A stretch of 64,000 bases of DNA from contig BGKB01000018.1 in assembly GCA_003116975.1 (NCBI GenBank), positions 682,001 through 746,000 on the forward strand, in the 5' to 3' direction. Shown here one piece after another: positions 1 to 64,000 of this stretch. This DNA is from Aurantiochytrium sp. KH105 (Eukaryota > Sar > Bigyra > Thraustochytrida > Thraustochytriidae). Under the pieces are notes generated by a model. That model had not been told where the DNA came from, ran no database searches, and saw only the letters and a program-made list of their open reading frames with translations. Position 1 is the stretch's first letter. Every line of letters starts with the position of its first letter. The translations under genes were made by a program, and so were the position numbers.

Positions 1-1
1 G

Positions 2-616
2 GACGGTTCAAACGTGCTCGAGCCAGACTACGAGACGCCGGGCATTGCGCGCTTCTCCGTTTTCAATCCTCTTACCTTTTTGAATGTGTCAAGAGCACGC
101 CAGTCAAGTTCGGGTGACTCGTTTCGTAACGAGGACGAAGCAGTTCTCGCGCTTAACTTGTATGAGACGCTGCGTTTCGTGCTTAAAAAGGACGAACTGA
201 CCGGTGATGTGGGGATTGGCATCATCACGCCTTACCGTGAGCAGCTTGAGCTCCTCCGGTCCAAGTTCAAGGATTACCGCAGCGACGAGAATTTGCAGCT
301 CAACACGGTGGACGGTTTCCAGGGACGCGAGTTCGACGTCATCATCTTGTCTTGCGTCCGTTCGAGTGAAGTGGCGAGGCACGGACCGTATGGCCACGCT
401 TCGTCGTCCAAAGCGAAGCGGCCGAGCATTGGCTTTGTCAAGGATGCCCGCCGTCTCAACGTTGCCGTCACGCGTGCCAAGTTTTGCCTCATTGTCATTG
501 GGCAGGATCGCACGCTACGTGTGTCGCCGCTTTGGGCGCGTTTCTTGGACCATGTGCATGGTACGGGATCTTTTCTCGAAGTCACGGACGTGCACGCGGA
601 CCTTTTACATTTGTAG
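2..616 (+). CDS. SF1 RNA/DNA helicase, Sen1/senataxin-UPF1 type (C-terminal part)
   Basis: This frame is open from the window edge to the TAG at 614-616, so only the last ~204 residues of the protein are present. The fragment is the second RecA-like domain of a superfamily 1 helicase. It shows an IITPYREQ segment, then the motif V-like stretch NTVDGFQGREFDVIILSC and the motif VI stretch RRLNVAVTRAK with its arginine finger. This order and wording is typical of the Sen1/senataxin/UPF1/IGHMBP2 group, which unwinds RNA or RNA:DNA hybrids. The ATP-binding Walker motifs must lie upstream, outside the window. Which member it is (transcription termination or mRNA surveillance) cannot be told from this piece. 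It converges on the kinesin gene. No codon bias or break looks odd. Confidence 0.9.
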   Translation, partial: DGSNVLEPDYETPGIARFSVFNPLTFLNVSRARQSSSGDSFRNEDEAVLALNLYETLRFVLKKDELTGDVGIGIITPYREQLELLRSKFKDYRSDENLQLNTVDGFQGREFDVIILSCVRSSEVARHGPYGHASSSKAKRPSIGFVKDARRLNVAVTRAKFCLIVIGQDRTLRVSPLWARFLDHVHGTGSFLEVTDVHADLLHL

Positions 617-1146
617 TTTCTGTTGGCTGTGTGTGTGCAATTGCCATGTATGTTGAAGACTGAGGAGCACGGAGCCACGTCGTACGTGATACGCTTGCGC
701 ATGTTTTCTTGACAGTGACGACCTTTTTTTTGGGGTGGGGTGTAGAGGGGGGGTTGGGCGCTGTGCGATCTGCGAATGGCCACTTAGATTAGACCGTGGC
801 GAAAGTGAGCGAGGCCATACAAGTTTTGTTGTGCTTTCTTCTTTTGATCGCCAACAACGAACCAAACCACACTGACTTGGGCCGAACTACACAAGTTTCT
901 CGATTATTTTTTCCCTTGAGCAAGGTGATATTCTTGTTACATTTTTGAGGCTATCGAGTGAGTGGAGGTGGGAGAAAAGGGATTCAGAATACATGCATTC
1001 CCGTTCATGCTTGCACTGCGCGCGCGCGCACACACACACGGATCTACTTCTAACTGCTTGTGTTGTGCTTGCGATCGCCCACTCGCGGCATCATGATTTG
1101 GGGCAAGGAAGCTGGAAGAGAGAGCAGCTTGTGCTCATGACTGTGG
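617..1146. other. Intergenic spacer between convergent helicase and kinesin genes
   Basis: This 530-bp stretch holds the 3' flanks of two convergent genes. Visible contents are a T-rich run near 722-731, a G-rich run near 745-756 and an alternating CG/CA stretch at about 1018-1039. Open frames here are short and have no recognisable domain. I see no RNA gene. Confidence 0.6.
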
Positions 1147-4089
1147 TCAACGCCGCATGCGGCCAACCATTCTGTTGACGAGGCCACGGCTCCCATCTAC
1201 TGACGCAGAAGCTGCACCCTCAACGCGATGCTTTGAAGCCGCGATAAGCGCCGCGAAAGACTTGCCTCCGGTTCCACTGGTGGCGCTTCCTGTGCTCTTG
1301 CCGCTCCCCATGGGACTGTCGCGCCCGCTCGTGGCATTATATCTCGCCGTGCAGTTCTCTTGGTTATGAAGCGGCGGCACTGGCGGAACATTGCTGCTGC
1401 CGCCTTTTGCCGAGGTACTGGAACTCGAGCGCTGCGCGCTGTCCTTTGCGCTGCTCAGCACGCGAGCACTGCGAGCAGGGAGTTCGGGCTCATTTGACGC
1501 GCTCCGTGCAGCTGCCACGGCCGTGGCTGCTGTGGAGTTGCGATGCGTTTGCTGCGATGCTGCTCTTACTGCAGGGGATGTCGACCAGCCACCATCAAAG
1601 TCAGGTGGTGTGTCGTAGGTGCGCATGCTGGATGGCAGGTAGCTACGCAGAGCGGGCTTCTCGCTGTTCGTACTCGCTTTGGATGAAGGCGTGCTCACTT
1701 CGTTGCCATCATCAACGCTAAGAGCCTTGGGTCGGCGAATCGATCGAGACGTTCTCAACTGGCTAGGAAGCATTTGCGAGGTGGTAATGTGCTTGAGCAT
1801 GCCGCTACCATGACGGTGGTGATGGTGATTGCTGGCGCCGTCCGGGGCCTCAGTTCTTGTCTTCAACGAGGCGACGCGAAGCTTCTCACGCAACTGATCG
1901 GCTTCGATTCGCAAGGCCACGAGTTGACGCTCTGCATCGGCTTCGCCAACTTGAGCGTCCTTGGCGAGCTGCGTTGCGGATTCGAGCTGCTTGATCGTCT
2001 TTTCGTGGAGAGCACGCTCTTCAGCAAGCTCTTCCTTGTACCGTGTGATGGAGTCGAGCTGATCAACGACGATACGATCGAGTCGCTCGAATGACTTTCG
2101 TCGCGACTCGACACTCTTCCGTCGCGCGCCAGCTGCGGCAGAAGCCGCGGCCGCCGCAGACGATGGATCACTCTCAGGTTCATCCGCACCATTGCCCCGA
2201 GACTTGAGCAAATCCTTGAGCTGGTCGATTTCTCGATTTAAGATCTGGGTGTCGGCACTGTGAAGCTGGCGCATGCGCTCCATTTCCTCCTCGCACTCGT
2301 TGATGTTTGTAACGAGCGCCTCGATGTCCTCCATGGAGTACAAGTGGTTTTTGCCGCCCTCTTCCATGCGCTTGCGCAAGTTTTTGAGCAGCATGTCGGA
2401 CTTGTTGTCGCTGATTTGCTTTGCAGCGTCGACGCGGCGGCGAAAAACGGCCTCCATCTCCTCGAGACGCTGCGCCATTTCCTGTGCGACTTCTTGACGA
2501 ATTTCTGCTTCCATGTTGATGCATCTGAGACGCGCATCAGCCAGCTCGTGAATAAGAGCGTGGACGACAGGATGGTCTTCGATTGACATGTTTGCAAAGC
2601 CCTCCTCGTCCGTGTCGTAATAGTCCTCGGGAATAAGCGTATCGGGCTTGGCACGGTATCCTGACCGCAAAGCAGACGCAGGGGTCCTGGTGCCGTGGTA
2701 GGTGCTGGTTCCGCTGGGTGTGGCGGAAGCGTTTGCGGCCGGGGTGAGTTTGCGACCATTTGATCCGTATCGAGCACCTGATTTGCGGCGGGACACCTTT
2801 TGTCGAGCCACCTTGACATTTTTTACGAGAGCGCCGTACTTGAGTGCGTGGGCGGTTTCGTCATAGTCTTCGGGCCGCGCGCTGGCATTCACAATCATGG
2901 ACACGCCGCCGCAATTGGAGCCAACAAAGCAGTCGCGAAAGAGAAGGGTCAGCTTGCTCTCGCGAAAGGGCACCATTTTTTCGCGCTTGTTGAGTTTTTT
3001 GTTTTTCTGATTGAGCCGAAGGGTATCGAGGCAGCGCATGAGGTTCATGAGCGAGCAGTTGATGTTGGAGGCCTCGCGTTGCCGCGCGCGCGAAGCGTTC
3101 GTTCGTTTGCCGCGTTCCGAGCCTGCCAGGTCGACGATGTAGAGACGTGCAGGTTTTGCGGCAGCAGCGTTTGCCGGCAAACTCTTGACGGCGTTGCCCT
3201 TTTGCTCCACGGTGATGACAAAGACGGAGTGGCTGCGACTTGACTGAAGGTTGCATTCTGTTTCGTGCGTTTCGCGAGCTTCTCTTCCTCGGGCCACAAT
3301 CTCGATGCCTTCTTTGCTGCAAACGATTGGAGTGGACTTGAGGCCGACGACCTCGACGCCTTCATCCCGAAGCTTGATTTTGAGGCGTTCCTTGCCGAGA
3401 TATGAGGCCTTGCTGGCAGCCTGCAGGTCGTGGACCTGCTCGTTGTAGATTTGCAAATAAGAGACTTCCACGCGAGCTTCGTAGTTTTCCGGGTCCGATC
3501 CGAGGGTCGCGCGCTTGGCCTCGAGTTTATCAAAGATGATTTGCATGGTGCGGGGAATGATGCCCGGGTTTGACTCCGAGCCTTCGACAGTGTACGTTTT
3601 GCCGGCGTTGGTTACACCGTAAGCGAACAAGAGACCATCTTTACCGTCCTCAAGAAGGGTGTCAATGAGAGGGAGAGTGGTTGCCTCAAAGAGCTCTTCC
3701 TGCGTGGTGGGCTTGTTGAAGATGCGCGTAAACTTGTACTTGCCTCCAGTCTCCCGGTTTTTGAACGACTGGCTCTCCTCGGGGGCCATCGTATCTACAG
3801 TCATGTCGTCGAGGACCTGGAGCGTGTCGTCGTCGGCTCGGCTGTATACGAGCTGTGCAGGTCCTTCGGGGGATTCACGCTCCTCATGAGGACGCAAGCG
3901 CAGGTACACCTTGACCATGTCTTCTTCGTCTTCTTGCTCCTTGGCGTCATTGACATTGTGGCTACTGCTCTTGATGGGGTCACGTGCCGAAGCGTCTGTC
4001 TCGTGCGTGTTCACGGTGGTGTCGTGTTCTGTATCGGAAGCAGAGGAGCTCGTCGCGGAAAGGGGCTCGGTGTCGCTGGTGGCCGCCAT
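1147..4089 (-). CDS. Kinesin motor protein, kinesin-6-like
   Basis: This encodes a 980-residue protein with an N-terminal ATP-driven microtubule motor at residues ~58-470. The P-loop is GVTNAGKT at 158-165. Switch I is NLQSSRSH at 280-287, and switch II is VDLAGSE at 319-325. The GVTN-form P-loop, in place of the usual GQTGSGKT, is characteristic of the kinesin-6 (KIF20/KIF23) group that works in cytokinesis and the spindle midzone. I therefore lean to that family, but the long loop-6 insert of animal members is not obvious. Coiled coils follow at about 520-790, then a Ser/Ala-rich basic tail. The start chosen is the ATG at 4087-4089 (aagATGgcg context). The frame stays open 174 codons upstream through a CAGAG pentamer repeat, which I read as 5' leader. 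A translated EQSRA-repeat extension cannot be excluded. Confidence 0.88.
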
Positions 4090-5026
<937 letters not shown>

Positions 5027-7491
5027 TTAGTTTTCAATGGCAGCTAGGCAAGCCTCGTGCGCTACGGTTCGCAGCGAGGGGTCCACAGCAAAGGGATCGG
5101 TGAGAATCTGTTTGTTACAAATTCGGCAAAGTGTGTCGGATGTGATGGCAAAGTTTCGCCTCTGGGTACGAGTTGTATGATACAACGTCTTGATGTTCTG
5201 AGCCACACGAAGATTCTTCTCGACGCGGAGATGCGAAAGACGTTGCACGTTGGCCCGAAAGACAACCGAAAGGTAGGTTTGTAGGTCACTGAGACGCATG
5301 TCGGCCGGCAGCTTGGACATGACCAGGCTGGGGTCAATGAAGCGGCCATACTTTTCGAGAATGGCAAGAGAGTCGGCGCGATGTTTCTCAGCAAGAGCCG
5401 GCTCAAAGTAAAGGCAGACGAGTTCCAGAAACGGATTGTCCTGCGCCTTGTCCTGTGTTTGCAGACTGGAAGGTTGCCGTGAAAGTTCGTCTGACGATTC
5501 CTCATGCTTTTCCTTGGCAAGGATTCGCTCGAGATGGCGAAGACAGTACGCCTCGGCGGCCTCTGGGTCGTGCAAATCTTTAACAAGAATCGCAAGCGCC
5601 TGGTTGTGCCATCCACACTTGGCATAGAGTGCAGCCTTTTCTGGTAAGAGAGAAATGTCGGGGATTGAGGCGTTGTCAATGTATCGAGCCGCAAGATCCG
5701 CTTCAAAGGTTGACTCGTGGCCAGCGCCTGGCTCCTCGACGCGGGAGGTCAACGTCTCTGGGCGGTCAATAAATGCCGCAAAGTCAGTCCGCACCTGCTC
5801 GCGTAGGGCCGCAGGACAGCTCTCGAGAATGCGCAGGTATTCTTCGGCAGCGCGCAAATCAAAAGCCCGTGATTGTTCACCGACCACGGTGCGCGTGAGA
5901 TGATCTAGATAACGTAGTCTGAGGCGAGCTCGTGGGGACTTGTCAAACTTGGCAAGGTGATCCAGCACGGTCTCAGGAGCAAGGTTGTTCTTCTCAGATG
6001 GGGCTGCTTCTGTAAATATGGTAATGGCATGTTCTGGGTCTTTCTCGAGGACCCAAGGCGAAAATGCCCATACGAGGTTGGCTGGATCTTGATGAGCACG
6101 CAAAAACGTAATGGTCTCTTGCACGCCATCAACGCCCTCTTCGTTGAGTTGCCCGGCGCCCAGATCGGCCCAAATCTGCAAAGCCCCTCGCCTTTGAGCT
6201 GCAGAGTTGCCATAAAGGAGAGCCGCTGCGTGATATCTGTGTTTGTCAAGAAGGACTTGGGCGCACGTGTCAACTTCGAGCGCATTGTCGCCGGAAGCAC
6301 AAAGAGCGTGAAGCGCGTCGCGGTCGCCATCTTGGTGCGGAGGGTCGAGATACAATCGAAAAAGAGCAAAGTCTACAAAAGCTGCAATCGCTGGGTCCGT
6401 ATACAGCGCCTTTTCCCGTTGAGCCGAAAGGTGGGCTTTGAGCGCAAGGCGGAGGTTTTCCTGATCGTTCTCGCTCGGCGTGGAGCGCGCGAAATGAAGT
6501 AAAGAGGATGAAGCCGAAGACGAGGAGGTCGCGTGATCCGAAGCCGGTATGCGAAGGCGTTTAGGTTCATAGGCGTCGAGATGAGGCGGGCAAAGATGCG
6601 GAAAGTGGGCGATGATTTCGCGGAGGTCGAGCTTGGCATAGGCAAAGTGCTGCATGGCTTTGGCAAAGCGCGCCTTGCGCAACATCGCGACGCCAGCTTC
6701 GAGGTGAAAGTTTGCGACGAGATCTTCATGAGCGGCCTGTGCGTCTGGGTTTTGCAGAGCTTGTGCTCCGATGGAAAGTTGACGGGCGAGGCGGCGTTCG
6801 ACTGCACGCGTGTGGTCCGTATTTTGCGTGCGACGTGTCTCGTCAAAGGGATCGAGGACGCGCTCTGTATATACGCGAAACGCCGCGGCAATGTCATCTT
6901 CGTCAAAGAGCTGCTCCATGCGTTCCCTGAGCGATATAGTGCCAAGATGAAAGACAGCGCTGGGTGTGAGCAATGAGACCCCACCACCAGCGGTGAGGTC
7001 TTCGAGCGCGGGTTCTTGGTCGTTTGCATCTGCATTGCCATGACTGGCATCAAAGCTGGGGGACGGGCGGGTAGCGAAGGCGTTCCAAGGCGCCGGGGCG
7101 ACAAGCGCGACGACGGGAAAGTCAATCGTTGTACTTTCTGCCAAATTGCCACGGGGGTCGGTAGAGTGAACTTGAATGCGGCGTCCATCGTCATGCACGG
7201 ATACGGCAAAGTCTAGCGTACAGACTGTTTGAAGCGGTGGCGAGGACCAAACAATGGTACTTCCACTGGGCTGACCGGACGCATTAATGACGATGCCGAG
7301 ACCATCGACAATCATGAGGAAGCGGCCGTTGCTTAAGGCGCACACATTGGATCCACGAGCAATATACGGGGGCATGTTTGAGGAGGAGGCCAAGGATGCT
7401 GACATGGGCGGCGAGGAAGAGAGTGCGGCGGAGGCAGAGGATGCACCTGGTCCTGGTCCTGGCGCTCCAGGCGCTCCAGGCGCTCCTCCTC

Positions 7492-7524
<33 letters not shown>

Positions 7525-8155
7525 AAGGTGAGTGCGAGGAGCTTGGCGAGGCAGTGGCTGTTGCGCCAAATGAAAAAGACATGCGGCGCTTGCGACGTCT
7601 ATCCCCCGTGGGGAACTCATGAACCTTGAGCGCACGGCCGGACGGGATATCGAGGAGAGTAATTTGGTCTTCCATGGCGACGCAGAGTTTGTGAAGAGCC
7701 CAGGCTGCGTCGAGGGGCGGGCTGGGTATATTGATGACCTTCCACGGCTCGTAGGCATCCCCTGCCCAGCGGAACAAGTGTGCTTTGTGAGAGGAAAAGG
7801 CGCAGACGGCGAAGTCTGGCACCGGGGTCTCGTTGAGTACGATGCCTAGCACCTCATTTTTGATGGGGAGTTTTGCGGCAGGTCTCGGTCGCATGCGCTG
7901 CGCATCGATGCTCTCCACGGCACCGTTACAGAGTGCGAGCACGAGTCCAATCTCGCCGAGTGCGAGTAGCTGCACGACGGGCTTGCCGGCCGCGACGAGG
8001 TGCGCCTGCTGCTGGGCGCCGGCCACAACCAGACAGACGCGGCCGTCGTCGGTGCCGATGTACACGTGATCATAGAAAGAGGCAACGCTCCTCGCGCCGC
8101 GAGGCACACCTTCGTCGAGGGGCCCAAGGCCGTGTACCGCGCTCGAGCTCAGCAT
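5027..8155 (-). CDS. VPS39/TGFBRAP1 (Vam6/Vps3)-type HOPS/CORVET tethering subunit
   Basis: This 1042-residue protein has the layout of the VPS39/TGFBRAP1 family, which links Rab5 or Rab7 to membrane tethering at endosomes and the vacuole/lysosome. The N-terminal ~420 residues look like a CNH beta-propeller, for example the FAVCAFSSHKAHLF and KLCVAMEDQITLLDI strands. A low-complexity Ala/Gly/Pro/Ser insert sits at about 190-265. A long alpha-solenoid (clathrin-heavy-chain-like repeats) follows. The C-terminus carries the family's short zinc-finger-like end: CRIC at 1010-1013 paired with H1033 and C1036. Just before it is the conserved segment around KYGRFIDPSLVMSKLP. I cannot decide between the HOPS (VPS39) and CORVET (VPS3/TGFBRAP1) member. 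The start is the only ATG before the propeller. The gene is an uninterrupted frame, tandem with the kinesin. Confidence 0.82.
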
Positions 8156-8348
8156 CGTCGCACGAAGGCAACTAATCTACTCTGATCACAAGCAAAGAAA
8201 GAAGATCTTCGAACGCAACGCAATGCTCAGCTGGGCCTGATGATAAAGGGCTTAAAAGTATTACGCCCTTTAAAGTGTGTACCATTCGCACACCGTGCGC
8301 GCGCACCCCAACGTTCGCTGCTGCTGCTGCACTGCGGCGACACCGCAT

Positions 8349-8786
8349 CTAGTCTCGAATCTTCAAAGATCGAGCTAAGATTCGCACAGAGCTCGGCGTC
8401 GAAAGTTGAAGCCACTTGATCATCACGAAACGAGCGGCAGCGGCTGCGGAGGATTCGTCCGACATGCCCAAGATTCTTTCGACGAGGCTGGCACGGCGCC
8501 CGAAATCTTTGCTTGTTTTGGTTTTGAATAAGAATTCTGCGTAAGCTTGCATGCAATACGAGCGTGCGAGCGGCACGGCAGGGGTTACAGCCAGCTGCAG
8601 CTGCAGCTCCTGGCGATCGATCAGATGGGTCTGCCTCGCTCCGTTGGTCGACGATGTCTTGTAGCACCCCAGCAAGGCCAGCGATGGCAGGGTCAACATC
8701 AAGGTCCATTTCTTTCCCGAGATACTTTTGCCGCTGCTCGGGAATCTTGTGTCGTGGCCAGTTGGGTCCTGGAATGAGATATCCAT
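8349..8786 (-). CDS. Small unidentified gene; exact exon structure unresolved
   Basis: A 145-codon frame ends at 8349 and begins with an ATG at 8784-8786. Its second half (from about 8610 down to 8349) has coding-like codon use and a helical segment with RRASLVERILGM and RFVMIKWLQL. The 5' part looks more protein-like in a neighbouring frame, which reads IPGPNWPRHKIPEQ then KEMDLDVDPAIAGLAGVLQD. The real product may therefore combine two frames through a short intron, or there is a sequence error. A 58-nt GT...AG interval on the minus strand around 8605-8665 would have the right phase, but it would remove residues that themselves look coding. I recognise no family. The gene lies upstream of and in the same direction as the VPS39-like gene. 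Confidence 0.4.
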   Translation of the reverse strand: MDISFQDPTGHDTRFPSSGKSISGKKWTLMLTLPSLALLGCYKTSSTNGARQTHLIDRQELQLQLAVTPAVPLARSYCMQAYAEFLFKTKTSKDFGRRASLVERILGMSDESSAAAAARFVMIKWLQLSTPSSVRILARSLKIRD

Positions 8787-9279
8787 TCTAACTTGTAAGT
8801 ACCTTCCGCGACTCTCTTCTCAGCTGCAGCGGCGACAACTGCGACGCCAGTGGCATCGAATCTTGGCTCCTCTCCCCGTGAGTGAGTGACGCCGCGAGGC
8901 GAAGAAACGTGCGCCGTGCCCCACCCCGCGTCGCCACGCGGGTCGTCCTTCGTCGCCAGAGAAATGGGTGCGTGGATGACCCACTTGTCCGGTAAATCGA
9001 GGAGGAGGAGGGCTCGCAGAGGAATGAATGACAGCCAGCCCTGGCTGACACCGGGCCTTTACGTCGCTTGGGGCTCGTAATGTTTTGCGATGCCTTGTCT
9101 CGTCTCGCCAGTGACGAGCTGCGAGCTGCAGTTGCTATTGCAGGCAAACTCGCGTCCGCGTCTTGGCCAACGGTCTATAGCTGGGAATGATGAATGGGAC
9201 GATGACGCGGATGGGTCCAACGTCCAAAATCAGCATTGGCCAAACGAGCTGAGCCTATACCCACCCACCCACCTCACCT

Positions 9280-9311
9280 ATCCTCCCTCCCTCCCTCCCT
9301 CCCTCCCTCCC
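9280..9311. repeat. (CTCC)n microsatellite
   Basis: About seven perfect copies of a CCTC tetranucleotide are visible, ending in a T-rich stretch. They lie in the intergenic region between the small gene and the glycosyltransferase. Confidence 0.9.
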
Positions 9312-10756
9312 TTTCTCCACACGTAGCCTAGCTAGTTCGTTTCGTCTAACTCCCGCGCGAAGGAAGAGCCACCCCGAACATGCCTCAGCTCCAACCGCCG
9401 CAACAACCGTTGGCATTGGTGGCATTTCGCTTGGCTCTTCTGAGCTTCGCGTGGTAGACATAATGCTACGATGATTGCGCGAGCGTCACTGGCACCGAGG
9501 CGAGGTGATGAACAGACATCGCAGCGCCGGCCGCAGCCGCCTGCGCGTTGCAGAGTTTTGGGGGTTCTTGGGTTTGCTGTTGGCTATAGTCTCGACAAGA
9601 CCTAACAAGCTCGAGATCGACGAGCACCCGCACAAGAACGGGATCGTCGGGCGGGCCATGTCGTCACAGCGTCGCTCTCTGTCTCGCCCCGCATAGTCAC
9701 GATCATCGTGTGCGTGCGTATACAGCTGCAGCAGCAGCTGCTTTGATCTGGGACTCTCGCAGTGCAGCCAGATTGCGGACTCGTGCGAGCGTGCTGTGCT
9801 CCTCGGCACGCGGCCTCGCTTTGGAACCCGTCGCGTGTGTGTCGTGTGCGCGCGAGCGGCGTGCGTGCGTGCGTGCAGTCGCGCTGTTGCCGCTTCCGCT
9901 TCCGCTGCAAGCTATACATTGTGGTAGTAGGAGTATAGGCCTAGTACCGTCTCGTGTACTTCCGTGTGCCATGGTCGGCTTGCACATCGCTCCACATCGT
10001 CAAGAGCTCAAGAGCTCGCTCCCGGATCTCTTGCGGGCTGCAGCGCCGCGTGCGTGCAGCCGCACCGAGCACAGACTCGCTCGCGTGGCACCTTGGCGTG
10101 GCATCTTGGCCCTGCCTGGTACGATCGGTCGCGATAGATCGATCGATGGATGATTGATTGCCCTGGGCCTCCGGCGCGCTTTCATGGAATGAATAAATGA
10201 ATGAAGGCGCGTTATAATAACCAAGGGAGAGAGAGACGGGGAAGGGGGGAAGGAGGGAGGGGGGCAGGGGGGGAGAAGGCGGCGCGGGGGGCAGGCTGGG
10301 CTAGCGCGCTCCGCGTGCAGGAAGCAGACCGAGGCGAGGCTTGTTCTCGTCTTCCTTCCTTGGACTGCTTGGCAGCGACGCTCGGTCGGCCTGTCGGTCG
10401 TTCGGTCGGTCGGGCAGAGCTAGCTACGCCTATGGATCGCATCTCTCCTGCAGCTGAGCTGCGGTCAACGCGAGCACCTCACGGTCATTCAGTAATTCAT
10501 TTTTTTCACTGTCAGTCAGTCAGTCAGTCAGCCAGCAGCGGCCGCGCCCTTGCATCTCGGCGCCCGCGTCGCCTCGCTCGTTGTCTGTGCTGACGGCATC
10601 GCATCTTGCTCTGTAAAATACCAGAAAAGAAACAAAAAACGAAATGGCCCCCAAAAGAAAGAATGAAAGAAAGAAAGAAACTACGAACGACTGCGCCACC
10701 GCCTGCGCCTCCTCCTCGCCGCCGCGGTGGTGCGTGCAGTGCAGACTCACCCTGCC

Positions 10757-10816
10757 TCGTCTCGTCTCGTCTCGTCTCGTCTGCGCTGCTCCGCTCTGCT
10801 CTGCTCTGCTCTGCTT
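10757..10816. repeat. Adjacent (CTCGT)n and (CTCTG)n pentamer runs
   Basis: Five CTCGT units are followed within 12 bases by about four CTCTG units. The second motif is the same pentamer that forms the large array upstream of the kinesin gene. This pair lies ~700 bp upstream of the glycosyltransferase start. Confidence 0.85.
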
Positions 10817-11508
10817 GCATCCGCACGACGTCTGCTGCCCGCGGCCGCCGCCATCGCTCTCGCCGCGCGCGTGCATGCACACGGCGGCGGCGCGCGCGCA
10901 CACCTCCGGCTGCAGCTTGTTCCAGGCTAGCCCAGCCGCCTCTCGCCTCGCTCCAAAGCCGCCCGCCTCGCGCGCCCTCTCTGCCTGGCCCGCCTTGGCC
11001 TTCCTTTCTCCGCCGTCTCCGCGCGTAACCACGTGCAGAGGCACCCGCCCGCCCCTCCCTCCCTCCCTCCCGCCCGCCCGCCCCAGTCGCCGCGGCGGCG
11101 TCTCTCCCCTCGCCGCGCCGCGCAGAGGGAGCGCAGCAAAGCCGCAACCGCCGCACGGAGGGAGGGAGGGAGGGAGGCGCGAGGGAGCGGGGGAGCAGGC
11201 GCGGAGAGGGGCGCCGTTGGACGGACGGCAGCGCGAGGCGGGCGACGCAGGCGCGCACCTCGGCGGTGTTTGCGCACGCAGCGAGAGCCGGGAGGCAGAG
11301 CAGCAGAGCAGCTGCAGCAGCAAGGAAGGGGAGCAGACCCGGGACGAGAGCGGCAGGCAGGCGGGCGGCGGCAGGCCGGCCAGCGAGCGAGCGAGCGCGC
11401 GCGCGGGCGGAGACCCGCGGCGGACGCAGGGAGGCAGGGAGGCAGGCGGGGAGGGAGACGCGAGCGCGCTTGCGCAGGCAGCGGACACGGCCGGAGCGGC
11501 GAGCGAGC

Positions 11509-12912
11509 ATGGCGCCCAATCATTCGTCGAGCGCGCCGACCGCGGCCGCGCAAGTCCTGAGCGGACAGCGCGTGGAGGAAGAGGTGGCGGAGGTGGCGCC
11601 CCGCGCCAAGGTGCTCATCATCTCGCCCGTCTTCCCGCCGCAGGTCGCAGTGGGCGGCGGCGTCGCCGTGACCGTGGGCGCGCTCACCGACAAACTCATC
11701 CACCGCGGCTGCGTGGTCAAGGTGCTCTCGCCACGACTCTTCAACGTGGACTTTGGCACGTCCAGTCTGTACAAGTCCTTCCCGGTGCAGTTCCCGACCG
11801 TCTTCAACCTGCGCCTCTTTTACCGCGAAATCAAGGAGGCCGATGTCCTCGTGTGCCCGGACAACACCGTCATGCCTTTCCTTCTCTACTTTTGCCACTT
11901 GCTCGGCAAGCCCCTGGTATTTAACCTGCACACCAACGTGCGCAAGCTCCTCGAGATGACCGGACCCTTTGGCCGCTACGTGTCGGCGCCCATCTGCGAC
12001 GGCTTCATCCGCTCCTGCTCCAACATGACCGCGCGCACATTCACCACCTCGCCCAGCTACAGGGAGGTGCTGCAGAAGCGCGGCTACCGCGTAGACGCCG
12101 TCTTCTCGCCACGCATCAAGCTAGCAATCTTTGAGGTCGAGGACTCGCAGGCCGAGATTGATGAGGCACGCAAGCTCCTCAGCAAGGGCGCGGTGGACAA
12201 GCCCCTGCTCATTTACGTGGGCCGCTTCTCGCACGAAAAGCGCATCGACCTCCTCGCGCGCGCCAAGCCCGCAGAGTGCGTGCTGGCCATCGTCGGCGAC
12301 GGACCCGGCGAGGCCGGCGATGATGTCGAACGCCTTCACGACCCGGCCAACCACGTGCACGTCTTTCGCGGCATGCAGGGCCAGGCGCGCCTTCGCGTTT
12401 TCTACAAGGCCAGTGACTTTCTCGTCTCGGCGAGTAACTTTGAGACGCTCGGCATGACGGTCGCCGAGGCCAACCTCTGCGACACGCCTGCCATTTGCGA
12501 ACGGGCAACGGGCTTTGACACCCAGATTGTCCACGGCGAGAACGGCTTCCTCATCAACTATGACGACAGCGAGTCCGCGCGCGAGGCCATTCGCGACGCC
12601 ATCAAGCACAAGCCCACCGCGGCGATGATTCGCAAGGTCATCGGCGGCGACCAGCGCTGGGATCATGCCTTGCCAAACCTCGAGGACCTCGTGCTCGAAA
12701 TCGCAGATGTCGGTAACGACAAGTCGCGCTGGGGATCGGGACCCCTCCCTCTGTGGATCATGACGCCTGCCATTGTTTTCTTTTACGTCATGTTCTGGAT
12801 CGTTGGTTTCCCCTTCAACCAGGTCACCAACTTTGCCGATCGTAAAAACCCTGGCCCGGCCATTTTTAATTCCAAGCGCCTCGCACCAAAGGCTTCATCC
12901 GCTGCCAACTGA
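11509..12912 (+). CDS. GT4-family glycosyltransferase, SQD2-like, with C-terminal membrane segment
   Basis: The product is 467 residues and looks like a GT-B fold retaining glycosyltransferase of family GT4. The N-terminal domain opens with KVLIISPVFPP and a glycine-rich VAVGGGVAVTVG loop at about 34-58. The C-terminal domain has LIYVGRFSHEKRIDLL (donor-binding region) and the E-x7-E motif FETLGMTVAE at about 314-323. The overall wording, including NLHTNVRKLLEMTGPFGRYV, resembles plant SQD2 (sulfoquinovosyltransferase) and bacterial lipid glycosyltransferases. The acceptor is therefore probably a membrane lipid, but the substrate is not provable. A hydrophobic stretch at about 413-436 should anchor it in a membrane. 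The start is the ATG at 11509 (gagcATGg). The frame is open far upstream only because of GC-rich low complexity. Confidence 0.85.
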   Translation: MAPNHSSSAPTAAAQVLSGQRVEEEVAEVAPRAKVLIISPVFPPQVAVGGGVAVTVGALTDKLIHRGCVVKVLSPRLFNVDFGTSSLYKSFPVQFPTVFNLRLFYREIKEADVLVCPDNTVMPFLLYFCHLLGKPLVFNLHTNVRKLLEMTGPFGRYVSAPICDGFIRSCSNMTARTFTTSPSYREVLQKRGYRVDAVFSPRIKLAIFEVEDSQAEIDEARKLLSKGAVDKPLLIYVGRFSHEKRIDLLARAKPAECVLAIVGDGPGEAGDDVERLHDPANHVHVFRGMQGQARLRVFYKASDFLVSASNFETLGMTVAEANLCDTPAICERATGFDTQIVHGENGFLINYDDSESAREAIRDAIKHKPTAAMIRKVIGGDQRWDHALPNLEDLVLEIADVGNDKSRWGSGPLPLWIMTPAIVFFYVMFWIVGFPFNQVTNFADRKNPGPAIFNSKRLAPKASSAAN

Positions 12913-13522
12913 GACCGCCGACCTTGTGTCGCTTTTGCTTTTATTGTCGCCTAGGCTGTGCTTGGCCTCGGCGAGCACTTATATTCACCCTCGCTCACCT
13001 AAACATGCACTCGCTCTTTGCATCTCTGTTTTCTTTTTTCGTTTTTACTAACACCCCTTCTCTTCTTGCCCGTCGCATGTACTGCACTGCGCATGACTTG
13101 GCATGGCATGGCGTGCCGAACTTGCCCAGCATCTTATTGGTAATCGCCTGCTGCTACGGCTTGATCATTCTGGTGCAAGTGACGCCGTCGCTTGTCTATT
13201 GCTTGCACATACATTATGGAACGAGGTTGAACGCGATTCTCCAGAACCCATTTTGCGACGATAAATGCGTTGTGCACAGGCTTCCGGGCCGGCGTCAAAG
13301 AGAAACGTCGCAGGTGGCTTGAACCCTGACGCAGGCCAATCGATCGGTGAGTATTTACAACAACAAAAAGGTACTTGCTTTGAGAAGTTGGTGAGAACAT
13401 GGACGCGTCAGCACAATCTGCTTTTTGTGTATCGTAGATGCCGAAAACGTGCAGATTGCGCGTTGTAAAGACCGCTGCAACGTGCATCAACAGTACACGT
13501 TTCTCCCTTCGGCCTCTTCAGC

Positions 13523-13536
13523 CCCCCCCCCCCCCA
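13523..13536. repeat. Poly(C) run, 14 nt
   Basis: An uninterrupted cytosine run lies downstream of the glycosyltransferase. It has no associated gene. Confidence 0.9.
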
Positions 13537-15207
13537 CACGCATCTAGCTTCTTCGTTCGACCACCAAGATAATCAATCGTCAACCACATAGACGCTCACC
13601 TTGCCATTCACGCTCGCATTAGTTACTCTTGGTTCATTTTCCTCGCCAACACCCATGGCGGCGTAGAAGTAGAGTTTACTTGGGCCAAAGCTGCCTTTGC
13701 TTGCTGCATGCACGTATCTTGGCATCAACCTCGTTCTTGCTATCAATACAAACACAATATTGCACAGCTCCAAGATAAATGAAAATAGATGAGAGAAGCA
13801 AACTTTGAATGCAGCGGCCTGGAACCTGACGATTCATTCGCTCTTCGCTCAACAACGAGCCCATGACGCAGAAAAGGAAGTTGCGAATGCTGCTATCCAA
13901 CCCGTACGCCTTGAGTAACAACACTCTCCCTGACGCTGTCCCCCCTTGCAGACAGCGACAAGCATTCAGGCAAAAGCGCTTGTCATTCTACTGATGGCCA
14001 TAAAAGGATCCTCAACAATGTCGATCGTAGCAGATACCATTTACTTTGCATTGTAAGAGCTTGTAGGCGTGCTTTCGCGTCAGCAAGACTACTCGTAGCA
14101 CGGCGCAGTGCAGGACATCAGAGCGCATTGAATCGCCGCTGCTCTGCAGAGGTCCCTCAAGCGTGTCAATTCTATTTACTCTGCTCGCTCCACGTGGCGC
14201 GATGAAGTCCTTGTTGTAGACGCTGTGTTCGTTCGTTCGTTCGTTCACGGGTTCGTTCGTTCTTTCCCGGTTGGCCGATAGGGACGGCCAGGCAAAGAGC
14301 TGCAGACAGCAGCCAGAGATGTTCACGTCATGGATCGGTTCCACGGCCCGAGGCAACCTGCGCCCTTATGCTTGTCAACGTCCAGACACTGCTCGGCTCA
14401 AGCTTGTATTTGCACACCGTCTCGGACCTGCTCGATCCGAGCCCGCATGCGCCTACTAATCCCCATGCTGCCGATCCGCGAGTTGAGCAGGCTTGCACGG
14501 CAAGTTTCCAAGGGAGCTGGCGTCGGAGAGACAAGCGAAACTGCTTCAGTGAGGTAGCCGCGAGACCCAGACAGCGAATTGCACTCAGCGCAAGTTCCGC
14601 GACAGGTGCAAATGGAGAAGGAAATGATCCCCGGAACGATGATTCGATAGTTTAGGAAGTAAGCAGCCTCGCTAGCGTCTCGCTCGGGAATTTTTTCCTT
14701 CTTCTCCAGACACTGAGGCGGCCACTGGCAGCACCGCCAGCGTCCGACTTAGCAACTGCCTTTTCTTTCTCTCCACAAGTAAAGTAACGAGGTGGCCACT
14801 GGTAGTTTTGGCGATCACTCGGTCCTTTGAAGGAATCCATCAAAAAAAAAATGCGAGGCGTTTTACTAGCGAGGCTTCCCTCTACGAAGAACTGAGGCGG
14901 GCCGCCGGTGGCCGCGTCGCCAACGTCTCGCTCGGGGATTCTAAGGCCAGTTTCCGATGGAAGCCGACTTACAGACTGGCCCGCTTTACAAGGTGAAAAA
15001 ACAACGCTCCACAGCCACCACTGTCGGGGCATTTTGGCGCGAAAATTGAAACTTGAACCTCGAGATGCTCCACAACTACGTGCTTGCCCATATACAGCAA
15101 AACCAACAGCGACAAACATTTTGCACGCGTTTTCTGGCGGGATGAACATGGGTGAGGCCTCTTTGGCAAATTCGAGCATTTGGATCTCGCCCCTGCACTT
15201 TTCAGAA

Positions 15208-15254
15208 GTCAACCATCATGCCAGTCAGTGGCAGCTGCTGGCATGATGGCTGAC
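15208..15254. repeat. Hairpin: 17-bp inverted repeat, 13-nt loop
   Basis: The left arm gtcaaccatcatgccag (15208-15224) and right arm ctggcatgatggctgac (15238-15254) are inverted copies with one difference. In a minus-strand transcript that position is a G-U wobble, so the 17-bp stem would be unbroken there. It lies just before the degenerate tandem repeat at 15290. Role unknown: it could be a structural element, a processed small RNA or chance. Confidence 0.85.
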
Positions 15255-15289
15255 CGGCGGGCTGGCTGGCTGGCTGACTCACTGACGGG

Positions 15290-15680
15290 GTAAGTGCGAA
15301 GCTCGGAACGACGCGATGCAGATCGGGCCAATCTTGCGCTTGTCGATTGATTACTGATGGCTGACAGACTGACTGTCTGACGAAGGCGTCTCATGTTGGG
15401 CTCGAAACAACGCGATGCAGATCGTAGCAAATCTTGCGCTTGCCGATCTTATGGCTGACTAGCGAAGCGTCTCGCGTTGGGCTTGGGACGACGCGATGCA
15501 GATCAGGCCAATCTCGCGCTTGTCGATTTGAAGAACTAACGAAGCCGTCTCATGTTGATCTCGGGACGACGCGATGCAGGTCGGGCAAATCTCGCGTTTG
15601 TCGATTTACGTGTCTGGCAAGGCCCCTCATGTTGGGCCTGAAACGACGTGAAACAGACCGGGCCTGTTTCCCGCCTGCCG
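15290..15680. repeat. Degenerate tandem repeat, ~75-100-bp unit, about five copies
   Basis: A unit containing the core acgacgcgatgcag then tcgggccaatct and gcgcttgtcgatt recurs with its core near 15311, 15411, 15491, 15571 and 15648. That is spacings of about 100, 80, 80 and 77 bp. Flanking text such as gtctcatgttgggc is shared by copies 2-5. The last copy is the most diverged. It is a minisatellite, not a CRISPR array: the whole unit is repeated, with no unique spacers. Further degenerate related words (actgaggcgg, gtctcgctcggg) lie at 14.67-14.95 kb, so the repeat family may extend upstream. Confidence 0.85.
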
Positions 15681-16432
15681 ACGAGAACCTTTTTCAAAGT
15701 CATGACGCGAGGCCCGAGAAGTGCGCACTCGTCACGTCCGGGGCGTTTTTTTCCCAGGAACAAATGATCTGCGCAGGCGGGAGCGGCCCAGGTTGCCAGC
15801 CGAATTCGCTGAGCCGGTGGCTGACTGTGGCGAGTTGCAGCAACAAACTTGCACGGCCGCAGGCAAGTGAGGCCAGACGTAAGACAACGGAGGCGCAGAG
15901 TGCGCATTGGAAGAATGTCTCGTCTGGGGCCATGGACGGCCGGACAACACGATGTGTCGCAGGTGGCCGATGCTAGTCATGTCGCTCTCGCACACATTGT
16001 CGCTGTCGCTGTCGGTCCAGGCAAAGCTGAGGTAGAGCGTCTTGTTCATGCGGCACGAGGAATCTGGTTCGGGCAGCACAGCTAGATCAGAAGCCTTTAA
16101 GGCGGACTCTTTTAACGTAGAGGTGGGGTCGGCCGGTGCACGACTTGTCCCCTTTGCACGAACGCTGGTGTTGACATGGTCAGTGAAGCAGTGGACGGGT
16201 ATTGCGCATTTAATTGGTTGCAAAAATTTATCTTTTGTTCAGACAAACCATTGAGTGGTAAGCTCAACGAACGATAAAACTTGCGCCTTGCAGCTGGCTT
16301 GAATTGCGAGGCCGATGGTTTGGAAGGACTAGCGTTGATCCATATGGAGAAGAAGAAATGGCCGCAGCCGCGAAGGCCGAAGTGGGGAAAACACGTATGG
16401 AAGGCCGAACATGGTGCCGGCACGGAGTCGGG

Positions 16433-16434
<2 letters not shown>

Positions 16435-16464
<30 letters not shown>
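16435..16464. repeat. (GA)n microsatellite
   Basis: About 15 GA dinucleotides follow a short G run. They lie within the gene-poor block. Confidence 0.95.
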
Positions 16465-16467
<3 letters not shown>

Positions 16468-19400
16468 CTCCTGTCGCGTCACCTCACACGGTTCATGGTT
16501 TCGGACCCACTGAAACGCTTTAGAGATCATTTAACGATTCACGTCCGCGCGACTTGAAACTATGCCAGCCAGCCGCGAGCAACTGCAGGCGCGAGAAGGA
16601 ACATCAATTTCAACGAACGTCCTCAACCTGTTCCACCCGCTGGCTGTTTCTTTGTCTGTGCAAGCTGCTGCTGAACCATTTGCGCCATAGGATGAGCCTG
16701 CCATCGCAAGCTGGCTACTGCACTTTCGCGTGTAGCTGCGGACACTTCGAGACAGTGATCCCTATTCTAATCCTATTTCATTTCTTTTCATTCCTTTCTT
16801 TTATTGTTTGTCAGTCACCGCCACCAGCCGCAGCCGCGATTTCACGGTCTCTCAGCCGTGAGCTTGCTTCAAAGTTTCCAAAGCCGGACATGTTTCTCGG
16901 ACAATGATGGTCCCGTCTCGTTTCACATCCAAACGTGCCTCCCCAAGTCGCCCCGCGCGATCCCGCGTCGCCTCGTGTCGTGTCGCGTCGCCTTGTCCCC
17001 TCTTGTCTCAGCCTCGCTGGCTTGACGTTGCAAGTCGCATGTCCAGGTGACCAAAGAAGTCTGTCTGCGGGGCCACTCAACGCTGCTGCCAGCCAAGCCC
17101 CCACCCTCAGTGACCCCTCTAGCTCACGATAGCCGGATGGAACCCCTCAGACCCTTTCGGCCGCTGAAACACGCTGGCGCGGTCGCTCCCTCGGAACAAA
17201 GGGGGAAAACAAGGGCTCTGAGATCGGAATCGCTCATCGGCCACCTCCGTTCGGCACGGCTCGGGCCCGCAGCACCCACCAGGCCAACCCGCCCGTGTGC
17301 GCGAGCTCACGCACTCGCTCTCGCGTTGGAGAACGCGACTCCGTACGTCACTGCATGACGGCCACGGGGCCCCGTCCGAGAGGCGTTGCGGCCAATGCGA
17401 GCGACGCGACAACTGCGACAACTCGTGGGACAGAATTTGAGAGCAAGCGCGGAACATGCCGAGGTTGAGGATGCACGAGAAACCGTACAATTCGGGACCT
17501 CGCCTGCACGTCTCCACAGTCGCGCCTCGCACCCACAGTCTTCCGCACCTCTTTTGCGTCTGTGGCCTGTCGACGGCCTAGCTTCCAACTATTTCTTTTT
17601 TTTAATCTTTTATGCTAGAAAAACTTTTCTTTTTCTTTTTTCATCTTTTTTATTTTCCTCATCTTTGAAAAGAAGTTTTTATCCGGGCGCAAGGTGCCGC
17701 GAGTCTGCGCAGAACGACGCAGTCGCCGCGTTCGAGGCGCGCTCCGGCGTCCGTGCCGCGCCTGGCGGAGACGTACGCACACGGCGGTCCCGCCGCGCAG
17801 AAATGTTTACAGAACTGCAGGTCGCGCCTTGGGTGGGAAGGGCAGAAGTGGGAAGGAGCGGAGCGGAAAGCGCGGGCGGAGTGGGCGCACTTTGCGTTGA
17901 CGCCATTTTCGCGGAGACCGCTGCTTCCGAAACCCAGCACCTGGCGCAGACAGTGGCCAGTCGAGGAGGAGGAGGCCGGGCGTCCACGGCCCCGCCAGAG
18001 GGAGCTGGTGCGCGGGGCCAATGGCTGATGAAGGATGATGGCAGGGAGAATGCGTCGCGTGGCGTGGCAGCTAAGATGAAGCGAGCGCGGAAGAGCGGAG
18101 GCTTGATGGTTGATGGCCTGGCCCAGCGATGCGACTCCAGCAAGGCCTTGACAGTGAGTGGATGTACTATTGCGTCTGGCTTTTACCCCCTCGAGTGCGG
18201 AAGAAGAGGGTTGATCGACAGGACGCCAGGGCTTTACGGGGCCAGAGCTTTGCTTTTAGGTGTGATTGTACATAGAACACCCGCTCCAGCCATGCCAGTC
18301 GCTAGCCCCCAAAGCCCCCCTTTGCCAGAAATTGGCCTCGTTTCCGGACACGTTCGAGTCGCGAACTTTAAAATGCACTCCGTAACCGTAAAAATCGATC
18401 TCGAGCGAGAACTCTTCTCAAACTTCGGTGGAAGCGACGAGTCTACGTTAGCTCGGACGGGGGGAAAGGGTTTGATAAATTATTAAAAAAAAATACGAGA
18501 GAAAGACGTGGCCGGTCGTTGATGTTCTTGTAAACAAAATGAACATTTGCTGGGTATACGTTGATTTCTAACTTGGCATCGTGTCGCTTCAATGCAGCAA
18601 TGGCGACTTTAGTTGACCGCTTGCTTCTCGCTGGGTGAACAGCAAGCTGTAGAAAATTGGTGCCCATCCATTCTCTCTGATAATACACTACGAATGCCCT
18701 TGTTTACTCTTGTTCGTGTTTATCCATAAAACTAGTCGTGCTTCATGTTTGAAAGCGCACACTGCAAACTTCAAGCCAACGGGGAATTCGAGCAAGATGC
18801 AATCTGTCGATAGCTACGTTGCAACACAATGTGGCTCTTCCTATCGTTCACACAAGTTTGAAATTGGCCATCTTCTTGCATTCTTTTCGACCAAAGAACG
18901 ACTGAGGCAATAGGTCAGCCGAACAGCATCACTCGCTTTTGAATCTATCTTGAGTAGAGGCCGTTCGCTTGATCACTGGCTTGCTTGTATTTGTCTCTTG
19001 TACCTTTTCTTTGCGCCGCCATGCAGCAAAACGCTGCTCATGATTTTCTAGGTTCTCGATGAAGACGTCCCTCAACACGAGATAGCTGGAGTTGCTACGG
19101 AATAGAGTTGACTCTTGTAAACCGCGAATCTTCCTATTTGTGGCCAACTGCCATCAACGTGGCTGGTCTGGGGCCGGCTCGGGCTTGACGTTTCCGGGGT
19201 CGGTCATTCTTTTACTTTGGCAAGAGAGGCCGGGGTTGGGGTGGAGGTGGCGAGAGGAAGGGCGCGCGATGACGTTGTTAAGCAGGCGGCCGTTGTGGGT
19301 CGTTCTACGTTTGCAGTGCTCGCGGCCCTGAAATACGATGGCCGAACAGAAGAGGGAACTCGTCGAGCGACTGCTTCACAGTCAACGATCTCGAAGCTCG

Positions 19401-20819
19401 GATAAACCTATTTCCGAAGCGCCGGTGCCGATAGTGGCAGGGCTTGTCGAAGGCGCTGATGCGTATTCTGAACGTGACGAGCCGAAGTTGAGGCGGCCGT
19501 GCTGACTGACTGACTGACCTCGCTGTGCATCACTGACTAACAAGCAACCAGCCTTTTCTTCTGCACGAGAATTGGCCGATGGGGCAGAATGTCCTGGATT
19601 CTTCGTCTGTGTCGCCGTGGCCGCCGAGATTCGGTAAGGCGGTTTGCTTGCTGCTGCTGCGTCCGTCGCAATCCGTCGATGCGAAGGCGCGGCCGCTCAC
19701 GGCTCTGTGTCCACCTTTGTTGGTCGCTCTGTCGCTGGCGCTGGAACGCTGGTTCTCTTAGAAGACCAACCCTCCTGATGCGGGATACGGCGGGGTGCGG
19801 AACCGAGTGCACGAGAAGAGTGCCTCTCTCTGCCTGCAGCAAACAGACAGATGCACATTGTGCAAGCGTGATCTCGGCAGGACGAGATGTGCAGACTCGA
19901 GACGCGGTGTGGAAAGCTTGCCTCCAAACCGCTTTCTTTGTTTTTCGGACCTTTTTTCTTTTCTTTTTTTTCTCGCCCTCAAGCAAAGGGTTGCCTGACC
20001 GACTGACTGACTGACCCGCAGACGATGAGGCGACTCAGAAGGCTTGCTGTGGTACTAGACCCCTAAAAACAAAGGAAAGAAAGGCTTCCAACCCTACAAA
20101 GCTGTGGGCTTCGCAAGCTTTGTGCGCTCCACGACGGGTGATGCGGCCCCAGCGGGTCTGGCGGCCACAGCGGGCATGATTGGTCCCACACTCGGTCAGC
20201 GATCCCGCAGCAGACTTGCCGCGCCTCCGTGGTGTGGGCCTCGTGCGAATTCTACGATTTCCCAACGCGATGGCACCGTCAGTTGCGGTTCAAGCAAGCG
20301 GTGGATGAAGGTCTTTGGCCTTTCCTTGCCTGTTTACTCACGTGCAAGTCCGTCGATGCTCTTCTCATGTCGTCCAGCTTCTCTCGCAGACAATGGCTGT
20401 GGTCGCGGGTCAGCAGGCTGGCTGGTTGGGGACTGGCGAGGAATTTCCGCTCGCCTCTTCGTCCCGCGTCATCTCTCGTGGTCGCCGCGCCGCCAAGAAC
20501 TCGCCGCTGCTGCTGACCGGGAACCACCAGCACACATCCGCTTACCGTCCGTAGCTGTCCGTCATTAAGCAGCTGCAGCTGGAGCTGGTGCTACCCACCC
20601 CTTCACCCATGAATGGATGACACTACACTTCGCGGCCGGGGCAGAGCGCTGACCGATAGGAGCGTCCCTGCGAGAGCAAGGAAAGGAAAGAAAAGGAAAG
20701 GAAAGGTTGTTCATGTTTGTCGAGCTTGATTCGGCTGTCGTTCGCGTTGCACCATCACCATGGCGAATCTCCTCTTGGCTGTTTCTTGCATCGCCCGTCT
20801 GTCCGGAAATGAGAATGCG

Positions 20820-20985
20820 TTGTGCGTGCATGCATGGATGGAAGGACGGATGGATGGAAGGGCGGATGGATGGATAGATGGATGGATGGGTGGATGGACG
20901 CATGCATGGATGACAAGGAGGGATGATAAGATATATGGATGAATGATGGGATGGATAAATGAATGAATGGGCGGGATGATACTGA
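20820..20985. repeat. (GGAT)n degenerate microsatellite
   Basis: A long interrupted run of ATGG/GGAT tetranucleotides contains GCATGCATG words near each side of its main part. It produces Ile/His/Pro/Ser-rich frames on the opposite strand that are not genes. Confidence 0.9.
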
Positions 20986-22479
20986 CATTCTGATGATCAA
21001 GATAACTCGACCTCGACACGAGGAGCAGGATTCCAATTGACTCGCGACCACGGAGTCACAGTCTGCGCTGCCGCTATCAATCGGCGCCGTCCAATTGACA
21101 GGCAGGATGCTCGGTGCCAGCCACACCAGCATTGATGCCAGGCGACGCGTCAGAGCGACCAATCCGAGCTGAAAATGAGGATCCTGATTGAACCGTCCGC
21201 AGCCTTGTTAGCAGCCGCAGCAAAAGCATCCATGCCAGCCGTGCTGCCGAGGCGGCCCCGGCAGGGATCGCGCGGTGGGGAGGCATACATGCGTGCATGC
21301 ACGCGGCCTTCCTTATCGGCCCCGCCCATTGATCGCGCGCGAGATCGCTGGGCTTCGATCTTCCCTCGCGCACACTGCTTTTCTCACCGCGCGCACGCGC
21401 CGCCTGTCCCTGCCGCTCTAGCGCGTCCACCAGTCACGGTCGCTGGTACGGCGCGCCTCGCACCGCCAGCTTCGTAGTGCTCCGCCGGCTCGCTGTCGGT
21501 GCAGCCACGCCAGCCGCAGCCGTAGCTAGCTGCTTCGGCGCAGCGCACGACTTAAGCTCAAGCTAAAGCTAAGCTTTCAAGCCCAGACCCAAGCTCATGC
21601 TGGACCCAAAGCTTTCGAGCTTTCAGCGCATTCACCTGCACCTCGCGGCGTTGAGCAGCTCCCTCTCTCCTTTTCTCCTCCCCCCCTTGGTGCGTCGCAT
21701 GTCGCTCTGTCGCTCGTTCGTTCGTCCAATGGTTGCCGGTCGGGCGAAGAAGTTATATTATAATCTGGTTAGCTGGCCACGTATAGGCTAGTAAGTTAGT
21801 TCACACCCCACAGTGCCATTTCCTCCCATGCGTCGCCCCCCCCAGCGCGGTCTCGCCCGCCTCCGTCCGTGTGTCGTGCCGAGCCGCTGAGGCCAGCGGC
21901 TGTCTCCCTCGCTCGCTCCCGTCCCTCGCGGGCCCTTCTTCGCTACCTTCGCCGCCCTCACGTCCCTTCCGCTTCCGCTCCGCAGCAGCTCGCCGCCACC
22001 GCCTGCGGCACAGCTGCCATCGTATTATCCGCGGGGAGCCCCGCCAGCACCGCTGCTGCTGCTGCTGCTGCTGCCAGGGCTGCTGCTCTCCGCCCAGTAT
22101 CCCTGGATAGTTAGAAAGCCCCATCGATACCCAGAGCGCTGCTCCCGCCGGCGTCGTGACACGCAAAGTCGCCGCCCCGCCGCCCTCTGCGGCGCCGCCG
22201 ACCCCGCTGTCGCGCCCCAGTCGACGCCTCGCTCGCGCGCCCAGCCAATCAGCCATGCTGGTGGCTGCTGCGCGCGTACGTACGCCATGCGCACGGGGCG
22301 GAGTGGCCGGCCTGGCGTGCATCGATCGCATCACGTGCGTGCATGCCCGCGGCCGGGCTGGCTGCGCGGCGCTCAATGAAAGATGAGGCCTGCCTCCGCG
22401 TGCCTGCCGGCGAGCCAGCCAGCCTCGCGGCCACCGGGACCGCGCGCGTCGCGCCTCGGCGCAGCGGGTCCCGAGAACG

Positions 22480-22507
22480 AAGGAACGAAGGAACGAAGGA
22501 ACGAACG
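22480..22507. repeat. (GAACGAAG)n short tandem repeat
   Basis: Three to four copies of an 8-base GAACGAAG unit lie in GC-rich non-coding sequence. Confidence 0.8.
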
Positions 22508-23652
22508 GCGCAGACGCACGGTGCAGGCGCGAGGGGCCTGCGAAGGCCAGAGAGCTTGTCCCCCGAGTTCTGTCTACTTGTCCGTCTGTGCGTGTCTGTC
22601 CGTGCTGGTGTGTGCATGTGCATGGAAGGGAGCGAACGCAAAGCAACGACGCAACGCGCGCCAACAAACAGTCAAACAAACACGCAGAGGCGGGCTTCTG
22701 CGACCTGCCAGCGAGCGGGGGCGCGAGCGTGCGTGCGACCGCGTGCTGCAGTTGCGGAAGGGCCGACGGGTCTTGGGCGGGTTGCACGCACGGCGCTTGG
22801 CGCCTGCGCGAGAGGCGCTGGAGGAGGCGCCGCGCCCAGCTGCTGCAGGATGCGCACGAAACGCTAGGGCCCGACCCCTAGATTTTTTATGCAAAAATTC
22901 ACGTAGCCTCCCTTCTCCAGCTGCTGCAGCAGCCGCTGCCGCTGCAGCTGCGTGCGGTGAGGCCGGGATAACGAGGAGAGGCTCCTCCTCGAGGCGTCGC
23001 ATGATGACACCGAGCGAAGCCAAGCAAACTAGAGCAGAGCGAAGCTACGCTGCGCGAAGCAGCCGCGAAGAGAGACGCGCCTGCAGCTGCCTTCAAGTTC
23101 CTCCCCTTGCTTCCTGCAATAGAACGATCGGCCCTCCAACCCCACCGCCCTAACTTTTTTGTGGATTTTTTTTCAATTCTAAAAAGCTCCTGCATCGTCG
23201 TGGACAGCGTGCGACAGAATTGTAAGGCCGGCAAGGAGGCAGGCAGCCAGGCAGACTGAGAGGGTTCGGGCGTCGCGCAGGTCGGCGCCTCGGGAGGGAG
23301 ACAGAAAGGGAGTGCGCGGAGACGGGGCAGCGAGAGAGACCGGTGGGATCGCTGAATTCGACTCCAGACGAGACCGCGAAACCTGCTGGCAGCGGCTGCC
23401 TGGAGACCCTTCCAACACCGTCACCGCGGGCCGCAGCTGCAGCTGAAGGAGTTGCTGTGGCTTATCGGGTGTGGGGCCTTGCGTGGGCCATTCTGCGGCC
23501 GGCCACTGTTTGCTAGCATCAGCCCGCCGTTAGCTGCAACGTCTTCCGAGGCCGTGAAGACCGAGGCTGCCGAAGAATACCGCCGACTTTCGCTCGAAGC
23601 CCGTCCGTGTGCCCTCTCTTTCTCTCTCTCTCTCCTTCAGCCTGGCCATCTA

Positions 23653-23679
23653 CGAAGACGCAGACGCAGACGCAGACGT

Positions 23680-23709
<30 letters not shown>
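23653..23709. repeat. (GACGCA)n hexanucleotide repeat
   Basis: About nine copies of GACGCA are present, one with a single change (GACGTA). The unit is divisible by three, so both strands remain open. The predicted alternating Ala/Asp and Arg/Leu peptides are not credible proteins. Confidence 0.95.
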
Positions 23710-23710
<1 letters not shown>

Positions 23711-24748
23711 TCCGGCCGGCTTGGCTCTTTCTCCCCCACTGTGACCCACCACATGGCCGATGGCCCGCCTGCCCCGGTAGATAAGAGAGAAAGGCAGGCA
23801 GAGGGAGAGACTCAGGGTGTCTCGAAAGACTCTGACTCGCTCGTCGCGGCTGCGGCGACCTGTGTTCAAGTTGCCTCGCCCGACAGCGACCCGCGCCTGC
23901 CGTGCATCTGCACGCCGTGCGTGCGTGCCATGGCCACGGAAGCGCCCGCCCTGGCCGCCTCGGCGCGCGACGACGCGCAGGGCTCAAAGGCGGCGGGGCT
24001 GGATGGAGGGAGGGAGAAAGGGAGAAAGGGAGAAAGGGCTGGTCATCTCAGGATCGCACGCCCGCTGAAGCGGCGAAGACGCCGAACGGAGTGGAGCTGA
24101 GCTCGGCCGGGAACGCTGCGCGACGCTGCGCGAGCGGAGTCGGGGTCGAGGATAGTCGGCTCGTAGCGGCCGGAACCTGAAGGTGGTGGTGAGTGAGGGA
24201 GGGAGGGGTAGAGGGTGGGAGCAGACAAGGACTGACATGCCTGTAGCTGCTGCAAGCTGTAGCTGACCGAAGTTGGACCCATCGCTCTGTGCTCTCTGTG
24301 TCCAGCGCCTCGAGAGGCCATAAGCGCAAGGTGGCGCTGCACTGCACAGCATCGCTCTGCGCTGCACGGCCAGCCGGCGATTTTCAGAGAGGTGACCATG
24401 CGGAGCGAACGACGAATGGCGGCAAGTCAATTTAAAGCTGGCTTCGCTCAGCGGCAGGTGTGGACGGCTTCCGCACACACAACAACAGGCAGCCAGCCAG
24501 CCAGCCAGACCTGCCTGCCTGCCTGCCAAGGGTGATGAACGGAAAAAGAACATGCTTTTCGTGCTCTGTGGCTGATGCTCGAGGGAATGCTGCGCTGCGT
24601 GAGCGGACCGGCAGCTGCACAGGAGGGTGGATGAGTGTCATGCAAAACGGCAAGCACGGAAGCGGTGAACCGCAGTGCCCACACCCCTGGCGCCGGAGCC
24701 ACCACACAAGGCACCTATCTGGCTGGCTGGGTGGCCCGCAACAGAAGT

Positions 24749-24827
24749 TCATTTTCATTTCATTTCATTCCATTTCATTTCATTTCATTCCATTTCATTT
24801 CATTTCATTTCATTTCGTTCCATTTTC
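24749..24827. repeat. (CATTT)n pentanucleotide repeat with CATTC variants
   Basis: About 15 units of CATTT/CATTC are visible. This is a clearly AT-richer island in GC-rich surroundings, followed by a T-rich stretch to about 24855. Confidence 0.95.
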
Positions 24828-26519
24828 TTTTCTTTTTTTCAATTTTTGTTGTTCATTTCGCGAGTCCTGCCCGCAGTGGTGGCACGCTGTTGGCAGCTTT
24901 GTCGAAATACAGACAGATTCGATGGTTCCTTGCCCTCAGTGCGAGCCACCGCTACAGTGTGATGCGCACCCTACTTGCAACCGACAGCTAGCTAGCAAGC
25001 TAGCTTTCTTGCTTGATTGCAGCTTTGAACGACTGTGGCGCACACACCCGCAACCGGTGCGTCCAGCGTGCACTGTGGGTGGTCACCGGGGCAGGTTGGT
25101 TGGTTGGCTTCGATTGGCGGGCTTCGCTGAGCCTGCCTGCCTGCCGTCGGGGCCGGGGCCGTAGGAGCATCTGTAACCGCCAATCCATATGGAAACCTAA
25201 CCGGCTGGCCATGGCAGTAGCCGGCGGTGTCGGCGACCATCTTCCCTTGCCCCCGCTTCTCCTCGACGTTGCTGGTTCCGCATGCGTGCATGCACGCATG
25301 CATGCCTGCAATGAAATGCACGCCCTGATCCTGCTCCTCGTCGAGGATGCGTCGTGCCAGCATCTCATTATTTCTCGACTGGCTCGCGCCTGCCGTATGC
25401 CACGTATTCACGCGTCCAAAACGTTGCTGTTGCTTGTCTTCGCGTTGGTCTTGCTCTCGACCAACTGCGCCTCGCCAGGACTTTGTTCTTCCTCGACATC
25501 GAAGAAAGAAGGCCGGGCAAGGCAAGACCCGGCTAGGCAAAGCGGCCCCCTGGCCGCTGTCGCGTCCGTTTCGTGGCCGCAGGCACTGCAGCGTTGCGGC
25601 GGACGTCCCCATGGGTCGCGTCGCGCGGGCTGTGGCGTTGCCGGAACAAGGCGGCCGCGAGCGACCTCGTTGTCGCGCACATGCGCTGCTCCGCATTGCG
25701 GCTGAGGCTGCGGCGGCGCACACGCGGACAATATCATGCGGGCGGAGAGGGAGCGAAGGAGGAATGGTGGTCGACCTAGTAATGGGAAAAAAGGAAAAAG
25801 GAATAAATGATTGACAGTGAAAGAATGAAAGAAACAGGAAGGGAAAAAAAGGGTGGCTGCAGCGATTGATTTGCGACTTGAATGATCGTGATTCCCACGC
25901 TGTCGGCGTCGCCCTCTGTCGTCGGTCATGGCGCCATGTTCGAACGAAAAAAGCCGGCGATGGTCGCTCGTCTTGGGCCCCGGAATGACCTGGGTCCAAT
26001 CCCCTCTCGGGCGCATTCCAAGGCCACGGCCGAGAGCAGAGCCCCGCCGAACGAACGAACGAACGAACGAACGGACGAACGAACGAAATTGCGCGAAAAG
26101 CCCGGGCGACCACGGGCTCGAAGAGCTGCTGCTGCTGCTTGCTATGCATACAAGCGTGCTCGAAAGATCCCGACCGATGGCCTGCCCAACTGCCAGCCTC
26201 CACCTGGCGTAACGAACGGAGGCTGGCCAGACAGCGAGCTAGCTAGCTACACTAACTGCAGCGTCCACAGTTTCGTTGTGCTCGCAAGATCGAGGCATTC
26301 ACGGCCCGGCATCATGCGTCAACGTTTTCACCTTTTTCGGACTGATGTGAGCGAGACACGTGAGCGAGGAACCGAGCGACCAGCCTGAGCCGGCCAGCGA
26401 TGAGGAAAGCCGGCAGGCCTCAAGCTCTCATGGAATCTGGCCTGCTACACGGCGTGCAGAGCGCGCTGCGTTTTGAACATGCAACTCAAGAAGACTTACG
26501 GTTGGCGGATGGTTGATTG

Positions 26520-26521
<2 letters not shown>

Positions 26522-26562
<41 letters not shown>

Positions 26563-26570
26563 TGCTTGGG
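26522..26570. repeat. (GCTT)n microsatellite
   Basis: About eleven copies of GCTT lie inside the gene-poor block. The same tetranucleotide recurs at 28666-28719 and, reversed, at 62376-62410. Confidence 0.95.
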
Positions 26571-27492
26571 TGGTTGTTTAGTTCTTCAAGATCAGTCAGT
26601 GCAGTATACAACCAATGCTGAGAAGAAAGAAATCTTGGGGAGAGAGTAAAAAGAAACGCTGCGGCCGCCAGGGCGTAGCGGCGGTGGGCCTGTCAGTCGC
26701 CGCGGAATGAATAAAATACCTCGCTCACTCGCTCGCTCGCTCGCTTGCTCGTTCATTCGCTGGCTCACCGGCAATCGATAATTAGGCGCGTTGGCTGGTT
26801 GCAAGTTTTGCATGGGCTTACAACTCATCTCATCTCGTTCTCAACTTGGAGATGATCATTCATTCACGCGCAACGCTCTACCGCTGCGAGCACGAACGAT
26901 CGTCGCCGCCAGCCACGCTCGCGACCGATACCTGCTGCAGCGAGCTACCAGACAGCTAGCTCTTCCTATGTGCTGCTCTCACTTCCGGCCCGCTGCCGCG
27001 GCGAGGCGCCGTCCGAGCGCCGTCGTCTTCCTCAGCTCTCTTTCTCCGCCGAGGCCAGCAGATAACCGCATTGATCGATATCGATCATTCGATGGAGTCG
27101 CGGCCGGCGGCCGCGGCCGATCAAATCTTCAATCAATCAATCGATCGATCGATCGAGCAGTCGATTTTCCCATGGATGATCCCTCCACCCTCGAGCCTGG
27201 GCCGCTCCTTCGCAGCTACCTAGTTAGTGAGGCATTGTAAAAAATTGCAGTTTGTTGGTCGCGCACGGTGGCCGCGGCCCCGCACGATGCTGCTTCCAGT
27301 TCCTTCCCCGACCTCCTCCCTTCCTTTTTTCTTCCCCCACCCCTCACCTTGACCTGCAGTGCCAGCCAGCCGATATAGGCTGCGGCCACGATCCCGCACT
27401 TCCTGTAAGCTGTGTGCCGGTCCCGCACCAATCCCACAGCCTCCCTCGCTGCGGCCGCGGCCGCCCCAGCCGCCAGTTGCCCGGCTGACTGA

Positions 27493-27549
27493 TTGACAGA
27501 CGGATAGGCAGCGGCAGACAGACAGACAGACAGACGGATAGGCAGCGGC

Positions 27550-27582
<33 letters not shown>

Positions 27583-27585
27583 GCG
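27493..27585. repeat. (AGAC)n runs joined by a duplicated 22-bp unit
   Basis: AGAC tetranucleotide runs are interrupted by gacggataggcagcggca, which occurs twice about 35 bp apart. The array is therefore a compound microsatellite/minisatellite. Confidence 0.9.
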
Positions 27586-27775
27586 AAACCAGCCAGCCGC
27601 TGGCGGCCGAACCTCCGCCCCGGCCGCTCGACGCGCCCGGCCGTCTGCCCTCTCGCCCCGCGCGACGGCCGGCAGGGCCCGCCGGCCCCGCGTCTGGGCT
27701 CGCCTTGCGTTGCGCAGCGCTTCGCGGCCCCGGCGCGGCGCTTAGCCAGCCGGCCCTCAGGGGACAGGAAAGAAA

Positions 27776-27895
27776 GAAAGAAAAAAAGAAAAAAAAGAAA
27801 AAAAGAAAAAAAGAAAAAGAAAAGGAAAAAGGAAAGAAAAAAGAAAAGAAAAAAGAAAAGGAAAGAAAAAAAAAAGAAAAAAAGGGGAGAAAGAA
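27776..27895. repeat. 120-nt uninterrupted homopurine tract
   Basis: Every base from 27776 to 27895 on the plus strand is A or G, mostly AAAG/AAAAG units. Such homopurine-homopyrimidine tracts can form triplex (H-DNA) structures. Its antisense would read as a Phe/Ser/Leu-rich peptide, which is not a gene. Confidence 0.95.
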
Positions 27896-28665
27896 TGGCT
27901 GGAAAAGGTAGAAGAGGGGGAAGAAAGCAGAGAGACGAGTCGAGGCGCGGAAAGAGGACGCGGCAGACCTCGAACCCAGGCAGCGAGCGCGGCGCCGCGC
28001 CACGCCGCGTGAGCGAGCGAGCGAGCGAGCGCGAGAGCGCGAGCCGGAGAGCCCTGGGCACGGCGAGGGCCGAGCCCCAAGCAAGCGAGTGAGCGAGCGA
28101 GCGAGCGAGCAAGCAAGCCGCCGCGAGAGCCGCGAGGCGCGCAGTGCAGACGCTGGTCCTGCGAGCGGGCGACCTCGAAGAGCCGCGAAACCAAGAGCAC
28201 ATTCACTCATCCAGCCAGCCCTCGTCGCCCGATCCCGTCCTGGCCTGCTCGAGCAAGCGAGCAAAGCCAGCGAGGCCTCGCGCGCAGCCAAGGCAGCCAG
28301 GCAGCGGGGCGCGCCGGCAGCAGCAGCGCAGCGTCGCGTCGCGTCGCCGCAGCTGGAGACCACAGCCGCAGGTCCCGCGTTTTCCGTCTTGCGTGCAATT
28401 CGAGCAGAGCACGACCTGGAAAAAACAAAGCGCTACAAGCAGGCAGCAAGCGAGCGAGCGAGCAAGCAGGCAGGCAAGGCCGCGCGGGCCCGCCTCGCTC
28501 GCTCTCCGCGCCTTCCCGCGTCCCTCCCTCCCTCCCTCCCTCCCTCCTTTTCTCTCGCCCGGCGGTCTCTCGGGCCCTCGCGCCGGGCTGGCCGGGGCTC
28601 GCGAGCGAGGACGAGGAGGAGATTGTCATTGGGAAACCAGCGGAAAGCACGAGAGGCCCGCCCTG

Positions 28666-28719
<54 letters not shown>
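28666..28719. repeat. (GCTT)n microsatellite
   Basis: About 13 copies of the GCTT tetranucleotide are present, followed 34 bp later by a CTCTG pentamer run. Confidence 0.95.
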
Positions 28720-28752
28720 CTGCTCGAGAGCAACCGCCTGGCAGGCTGCCAG

Positions 28753-28785
28753 CTCTGCTCTGCTCTGCTCTGCTCTGCTCTGCTG
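28753..28785. repeat. (CTCTG)n microsatellite
   Basis: About six copies of the same pentamer as the array upstream of the kinesin gene. It lies ~940 bp upstream of the polyQ gene start. Confidence 0.93.
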
Positions 28786-29304
28786 CGCCGAGCGAGACCC
28801 GGAGCCACGCCGCCTTGAGAAGGCAAGCCAAGGCCAAGTAAAAGGCCGCGGGGGAGAAGAAGAAAGAAGTCGTCGCAAAGCTAAGCCAAGCTGAGCCGAG
28901 CTAAGCTAGCTAGCTAGCTCACGAATTTGACCGGCGCTCGGACCAGCTAAGCAAGCAAGCAAGCGAGCACGAACATCCGGGCACGCGACCAGCCAGAGCG
29001 AGCACGCTCCCGCTCGACCGACCGGCCGGCCGACCGACCGACCGACCAACCGCGCCGAGCGAGGCGAGCTCGGGCAGCGCGGCGCCTTGGGCCAAGGCCC
29101 CGAGCCGAGGCGAGCCGGGCAGGAAGTGCACACGCCCGCGGCGGGTCCCCGCGCCTCGGCGGTAACTGCCCGAGTCCGCGCAAGTGAGTGAGTGAGCGCG
29201 CGGCCGGGCGAGCGAGCGTAGTTTCGTCGCGCGCGCTTTGCGGCGGATTGATTTGCTCTGCTGCCGATAGTTGGGCGGCCGGGCCCAGCGAGCGCGAGCT
29301 ACAG

Positions 29305-29345
29305 CATAGCATAGCACAGCACAGCACAGCACAGCACAGCACAGC
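29305..29345. repeat. (CACAG)n microsatellite
   Basis: About six CACAG units are preceded by two or three CATAG variants. They lie ~380 bp upstream of the polyQ gene ATG. Confidence 0.9.
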
Positions 29346-29724
29346 GAAGGCCTGTCTGCGCTGCACCTGCGCCGGCCACCTGCGCTGCGGGTGGCCTTCG
29401 AGGCGTCAATTGTGAGGGGAGCAAGCGACCTAGCTAGCTCCCTTGCTTTCTTTCTTTGTTGCCCTTCTTTTTGTGGTGGTGGTGAAGCATAACAACAGAG
29501 GCAAGGCGGCTTGAAGGATTTTGTGAGCGAGGCATTGGGCCGAGGAAGCGAGATTGATTCCAGGCGGACGTTCAGTCAATCGGCACACAAAAGTTGGAAC
29601 AAGGCCCAACAGAAATCAACCCCCTTACTTGGGACGTGCAGCAAGCAGCCTGCGTTGTTGGGCACAGCAGCCACTCCTCTCGTAGCCACCGTCGCCGCCC
29701 TCCACAAGAGCAGTCAGTGAGGAC

Positions 29725-31932
29725 ATGTCAGTTTCGATCCTTGAATCACGGTCACAAACTCAAGTAGGCTGGGAGCCCTCCTCTTCTTCGGCGTCTTCTT
29801 CTTCTTCTTCTTCTTCTTCTTCTCCATCTTTGTCTCCCTCAATCGCGCAGACTATTTCCATTCACACACCTGTCAAGGGGCAACGATTGGCGCCTCTTAG
29901 CCAGCACCAGCTCCAGCTCTTGTTGCTTGCCGACAACGTGCGTCGACCGATGAAACGTCAAAGGGAAAGGGATCAGGCCGACGACGACGCGAATGCAGCG
30001 CGTCGCATGCCACAAGTACATGCCGGCACTCTCGATGCAGCAGCCCAGGCCCAAGTCGAACAGTACAGGGCCCTACTCGCGCTCATCGATCGCTCCGCTC
30101 CCAATGCTCAAACCACACAACCGAGTGCGCCGCAAGTAAACTCCTTTGCGCAGCTCGCATATCTGCAAAGTCAAAATGGAAGCGCTGGCCAAAATGCCAA
30201 TTATTCCGCCATGACCAGCGGCGTCCCGGATCCTAGTCACGGCATCAGGGGAGGGCCCCAGACCATCGACTTCGCCGAGGAACTACGCCGCCAGCAACTC
30301 CAGGTGCAGCTGCAGCAACATTATCACCTGCAGCAACAGCTTCAAAAACAGTATGCCTCACCGCAGTGCGCACCGAGTGTCGTCAAGTTAGAAAACCCGC
30401 GCCACGATATTCAGCAGCAGCAGCAGCAACAACGGCAACAACGGCAGCAGCAGCTCGAGACTCGGCTCACGCAACATCCAGAGCACGCTCTCCAATACTC
30501 GGCGCTTCTGCACCACATACAGCAGACACAGAACCAAGTGCATTCTTTCCCGGCGGACCCTCTTCAGGCACAGCGACATCTCGCAGAAATTCTCGCTGTG
30601 CAACGATTTCAGGATCAGCAACAGCTTCAGCAGCAGCAGCAGCAGCAGCAGTTCCAACCCCATCATACCTTGCAAGGCGCCGTCAATGCTGCAGCAGCAG
30701 CTGCTGCCGCCGCCGCCGCTGCTGCACAAGAACAACCTGCGGAACTTGATGCGGCCGCTGCGCTACGCTCCCGCCAAGAGATATCAAACAATCTTTGGCA
30801 ACGATTTGCTCCGCAGCCTCCGTCACAGTCTAGTAGCAACGTCTCTCGTGAACCTTCCACAACGACAGTAACGCGCCCACAGCAACAGTTCCAGCAGCAG
30901 CAGCAGCAGGAATCCGTGCACTTTTCTCTCCCCGGTGTAGCGACCCCCTTCATCAACGCCGTCACCGGAGAGTTCACGTCAGACTTCTCCAAACGATATC
31001 AGCGCAACAACAAACGTGGTGGACTCAAGAACCTGAGGTGCTTTCCCAAATGTAGCGAAACCCACAAGGATCGTGGCTTCTGCGGAGGATCAGTTCATGC
31101 AAAACTTGAAACTCGCTTTGCGCCCAACATCCTGCGCGAAGTCGTCTGTCTGGCCCGCTTTGCCCGTAGTGCGAGCATCTCTCTTTCCATGGCAAACAGC
31201 CCCGACGCTGCGCTCGAGGATGCTGCGCAAGGTACATCCACGCCCGTTCCCTTCGGGTCTGACCTCGTACGCCCCGGCGACATCATCAGCGCCTCTCGCT
31301 TGAATGAGTTGCGCCGCACGCGCGTCGACCGCACCAAGCCTTGGATCGTTGGCGATCTCGCGCAGGCGCCCCAAACTGAAATCAAAGCTGGAGAAACGAT
31401 TCATTCGGCATCCTTTGAATTCAATCGCATGCGGTGGGGCTGGCACTACGGCTGGGTCTCCAACAAACACGCCTGTGACAGCGAGCATGTTCTACAATGT
31501 CTCATTTTTCTACCGTACGAGCGCGCTGCTCCTTCGATGGGTCTACCTCCGCTATCCAAAGCAAACCTCGCCGCATCGTCGTCCTCTTCGTCCTCCGCCA
31601 CAAGCGACTTTCAAGCAAGGCGCAGTATCGCAGGAACAGGGCCAGGAGGAGGCGCCGCTCCAACGGACGACCTCTACGTTTGCATTTCGACCTTTTCTTC
31701 GCCTTCCTTTGTTCTCTTTTGCCGCAGAAGAAAGGAAAGATTTCTCGAGTATGAGGCCGATGACAACGATGCAGCAGCTGCAGCCGCCGCAATGACACAG
31801 CAGCAGGGTATGAAAAAGGAAAATCAACCAGCAATTAGCGCTGACGATGACGATGACGACGACAATGACGATGACGATAACAATGACAATGACAATGGTC
31901 ACGCTCGTTCGTCGACTGCTATGCCGCAATAG
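29725..31932 (+). CDS. Gln/Ala/Ser-rich protein with a conserved-looking Cys motif; possible transcription regulator
   Basis: The unspliced frame encodes 735 residues. Residues ~20-37 are a serine run encoded by a TCT repeat. Glutamine runs and an Ala13 run fill about 200-405. An Asp/Asn-rich acidic end follows residue ~690. Between these is a more ordinary region (about 410-600) with a short Cys-containing segment, NLRCFPKCSETHKDRGFCGG, then FAPNILREVVCLARFARSAS and a Trp-rich stretch FNRMRWGWHYGWVSNK. I do not recognise a family. PolyQ/polyA plus acidic tail is common in transcriptional co-regulators, so that is a guess. A good 50-nt intron candidate (GT at 31678, AG at 31727, pyrimidine-rich) would replace the acidic end with a short basic one ending at 31754. 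The 3' structure is therefore uncertain. Confidence 0.65.
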   Translation: MSVSILESRSQTQVGWEPSSSSASSSSSSSSSSPSLSPSIAQTISIHTPVKGQRLAPLSQHQLQLLLLADNVRRPMKRQRERDQADDDANAARRMPQVHAGTLDAAAQAQVEQYRALLALIDRSAPNAQTTQPSAPQVNSFAQLAYLQSQNGSAGQNANYSAMTSGVPDPSHGIRGGPQTIDFAEELRRQQLQVQLQQHYHLQQQLQKQYASPQCAPSVVKLENPRHDIQQQQQQQRQQRQQQLETRLTQHPEHALQYSALLHHIQQTQNQVHSFPADPLQAQRHLAEILAVQRFQDQQQLQQQQQQQQFQPHHTLQGAVNAAAAAAAAAAAAAQEQPAELDAAAALRSRQEISNNLWQRFAPQPPSQSSSNVSREPSTTTVTRPQQQFQQQQQQESVHFSLPGVATPFINAVTGEFTSDFSKRYQRNNKRGGLKNLRCFPKCSETHKDRGFCGGSVHAKLETRFAPNILREVVCLARFARSASISLSMANSPDAALEDAAQGTSTPVPFGSDLVRPGDIISASRLNELRRTRVDRTKPWIVGDLAQAPQTEIKAGETIHSASFEFNRMRWGWHYGWVSNKHACDSEHVLQCLIFLPYERAAPSMGLPPLSKANLAASSSSSSSATSDFQARRSIAGTGPGGGAAPTDDLYVCISTFSSPSFVLFCRRRKERFLEYEADDNDAAAAAAAMTQQQGMKKENQPAISADDDDDDDNDDDDNNDNDNGHARSSTAMPQ
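31678..31727 (+). other. Candidate 50-nt intron in the polyQ gene
   Basis: The segment starts GTTTGC and ends TTTTGCCGCAG after a long pyrimidine-rich tract. Its translation (ISTFSSPSFVLF) looks unlike the surrounding protein. Removing it shifts the frame and gives a stop at 31752-31754. Retaining it gives the acidic tail. There is no transcript evidence here. Confidence 0.4.
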
Positions 31933-32406
31933 GCCAAGGATGTCGCTGCATCATTACATACTTTATCTAGAAACGAGGAACTTGAACCTGAATCTGACAC
32001 CTTTATCTTGATATCGCCTATTCCAAGGGGATTCTCCCTAGGAAAGAAAATGCAAGAGATTGGGAGGGATACAAATCTTCTTTACGGCAGGGGAAGTTAC
32101 ACAATCAACTTCGTAAAGATCGATGTTTCGATGTAAAGTTTGTATCTTGATGCTTACTCACGCAAACTAGTTGACGCAAAGCTTGTACTTTTTTGGGCAT
32201 TGCTACAGATGCTCTTCACCACAAAATTTGGTGTTTTGACGCAAAATCTCATCAGGTGCAAAGCTTTGACGCTACGCGGTCTCCTCTCTCTTCCGCATGA
32301 AAGTCAAGCCGTGCATGATCTTGATCGGCCTGTATTTGCAAATGCAGAAAAGCACCTTCTCATCCAAGCAAATCCAAAAAGTTCAGAATATTTATTTTTC
32401 TTTTCA
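31933..32406. other. Spacer between convergent polyQ and VPS13 genes
   Basis: This AT-richer 3' flanking sequence is shared by two convergent genes. A TTTATT at 32391-32396 reads AATAAA on the minus strand, 11 nt after the VPS13 stop. No gene is seen in the rest. Confidence 0.6.
32391..32396 (-). terminator. Possible poly(A) signal AATAAA for VPS13
   Basis: A minus-strand AATAAA lies 11 nt past the TGA of the VPS13 frame. The distance is short, and the usual signal in this lineage is not known to me, so this is tentative. Confidence 0.3.
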
Positions 32407-35400
32407 TCAAAACCATTCTAGGATACCAGCACAGTGCAAGATGTAAATCGCCAACCAAATGATGTTCAGTCCGGGCATCAGCATAATGCAGCAGTGCAGA
32501 GAGTGGTTGATCTGAAATTGCGACTTTGCATTCGCGTCAATCGCTGTCTGAGATAAACCACTGAACTTCGTGTCAAAGACATTAATGATGAACGCGTCTT
32601 GGTCGTCTGCCTGCGCATGTAATCCAGGTTCACTCTTGAAAAACAAATTGCCTCGTGAACCAAAGGCTGGACGACTTCGCCGACTCCACCGCCCCTCCTT
32701 CTTGGCAGACTTCTCGCTACCCTGCCTCTCATTTGCCTGACTGCGCATCTCGGTCGCGCTCTCGAGCGCCTCAAAAAAGCCATTCTGAGGTCGCGACTCC
32801 TCCAGGTCAAAAGGAGAGTTCAGACCCAAAAGGCTCCCTTGCACGGGCGCCGGTGATGAAACAAGCGTATCGAGCGTCGCACGATGCAACGTGCGCGACG
32901 CCCCTGAACCCTCACTCACGACATCGTCGCGCGTGTCAGCACCCCCAGAGCTTGACGCGTTGCAAACATCGTCTTCCTCCTCGGTCTCAATACCGGTATC
33001 GCCTTCGTTGCCCTCGTCTTCGGAGCTTCTGTCCGACTCGTGCGTCCGCAACACAAATGCAATACGGTCTGTCGTCGCCTCGTCGCCAATGATTGGCTCA
33101 TACAAACCGTGCTCGTTAAATGTCCGTGGCCTTCGCGTGGGGTAAACAGACTCGTGTCTCGGATCGAAAAACTCCACGCCTTGTTGTGAAGCCTGCAGCG
33201 CCGTTGTGAGCATACGTAGAGGGAGACCGAGGTGACGAATCGGTCGCGTGCCTTCCAAGATCGTCGCAATTGAGCCCGTCACACGCCACGTCAACTGCAG
33301 CGGCGCGGCCACAGAGGTGCACATCACGCTCGCTACGCAAGATCCAAGCTCCGCGCTCGCCTGCTCTAGGCCGCGTTCGCGGAACACTTGCACTGGAATC
33401 GTACTCAGGGCCGCGAGCGAACCCACAACGCGATCCACAAAGTGTTGCGGGTTGCCCAAAATCTCAAGCGCCGCAATTCCTTTCCAAGACTGCTTCGACA
33501 ACATGATCGCATATCGAGTGCCTAGCAGCTTCGCGATCTTGACCGGGTCCGCAAAGAGCGAAGTTTCCCTCACATCTCCGCATCGAATCACAACGTCGCT
33601 CCACTTGCCAAAGCCGGCAATCACACCCTTGATGGGGGCGATCGCGGGCCGTTGATACTGCGTGATGAAATCCGTCTCGCCAAATTTGAAAAAGAAAGAA
33701 AGCGTGATCTTGATCGGGTAAATGTGCAAATTTCGAACGTACAACGTCACGTGACTTTGCAAGATGCGCTCCACCTCGCTTGCAATGTTAATTGTTTGCA
33801 GCGAGTGCCCTGCAAAAAAACGATGCACCGGCTCCGTCACCAGCTCCCCAGACTCATCGCTCTCCAGCAAAACAGAAGTCTCCCCAGCAGACATGTCCTC
33901 AACGAACTCAAAAGAAGTTGTGCGCTTTCCTTCAAACGTGCCGTTCACGGACGCCTTTGCACGTCGGACAACGACCTCGAGTTCACCCTTGCGATCCACG
34001 AGACCTTTCGACACGCCGAGAATTGCATCGATGAATTTCTCGTCAATCTTGACCTCCAGACTCTGCATCACAAGCTGAAGATTGTCCACGACCACTGTGT
34101 TGCCTCCCACATATCCAATCGCGAAAAACAGCTCAAGAACGGACACATCCTTGATCGTGGGCACGACGCAAACGCGATTTTGCACAAGCGGCTGATTGTT
34201 GTCAACTTGCAGGCTCCGCACCCGCAGCGTCGTCGATATCCGACCCCTGTCCGATATCTGAACGCCAAAGTCGATTCCGCTCACCCGGCCATAGAGGTCC
34301 TCGCGCCGTTGTGCGCTATTGATAATTGAAATGCCAAACCCCTCCATTCGGACTCGCAGCATCCGGGGCACCGACTGATTATCCTTGCTTTCATTGGTCA
34401 AAAAGTACATCTCAAAGCGAAGTTGCGTGTGTTGATGGCCGCCCGCCACGCCTACGTTCACCGACATCCAGTCTGGCGCAAATTTAGCAATGTCACGCCG
34501 GTCATAAAAACTGGCAGGAATCGGTAGTCGCACCGACCCAATTCGCTCGTGCCGCACCTGGCCCGAAGAGCCGCTCACAACAGGTTGAACTATTTCAAAA
34601 CGAATCAACTGCGGCTTCACCAGATCAAAATCGAAACGAATCGGCGCATGAACCCATCGAACATTACCCACGGGCCGGCCTTGTGCCAACTTACGCTGTC
34701 CCTGCGAAACGTAGGCAGCACTCGGTGACTCAACGCCAGTCTCTGCAACTTGCACCGGCGCTTCTGCCTCGGGTGTCATGTTCGATTGAGTCCCGCAATG
34801 CACAACAACACGCGGATATCCTGCAGGCTGCCCTCGAGGCGCGCCAATGCCCCGTGCTTCCAGCACGTGCACACTGATAGAATATCGATGCTCCTCATCT
34901 GCCTCGTTCAGTTCTTCGTCGTCGGGAGAAACGTTCATACCGGGCTGCTCAGCAGAGCGCGCACCGGGCCGTGCCTCAGAGGACGACAATGGTGAGGTCG
35001 CCCAGTCTGTGCTGCTCGCCATTCCTCGCATTCTCGTGGTCGCGTCCAAATGGCCAGACCGCAGCCCTGACGAGGCAGCCCATCTTTCGCCACCTTCTGG
35101 CCCTTCATCCAACGAACTATACGTCGAAGCCCTGCGCCCACGCCCTTCTGCAGGCCTCTCCTGCGCCTCAGCCTCCGCGGAAGCGTGAAACTTGCGCAGC
35201 TCGCTAATAGTCATCTTCTTGCGCAAGGTACTTTCGCATTGAACTTCGATGAGACGCGACGATCCTACGACTTCAACATTGGCATGCAGCTCGATGTGCC
35301 CGAGCGAGTAACTCTTGAGCTTGCCAACCTTGTCAAGCTTATATGCATGTGCGAGATCGTCGGAAATATGCCGCATGTACCCCTGCCTCAAGAGGTCTGA

Positions 35401-38400
35401 CTTGTCCTTTCCACGCAAGACCATGCGAACAAGAAGTTGCCGGCGATCCTGCGAAGGCTCTGTCCAGCCAAACGTCGCCGAGTCCCCGGGCCGCAGCACA
35501 TTCTCGCAGACAGACAAAGAGTCCTCTGCGTTGTTTGTTGACTGATTTTCCCGTTGGCTCACCACGATTGTTCGCTTCGAGCGATTTTGCACGATATAGG
35601 TTGGTGGATCGTCCATTTCGAACGAAATAAATCGAGTCGATGCCGCCTGCGTACTTCGCGTCACCACGATCCGAATGATGCGTACTGGCAGTCCATCCGT
35701 GTCAAAGAGCGCAATGGGCAGGCTCACAAAATTCTCCTGAAATGCTTCTGCCTTCAAGTCGATGAGACCGGACCAATCGCTGCTTGGAACTGTCTCTGAG
35801 ATCGCGTGCCCCATCTCGTCCATTCCAACCACGGCGACGTCCGCCTCGCTGGTCGTCTGCGACGCTCGATTAGCAAACGCTCGTGAGCGAATCTGCATCT
35901 GATGACTGCCATAGTGCCAGGGGAAATTCTCCAGCTCCGGCTGTAATGTAAAGCTACCCATGCGTCGGTAGGCCCCCGTGGCGCGAAACTCCAGCAGTAC
36001 GTTCGTCTTGTTGGAGATATAAATGGAGTGCCACAGCTTCACAACGCGAGTATCCAGCGTGTTTGGGGCACCTCGCGATTCCGCTGCGACAAACTGAGAA
36101 ACGTTCAAAAGTTCTCGCCCCGAATGCACATCTTTGAACTTGAAGTATAGCTCAGGCGACGTGAATTTCGTTTGCATCACATTTGAAAGCTTGTCGCCGT
36201 ACCGATGAAGCGCGACCTGCAACATTTCGCGATCACTATCCAACAGCAAGCTGCGTTTTGGAGGCACGACGGAAATGCTCGCTGCGCCGGCCTGTGTGCT
36301 CTGTACAACGGCTTCCACGCTTGACTCATTCTTGAACCACATGGGAGCGTGAATCGACAATCGAAAGCCTGCATCCTGAGCATTGCTGATACGACATCGC
36401 AGTGCAAGCGGGCAACGCCGACCATCGAACTCCCGAAGAATTCGATCGAGCTTGGCGTGATCCTCCAGATTCTCCGGAAACGGACCGAGCAGACGTTGCT
36501 CAATAAGTTTGATCTTTTCTTGCGACGAAATGGCCTGCCGAATAGCCTCTTGCTCAGCTCGGCGACGATGTGTCAAATTGGTACCGAACTTGCGTACGGC
36601 CCGCGCAAAACCAAGGTTTCCAAGTAGGGAGGTCCGCGTGCTCTGTTCAATGCCCTCGTCGTGCCCCTCGCCTGAATCCCAAGACTCCACATCGCTGTCC
36701 ACGTCAGACCCTACCTGCGAAAGGACCTCGAACTCTTCGTCATCCGTATCGGGCTCCACATCTTGGACCACGTCGCCGTCAAGACGTCCGCCGCCGCCGC
36801 CTCCGCCGCCACGGTGCTTTGCCGACGACGCCTTCCCAGGTTCTCCCCTGCGCTCAAAGCCCGCCGTGGCTGCTTTCCGGCTTAGCACGCGCACGTCGAT
36901 ATCGATCTCGGCAAGCACGCTCTCCTTCACCAGAGTTCGATCGTCCGCAGGACCAGAGATGGCGTGGATCTGTACGGTGGATCGCTGACGTCTCAATTTG
37001 CCCTGGCTAAACTCTTCGAGAAGTTCCGCCAAATCGATGCACCCAATTCCAAGCAGCTTTGGTCGGCCTGACGCATGCGCACCAAAAGTATGAGGAAATC
37101 GCGCGACACCAATGTACTGTACATACAGCTTCTTGGGCACCTGTTTCTTGCTCTGCCAAATGTTGTCAAACATGAAGTTGATCGTTTCCTCCCACAGCAG
37201 ACTCCGTTGATTGTTTTTCGCAATCTCGATCATTTGTTCGCGTGTTCCAATGACGCGCTGACGAAACATAAGAGTCAGCTTTCGAAATGCTAGAGGCTGA
37301 CGAGCAAGGTTAGACATCTCTACCCCCGACGCCCCTGCAGCGCCGCCGACAGGCCGGCCCATTGTCCGTTGCGAGTCTTGGTCTCTGCGCGCGTGTGGCG
37401 TCGTCTCTCCTGTCCTCGTGCTTTGTGTCCCTTCGCGAGACTCAATGACACGAACAGAAATAACATGACGTCTCTGCGAGCTGCGCAAAGAGCTGGGATG
37501 CACCCTGCGCGCGAGTGGAAAACTGACGTCCGAAGGCTCGTGAACGCTTGGATCATTGCTCGACCCAGTAGTCCCCGTGGCGTTCCTTCCGTCACTGGCA
37601 ACGCCAGCGGCATCCATCACGTTGGACCTAGCGCTGAGAAGGCTCGCGTCCTCCTCGTGGGTCGCGCGGCCTGCTTCGAGAACGGCCATGTCACTCCCGT
37701 AATTCGATGTCTTTTTGGAGTTCATCTTCTTCTGCGACTTGGCACTCCGAGAGGCTGATGTCCCGGGCTGTAATGGCTTCTCCACCACGTGTTTGCGCAA
37801 GTGAAAGCTTTGTAGGGACTTGTCTGTCGACATTCTCCGCACGCCGCTGATACGAGTTTTCGGAATGACATCCTTATCTTCCTGTCGAGCACTAGGGGCT
37901 CGAATCGACTCTAGCGACGTCGCTGGGTTTTGCGGCGGCCCATGCGGCGAGGGCGGGAATATCGCCACCGTTTCCACATCTCCTTCGAGACGACTGAGTA
38001 CTTCTCGCGAAGCAACAAGGGCAGAATCTGTGGCACGCCGCGCAGCAGCATTCACGGTTTCTGCTGCTTGATGCAGCACTGTTTCCACATTTTCTTCCTC
38101 GTCCTTTACAACGCGCAAATGAGAAGACAATGTAGGTCCGAGCTCACGGTGATTGTGCCCGAGTGACCGCAATCGGTCGGCAATATACGACGGCGCGAGA
38201 ACATCCAAAGGAATGGGCAGGCTCCATTCTGTGTCCTCCGAAGGCACCTTGAACTGTACTGCATCAATCTGCGTGTCGTCGCAGATGTAGCGACCTCCTG
38301 GGGCGACATATTTGGGGTCCTTTCGGGGACCTGTGCGCCGCACCGAAGACACCAACAGAGGAACGGGAAGCAGATTCGAGACCGCAAACAATGGCTTCAA

Positions 38401-41400
38401 CACGATTTGCACAGCCTGCAAAGTATGAGCGCGAGCTGCCTTTTCCATCAGACGCCTCTCTCGCACTTCCTTGGAACGCATGCCAAATTCGATTCCAGCT
38501 GCCCAACGCGGGCGTAGCTTTTCAAAACGCAAGACCGGATCAGTCGTGACTTTTTTATTCTTGTCCCGCCGCTTTCCACTCTCGAGGTAGATCCATCCTG
38601 CCATTGAGTCCAAGGCATGAAATTCGAACTCGACAGCGCAAAGGAAGTTACCAGCCTCCAAGATAAGTGTCTGTTTTTGACGTGGGATCCGATGCAGATT
38701 GATATGCAGCTCGGCTCCGGAAGAGCTTAACACACTCGACCTTGACTTGGATTCTATACCTGGATCGAGACGCGATTCAGAATCTTGGTTTCTCTGGTTC
38801 CGAGCTGCTGATCCATGACTTTCTGGGCGACTACCATTGCCGTGGTGCGCCGAAGCGCCGCTTGCGTCTCGCGCACCAGTCGTGCTGATCGTGCGGCTCT
38901 CACCCTCGGTGTTCATGCGCTCGCTCAATCCTGCTTTCTCCTCTCCTGTTTCATCGACGGAATCAAGTCGAGCCTCGCTTTCAACCGTTGCAAGCGGCCG
39001 TGAAGAAGAGCCCGCAGCGCTTCTATCTTTCGAAGCGTCGTGGGTTGCATCCACGGTGTAGTAGAGGCCAAGCTCATCATCGGTCATACTGAGCGGGCAG
39101 AACATGGTCCGCAACACATTCAGTCCGTAGACACGGTACTCATCATTGACTGACCGCGAAAGCCAAACATCGCGGGCGGTGCGATTTGCCACCGAGACGG
39201 TCGACAAAAGTTTGATCTTGTGCACAAGTCCATTTCGGGTACCCACGGAAACCCGAAGCACGTTCCCATTGCCGAGACGAAGTGCGTAATCTCCAACGCG
39301 GTCCACTCGAACGAGGTATGCCTGAAAACTCCTGTCATAATCTTCAAACTTGATGCGAATATACCGATGCTTCCTCTCCCTCGACGCTGTGTCAATGTAG
39401 TCGCGCTTGGTCCACTTTCCGCCCAGAATAGCCTTGGCGTCTGATTCACGCGTGGGAAGCATCGTGTCTTCCATAAACTCTGGAGATGAACGCTGCGAAC
39501 TGTTTCGGTCAAGCTCTGAAGTCCAAAATCCGAGCTCGGCGCTTCGACTGTCCTGCAGAACCTCAAAGGGCGTGTTGAGGTCCCATCGCGACTCGCAATC
39601 CAAACGCATGTCTCGACCTCGGGGATCAAGAACTAGGTCAGGGTCCTCTTCGAGAACAGGTTGATACAGAACCGTTTCGCCCGTAAGATTCCACAACTCG
39701 AACCCATGTCGGTGTTTCTTTTCTTCGTCAATCAATGGGTAGAACGAGGTAACCAATCCGTGACTGTCCTGATCCAAGAATCGGATCCCTTGAATGCAGA
39801 GCTGCACAATTGTCGTGACGAACTCCTCTGAAATGTCGATATCCATCACTTCTTCGGCCAACACGCCAGCCCCCCGAAATTTCATATTTCGCAGCCCCCG
39901 ATGCACGTTCTCCGTAATCACTGAGCCATGGACATGCCAAGGCTCCAAGACGGGCTCCCAGCCAGCCTTTTTCAAATTAAAGTACGAGAGAGCCATCTGA
40001 GCGCCAACGCTCATGTTCGGATCGTTCCACAACCACGAAAGCGACCACTTAAGGCGTAGCACAGGGGAATCGTCGTGCCCGATGATCGCGAGAAGCGTGA
40101 GAAACCTTTCTTGGGACACGGTTTTCACGGTGTTCGCCTTGGCGTGCTTGAAGGGCACCTGTAAAATGGGAAAGGCGCTAATGGAATGAGTTATAGACGA
40201 GGTCTCTTTGTCTTCTTTCGAAGAAGCCTCCTGTCCAAAGTCTTCACTTTGTGACCGTCGCTCCGACTTGGTCTTTGCATTCTCCGAACCCATACTCGCG
40301 CTCGACATGCGATACGCGCCGAACCCGCTCGAGTGCCGCGCTGGAGAAAAGCGCTGATGATCGCTACGTCCAGCATTCCGCACTTTTGCAGTCGGTCCAG
40401 AAGCTGCGGAAGCGTCGCCCTCGTCGAGGTCATCGAACCCGATGAAATCAAGATCTGGGTCGCGCGCACCGTCGTTTGGCGTTGGAATAGCGAAGCGAGT
40501 TCGCAGATTCTCGGGTAGCTCAAAGCTGAGGATCATGTCGATTTGTCGCTCTAGTGCGATGCCATCGTTTACAAAGTTGAGAAGAATGGAGCACAAAAGC
40601 GCCATATCCTGGATCCAAAAATAAATCACAATCGGATGCGCAGAAAAGACAGCGTCCAATAAAGCTTCGCCAAGCTCATCGATGGCGAGCATTAGCTTGG
40701 CATTTACGCGAAAGCTGCTCAAGATACGATGGCTTACCTTCCAGCGAGAATTGCGCATGTCATCCACCTCTTTGGGAAGAGAATTTGTGGTCGTAAACTC
40801 TGCGGAGGATCGCCGGCGACGCATTTCAGTGTGCGACTTTGCATGGCTGTTGCGGCTCAGTCTGCACATGCCAAAGCCGAAGTCTGCATTGACTTCGAGC
40901 TCCTCAGCACTTTCGAGCGCTCTGGCCGTGTAGTGGCCCTCGAGGTTTGTCAGCGCGTAAAATGCACGCGAGCCGTACACGGAGTCAATATTTTCGGCAA
41001 GGTACACGGTGATGTTTGATTTGAATCTCGTGGAAAACTCCACAACTGCAATGGATGGCAGGTCGGGGACTTCGATTAGTTTCACGAGCGGCATGATGCC
41101 TCCAAGTAAAGCTGGCAGTGTGTATTGAAGTGCAGGCGTTTCAATGGCAATGTCTTCGACCGCGACGCTCAATAACAACGAGCCCTTAAGGTCATCGGGC
41201 GGAGGAAGTGCTCGGCGGTCGGCAAAATTCAGGCTGTATGCCCAACCATAGGGCATGTGAATGGTCACGCTCACCATAGGAGGCAACGTGCGAGCGGCTT
41301 GAGCGTGAAAGTCTGTGTTGCGATGATTTTCTCGGGTCAAGACAGGACGATCAGGACGCTTCGAGTCCATGATGCCAAGCGACCCCACGAGGGCCGTTAA

Positions 41401-44400
41401 GCGAAGTGCCTCTTTGTCGAGACTTTCGTCGTGCGCGTACGTGTGCAGGCTGATTCGCGCCTCAGTCGCGACGAGATAGGTCACTGTTTTAGACTCTTCG
41501 CCTGCGCGACCAACATATGTTGTCACGGAACCATCGCCCCACGTAAATCCAGCCTTGACTTGAGTTGCATACACGTGACACGTGAAACGAAAGGGCAAGT
41601 CGCCCGCGGTTACAAGAACCCAAGGTCGACTCACCTGTGAGTCCAGGTGCGTCGTCGATGAGGTTTCGCTTCGAGTGTCGCCCACTCCTACAGCCCTCAA
41701 ATTCGATGCGAGGATTCTCTTCAGTCGCTGTCCGACAGCAACAAGGTCGTTCTCATCTTTGACGGGATTGGAGCCCGTTGCTGACGACGACGCCCGCATG
41801 ACCGGAGAAGAGGGCGAAAAAGGTGGGACCGCAGGGGAGCTTGCGCCGTGGCGTCCCTTTTGTGGGCGTCCTGCTGCGGTTGCTCCTGCTGCTACCGAGG
41901 CTGAGGATCCTGGCGCCGCCAAAGTTGGCGATTGCTCGCTGAGGTACAAGAGCTGGAACTGATTGAGAAGAAAGAGAATTTGCCATCGCGAAAAGAGCAC
42001 CGAAGTATGAGCGAGCTGCACGAGGACGTCCACCAGAACACCAGGACTTTCTTCCGGCGAATGTGCATGAGCGCTTGCTGGAGCAGCCCTGGCGCCTTCC
42101 AGGAAGCTTGAGCGCGGCGTAGAAGGTAGGCTTTCTGGTGTGGATGGCGTCTTGACATTGTCGACGAATCCAAAAAGCTGGCTCACCTTGGCCCAGAGAC
42201 TTTCTCGATCTGCAATAACAAGCACGTTGGTGCCTTCCTCGATCCGAATAAGCGAAATGTCGCGCACCTCCATTCGCTTGTCTGTGTCCCCTGCGGTTGG
42301 GCCAGGTGTACGAGGTGTTCGCGTGCCTGTATCCGCCGCGTTCTCAGAAGAAGCATGGCTTGACTCGGCAGCGGCGCGTTTGAGAGTATTGAGCGTCTCG
42401 ATCGTTGCAATGCTGCGCAGCTGTACCTTGCCAAGCCAGAGTCCGAGCCAGAGTGTAGGTGCGGGCCTACCAGGCCACAGCTTGACAGCGCGAGGTGCGT
42501 GCAGTTTATTTTCCTCGAGGAAAGGAAGATCAGCGGTGTGTTGCTCGAGGCAAAGGTGGACAGAGCTTCCATCTCCACCAAGTTCGACCCATCGATCGAC
42601 CATCTCGCCGACGCGAAGATGCTTGGTTCGAAAACTGAGGGTTGCAGAGCCGATGAGTTCGTCGCGCTGCAAGTCGCGAACAGCCCAAAGTTCGATATCG
42701 ATGTCAACGCGACGCATCAACATGAGGTCGGCTATTGTAAAGTGAAAGCCCTGATTCCATATGGGGTTGGAGACCTTGGAAAAGGTTTTTGTCTTGTGTT
42801 GCTCTTGCTTGTGGCGAATCACAACGTACGTGGCTTGCGCTTTCCGCAGTGCGCGTGCCTCGAGTACATGGATGACCAGACCCTGTGATTGCGGCGGGCG
42901 GGAAATGCGGCCTGCAAGACGCTTGCCATCCACGGCGGTACGTCTTTCAGTCAAGTCTTCACTCGAATGATCGCGAAGGCTGAAGGCAACGGTGCCCAAC
43001 GTGGCAAGGACCGCATTGTCGCTGAATTTTGACAATGACACACGGACCTCGATCTCTTGGACGCAGATGCTCATGTCGAAGCTAATCGCAAAGCTCGCTT
43101 CCTCGAGCGCGGCAAAGCGGAGAGACTCGTTATGGTCATGCTGCGCGGCGTTAAGCTGCGATACGCTAAACATGCGTGAGAGTGCCGGTTTTGAGGAAGC
43201 GCTGTTTCCCCGAGGACTCGCCGGGGGACTCGGATCCCACGACGCAAGACTCCCTAGTCTCGGCGCCATGGACGCAACACTTGCCCGTTTGTTTCTCGCA
43301 TTTCGAGCCTGGGGAGGCGCAGCAAGTTGGGGAGGTGGAGAGGGCGAAGGCGAAGGCAACGGGGACGGCATGGGTGAGGAGGTCTGGCCAAGGGCTTGGG
43401 CCCACTTTTGCGACGTCTCTGTTGCAGGCGAGGCCGTGGCCGCGCGTGGTCGTGCGCTGGGTAATGAAGACGCCAATGACGGATCCGGAGGTGAGCCTGT
43501 CTTGATTTCGTGTTGGCCGTGCGTTGGCCCGCCCTGCGGATGCGACGAAGCCTGCTGCGCTTGTGCAGCGCTTTGGTCCTCGCGATGTACTCTGTGCAAA
43601 ACCTCGAGCCAAATGCTGGCGAGATCGTCGAGATGGACGTCGGCTTCAGCGGCGCGCAGAGCCTTGAGGCGTTTTTTCTTTTGCGACTTTGATCCATGCT
43701 CGATGACTGTCAAGTGTATAAATGCATAGTACCTGTCTTTGTATCTGTTGCAACGCGTCGCATGCTCTTCAAGACTCATTGTGTCACGAGCGTTGAGCGC
43801 GTCCATGGTGCGGACCTTGTCTTCGATGCTCTGCTTCCACGTGTCAAGTTCATTGACCATACCCGCCAGAGTACGAATGAAGACGCTGTGGAGATGCATT
43901 TTGATGGGAGAAACGAAGACGCGCAGAAAGATGTTTGGTCGATATGGTTTGGGTGGCGCTGGCCACCAATCACGGACGGCGAGACGCAGTGTGAGTGACG
44001 TGGGCTCCAGGAGCCACGTATGGGGGAAATAGGAAACGAGTTGCGTGGGCACGCGCACCGAACGGCCGTTTCGAACCTCTTTGAAGGGTACAAGGTGAGC
44101 GCGGGGCGCTTCGCTTTCCACGTAGCAGCCCAGACGATGTATACGAATCAGTTTAAAGAGCTCCTCTGGTGATGGACAGCGGCCCGGCTGCCACTCTGCG
44201 TTGCAAGAGACGATATCAATGGCCTGCAGACAGATCCCGATGGCTTCGCAGCGATTTGGCGCCTCTTTGGAGGAATCGTGTGCTTGCTCAATACGCACGT
44301 GGACATTTCCGACGTGAATTTTGATGTTGCCGAGCAAGTTCTTTACAAAGCCTGGAAGATTAGGCAGCTGCAGCTTGTTGAGACCCGTCCCCGAGGACGA

Positions 44401-44922
44401 TGTGCGACCGTCGGACGCCTGTGAAGGACTGCGCGTTGAGCGTCGCGCGCTGCTGCCGTGCATGCTCTGGAAATCCTCAGACGTTGAGTGGTCGCCATCG
44501 TCTTCGGCAAAAAGATCGTCGTACGAGTTGAAAAAGTCGACAAAGTCGGCGGCGAGCTGCTTAATGAACTGCGCCTCTACCTCGCGGCGCAAAGTGTCTT
44601 TGCGCTTGCGAAGGCGCGATATGAGGTCCTCGCGGGACACATCGTTGTCCTTTTTGAACTCGAGGACCACAGAGACGTCCTCTATGAAGATCTCGGTGGT
44701 GCGCGAGGACAAGTGGAAGAGCGGGAGCGCGATAGAAACCTTGCCAAGGATTCCCTGCACGACTTTGACGGGGAACGAGCTCGGGATGGCCGTCTTCTTG
44801 AGCTGCACATTCTCCAGGTTGATGGTGTTGCCCGACGAAAACAAATTAAGCACGAGCCCAAAGTCCGTCTCCACGAACTTGTCCAGCGCCTGAATCACGG
44901 CCTTGCGGATGAAGAACTCCAT
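32407..44922 (-). CDS. VPS13: VPS13-family bulk lipid transfer protein, giant single-exon gene
   Basis: This encodes 4171 residues in one uninterrupted frame. VPS13 proteins are rod-like lipid channels bridging organelles at contact sites. The N-terminus is a chorein domain: FFIRKAVIQALDKFVETDFG at about 2-21, followed by NTINLENVQLK and LPLFHLSSRTTEIFIEDV. Repeating-beta-groove sequence follows. VAB/SHR-type segments such as FAVSNLLPVPLLVSS (about 2180) and IYISNKTNVLLEF (about 2965) precede the conserved C-terminal region with EVKIDEKFIDAILGVSKGL (about 3627) and FGKWSDVV. Three C2-like inserts appear at about 680-790, 2490-2660 and 3345-3495. The end is unusual: a ~25-residue hydrophobic segment (MLMPGLNIIWLAIYILHC) that could be a membrane anchor in place of the usual C-terminal PH domain. 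The start is the ATG at 44920-44922. An upstream in-frame ATG at 45010 would add 30 Gly/Ala/Arg-rich residues. Confidence 0.93.
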   Translation of the reverse strand: MEFFIRKAVIQALDKFVETDFGLVLNLFSSGNTINLENVQLKKTAIPSSFPVKVVQGILGKVSIALPLFHLSSRTTEIFIEDVSVVLEFKKDNDVSREDLISRLRKRKDTLRREVEAQFIKQLAADFVDFFNSYDDLFAEDDGDHSTSEDFQSMHGSSARRSTRSPSQASDGRTSSSGTGLNKLQLPNLPGFVKNLLGNIKIHVGNVHVRIEQAHDSSKEAPNRCEAIGICLQAIDIVSCNAEWQPGRCPSPEELFKLIRIHRLGCYVESEAPRAHLVPFKEVRNGRSVRVPTQLVSYFPHTWLLEPTSLTLRLAVRDWWPAPPKPYRPNIFLRVFVSPIKMHLHSVFIRTLAGMVNELDTWKQSIEDKVRTMDALNARDTMSLEEHATRCNRYKDRYYAFIHLTVIEHGSKSQKKKRLKALRAAEADVHLDDLASIWLEVLHRVHREDQSAAQAQQASSHPQGGPTHGQHEIKTGSPPDPSLASSLPSARPRAATASPATETSQKWAQALGQTSSPMPSPLPSPSPSPPPQLAAPPQARNARNKRASVASMAPRLGSLASWDPSPPASPRGNSASSKPALSRMFSVSQLNAAQHDHNESLRFAALEEASFAISFDMSICVQEIEVRVSLSKFSDNAVLATLGTVAFSLRDHSSEDLTERRTAVDGKRLAGRISRPPQSQGLVIHVLEARALRKAQATYVVIRHKQEQHKTKTFSKVSNPIWNQGFHFTIADLMLMRRVDIDIELWAVRDLQRDELIGSATLSFRTKHLRVGEMVDRWVELGGDGSSVHLCLEQHTADLPFLEENKLHAPRAVKLWPGRPAPTLWLGLWLGKVQLRSIATIETLNTLKRAAAESSHASSENAADTGTRTPRTPGPTAGDTDKRMEVRDISLIRIEEGTNVLVIADRESLWAKVSQLFGFVDNVKTPSTPESLPSTPRSSFLEGARAAPASAHAHSPEESPGVLVDVLVQLAHTSVLFSRWQILFLLNQFQLLYLSEQSPTLAAPGSSASVAAGATAAGRPQKGRHGASSPAVPPFSPSSPVMRASSSATGSNPVKDENDLVAVGQRLKRILASNLRAVGVGDTRSETSSTTHLDSQVSRPWVLVTAGDLPFRFTCHVYATQVKAGFTWGDGSVTTYVGRAGEESKTVTYLVATEARISLHTYAHDESLDKEALRLTALVGSLGIMDSKRPDRPVLTRENHRNTDFHAQAARTLPPMVSVTIHMPYGWAYSLNFADRRALPPPDDLKGSLLLSVAVEDIAIETPALQYTLPALLGGIMPLVKLIEVPDLPSIAVVEFSTRFKSNITVYLAENIDSVYGSRAFYALTNLEGHYTARALESAEELEVNADFGFGMCRLSRNSHAKSHTEMRRRRSSAEFTTTNSLPKEVDDMRNSRWKVSHRILSSFRVNAKLMLAIDELGEALLDAVFSAHPIVIYFWIQDMALLCSILLNFVNDGIALERQIDMILSFELPENLRTRFAIPTPNDGARDPDLDFIGFDDLDEGDASAASGPTAKVRNAGRSDHQRFSPARHSSGFGAYRMSSASMGSENAKTKSERRSQSEDFGQEASSKEDKETSSITHSISAFPILQVPFKHAKANTVKTVSQERFLTLLAIIGHDDSPVLRLKWSLSWLWNDPNMSVGAQMALSYFNLKKAGWEPVLEPWHVHGSVITENVHRGLRNMKFRGAGVLAEEVMDIDISEEFVTTIVQLCIQGIRFLDQDSHGLVTSFYPLIDEEKKHRHGFELWNLTGETVLYQPVLEEDPDLVLDPRGRDMRLDCESRWDLNTPFEVLQDSRSAELGFWTSELDRNSSQRSSPEFMEDTMLPTRESDAKAILGGKWTKRDYIDTASRERKHRYIRIKFEDYDRSFQAYLVRVDRVGDYALRLGNGNVLRVSVGTRNGLVHKIKLLSTVSVANRTARDVWLSRSVNDEYRVYGLNVLRTMFCPLSMTDDELGLYYTVDATHDASKDRSAAGSSSRPLATVESEARLDSVDETGEEKAGLSERMNTEGESRTISTTGARDASGASAHHGNGSRPESHGSAARNQRNQDSESRLDPGIESKSRSSVLSSSGAELHINLHRIPRQKQTLILEAGNFLCAVEFEFHALDSMAGWIYLESGKRRDKNKKVTTDPVLRFEKLRPRWAAGIEFGMRSKEVRERRLMEKAARAHTLQAVQIVLKPLFAVSNLLPVPLLVSSVRRTGPRKDPKYVAPGGRYICDDTQIDAVQFKVPSEDTEWSLPIPLDVLAPSYIADRLRSLGHNHRELGPTLSSHLRVVKDEEENVETVLHQAAETVNAAARRATDSALVASREVLSRLEGDVETVAIFPPSPHGPPQNPATSLESIRAPSARQEDKDVIPKTRISGVRRMSTDKSLQSFHLRKHVVEKPLQPGTSASRSAKSQKKMNSKKTSNYGSDMAVLEAGRATHEEDASLLSARSNVMDAAGVASDGRNATGTTGSSNDPSVHEPSDVSFPLARRVHPSSLRSSQRRHVISVRVIESREGTQSTRTGETTPHARRDQDSQRTMGRPVGGAAGASGVEMSNLARQPLAFRKLTLMFRQRVIGTREQMIEIAKNNQRSLLWEETINFMFDNIWQSKKQVPKKLYVQYIGVARFPHTFGAHASGRPKLLGIGCIDLAELLEEFSQGKLRRQRSTVQIHAISGPADDRTLVKESVLAEIDIDVRVLSRKAATAGFERRGEPGKASSAKHRGGGGGGGGRLDGDVVQDVEPDTDDEEFEVLSQVGSDVDSDVESWDSGEGHDEGIEQSTRTSLLGNLGFARAVRKFGTNLTHRRRAEQEAIRQAISSQEKIKLIEQRLLGPFPENLEDHAKLDRILREFDGRRCPLALRCRISNAQDAGFRLSIHAPMWFKNESSVEAVVQSTQAGAASISVVPPKRSLLLDSDREMLQVALHRYGDKLSNVMQTKFTSPELYFKFKDVHSGRELLNVSQFVAAESRGAPNTLDTRVVKLWHSIYISNKTNVLLEFRATGAYRRMGSFTLQPELENFPWHYGSHQMQIRSRAFANRASQTTSEADVAVVGMDEMGHAISETVPSSDWSGLIDLKAEAFQENFVSLPIALFDTDGLPVRIIRIVVTRSTQAASTRFISFEMDDPPTYIVQNRSKRTIVVSQRENQSTNNAEDSLSVCENVLRPGDSATFGWTEPSQDRRQLLVRMVLRGKDKSDLLRQGYMRHISDDLAHAYKLDKVGKLKSYSLGHIELHANVEVVGSSRLIEVQCESTLRKKMTISELRKFHASAEAEAQERPAEGRGRRASTYSSLDEGPEGGERWAASSGLRSGHLDATTRMRGMASSTDWATSPLSSSEARPGARSAEQPGMNVSPDDEELNEADEEHRYSISVHVLEARGIGAPRGQPAGYPRVVVHCGTQSNMTPEAEAPVQVAETGVESPSAAYVSQGQRKLAQGRPVGNVRWVHAPIRFDFDLVKPQLIRFEIVQPVVSGSSGQVRHERIGSVRLPIPASFYDRRDIAKFAPDWMSVNVGVAGGHQHTQLRFEMYFLTNESKDNQSVPRMLRVRMEGFGISIINSAQRREDLYGRVSGIDFGVQISDRGRISTTLRVRSLQVDNNQPLVQNRVCVVPTIKDVSVLELFFAIGYVGGNTVVVDNLQLVMQSLEVKIDEKFIDAILGVSKGLVDRKGELEVVVRRAKASVNGTFEGKRTTSFEFVEDMSAGETSVLLESDESGELVTEPVHRFFAGHSLQTINIASEVERILQSHVTLYVRNLHIYPIKITLSFFFKFGETDFITQYQRPAIAPIKGVIAGFGKWSDVVIRCGDVRETSLFADPVKIAKLLGTRYAIMLSKQSWKGIAALEILGNPQHFVDRVVGSLAALSTIPVQVFRERGLEQASAELGSCVASVMCTSVAAPLQLTWRVTGSIATILEGTRPIRHLGLPLRMLTTALQASQQGVEFFDPRHESVYPTRRPRTFNEHGLYEPIIGDEATTDRIAFVLRTHESDRSSEDEGNEGDTGIETEEEDDVCNASSSGGADTRDDVVSEGSGASRTLHRATLDTLVSSPAPVQGSLLGLNSPFDLEESRPQNGFFEALESATEMRSQANERQGSEKSAKKEGRWSRRSRPAFGSRGNLFFKSEPGLHAQADDQDAFIINVFDTKFSGLSQTAIDANAKSQFQINHSLHCCIMLMPGLNIIWLAIYILHCAGILEWF

Positions 44923-45690
44923 GCCGGCCAGCCCCGCCGCCCCCGCGCCCGCGCGCGGCGCTCGAGGCTCTCCGCGCCGCCGGCCGGGTTTGCTGCGATG
45001 CGATTCAAACAAAACGGAGTCACACTAGGCTCTCCTCTCCCTGCCTCGGTACCGGTATCCCGCGGTCCCAGTATTCGGGACGCAAGATCCCTAGTAGTAC
45101 CGCGCTTTCTTTTTCTTTTTATTTATTTTCTCGCGACGCCAGGCCTAGGCCTACGCCTAGTAGCATACAGCGGCCCGGGGGGGGGGGGGGGGGCGGGCGA
45201 AATAGTCGACTTGGGAGCTGGCGATAGGCGACTTGCGGCGCGGCGATAGCGCACTTGCGGGCGGCCTGCGGGGAATCAAGCGGCACGCGAGCGATGGATC
45301 GATGGATCGATAAGTCGATGGACTGATCGATCGATCCATCGTCGCACTGCGCACACGCGACCTCGAGCGAGCAGGCCTGGCAGACCGGACTCGCGACGCC
45401 AGCAGACCGGACTCGCGACGCCAGGCCGCGCTGTGCCGGCCGCGCAGCGCCCGCGTGCGGACGCACGTCCGAGCGCGCGACCGGGCCGGGGGGCCTTCGC
45501 AGGCAGGCGTCCGGGTCGAAGTCGATCCTGGTCAATCGACATCGTGGGAGGGAGACGGACCTCGAGCTCGAGCGCGTCGCGGAGGACGCGCACAGCGACG
45601 GGCACGGCGAGGGCGCGGAGCCGAAGAGCCTAGCCTCCGGGGCAGGCGCGGACTCGGAGGAAGGCGCGGGCCCGCGGGGCGGAGAATGCC
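44923..45690. promoter_or_regulatory. Divergent promoter region between VPS13 and the Cys-rich membrane protein
   Basis: This 768-bp region separates two head-to-head genes. It contains the TAGGCCTA palindrome (45146-45153), a 17-nt poly(G) run (45177-45193), a cluster of GATC/GATCGAT words (about 45296-45342) and a short duplicated sequence (gcagaccggactcgcgacgcc) near 45379-45422. A role in transcription is inferred only from position. Confidence 0.45.
45177..45193. repeat. Poly(G) run, 17 nt
   Basis: Seventeen consecutive G bases lie in the divergent spacer. Long G runs can form quadruplexes and are prone to sequencing-length error. Confidence 0.9.
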
Positions 45691-46995
45691 ATGCAGGCTT
45701 CGGGAGGCCTCGAGACTGGCGGCGACGAGGGCAGCAGGACTAGCAGCAGGAGCAGCGCGACGAGCGCCTTTGGCACGGCGGCGTCAAGCAGGAGTCGTAG
45801 CTCGAGCAAGGGTGCAAGGGCTGCCGGCGAGCTCATGATCAATGTAGGCCTTGACGAGGACGACCTCGAGGGAAGTCTGCCGTCGCGCAAAGCGAAGAGC
45901 TCGAGTCGCGGAAAGCTCAGCAAGTCCAAGCGGGAAAGCAGGTCCAGCGGCAGCCTGACCAGAACGGGGAGCGGGAGCGGGAGCGGGCGAATTCGGAGAC
46001 GAGCAGGCCGCGACCGACGGAAGCGAGGTCCTGCCTCGGTGGGTCTAGCCGCCCTCGTTCTCATCGAGACATTGCGGTTAGCCGTCGCTGCGATCGTGGC
46101 CATCGCCAAGGGTAAAAAGGCCCGCGGGGCGGCGTGGGCAGATCTCCGCAACTGGGTCTACGATGGAGCATCTTCAGCTCGCGCAGATCCCAAACATGCG
46201 ATTAAAATGCTAGTCTACACCATTGCCATCCTCGGTGTGTTTGTGCTTGGTCTGCAACTCATGGGATTCGATGTTGGGGGCGGGCTGGTCCCCTTTGGAC
46301 GCAGTGCAGGCCCAGAAGGAGAACTGGTAACGCTGGGGGTCGTGGAAGGCGCAGCATCCCCCAGTAATGGCGCGGGTGCCAATGACGGTTCCGATGCGGA
46401 CTTTGAAGACCCAGCTATTGTCGATCCTAGCGGCGGGCAAACTGTAGAAAAGAAAAAGCTTTCCAAGAAGGAGGAGGTTGCCTTTGCGTGCAAAGAGGTC
46501 GAATGCGTCGAAAGGTGTGTCCGTAAGTCAACGAAGAAGTGTCTTCAGAGCGAGGGATGCATCAAACAACGCGTTTATGCGTGCAAAAAAAAGTGTCGCA
46601 AGTCCCGCTGTGAGAGCCGCTGCAAAGTAGAACCTGCGACGGGGTATGTCGAACGTGAGATGAAGACAGACAAGTGCAAGGAGGACTGCTCGATGAATAA
46701 CAAGTGTATCGAGAAATGCGAACGCGAGGGCAAGCCTTGCAAGGCCCGCTGTGGCGAGCGCCGCAAGAAGTTCACCTGCGACCGGCAGGCCGAGATCCCA
46801 TGGCCGAATGCCCAAGCTGCTGTTAGCGCGGCCGAGATTCCCGACGACGAGGATGCCGACGATGCTGGTCTCGACGAGGACGACGACGCAGGAAGCGCAG
46901 GCTTCGCGGCTGACGATGCAACGGGTGCTGGAGGTGGTGGAGACGAAAGTGCAGGCGGCGGCGGCGGCGATGATGACGACGACGATGAAATATGA
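45691..46995 (+). CDS. Two-TM membrane protein with a 16-cysteine CxxxC domain and acidic tail; unknown family
   Basis: This encodes 434 residues. A Ser/Arg/Gly-rich basic N-terminus (1-113) precedes two hydrophobic segments at about 114-139 and 172-191. After a Gly/Asp-rich linker comes a basic cysteine-rich domain (267-363) with 16 Cys, mostly spaced C-x3-C: CVERC, CKKKC, CESRC, CKEDC, CIEKC, CKARC. The tail (about 370-434) is Asp/Gly-rich and strongly acidic. I do not recognise the domain. The regular CxxxC pairs could be disulfide-linked helices in a lumenal compartment or a metal-binding array. The two hydrophobic segments would place the Cys domain on the same side as the N-terminus. 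The ATG at 45691 starts the frame. The gene converges on SMN with a 195-bp spacer. Confidence 0.75.
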   Translation: MQASGGLETGGDEGSRTSSRSSATSAFGTAASSRSRSSSKGARAAGELMINVGLDEDDLEGSLPSRKAKSSSRGKLSKSKRESRSSGSLTRTGSGSGSGRIRRRAGRDRRKRGPASVGLAALVLIETLRLAVAAIVAIAKGKKARGAAWADLRNWVYDGASSARADPKHAIKMLVYTIAILGVFVLGLQLMGFDVGGGLVPFGRSAGPEGELVTLGVVEGAASPSNGAGANDGSDADFEDPAIVDPSGGQTVEKKKLSKKEEVAFACKEVECVERCVRKSTKKCLQSEGCIKQRVYACKKKCRKSRCESRCKVEPATGYVEREMKTDKCKEDCSMNNKCIEKCEREGKPCKARCGERRKKFTCDRQAEIPWPNAQAAVSAAEIPDDEDADDAGLDEDDDAGSAGFAADDATGAGGGGDESAGGGGGDDDDDDEI

Positions 46996-47190
46996 AAAGG
47001 AAGGAAGAAAGGAAGAAAAAGTTCACTCCATGAAGAATCATGATTATTTTGCTCACTCTAGGTGTGTTCCTTGACGATTTGTACGCAAACCGAAGACGCA
47101 TGTTGTTTGCTTGTTTTTCTGTTTGGCGGTGTCTATCTATCTCTTTGTCTGTCTGTTTATTTGGCCATCTGAGAAGGAAGACAGCCAGCG

Positions 47191-47712
47191 TCATCGTTTC
47201 CTTGCACCTTGCATGGAAAGACGTGATTCCTGGATTGCTTCGTACCGACCTGTCTGGTATCCCGCATAGTACCAGCTCATGAGCAAGGCAGCCAACTCAG
47301 GGTCGTCGCTGGGTGGCACAAGACCCATGGACGCTGGTGCTGGTGGCGCAGACTGCGTCGTGTCTGGACCTTTGGTTTGTCTTTTCGTCGCCTTGGGCTT
47401 TTCAACGAAGCTACTGTTGCTGGCGACATCGTGAGCTCTGTTCTGCTTCTGACTCTCTTTGCCGTCTGCACTATCGCTACCCCCGTTCTCCTCGTCCCCG
47501 TCGTTGTGGTCGTCCTCGTCCCCGCGCTCGTCGTGGTCATCGCCATGGCGCTCGTCGCTGATCGAGACCCACGGACCCGGCTGCGGCGCTGCGGCACCTG
47601 CCGCAGGCGTCTGTGTGCGCGTCTCGGGCGCCGCGGGGCTAGAGTCGAAGGCGTCCACCGCACGCTGGAAGGCGCCGACGATGGCAGAGTCGTCCCAGTC
47701 CTCGCCGTTCAT
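47191..47712 (-). CDS. SMN1: Survival motor neuron (SMN) protein, Tudor-less form
   Basis: SMN is the core of the complex that loads Sm rings on spliceosomal snRNAs. The product is only 173 residues. It has both diagnostic ends: the Gemin2-binding helix at about 4-22 (EDWDDSAIVGAFQRAVDAF, compare animal WDDTALIKAYDKAV) and the C-terminal YG-box at about 140-158 (ALLMSWYYAGYQTGRY), which drives oligomerisation through glycine-zipper contacts. The middle is an acidic Asp/Glu/His region and a Lys/Pro-rich linker. I see no Tudor domain, so Sm tails would not be bound in the animal way. Fission yeast SMN also lacks Tudor. The ATG at 47710-47712 is the only start before the Gemin2 motif. Confidence 0.85.
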   Translation of the reverse strand: MNGEDWDDSAIVGAFQRAVDAFDSSPAAPETRTQTPAAGAAAPQPGPWVSISDERHGDDHDERGDEDDHNDGDEENGGSDSADGKESQKQNRAHDVASNSSFVEKPKATKRQTKGPDTTQSAPPAPASMGLVPPSDDPELAALLMSWYYAGYQTGRYEAIQESRLSMQGARKR

Positions 47713-48202
47713 CCTTGTCCTCGTCGAAATTTCAACTTTAGGTCGCTTTAGGCCTAGCTGGCTCCTTCAATGTCGCCCAAGAGCGCCCGGACTCACAGTC
47801 AGCTGCCCGTTTCTTGCTAGCATGGGCATGTCTGGCATGTCGAAATAAAGCAACGTTTTCTTCACCAAAGTTGGAGGAATACACAAGCACTCCCAGCTGT
47901 AAACCAACTTGAAATTGCGAGTGAGGTTCTGTTCGATTACATGGGCTCGGAATGGATGGATCCAACGAAAATCTACTTGACGCAAAGGACACGCGAGTGT
48001 TCGAGAAGTTGCACTTTTCGCGTTTGTGAGGTGTCTCGGCCTGTCAGCGCTTGTGAAAATGCGATGGCGACAGCAACTCATTTCATTCATCAGTAGTCGA
48101 AAATCCTTGTTTTCTAATGTTCTTGTCATGGTCTAGTCATGGTCACCAGGAGTAGGGCGTTCGTTATACACGGCTAGTGAGCGTCATACAATTTTGTTCA
48201 CT
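47713..48202. other. Spacer between SMN 5' end and TPR/C-CAP gene 3' end
   Basis: This 490-bp stretch is upstream of the minus-strand SMN start. A TAGGCCTA palindrome lies at 47749-47756, only 37 bp before the ATG. A minus-strand frame of 120 codons (47767-48129) has no recognisable domain, and I do not annotate it as a gene. Confidence 0.5.
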
Positions 48203-49480
48203 TTATGCGCTGGTACTTGCTTGGCGCAGACGCATCTCAGCAAAGGTAAGTGCCTGCTTGATCTCCTTGTTCTTGGGCTCAAGCTCGAGAGCCTTGGAAA
48301 GCTCAATGGCCGCTTCACGGTAGCGCTTCATGGCGTGAAGCGCAATACCCTTCCGAAAAAGCGCCTTGGTCATGTCTGGCTTGAGCTTGAGCGCCTCGTC
48401 TGCAGCTTCCAAGGCCTCGGCATGATGGCCAAGCTTGAGACGGGAGAATGCGAGGTTGGACCACAACGTAGGCACGATCTCTGCGGTTTCAGGCGCAATG
48501 TCGAGACCTTCGCGGTAGAAGACGCACGCCTGCGCGTAGTTGCCCTCCTGAAATGCTTCGTTTCCGCCAATCTTCTTGAGCTCCGCCGCGCGTTCGCGTG
48601 ATTGCAGGCCGTCGCCATCGCCGGCAGCCTCGGCGGCGTCAATCTCGGCTTGCGTCAAGGGCATGTTTCCACGCGAGCGATAGACACGCTCTGTGACGAT
48701 GTCACCGTTCTGGACGTGCGAGAGGTACTGCACCTCGGCAGGCCTTTCGGCGTCGTGGTCCTTGGCGCCCAGCTTGAGATAGCAAATTTCCTCGGAGGCA
48801 ATCTTGCCTTCGGGGTGGTGAATGTGAAGCGAGGAGTCTTCCACGCCCGCATGGAAAAACTTGTGCTCACCGGGCTGAAAGACGCCCGGCGCGTACCTCA
48901 CCTCAAGACCCTTGCACAGATCGGCCTGCAGGATGTGGTTCGTGGCGCGAAAGAGCACCTTGCAGTCTGTGCAGTTGGACACCTCCACGTGGCTCGTAAT
49001 GGTCACGGTCTCCACGTTGAAGGTACAGTCCTCGCACTCCTCGATAAAGACCTTGACGAGCTTGGCGTTCAAGGAGGCGGGAAGGGTGAAGGTGCTGCCC
49101 TTGGCGCCCTTGAAGGATACGACGCGCTTGTCGCCGATCAAATTTGATTCAAGAGTGATTTCCTTGCCGCTGTACTCGTCGTCGAAGACCTGGCGCATGG
49201 CGGCCTCGGACATCTTACGCTGGTCCCAGGCCTTTTTGGCCTCCTTGAGGGCCTCGCGCTTTTCGCGATCGCGCTTCTCGGCCTCCGACTTGGGCTCATC
49301 CTTGTTCAGGCCCAAGGCCTCGGACGCTTTGGCGCGAGCCTCCTCTTCCTCGCGCGCAATGTCCGCCTCGGACTCCTTGGTGAACTTGTCCCACTTGTCG
49401 TAGTAGTCCGTGCGTTTGCTGGCGAGCTCCTCCGAGGACGTGCCTGGCGCCGCCGGCGGCGTCGCGCCTTCGCTGCCCAT
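48203..49480 (-). CDS. C-CAP/TBCC-like beta-helix plus TPR carboxylate-clamp protein; likely Hsp90/Hsp70 co-chaperone
   Basis: This encodes 425 residues. The N-terminal ~95 residues are charged and helical, and contain YYDKWDKF, a wording I associate with TPR co-chaperones such as RPAP3/SPAG1. Residues about 115-265 look like a C-CAP/cofactor-C beta-helix: FTLPASLNAKLVKVFIEEC, then short repeating strands CTFNVETVTITSHVEVSNC and CKVLFRATNHILQADLC. Three TPR units follow at about 298-402. The clamp residues expected for binding a C-terminal EEVD peptide are present: K303/N307, N342 and K372/R376. I infer a chaperone-linked factor for actin, tubulin or small-GTPase clients, because C-CAP domains occur in CAP, TBCC and RP2. 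The start is the ATG at 49478-49480. The open frame upstream is Arg/Ser/Glu low complexity. Confidence 0.75.
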   Translation of the reverse strand: MGSEGATPPAAPGTSSEELASKRTDYYDKWDKFTKESEADIAREEEEARAKASEALGLNKDEPKSEAEKRDREKREALKEAKKAWDQRKMSEAAMRQVFDDEYSGKEITLESNLIGDKRVVSFKGAKGSTFTLPASLNAKLVKVFIEECEDCTFNVETVTITSHVEVSNCTDCKVLFRATNHILQADLCKGLEVRYAPGVFQPGEHKFFHAGVEDSSLHIHHPEGKIASEEICYLKLGAKDHDAERPAEVQYLSHVQNGDIVTERVYRSRGNMPLTQAEIDAAEAAGDGDGLQSRERAAELKKIGGNEAFQEGNYAQACVFYREGLDIAPETAEIVPTLWSNLAFSRLKLGHHAEALEAADEALKLKPDMTKALFRKGIALHAMKRYREAAIELSKALELEPKNKEIKQALTFAEMRLRQASTSA

Positions 49481-49708
49481 GCTGCTTTCCTTTCTCGCCC
49501 GCTCGCCCGCGTACGTGCGTTCCTGCTCAAGCGCGTGTTGCGTCAGACCTCCTCCTCCTCCTTCTTCTTCTCCCCCTCGCAGGCTGGCAGGCAGGGACTT
49601 GGATGCTCTCCCGCGCGCGCCGAGATCTCTGCTCCTGCTCCGGAGCACAGCGCACCGCCGCACGTGCCCGCCCGCCCGCTCGCTCGCTCCCTCGCTCAGA
49701 CGTACTTG

Positions 49709-49736
49709 CTCGCTCGCTCGCTCGCTCGCTCGCTCG
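49709..49736. repeat. (GCTC)n microsatellite
   Basis: Seven copies of GCTC lie 230 bp upstream of the TPR/C-CAP gene start. Confidence 0.9.
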
Positions 49737-50490
49737 ATCAGGTTCTGGACTCCGGACAGGCGCTCGTCGATCAGCCGCATCGATCGCTCGCTTCTCGCTT
49801 CTCGCTTTGGCTTTTCTCTCTCCCTTCTCGCATTGTCCATCACTCAGTCACACTTGCACTTGCACACGCGCACTCGCGCACACGCGCGCCGGCCGCGCAA
49901 GTGAATCTTTCCCCCGCGCAAGTGGACCTTTCCGCCCATTCCCGTGTCGCTGGCCGGCGCGCGCCGCCTCCTCCCCCCTCTGCCCCCCTCCTTCCCCCTT
50001 TCGCGCGCGCAGGGAGGGAGGGGATGGTCGCCCGCGACCCCCTCCCGCTGCGCCCACTTGCGCCCCCGCGGCGCCAAGTCGGGCTCTCGCAGCCGCAAGT
50101 CCAGTTTCCCGGCCCATACAGTGCGCCAAACTCCGCGCGCGCGACTTCCAAGACGCCGCGCGGGTGTGCACACGCGCCACCCCAGGCGGACGCCTTAAAG
50201 CACCGACTTTAATCGCCTCAAAACCCTGCCGGCCGCAGCTCGCTTAAGGTGGGGGCGCAGAGCTCGGCCTTCCAGAGTCTTCTACTACATTCAGAACCAA
50301 TGCAGAACCGGAACGGCACAGCCGCAGAATCAGTGGAGAACCAACAGAGAACGGTAACGTGGGGAACGAACGGGCGCAGCTGGTCATCGCAAGACGACCA
50401 CCGTGAAGGCAAGAAAGGCCTCTCGCTCGCGCAGCCGGACGGCGAGGGGAGGGCCGGCTAGGCCAGGGCGCGAAAAAGCGAGCGAGGGAA

Positions 50491-50513
50491 GAGAGAGAGA
50501 GAGAGAGAGAGAG
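50491..50513. repeat. (GA)n microsatellite
   Basis: About 11 GA dinucleotides lie 77 bp upstream of the GatA ATG. Confidence 0.92.
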
Positions 50514-50589
50514 CTGGAGTGGATATCGGGCTTTGCAGGCCTCGAGGTCCCGCGGGCGTGGAGACACCAGATCGCGCTTTCTGGCGCTC

Positions 50590-52044
50590 ATGACCTCGGC
50601 AGCAAACGCTGCAGCCAAAGCGCGAGGCGTGCGCGCCGTAGAGCGCGCAAGGAAATGTCTGGCCGAGGCGACCGTAGCGAAGGCAGAGCTCAATGCTTTC
50701 ACAGAGCTGAGGGATGAAAAATCGGTAATGGCAGACGTGGAGGCCGCCCAAGCCCGCTGGGAGCGCGGCGAGGCGCGCAGCCCCGTGGACGGGCTGCTCT
50801 TCGCTGTCAAGGACAACATCTGCCAGGCACAGACGCGGTCCTCAGCGGCCTCGCGCATGCTTTCAAACTTTGTCGCGCCCTACGATGCAACCTGCGTATC
50901 TCGCCTTCAGGCCGCCGGCGCCATTCCGATGGGCCGCACCAATCAGGACGAATTTGGCATGGGATCCTTCGGACTCAACTCCTACTACGGTCCGAGTTAT
51001 CGTCCCGGAGACCATCGCGTAGCAGGAGGCAGCTCGAGTGGAAGTGCTATCGCGGTAGCCACTGAGGCATGCCACTTCGCGCTCGGGTCCGACACGGGTG
51101 GCAGCGTGCGTTTGCCAGCGGCTTTTTGTGGCGTCATGGGCTTTAAGCCCTCCTACGGACGCATCTCACGACATGGTCTCATCTCATACGCCAGCAGTCT
51201 CGACACCATTGGTCTCCTCTCCGGCGATGTGGGCATCATTGCCGAAGCCTTTGGCGTCTGTGCGGGTCCCGACAGCAACGATTCAACGTGCATCACCTCT
51301 CCCTTGGAATCTTGGCCGTTGCCGAACGAGACGCAGAGCGACGCGGCCGCCATTCCTCCTCTTCGTGTTGGTATTCCTGTCGAGTATAATGTGGCGGAAC
51401 TGAGCGAAGACGCGCGTGCCGCCTGGCATGCCCAGGTTGAGCATGTCAAAAAACGTCTCGGACCCGAGACCTCCGTCTTCCCTGTGAGCGTGCCCTCCGT
51501 CAGAGACGCGCTTCCTGCTTATTATGTGCTTGCATGCGCCGAGGCGTCGTCAAATCTCGCGCGTTACGATGGCGTTCAGTATGGCCATCGAGCTGCCTGG
51601 AGCGACGATTTTGAGACCTTGCACCAGGAGTACACGGCGTCTCGCACGGAAGGATTTGGCGCAGAGGTTCAGCGACGTATTCTTATGGGCGCGCACGTCC
51701 TTAGTGCTGAGGCATTTGATACGCTCTATTTGCGCGCGAATGCCGTCCGCGACGCCTTGCGCGAGGACTTTTCTGCAGTTTTTCACGATGTTGATTTCCT
51801 CATTACGCCTGTGGCGCCTGGGCCCGCGCCAACACCGGAAGAAGCTGCACAGCAAGACCTCGTGCAATCATACCTAACCGACGTTATGACAGTCCCGAGC
51901 TCGCTCGCGGGTCTGCCAAGTATGGCCTTACCCTTTGCCAGGACTTCGACTTCACAAGAAGACGTCGGGAGCTATCAGCTCATCGCCGGTCCTCGTCAAG
52001 ATGCCAAATTGCTGAGCACGGCACGTCTTTTGAGCGCTGCATGA
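50590..52044 (+). CDS. GATA/QRSL1: Mitochondrial glutamyl-tRNA(Gln) amidotransferase subunit A
   Basis: GatA is the amidase of the GatCAB complex. It releases ammonia from glutamine so that misacylated Glu-tRNA(Gln) becomes Gln-tRNA(Gln), in eukaryotes inside mitochondria or plastids. The product is 484 residues, normal for the family. The amidase-signature Ser-cisSer-Lys triad is visible: Lys74 in AVKDNI, Ser148 in AGGSSSGSA and the nucleophile Ser172 in GSDTGGSVR. The spacing matches bacterial GatA. The segment PMGRTNQDEFGMGS is also typical. The first ~25 residues are Ala/Arg/Lys-rich without acidic residues until later, fitting a targeting peptide. The start is the ATG at 50590; the frame is open 19 codons further up without an ATG. 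GatB and GatC are not in this window. Confidence 0.93.
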   Translation: MTSAANAAAKARGVRAVERARKCLAEATVAKAELNAFTELRDEKSVMADVEAAQARWERGEARSPVDGLLFAVKDNICQAQTRSSAASRMLSNFVAPYDATCVSRLQAAGAIPMGRTNQDEFGMGSFGLNSYYGPSYRPGDHRVAGGSSSGSAIAVATEACHFALGSDTGGSVRLPAAFCGVMGFKPSYGRISRHGLISYASSLDTIGLLSGDVGIIAEAFGVCAGPDSNDSTCITSPLESWPLPNETQSDAAAIPPLRVGIPVEYNVAELSEDARAAWHAQVEHVKKRLGPETSVFPVSVPSVRDALPAYYVLACAEASSNLARYDGVQYGHRAAWSDDFETLHQEYTASRTEGFGAEVQRRILMGAHVLSAEAFDTLYLRANAVRDALREDFSAVFHDVDFLITPVAPGPAPTPEEAAQQDLVQSYLTDVMTVPSSLAGLPSMALPFARTSTSQEDVGSYQLIAGPRQDAKLLSTARLLSAA

Positions 52045-52410
52045 GATCTGGCAGCCAAGTGAATAAAGAAGGCAAAGAGTATGCGCGATTGATGAATGGA
52101 TGCCATCTTGGGTTGATGGAACTGAAAAGGGACCTGTAAGTAGATCCAAAAGACAAGACAAGACAAGTGAAGAGAAGAGAAGAGAAAGGTGGAGAAAAAA
52201 AAATGAAATTTTACTTTTACCAGGCTGTTCTTGTGTGTCCACTCTGTGAAATCACGGGATCAGAAACGTGTCTTTCTGCATACGCACACAACGTTTCGGC
52301 GCATGTGTAGCCAACGTAGAACTCTAGAAAAGAAGAGAAAAGAAAAAAGGGAAAAGAGATCGACAATAGACCTGCACGCACAGCGGAAAGAAGGAAATCA
52401 CAGACAGTCA
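52045..52410. other. Spacer between convergent GatA and PUM3 genes
   Basis: These are the 3' flanks of two genes. An AATAAA lies at 52062-52067, 18 nt past the GatA stop. A purine-rich AAGAC/AGAGA run covers about 52152-52192. No gene is seen. Confidence 0.6.
52062..52067 (+). terminator. Possible poly(A) signal AATAAA for GatA
   Basis: A canonical AATAAA hexamer lies 18 nt after the GatA stop codon. It is tentative, because use of this signal in the organism is not shown. Confidence 0.35.
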
Positions 52411-54366
52411 TCATTGCACGAGCTTTGCGAGAACCTTGAGCCCTGGAGTGGCATCCTTGCCGGAAGTTGCCTTGAGAGCAGAGGCGCACGCTTTGTTTGA
52501 CTTGAGCTCTGCCTTGACTGCATCTGCCGTGTCCGGGTGCTCGACAAGTGCGACAAGGAGAAAGCACGCCGCGTTGACGCCGATCAGCGAGTCGACGCGG
52601 GGCTGAAGCAAATCCCAAAGGCGCTGTGCAAATCCTGCGCGATCATTTCCCTCGCGCGCTCCTTCGGCCACAATCAGACGCTTCAGTGTGCGCTGCTCCA
52701 AAGGCTTCTCTACAATTTCAGGCGCAGCCTTGACCACCTCGAGCAGTTCATCCATGAGTGAGGACGCCCAAGAGGCAGCCATGACCTCGACGAGAAGCTC
52801 TGCGCCATGCGGATGTGGGAGACTGGCCTCCACCGATCCTTCGAGCGCCTTTGCCAGAGGGAATGCCGTAGCGTCGCGGAGTTCAGAAACACGGGCCTCC
52901 GGGTCCTTTTTCGATGTGCCTGGCGCCGGTTGAATCGCCTCAAAGTCAACGCGACGAAAGTAACGATTCACCTTGGACGTCAACGTCTGCATGTACACCA
53001 GCCGTGCCGATGTTGTCGCGTCGGGCACCTGCACCGAGGCCACCAGCCTCTCGAGGACATTCTCCTCAAGAATTTCAGGAAGAATGCTCTTTTTCAGGAG
53101 CACGGTGTCATCAAGCACGTTGATGAGCGAAGCCAGAGCAAGAAAGCCAAACTCGTGAAAACACAGGTTCGCAGCATGACCCTTGAACACGCGAACGTAC
53201 TTTTTCCGCTCCTTGGCACTGGCGTGGGCGATGCAGCGTGCCACAGCGTATGCGCCATCCGCCGTCGAAATCATCGCCAGCGAGGCCTCCGCCACGAGCG
53301 GGACCAGCTCCGTAAGGATCGCGGTCTCTTCCGCGCTGCCCGCCTCCGCCTCTGCTGTGTCAGCATCGCCTTCGTCGTCGCCGCCCTTCTTTGCGGTCTT
53401 CGTTTTCGCCTTGGCCGCGCTGCCATCGTCGTCGCTGGTTTTCAACTCTGCGATATTGAGCTCGCACCTCTCGACGAGGGCACGCGCAATCGAGTGGGCA
53501 AAGCCGAGACGCAAGATGCCCTTTTCTGCCTGCTTCGTCACGATGCGATGCATGCTCGCCAGGGCTGCACGCCTGCGCTTCATGTTCAAGTTTGCGTACA
53601 TTTTGGCCTCTGTCGGCGCCGCGTCTGCGTTCTCTTGGCCGAAAATGGCGAACTCGGGGCCGCAGAATTCAAGTCGCAGCTTGCTCAGCACCGCCGGTAC
53701 GGACACTAAGACGGGCCCGGCGTCACCCGCGCCCTCATCGGAGGACTTGGCAGACTTCTTGGCCCGTTTCGCGGCGCGGCCACGCTTCGTCTTGGCCGCG
53801 TCCACATTGCAGTGCGTAAAGGCAAAGTCAAGCACGCGGGATCCGCAGTTGTGCGTCGCCAATCGCGACATGTGGCCGCGGAGCTCGTTAAGCACCTTGA
53901 CGCGTTGCGCGTCGCTACCATATCGAAGAAGTGCAATCACTAAAAAGCAAGAGTACTTGTCCTTGGAGAGCGAGACCATCTTGCCCTTGAGCTCCTCGAG
54001 GATGGACTCGCGCATCTCCTCGTTACCAAAACGGAAGCAAACCTGGACACTTCGGCAGGCGTCGTGCTTCATGGCAAACTTGAGCATGCGGCCCTTGAGC
54101 GAAGCATAAATCTCCTTCACCTCGGACCCGCGCTCCTCGTCCTCATCGTCTCGGAGCGCGGAAGCGGTGCGCTTGTTGAGCTCTTTGACGGTCTCGCTCA
54201 GGTCCTCGGCACCGCGGTTCTGAATCCACACGCCATCCTTGCTATGCTTGTCTAGCTTTTGCTGGCCCTCCTCGGCCTCGGGCTCCGTCTTCGCCTTCTT
54301 GCTCTTGCCCTTGGCCTTGTCGTCGCCCTTGCTTGTGGGCCGCTTCTTGGAGCCCTTCACGGCCAT
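52411..54366 (-). CDS. PUM3: PUM3/Puf6-family nucleolar Puf protein with CPL domain
   Basis: PUM3/Puf6 proteins bind structured RNA or DNA without strict sequence specificity and assist 60S ribosome assembly in the nucleolus. The product is 651 residues. It starts with a Lys-rich nucleolar-type tail (MAVKGSKKRPTSKG and KGKSKKAKTEPEAEEG). Puf-like helical repeats follow from about residue 90, including GRMLKFAMKHDACRSVQVCF, KDKYSCFLVIALLRYG and HNCGSRVLDFAF. The CPL-type region includes LTSKVNRYFRRVDFEAI at about 490. Two charged low-complexity inserts interrupt the repeats (KTKRGRAAKRAKKSAKSS and the Lys/Asp/Glu stretch near 340-370). The start is the ATG at 54364-54366. The longer open frame upstream reads through the promoter region shared with the TYW fusion gene. 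Confidence 0.88.
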   Translation of the reverse strand: MAVKGSKKRPTSKGDDKAKGKSKKAKTEPEAEEGQQKLDKHSKDGVWIQNRGAEDLSETVKELNKRTASALRDDEDEERGSEVKEIYASLKGRMLKFAMKHDACRSVQVCFRFGNEEMRESILEELKGKMVSLSKDKYSCFLVIALLRYGSDAQRVKVLNELRGHMSRLATHNCGSRVLDFAFTHCNVDAAKTKRGRAAKRAKKSAKSSDEGAGDAGPVLVSVPAVLSKLRLEFCGPEFAIFGQENADAAPTEAKMYANLNMKRRRAALASMHRIVTKQAEKGILRLGFAHSIARALVERCELNIAELKTSDDDGSAAKAKTKTAKKGGDDEGDADTAEAEAGSAEETAILTELVPLVAEASLAMISTADGAYAVARCIAHASAKERKKYVRVFKGHAANLCFHEFGFLALASLINVLDDTVLLKKSILPEILEENVLERLVASVQVPDATTSARLVYMQTLTSKVNRYFRRVDFEAIQPAPGTSKKDPEARVSELRDATAFPLAKALEGSVEASLPHPHGAELLVEVMAASWASSLMDELLEVVKAAPEIVEKPLEQRTLKRLIVAEGAREGNDRAGFAQRLWDLLQPRVDSLIGVNAACFLLVALVEHPDTADAVKAELKSNKACASALKATSGKDATPGLKVLAKLVQ

Positions 54367-54964
54367 TCTCGCCCGCTGCCTTGCCGCGAGCACCTTGTCT
54401 ACGTCGTCGCGACGCTTCTGACGCCGTTTCCACGCAAGCTCTTCGCGCAAGAAAGTCACCGCGCACCGCGTGCGCCAGGGGTTTGTTTCGTCCCGTCTCG
54501 TCTCGACTCGAGTCGCCTCGAGTCTTGTCGTCTCGTCTCCAGCTCCGGCGCGCCAAGCAAGACTCCCGCCACCCGTTCTGGCGCACCAACTATTCTGCAC
54601 TGGAGGACCGAATTCTTCACTTTGCAAGGTCTCGACAAGAGGAACTTTCCCAATTCTGCACTTGCACCAAATCAACTTGGGTTTATTCTCGCAGCATACA
54701 CCCCGGAGGCACTTCAAGCCCAATCCAAATGAAGGCAAACGAGGGGGGCTCCGGGGGACTCTGCGCATGGCCATTCGTGGGGATGCCAGGACGACGTAGA
54801 AAATAGCGAGGAAGGGAAGGACCTTGGCTGTCAGAACTCGCGGCACAGGCGCGCCTCGAGCAAAGGCAGCGCGGGAGAACGCGCGAGGGATCGAGGACAG
54901 ACATCGCTCGGACCCGAAAAAGGGCTTCTTCACGGTCGACGAAGCGTCATTCTCTCTCGCGGAG
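54367..54964. promoter_or_regulatory. Divergent promoter region between PUM3 and the TYW fusion gene
   Basis: This ~600-bp spacer lies between two head-to-head genes for RNA-maturation proteins. It contains a short CTCGT-type run near 54492-54516. The TYW frame is open through the last ~140 bp, but only from a non-ATG codon. No TATA-like box stands out. Confidence 0.45.
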
Positions 54965-57900
54965 ATGGCTCATGAGCTGGCGCTCGAGACCGCGTACTCG
55001 AGCTTGCAACATCAGAAGCAACAGTTTGACGCCTACAAGCGCAGCATCCTCGCCGAGCTAGCGGACGTGGGCACCGACGCGTACTCAGACAAGTCTCCAA
55101 AAGGGTCGCTGGATGCCGCGATTGTCGAGCTTGTGCGAGACATCAATGCAAGTCACGACTATGTCACGACGAGTTCCTGCTCCGGTCGAGTAAGTGTATT
55201 CTACGAAGGAGGCAGCAGTAGCACCAGCAGCGCTAGCCAAGATCCGCTCGAACCCAATCAAGAGTCTGATTTGCAAGCACCGCAGGCGCCCCGCAAGGGC
55301 CAGGGACGCTGGCTTGGTGTGAATCATGACCGCGCACTCTCACGTCAGGAAGTTCTCGATATGCTTGCGAGCGTGACTCCGCAACAAGGCGGCAGGGCCG
55401 TCCTCAAGCACGAACCCTTTGTTCTGCATGTCCAATGTAGGGACGAGCGCAGTGCGCAGGCCTTGCTTCGTGTCGCAATTGACAGCGGCCTGCGTGAATC
55501 TGGGCTTTCGTTGGGACAAAAGAAGATCATGCTTGGCATCCGGACGCTCTCAAATGTCCTCGAAGTCCCTGTTTTGGTGGACGGACGCCAAATTTTATCC
55601 GAAGACGCGCTCGGCGTCATGTGCGATGTGGCCGCCGAGAAGTTTCGCATTAATTGCGAACGCCGCGCCGCCTTCCACGCCAATGTCGCTGCTTTTCTTC
55701 GCAACGCCGACTCTTTGCCCATCCCCGAGTACCCTCGCTCCGATGCGAACGGATTGAGAACGTCGACGCAGAGCTTGAACCCGCAGCAGGAACGTCAGAA
55801 GGAGCGTAGGCGCCAAAAACAGGCCTCTCTTTCCCGTGCTCTCGAGTGGAAGGAAGTTGGGGCCGGCGCCGATCTCTTGCAGAGATGGGGACATGCGTCC
55901 GTGCCTCTCCCGGACGGGTCGGCCGCTTTGGTGTTTGGTGGATTTGGTCCATGCGATGGAACTTCACATGAACGGCGTAACGATCTCATTTTGGTGCGTC
56001 GGAACACGGAGGAGAATGGCAGCAGCTTTCTTTGCGAACGTCTCCAAGCCGGAGGAGAGCCTCCCTCGGCTCGCATCAAACACGCTGCGTGTTGGCTTGA
56101 CGCAAGTCACGCGTTGTGCATTTCTGGCGGTCGTCAGTCTCCTCTTAAGGCGCTTAGTGACCTTGCGCTTTTTCATTATGATCAATGCCGCTGGGTTCCA
56201 GTCCAGTCATCGGGCGCATGGACACCGCGTTGGAGTCATACCATGGTCACTGCTGGTGAGCACGCCATTATTTTTGGTGGGCGCGATGCCAAGAGCGTGA
56301 TGAGCGATACAATCATGATCACGACCCAGGATGCCAGCGCCAAGGTGTCCTTGCTCGAGTGCCATGGCGGGGCTTCTGTGGTAGGTCGATTTGGTCACTC
56401 GGCCGTTACGACGAACCAAGGAGACAAAATGGTCATATATGGCGGCTACGCGAGAGTGGGCGAGAATGACGACGACGAAGCTGTTCCTACGCAACACATG
56501 CTTGGCGACGTCCAGGTTCTCGAACTCTCAACCCTCACTTGGTCAACGGTGTGCGCGCATAGTCCGAGCTCCTCTAGATTTTCGCACGGGGCTGTAGCAC
56601 TGGACGATGACCGCATGCTCGTTGTTGGCGGCGTTGGCATCGAGTACCGCGACAATGGGGCGAAACTTTTGACGCTGTCGACGGGTCAATGGGACGTTGT
56701 CCGGTCCTCCGAAACGTATGGCGCGTCGTGGGCTCCGCAAGCGATGCAGCAAAAGTTCAGCCTCATCAAGCTGCAGCAGGGCTCGCAGCTCGACTTGCTC
56801 TCGCTGGGAGGCGGTAATCTCTGCTTCTCTTTTGGCTTTTGCTTTGGCAAGTCGTCGCATGCCGATGCGAGCTGGATGCTCACGCACGATTTTGCGCCCG
56901 ACGCACTCGCGATTGAGGCCAGTGAGGCAAAGGGCGCCAAAGTTTGTCTCGAAAAGGCAAAGCTGTACGACCGCTCACGCAAGATCGTTCCGTACTTGCA
57001 CAATGGGCGTGCTGCCCTTATGGCAATTCCCGTCCCACGAGATGCAATTGCGCGGGTCGAAGCGCTCATTCAGGACGGACAGCTCGGTGCCGCCAACCTT
57101 GTTCACTGTCCTGCACCCCCTTTAAAGAACGGCGCCGGCCCCGCCGCATCCACCGTCGCCGCGGCCAAGGCTGAGAACACATCAGCCTCTGTAAAGCCCC
57201 AGAAAAAGACTGAGAAACCGAAGAGTGTGCCGAACAAAGAATCGCAAGTCAAATCAAAGGCTTCAGACGCGACAATTGCCGGATTGGGCGTCAGTGTTGC
57301 GGCATCTGCATGCAAATTGTGCAAGTCGGCCTTGGAGCAAGCTGGCCTGTATGACAAAAGCCGGCGCGTAGGGAAACTGGCGAGTGGCATGATGGGCGTT
57401 CCCGTGCGGGGCTCGCTCGAGGCTGCAGTCGCTGCTTTGGCCTCGGTAGGTGTGGAACCCGCAGAAACCTCGTCCAGCATGATGCTCCCGTGCTCGCCCG
57501 TTCCGAAGCAACAACTTGGGTCCAAAAAGGCGCGCGCTGCCAATGGAAACAGCCGGCGAGCTGGTATCAAGGAGCAACTTCGGGTGTGGGTCGAGGGCCT
57601 CGTCACTCGCTCGCCGAGCCTCGAGCTCCCCTCGGCCGAAGTAATGCGAAGTGAACTCCCAAAGCGCGTCGAGGTCTTGGGGGATGTAGCAATTGTGCCT
57701 CGAGAAGCCTTCCGCACCGACCAAATCTGGGCGCCCATCGTTAACGCCGGTGAGGAGCGCGTTCAAGACTGTCTTTGGGCCATGATTGCTTCATTGACAG
57801 GTGCCAAGCGCGTTCTGTTGCAGCGCAAGATTGACACAGGCGTGAAAAGACAAAGTCGTGCCACCATGGTCTATCCACGACAGCATCCCGACACCGCGGT

Positions 57901-59539
57901 CATTGTCAAGCAGAACGGTGTCACATATTGGTTTGACATGGAACGGTGTATGTTTTCGTCGGGCAACATTTCCGAAAAGCAGCGTGTGGCCAAATTTCCA
58001 TGCCGCGGTGAGGTCGTTGTTGACATGTTCGCAGGCATTGGGTACTTTACGTTGCCCTATCTGGTCAAGGCGGGCGTGGCGCATTTGCATGCTTGTGAGT
58101 GGAACGCCGATGCACTCGCAGCGCTGCGCAAAAACCTTGCGTTGAACAGCGTTGAGGACCGCTGCACCGTCTATGCCGGGGATTGTCGTGTCTCTGTGGA
58201 GAAGTCGCTCCGCGGCATCGCAGACCGCGTGAATCTTGGACTTATTCCGTCGTCTCGGCCATTTTGGCCAACGGGGGTCCAGGCATTGCACGAGAGTCGG
58301 GGTGGCTGGCTTCATATTCACGAGAACGTTGTTCGCAAGGAATGCGACGCCTTTGTCAAGGACATGCTGGCCGAGATTCAGACTCTTCTTCCCGAGGGCT
58401 GGACGGCAACGTGTAACCATGTGGAGCGCGTCAAGTCGTACAGCCCGCACGTAGATCACATTGTCGCAGATGTTCGCTGCGGGCCAATTGATGAATTGAA
58501 CGCCGGCGAACTTCAGGGCGGGGGCGCCTCGTCTCAGATTGCATCAGGAGAGCTTTCTCGTGTTTTGCGTGTGCCAACGAGCGATGAACGCGGTCCGTTG
58601 CCAGTGATCCGACGTCCATACCCCAGGAGCGCCCTGGAGGCGCAGGAGATTATGGCAATGGATAGACCTGTTGTCCTCACTGGCATCCCATCATGGTCAT
58701 CATCATTTTGGAAGCTGGGGGCCTTGCAGGAGTTCTGCACAAGTCACACTGACACTGGCAACACCAAGGTGAGCGTTCACGTCGCTGATGATGCGCACTT
58801 GAGTTTTGTGAACAAGTCCTTTCGGTTCCAGGTTACTGAACTGCAAGCGCTTCTACATGCCGTCGCGCAGAACGACGCCAAGCCCATGTACCTTCGCGCA
58901 GTCGGTCCAAACCCGCGCAAAGATCGTGCGCAATTTTGGCGTGATTTTGCAGAGCTGGCTAAGGCGTCTGGTCTGGTCCAACCCGACGAGTTTGTCGATG
59001 GTGATCGCACGAAAATCTTCTCGTCTGTTTTTCGTGTGGCTTCTGCCGGTCTGCAGCTCTGGACTCACTTTGATGTAATGGCAAACGTCCTTTACCAGCT
59101 GCATGGCTCAAAGCGCGTTGTTCTCTTTCGTCCCGAGGACGTTGGGTGCCTCGACATGCGGCAAAGCGTGAGCGCGGTGGTGGACATTGATAGTCAGCCG
59201 TCCGACAGTCTTTTTGGTCAGGCTCGTGCCCGAGCCATGGAAGTCCATCTTGAAGCCGGGGAGGCTCTCTATATTCCAGCACTCTGGCCTCACAATGCAC
59301 GGGCCAAGACAGCAAGTGTGGCTGTCAATGTGTTTTGGCGGTCCCTTGACACGAGCTTTTACGGCGCCAAAGATCTCTACGGAAACCGAGATCCCCTGCC
59401 CGCGGAGCGAGCTCTTGCTCTCGTCCAAGAGGCCAGCGATCTTTTGGGCGCAGCGCAAGACAATGGCAATGTTCTGCCCTGGCAATTCCGTCAATTTTAC
59501 GCACACATTGCCGCCGGGAAGTTATTGCAAAATGCATAG
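54965..59539 (+). CDS. TYW3-kelch-TYW2-TYW5 fusion: multi-step wybutosine synthesis protein
   Basis: This encodes 1524 residues in one frame and makes the modified guanosine at position 37 of tRNA-Phe. Domains in order: (1) TYW3, about 20-260, with DKSPKGSLDAAI and YVTTSSCSGR; it methylates yW-86 to yW-72. (2) A kelch propeller, about 305-620 (repeats with VFGGFG, IIFGGRD, VIYGGY), as in plant TYW2/3 and fungal TYW4. (3) Two copies of an LYD(R/K)SRK module (~660 and ~785), then TYW2, about 870-1170, with SAM motif VVDMFAGIGYFTLPY and NLGLIPSS, which marks TYW2 rather than Trm5; it transfers the aminocarboxypropyl group from SAM. (4) A TYW5-type JmjC Fe/2-oxoglutarate hydroxylase, about 1200-1524, with FSSVFRVASAGLQLWTHFD and iron ligands H1368, D1370 and H1443. 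The first in-frame ATG is at 54965. TYW1 and the TYW4 methyltransferase are not here. Confidence 0.93.
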   Translation: MAHELALETAYSSLQHQKQQFDAYKRSILAELADVGTDAYSDKSPKGSLDAAIVELVRDINASHDYVTTSSCSGRVSVFYEGGSSSTSSASQDPLEPNQESDLQAPQAPRKGQGRWLGVNHDRALSRQEVLDMLASVTPQQGGRAVLKHEPFVLHVQCRDERSAQALLRVAIDSGLRESGLSLGQKKIMLGIRTLSNVLEVPVLVDGRQILSEDALGVMCDVAAEKFRINCERRAAFHANVAAFLRNADSLPIPEYPRSDANGLRTSTQSLNPQQERQKERRRQKQASLSRALEWKEVGAGADLLQRWGHASVPLPDGSAALVFGGFGPCDGTSHERRNDLILVRRNTEENGSSFLCERLQAGGEPPSARIKHAACWLDASHALCISGGRQSPLKALSDLALFHYDQCRWVPVQSSGAWTPRWSHTMVTAGEHAIIFGGRDAKSVMSDTIMITTQDASAKVSLLECHGGASVVGRFGHSAVTTNQGDKMVIYGGYARVGENDDDEAVPTQHMLGDVQVLELSTLTWSTVCAHSPSSSRFSHGAVALDDDRMLVVGGVGIEYRDNGAKLLTLSTGQWDVVRSSETYGASWAPQAMQQKFSLIKLQQGSQLDLLSLGGGNLCFSFGFCFGKSSHADASWMLTHDFAPDALAIEASEAKGAKVCLEKAKLYDRSRKIVPYLHNGRAALMAIPVPRDAIARVEALIQDGQLGAANLVHCPAPPLKNGAGPAASTVAAAKAENTSASVKPQKKTEKPKSVPNKESQVKSKASDATIAGLGVSVAASACKLCKSALEQAGLYDKSRRVGKLASGMMGVPVRGSLEAAVAALASVGVEPAETSSSMMLPCSPVPKQQLGSKKARAANGNSRRAGIKEQLRVWVEGLVTRSPSLELPSAEVMRSELPKRVEVLGDVAIVPREAFRTDQIWAPIVNAGEERVQDCLWAMIASLTGAKRVLLQRKIDTGVKRQSRATMVYPRQHPDTAVIVKQNGVTYWFDMERCMFSSGNISEKQRVAKFPCRGEVVVDMFAGIGYFTLPYLVKAGVAHLHACEWNADALAALRKNLALNSVEDRCTVYAGDCRVSVEKSLRGIADRVNLGLIPSSRPFWPTGVQALHESRGGWLHIHENVVRKECDAFVKDMLAEIQTLLPEGWTATCNHVERVKSYSPHVDHIVADVRCGPIDELNAGELQGGGASSQIASGELSRVLRVPTSDERGPLPVIRRPYPRSALEAQEIMAMDRPVVLTGIPSWSSSFWKLGALQEFCTSHTDTGNTKVSVHVADDAHLSFVNKSFRFQVTELQALLHAVAQNDAKPMYLRAVGPNPRKDRAQFWRDFAELAKASGLVQPDEFVDGDRTKIFSSVFRVASAGLQLWTHFDVMANVLYQLHGSKRVVLFRPEDVGCLDMRQSVSAVVDIDSQPSDSLFGQARARAMEVHLEAGEALYIPALWPHNARAKTASVAVNVFWRSLDTSFYGAKDLYGNRDPLPAERALALVQEASDLLGAAQDNGNVLPWQFRQFYAHIAAGKLLQNA

Positions 59540-59818
59540 AGAGCAACAATGATTTCATCAAGTTGCTATGGGTGCCAGGCATTATCTGAGGCGCGGCAAA
59601 TAGCCAAGGCAGACATGTATTGTCTTGACTTACATTGCCTTGTCTTGCCCCGGCCTGGCGTGACTTTATTGACCAAGTATGCTGTTGTGTGTGGCATGAC
59701 GTCTTGCTGAAAGAGTTCAAAGCATTACTTTTCAAAAGACAAAATCAACATAAAGAATTAACGGAATACTGACGTGGTAAATTGCAGGTTCGGCCGGCTT
59801 TGGTTATTTTTTCCCTTT
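59540..59818. other. Spacer between convergent TYW fusion and lipase-like gene
   Basis: This short 3' flank is shared by convergent genes, with several CTTG/CCTTG words. A TTTATT near 59666 (AATAAA on the minus strand) lies ~150 nt past the lipase stop. No gene is seen. Confidence 0.55.
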
Positions 59819-61066
59819 TTAAAACCAGTCGTCATAGCTGGTGTGGTCCGAAATGGAAGTCGAAAAGCCTGGCTTGTCACGACCTTCGTCGCCGTTGGAG
59901 TTCTTGTTCGTTCCAAAGTGCTTGTAACCCATCCAGCCGTACGGCACACTGGGCACGATATCGTCGTCGTGAACAAAACGCAATTGTGTGAACTGGCCAT
60001 GGATCTCATCAGAAAGGTCGTCAGAAAGCACGCGCGGCGAACCAAAGGTGACAAGAACCATTCGGCTCGTCTCCCAAAGACCATCCTTGTAGACGGCGTA
60101 GGCAAAGGCGTTCATGATCCCACCACCACGGCTGTAGCCATTAAGAATCAGACGGTCGTTCGAGCTGCAAGTCGAGCTAATTTGGCTCCAGATACTGAGC
60201 CGCATGTTATTGTGCGGCTTGACAAAGCCATCATATCCGTTCGAGTACGACTTGTACGTCGTGCAGGTCTTGTACTTCGAGCACCACCACCACGTGTATT
60301 TGGCACATCCACAGCTTTCGTCACGAATACTGTACGTGGCGATACTCTTGATGTCTTCGTCGCCGACGTCAAGATTGTCGAGCCAATCAGCAATATCACC
60401 CGTTGCTTGGGCGGTCACCCAACATGCGTATCCTGATGTCGAGCCAGAGGTGCCAAAGGCGGTGTCGCTTTTGCGAAGAACGAGGACAGCGTCGTTCTCG
60501 TAGGAAACGCCACCACTGTATCCCAAAGTTTCGGCTTCCTCGACTACAGCCCAAGCTGTTGCGCCAATCGTCTGCTGCGTCGAGGTGAGAGCCAACTGCC
60601 GGTAGCGATTAAAGTTCTCTTCTTTGCTGCTTGCACGCAGCGAACGAACCTCGCCCTGCTCGTCGTCGCGCAGAGTCTTGAGGGCGCTCATGATGTCGGA
60701 GGTCATGAACTGGTCATCCCAGTCATCAGACTCTTCGTAGGCGTCAATGAGCTCGTTGATCTGCGAAATGGTCAGGTTTTGGGTGAAGGCGATGTTGGTC
60801 TCATTTTTGAAGGCGCTTCGGAGCGTGACCTGTGCTTGCGCAACGGCCGTCTCGGTCACGGTGTCGGTATTCTCCGAGGTCGACGTTGAAGAGGAGGAGG
60901 CCTGGCCCGCCACGAAGCCAACGCCGGCGGCAACACCGACCACTCCGAGGGCAATGAAGGACTTGAGCGCGAGCTGTTTCCAGTTGCGGCCGCTCTTGGG
61001 TTCTTCAATCTCGACGTGTTGCGTCACATCGCCGGCGAAAGCGGGATTCTGGGTGGAAACCTGCAT
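59819..61066 (-). CDS. Class 3 lipase-like alpha/beta hydrolase, N-terminal membrane anchor (copy 1)
   Basis: This encodes 415 residues. A short N-terminal segment (1-30) precedes a hydrophobic anchor at about 31-55 (LKSFIALGVVGVAAGVGFVAG), suggesting a type II membrane protein with a lumenal or extracellular catalytic domain. N-glycosylation sequons NET and NLT just after it agree. The nucleophile elbow is GYSRGGG, Ser at about residue 311. An Asp in HDDDIVPSVP and a C-terminal His in DHTSYDDWF complete the expected class 3 triad. A Cys/Trp-rich insert (SCGCAKYTWWWCSKYKTC) sits before the core. The substrate is unknown; an acylglycerol or phospholipid is likely from family membership. The start was set at the ATG at 61064-61066, because the neighbouring paralogue begins with the same MQVS-x-NPAF wording. 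An ATG 16 codons upstream is possible. Confidence 0.82.
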   Translation of the reverse strand: MQVSTQNPAFAGDVTQHVEIEEPKSGRNWKQLALKSFIALGVVGVAAGVGFVAGQASSSSTSTSENTDTVTETAVAQAQVTLRSAFKNETNIAFTQNLTISQINELIDAYEESDDWDDQFMTSDIMSALKTLRDDEQGEVRSLRASSKEENFNRYRQLALTSTQQTIGATAWAVVEEAETLGYSGGVSYENDAVLVLRKSDTAFGTSGSTSGYACWVTAQATGDIADWLDNLDVGDEDIKSIATYSIRDESCGCAKYTWWWCSKYKTCTTYKSYSNGYDGFVKPHNNMRLSIWSQISSTCSSNDRLILNGYSRGGGIMNAFAYAVYKDGLWETSRMVLVTFGSPRVLSDDLSDEIHGQFTQLRFVHDDDIVPSVPYGWMGYKHFGTNKNSNGDEGRDKPGFSTSISDHTSYDDWF

Positions 61067-61561
61067 GTTCGTCAGCAATGCTGCTCTCTTTTGATACTTG
61101 GTTCTTTGCTTCACTGGTCGGTTTGGGGTTTGCGGTTTGAAGTTTGCTTTGTTTTCCTCTGCTGATCGTTCGACAAGCGACAGCGCTTAAGCCCTTCTTT
61201 GCAAGGTCGCGTCTGTATTCCTCCTTGTCCTGATGTATGAATGGTATGTTTGGTTTGCTTTAGCGATTCAGAGCCTAGTGGCACCTGGCATGATTCCGCA
61301 TCTTGCTTGGTGCCATGAAGCGTCGACTTCCTTCCTTCGCAGCCTGGCACGAGCCCGTTCTTTGCCTGCGTCCCTGAGAGGACAGAGAATCATCGCTACC
61401 TATGAACGACGGATGTAGTGGTACGAGGCCTACTAGGCCTATGTATGAATGGGTTGGAGTGATCCAGACAAGACCCGGCCGGCCCACTTGACAAAGGCCA
61501 AAAGCCAGATTCGCTCAAAGTACGTCTGGCTTATGGCCGCGTTGAGCTGAGCTGTGCGTTG

Positions 61562-61616
61562 AGTTGAGTCGAGTCGAGTCGAGTCGAGTCGAGTCGAGTC
61601 GAGTCGAGTCGAGTCG
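61562..61616. repeat. (GAGTC)n pentanucleotide repeat
   Basis: About ten copies of GAGTC are present, bordered by GAGTT/GAGCT variants on both sides. They lie ~500 bp upstream of lipase-like copy 1. Confidence 0.95.
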
Positions 61617-62375
61617 GGTTGAGTCGAGCTGAGTTCAGCTAAGCCGTGCACGTGCCGGGTGTTCTCCGTTAGCAGTTAGTTTGCGCCAGGGTTGCAAGGG
61701 TAAGATTCGTGCGTCCTGCTCCGATACTATCCGCCAAGCAGCCTGGCTAGGCCGCCCGGGCCGCGGGCCTCCCCCCCTCCCCACCCACTCACGTGACGAA
61801 GAGCATCGGCACGCTGCGCCTTCGCCCGGGTCGCGAGCGTCGTTCGAGGCGTGGAGGTGCCGCCAGGGCTCTCGCGCACTGCAAGGGCGGGCAAGATTCC
61901 TATCAAGGTAGGAGAAGAAGAAGAACAAGATGTTTTGCTTGCCTGGGTGCGCACGCACACCTTTTTTCCCGCAGCTGCGAGGCTCCTTGCAGTCCGTGTC
62001 GCTCCTGCTGCTGCTCGCAAATCAGTCGGTCGATCTCGGACTCGCAATCCGATCTGCGCGCGTGGTGCGGACGGAGGAGGAGATGGGTGCCTCGCGGACT
62101 CACTGTCAGCCCCGAGGCCGACTGTCCCTGGACGGGGTCTGTGCTAGCGAGGGGAAGAGCCCGCTCGCGTCCGGACGAGCGGCAGCCATGGTCGAAGACA
62201 ACGGGTGAAAAACCATACGTTAGTAAGGCTTTCCAGAGGCGTCGCCAAGTGCTCGCCGCTGTTTCGGCCCACCTGCGCAGGAAGGATCGTGCTATCAACA
62301 ACAACAATAACAGCATCAGCAGCAACAACAAAGACAACAAAATAATGAATTTGGCTTGGTACACGAAGCAACTTG

Positions 62376-62409
<34 letters not shown>

Positions 62410-62410
62410 A
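62376..62410. repeat. (GCAA)n microsatellite
   Basis: About eight copies of AAGC lie just beyond the 3' end of lipase-like copy 2. It is the reverse complement of the GCTT runs in the gene-poor block. Confidence 0.93.
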
Positions 62411-62490
62411 TAAGCGCGAATCGCGAAAACAGCAGCGGATACGAATCGCAAACAGAAGCGACGAAAAGACAGACGCATTGCTTTGCGGAT

Positions 62491-63765
62491 CTAGAACCAC
62501 GTCCCATACGAAAGGTGATGCACAAAGCCAGAGAGAGAAACAGCAAAATGAGGACGGTCGCGACCTTCGCTGTAGCCGCAAGAATTACACTTCATCGTTC
62601 CGAAGTGCTTGTAGCCCATCCAGCCATACGGCACACTGGGAACAGGATCCTTCTTGTAGACAAGGCGAAGCTGAGTGAATTTGCCATGCACTTGATCAGA
62701 GGCGGCATCGTTGAGAGTGCGCGGCGAACCAAAGCTGACGTAGACGAGCTTGTTGAGGGGCCAGAGGTTGTCCTTGTACACGATGTAAGCGAGCGCGTTG
62801 AGAATGCCGGCGCCACGAGAGTATCCAGCAATAATGAGACGATCGTTCGAGTTACACTTGCTCTTGACGCGATTCCAGATGGCATAGCGCATCTTGTTGT
62901 AAGGCTTGACGAAGCCATCAAAGCCTTTCTGAAACGTCTTGTACGTGTTGCACTGCTTGTACTTGGAGCACCACCACAGCGTCTTCTCTTGGCAGCCGCA
63001 GCGTTCGCTGCGAATGTAGTAGTTTTTGATGCTCTTGATGGGATCGCTGCCAAGGTCAAAGTTGCCCGTCCAGTCGCCGAGTTCAACTTTGCTTTCCTCG
63101 GCAATGACCCAGCAAATCTTTCCTGTCGTTCCGCCAGATGTGCCATAGATGTTATCGCTTGTACGGAAGACGGTGGCCTTGTCCGAGCCGGAAAGCACGG
63201 GATCCGGATAACTGGTCGTCGAGATACGCCTCCATGCCTCGTTTCCGAGCGATCTCTGCGACGAGGAGAGCGCGAGTTCACGCTGTGCCTCACGGCGCAG
63301 AGAGGGAATAGACAAGAGTTCACGGGATCCCTCCGTACTTCCGCCCTCGTCGTCATCGCGAAGGGTTTGAAGGGCGCGCATGATGTCGGCGGTCATGAAC
63401 TGATCTTGCCAGCCCTCCGGGTCTGCCTCGTACATGTCGAGAAGCTCGGTGATGTTGTCAGCCGTCATATTTCCGGTAAACGCGACGTTCGAATCATCAT
63501 AAAAGGCCGTGTGAAGCGTCTTTTGCGCTTCCGCCACAGCTGTCTGCGCTTGGGGGGGCGATTCGCCCGCGCTGTCGCCGCTGTTCTGGCCCACGACGAA
63601 GCCGACTCCCGCAGCAACGCCGACAACGCCCATGACGACGAAGACGCGTAGAATGGTTTGCTTCCAGCTGGTTCTCGCTTCTCCTTCGTTCATCTCGCCC
63701 TCGGGAATGACCACGGACTGGGCCACTTGGCCTTGAAAGGCCGGGTTCTTGCTGCTCACTTGCAT
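62491..63765 (-). CDS. Class 3 lipase-like alpha/beta hydrolase, N-terminal membrane anchor (copy 2)
   Basis: This 424-residue paralogue of the downstream neighbour has the same order: a short N-terminus starting MQVSSKNPAFQG, a hydrophobic anchor at about 36-60 (ending VGVAAGVGFVVGQ), sequons NMT and NIT, the Cys insert CGCQEKTLWWCSKYKQC and the elbow GYSRGAG, Ser at about 315. The Asp in YKKDPVPSVPYGWMGYKHFG and a His near the C-terminus (VHHLSYGTWF) are also conserved. It differs by a longer acidic N-terminal stretch (EGEMNEGEAR) and an extra CNSCGY near the end. Side-by-side orientation and strong similarity over the catalytic half point to tandem duplication. The ATG at 63763-63765 is chosen by homology with copy 1. 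The frame is open 34 codons upstream with another ATG. Confidence 0.82.
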   Translation of the reverse strand: MQVSSKNPAFQGQVAQSVVIPEGEMNEGEARTSWKQTILRVFVVMGVVGVAAGVGFVVGQNSGDSAGESPPQAQTAVAEAQKTLHTAFYDDSNVAFTGNMTADNITELLDMYEADPEGWQDQFMTADIMRALQTLRDDDEGGSTEGSRELLSIPSLRREAQRELALSSSQRSLGNEAWRRISTTSYPDPVLSGSDKATVFRTSDNIYGTSGGTTGKICWVIAEESKVELGDWTGNFDLGSDPIKSIKNYYIRSERCGCQEKTLWWCSKYKQCNTYKTFQKGFDGFVKPYNKMRYAIWNRVKSKCNSNDRLIIAGYSRGAGILNALAYIVYKDNLWPLNKLVYVSFGSPRTLNDAASDQVHGKFTQLRLVYKKDPVPSVPYGWMGYKHFGTMKCNSCGYSEGRDRPHFAVSLSGFVHHLSYGTWF

Positions 63766-64000
63766 TTTCTTCACTTCTCTCCCTGCGAGATCAGAATTGC
63801 TCTTTTGCTCTCGAAGTCGATTGAATGGGTTTTGCTGGGGGGACAGACCAACGGGCCCGTCGACCAAGTCACAACGTTCTTGACAATTTCTGCTTTGCTT
63901 TGCTTTGCTTTGCTTTGCTTTGCTTTCCTTTGCTTTGATTTAGATATTATCGAAACAAGAATCTGCGAACACTCCATCCCAAAAGTTACATTACAGCGAG
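63766..64000 (-). promoter_or_regulatory. Upstream region of lipase-like copy 2
   Basis: This region extends to the window edge and contains a TTTGC array at 63891-63932. A promoter role is inferred from position only. Confidence 0.4.
63891..63932. repeat. (TTTGC)n pentanucleotide repeat
   Basis: About eight copies of GCTTT, the last ones with a substitution, lie ~130 bp upstream of the lipase-like copy 2 start. Confidence 0.93.

Follow-up and report, generated by a model that had tools for sequence, protein, structure and literature searches.

Does this locus encode, in a single polypeptide, three consecutive enzymes of the wybutosine pathway, and if it does, where would the pathway end? 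The original prediction for the window (the whole stretch of 64,000 nucleotides that was analysed) was that TYW3, kelch, TYW2 and a TYW5-type hydroxylase are all carried by one chain. This was borne out by the Pfam search, in which TYW3, kelch, TRM5-TYW2_MTfase and Cupin_8 follow each other in this order within a single open frame, each above its curated cut-off. As a feature of the sequence the four-part fusion is real, and the support for it is good. Judged from its domains, its architecture is a plant-type TYW3-kelch-TYW2 chain, with that order kept in a single frame, extended by the next enzyme, TYW5.

The reading frame and its TYW3, kelch and TYW2 parts

The complete frame of the four-part protein lies at 54965..59539 on the + strand, as do all the parts described below, and consists of 1,524 codons plus the stop, running from the ATG at 54965 to the stop at 59539 without any internal stop. 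By its length the protein would be of roughly 165 kDa. A chance frame was ruled out, the probability of 1,524 open codons in a random stretch of equal base composition being about 2e-25. Residue numbers are those of protein P0001, which is counted from 54824, and 47 has to be subtracted from them to obtain the numbering of the original prediction. The 47 codons ahead of 54965 hold one synonymous and five non-synonymous differences from a second copy of the gene on contig C11, and no ATG occurs in this interval of the window frame, which makes 54965 a fair start. The C11 copy has an additional in-frame ATG farther upstream.

Two neighbouring frames lie on the - strand. The frame at 52411-54933, which carries a CPL domain besides PUF repeats, is near the fusion gene and divergent from it, and we take it to be PUM3/Puf6-like. 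A class 3 lipase frame (59819-61114) is found downstream of the fusion gene and is convergent with it.

The TYW3 domain (residues 72-288, 55037..55687) matches PF02676 with an E value of 2.3e-48 and 164.8 bits over positions 3-209 of the 211 in the profile, that is, at nearly full length. Against structures of archaeal homologues this part reaches 46.9 bits at best, with the TTSSCSGR stretch aligned. It is followed by the kelch propeller (residues 356-603, 55889..56632; PF24681, E 6.2e-45). The interval between kelch and TYW2 appears to hold a duplicated TYW2_N-like unit of about 50 residues. The first unit (residues 702-752, 56927..57079) was recognised by its similarity to the second and has no Pfam match, and a search for TYW2_N in 56891-57223 gave none. 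The second (residues 827-876, 57302..57451) carries a match to PF25132 (TYW2_N) at residues 832-865 with an E value of 1.3e-4 and 22.6 bits, which is under the cut-off of 27.8. The duplication is suggested by this sub-threshold match together with the relatedness of the units, which score 63 against each other compared with a maximum of 44 in 2,000 shuffles.

The TYW2 catalytic part (residues 933-1218, 57620..58477) contains PF02475 at residues 1027-1169 (E 3.6e-28) and over its whole length matches the archaeal Taw2 model NF047823 (E 2.7e-28), under the curated cut-off; the NCBIfam models for TYW2 and TYW3 are archaeal, and every NCBIfam match of the fusion protein is under its cut-off. As archaeal TYW2 structures were matched with 85.5 bits and Trm5b with 47.0, TYW2 rather than Trm5 is indicated. 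The chain was also predicted to be devoid of a TYW4 methyltransferase domain and indeed PF04072 (LCM) was not found in the fusion protein at E values up to 1.

The TYW5-type domain and its junction with TYW2

The C-terminal part of the protein (residues 1270-1561, 58631..59506) is a TYW5-type JmjC 2-oxoglutarate oxygenase by its match to human TYW5 (PDB 3al5; 164.6 bits, E 3.5e-47), and Cupin_8 was found at residues 1270-1509 with an E value of 5.8e-31, above the Pfam cut-off. Human TYW5 heads the 37 PDB sequences matched at E values up to 10, the runner-up having 28.7 bits, and is about 40% identical to the JmjC part over 280 residues. The residues H1415-x-D1417 (59066..59074) and H1490 (59291..59293) align in register with the H, D and H of human TYW5. 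They are the H1368, D1370 and H1443 proposed at first as iron ligands, a function which, from knowledge of the family, we also presume.

When the human TYW5 letters taken from this PDB alignment were searched against the genome, the two copies of the fusion gene obtained 162.4 and 161.9 bits and the other 34 places (E up to 1) 47.2 bits or less. A separate TYW5 gene, for which a search had been proposed, was rejected, since the best place outside the fusion, at 47.2 bits, matches over 100 residues. A tree was built from 23 rows, namely both fusion copies, human TYW5 and a sample of 20 from the 57 Cupin_8 places outside the fusion gene, 37 being omitted. In it human TYW5 groups with both fusion copies with a support of 98/95 and in 98% of 200 bootstrap trees, although the program flags long branches meeting at several places, the human row is long and the sampling is poor. 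The domain was therefore not placed outside the TYW5 clade, an outcome that would have spoken against the prediction. Human TYW5 is the sole outside TYW5 in this comparison, which cannot part TYW5 proper from a TYW4-type JmjC tail. Within these bounds the TYW5-like character of the domain is supported, the sequence being nearer to TYW5 than to the other JmjC families compared.

The domain might instead be a recruited protein hydroxylase of the JMJD5, JMJD7 or FIH type, families which have the same fold and give weak matches to the JmjC part (28.7 bits or less). We consider this highly improbable in view of the 164.6 bits obtained with human TYW5, the grouping in the tree and the lead of 115 bits by which the fusion copies head the reverse search; a JMJD5/FIH-type domain was rejected on the first two of these.

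The second copy allows the integrity of the chain to be examined. In the assembly (76 Mb, 367 contigs) a frame of 1,605 codons on C11 has a layout identical to that of the window fusion, which is on C18. The order of an LCM place, TYW3 and a kelch gene is collinear on the two contigs (655264, 737037 and 793204 on C18; 56504, 138307 and 193494 on C11), and around the fusion gene they are 96.1% identical in an alignment of 7,649 positions. Matches in the assembly are paired for other families too (one pair each for TYW3 and TYW1, three for PF02475 and four for LCM). From these sequences C18 and C11 are very likely two haplotypes.

Over residues 48-1571 the copies differ at 110 synonymous and 57 non-synonymous sites, giving a Ka/Ks of 0.15. 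By part, the ratio is 0.21 for TYW3, 0.15 for kelch, 0.18 for the stretch up to TYW2, 0.14 for TYW2 and 0.09 for the TYW5 part (residues 1269-1571). The comparison of the copies shows selection spanning the entire frame, the ratio of each part of residues 48-1571 lying within the range 0.09 to 0.24.

The highest of these values, 0.24, belongs to the linker between TYW2 and TYW5, an open stretch of about 50 residues without Met (58478..58627), and was obtained from five changes in residues 1226-1268. The linker also holds the only indel between the copies in residues 48-1571. Both observations would fit a locus that yields two proteins, with TYW5 parted from TYW3-kelch-TYW2 by an intron, an internal promoter or cleavage. 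Nevertheless both copies are open here and the indel is of one whole codon. Moreover, residues 1181 and 1277 enclose a stretch that is devoid of Met in both copies, so that a separate TYW5 would begin within its own core. As the frame continues across the junction in the C11 copy and the TYW5 core is not preceded by a Met belonging to TYW5, a hidden intron parting two genes, foreseen as a reason to abandon the prediction, is unlikely, and for production of two proteins by any of these routes we see little probability, though proteolysis might still occur.

Other pathway genes and the end product

With a single chain as the preferred reading, it is highly probable on sequence grounds that one protein carries three consecutive activities acting on position 37 of tRNA-Phe, from imG-14 to OHyW*. 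Trm5 and TYW1, encoded elsewhere, would produce imG-14; the TYW2 part would attach the aminocarboxypropyl group to give yW-86, the TYW3 part would methylate N4 to give yW-72, and the TYW5 part would hydroxylate the side chain by means of Fe(II), O2 and 2-oxoglutarate, giving OHyW* (OHyW-72). The kelch propeller would most likely be a scaffold or a tRNA-docking part, and the plant chain may be alike in this. We infer each enzymatic activity, the hand-over of the tRNA within the chain and OHyW* as the end product.

The remaining genes of such a pathway were sought in the assembly. A separate TYW1 candidate, the search for which was among the proposed checks, was found on C14 and C289 by the profile search, and the C14 member of the pair, which was scanned, has flavodoxin, radical SAM and Wyosine_form domains in Pfam. 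A Trm5 candidate pair is located on C93 and C31, the best NCBIfam model for the C93 member being Trm5b, under an archaeal cut-off. This pair accounts for two of the six PF02475 matches in the genome, the others being the two fusion copies and two weak matches of about 33 bits. Both TYW3 matches in the genome are the fusion copies, as are two of the 36 TYW5 matches, and no further TYW2, TYW3 or TYW5 was recognised in the assembly-wide search. The anticodon arm of tRNA-Phe, with GAA and G37, was found exactly at 10 of 31 places having up to two mismatches (the reversed control gave 5), and ARAGORN reported tRNA-Phe(gaa) in all six of these ten loci that were scanned. Relatives were confirmed neither among 26 pattern matches in genome_contigs nor among 71 and 5 in viral_contigs, as expected for a eukaryotic gene.

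Elsewhere in the genome the PfaA fatty-acid synthase model gave 24 matches, the best of 930 bits and none above the cut-off of 1,010; it also matches in 11 of 14 control genomes, never above the cut-off. Among the matches are divergently oriented frames on C72 and likewise on C155. Viewed beside the known Schizochytrium cluster, these matches suggest a thraustochytrid as the source, though short of proof. C27 and C56 carry open frames of 5,708 codons (about 303600-314700) and 5,831 codons (about 295300-306400), respectively, which match one part of the PfaA profile several times and are perhaps a modular polyketide synthase.

The end product depends on TYW4. In PMC7694415, TYW4 and TYW5 hydroxylate yW-72, and the resulting OHyW* is converted into OHyW by TYW4; PMC4682802 assigns the hydroxylation to TYW5 and the remaining steps to TYW4. 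The original prediction let the pathway stop at OHyW-72 unless TYW4 exists elsewhere, and none was recognised genome-wide in this draft assembly; the search ignored introns and hence gives no proof of absence, and an LCM gene on C37 and C105 leaves some doubt. It belongs to the eight LCM places of the genome, which form four gene pairs. Both pieces of the C37 gene match human LCMT1 best (75.1 bits for the first, 92.2 for the second), but yeast TYW4 is near or above yeast PPM1 (56.2 against 60.5 bits for the second piece, 32.7 against 23.2 or less for the first), so these yeast scores do not cleanly separate LCMT1 from TYW4 and are not decisive.

It is quite possible, if somewhat short of an even chance, that the fusion is real and that ordinary OHyW is nevertheless made, either by a TYW4 that went unseen (through introns, divergence or a gap in the assembly) or by one of the LCM genes, perhaps acting with the kelch of the fusion chain. 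Besides the number of LCM places and the yeast scores, this reading draws on the DEFEEWH wording of the C37/C105 gene, which may resemble that of TYW4, and on the PDB matches of the C37 gene, which included no human TYW4 structure. In T. brucei and Aspergillus, moreover, a TYW5 domain is joined to TYW4, as stated in PMC4417183. The reading is opposed by the LCMT1 matches, by the other three LCM pairs, which match TIGR00027 (one copy of each scanned; two above the cut-off, one below), and by the kelch places, at least 82 with one model, since each of the 82 is separated from any LCM place by more than 50 kb.

Because the C37/C105 gene is not firmly LCMT1, OHyW* as the end product is uncertain, and hydroxylated yW-72 is, from the genes recognised, perhaps where the pathway stops. 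The fullest form of the proposal, a eukaryote free of TYW4 in which one chain leads from imG-14 to OHyW*, holds tRNA-Phe through three reactions and leaves OHyW* as the natural mature base, is put forward tentatively and we would sooner doubt it than rely on it. If TYW4 were truly absent, the organism would reveal the decoding role of an undermodified, hydroxylated base. The fusion of three consecutive steps in any case makes the order of action, the hand-over of the tRNA and the role of kelch testable in a single protein.

Comparison with known systems

The novelty of the four-part combination is not established: its parts are known, and their joining was not found in the available text of the openly licensed literature searched (CC0, CC BY, CC BY-SA). 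In that literature nothing was found on wybutosine in thraustochytrids, and the portions available of PMC3386263, PMC3765361 and PMC5851275 do not describe such a fusion. TYW5 beyond animals is not new, as a gene named TYW5 is mentioned for a chrysophyte, a stramenopile (PMC10582637), and a putative TYW5 alongside TYW2/3/4 for coconut (PMC10298058). OHyW is reported in T. cruzi (PMC13210174).

The closest layout is that of Arabidopsis At4g04670, tabulated as Tyw3+Tyw4c+Tyw2 in PMC2956550, a study in which wybutosine was undetected in this plant. TYW3 and TYW2 are likewise in one chain with a TYW4 part between them, whereas no TYW5/JmjC part appears in that table. Tyw4c is in our reading the kelch propeller, a word which the corresponding text of PMC2956550 does not use.

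The original prediction also had fungal TYW4 carry a kelch/JmjC tail. The pairing of TYW4 with TYW5 stood for Aspergillus oryzae, to which the TYW5-like extension of Trypanosoma brucei TYW4 is likened in PMC4417183, but it is not general, as TYW5 is absent from Saccharomyces cerevisiae according to the same source; yeast TYW4 was missing among the 37 PDB sequences matched by the JmjC part. These TYW4-TYW5 proteins are like the window fusion in that a TYW5-like JmjC is joined to a wybutosine enzyme. In them, however, the JmjC extends TYW4 (PMC4417183), whereas here it comes after TYW2 and no TYW4 was recognised. The window fusion is an instance of TYW5 being linked to the pathway otherwise than through TYW4. 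Human TYW5 (C2orf60), to which the domain is alike in sequence and in the HxD...H residues, is TYW5 alone in its PDB chain of 338 residues, whereas in the window TYW5 forms the C-terminal portion of a long polypeptide.
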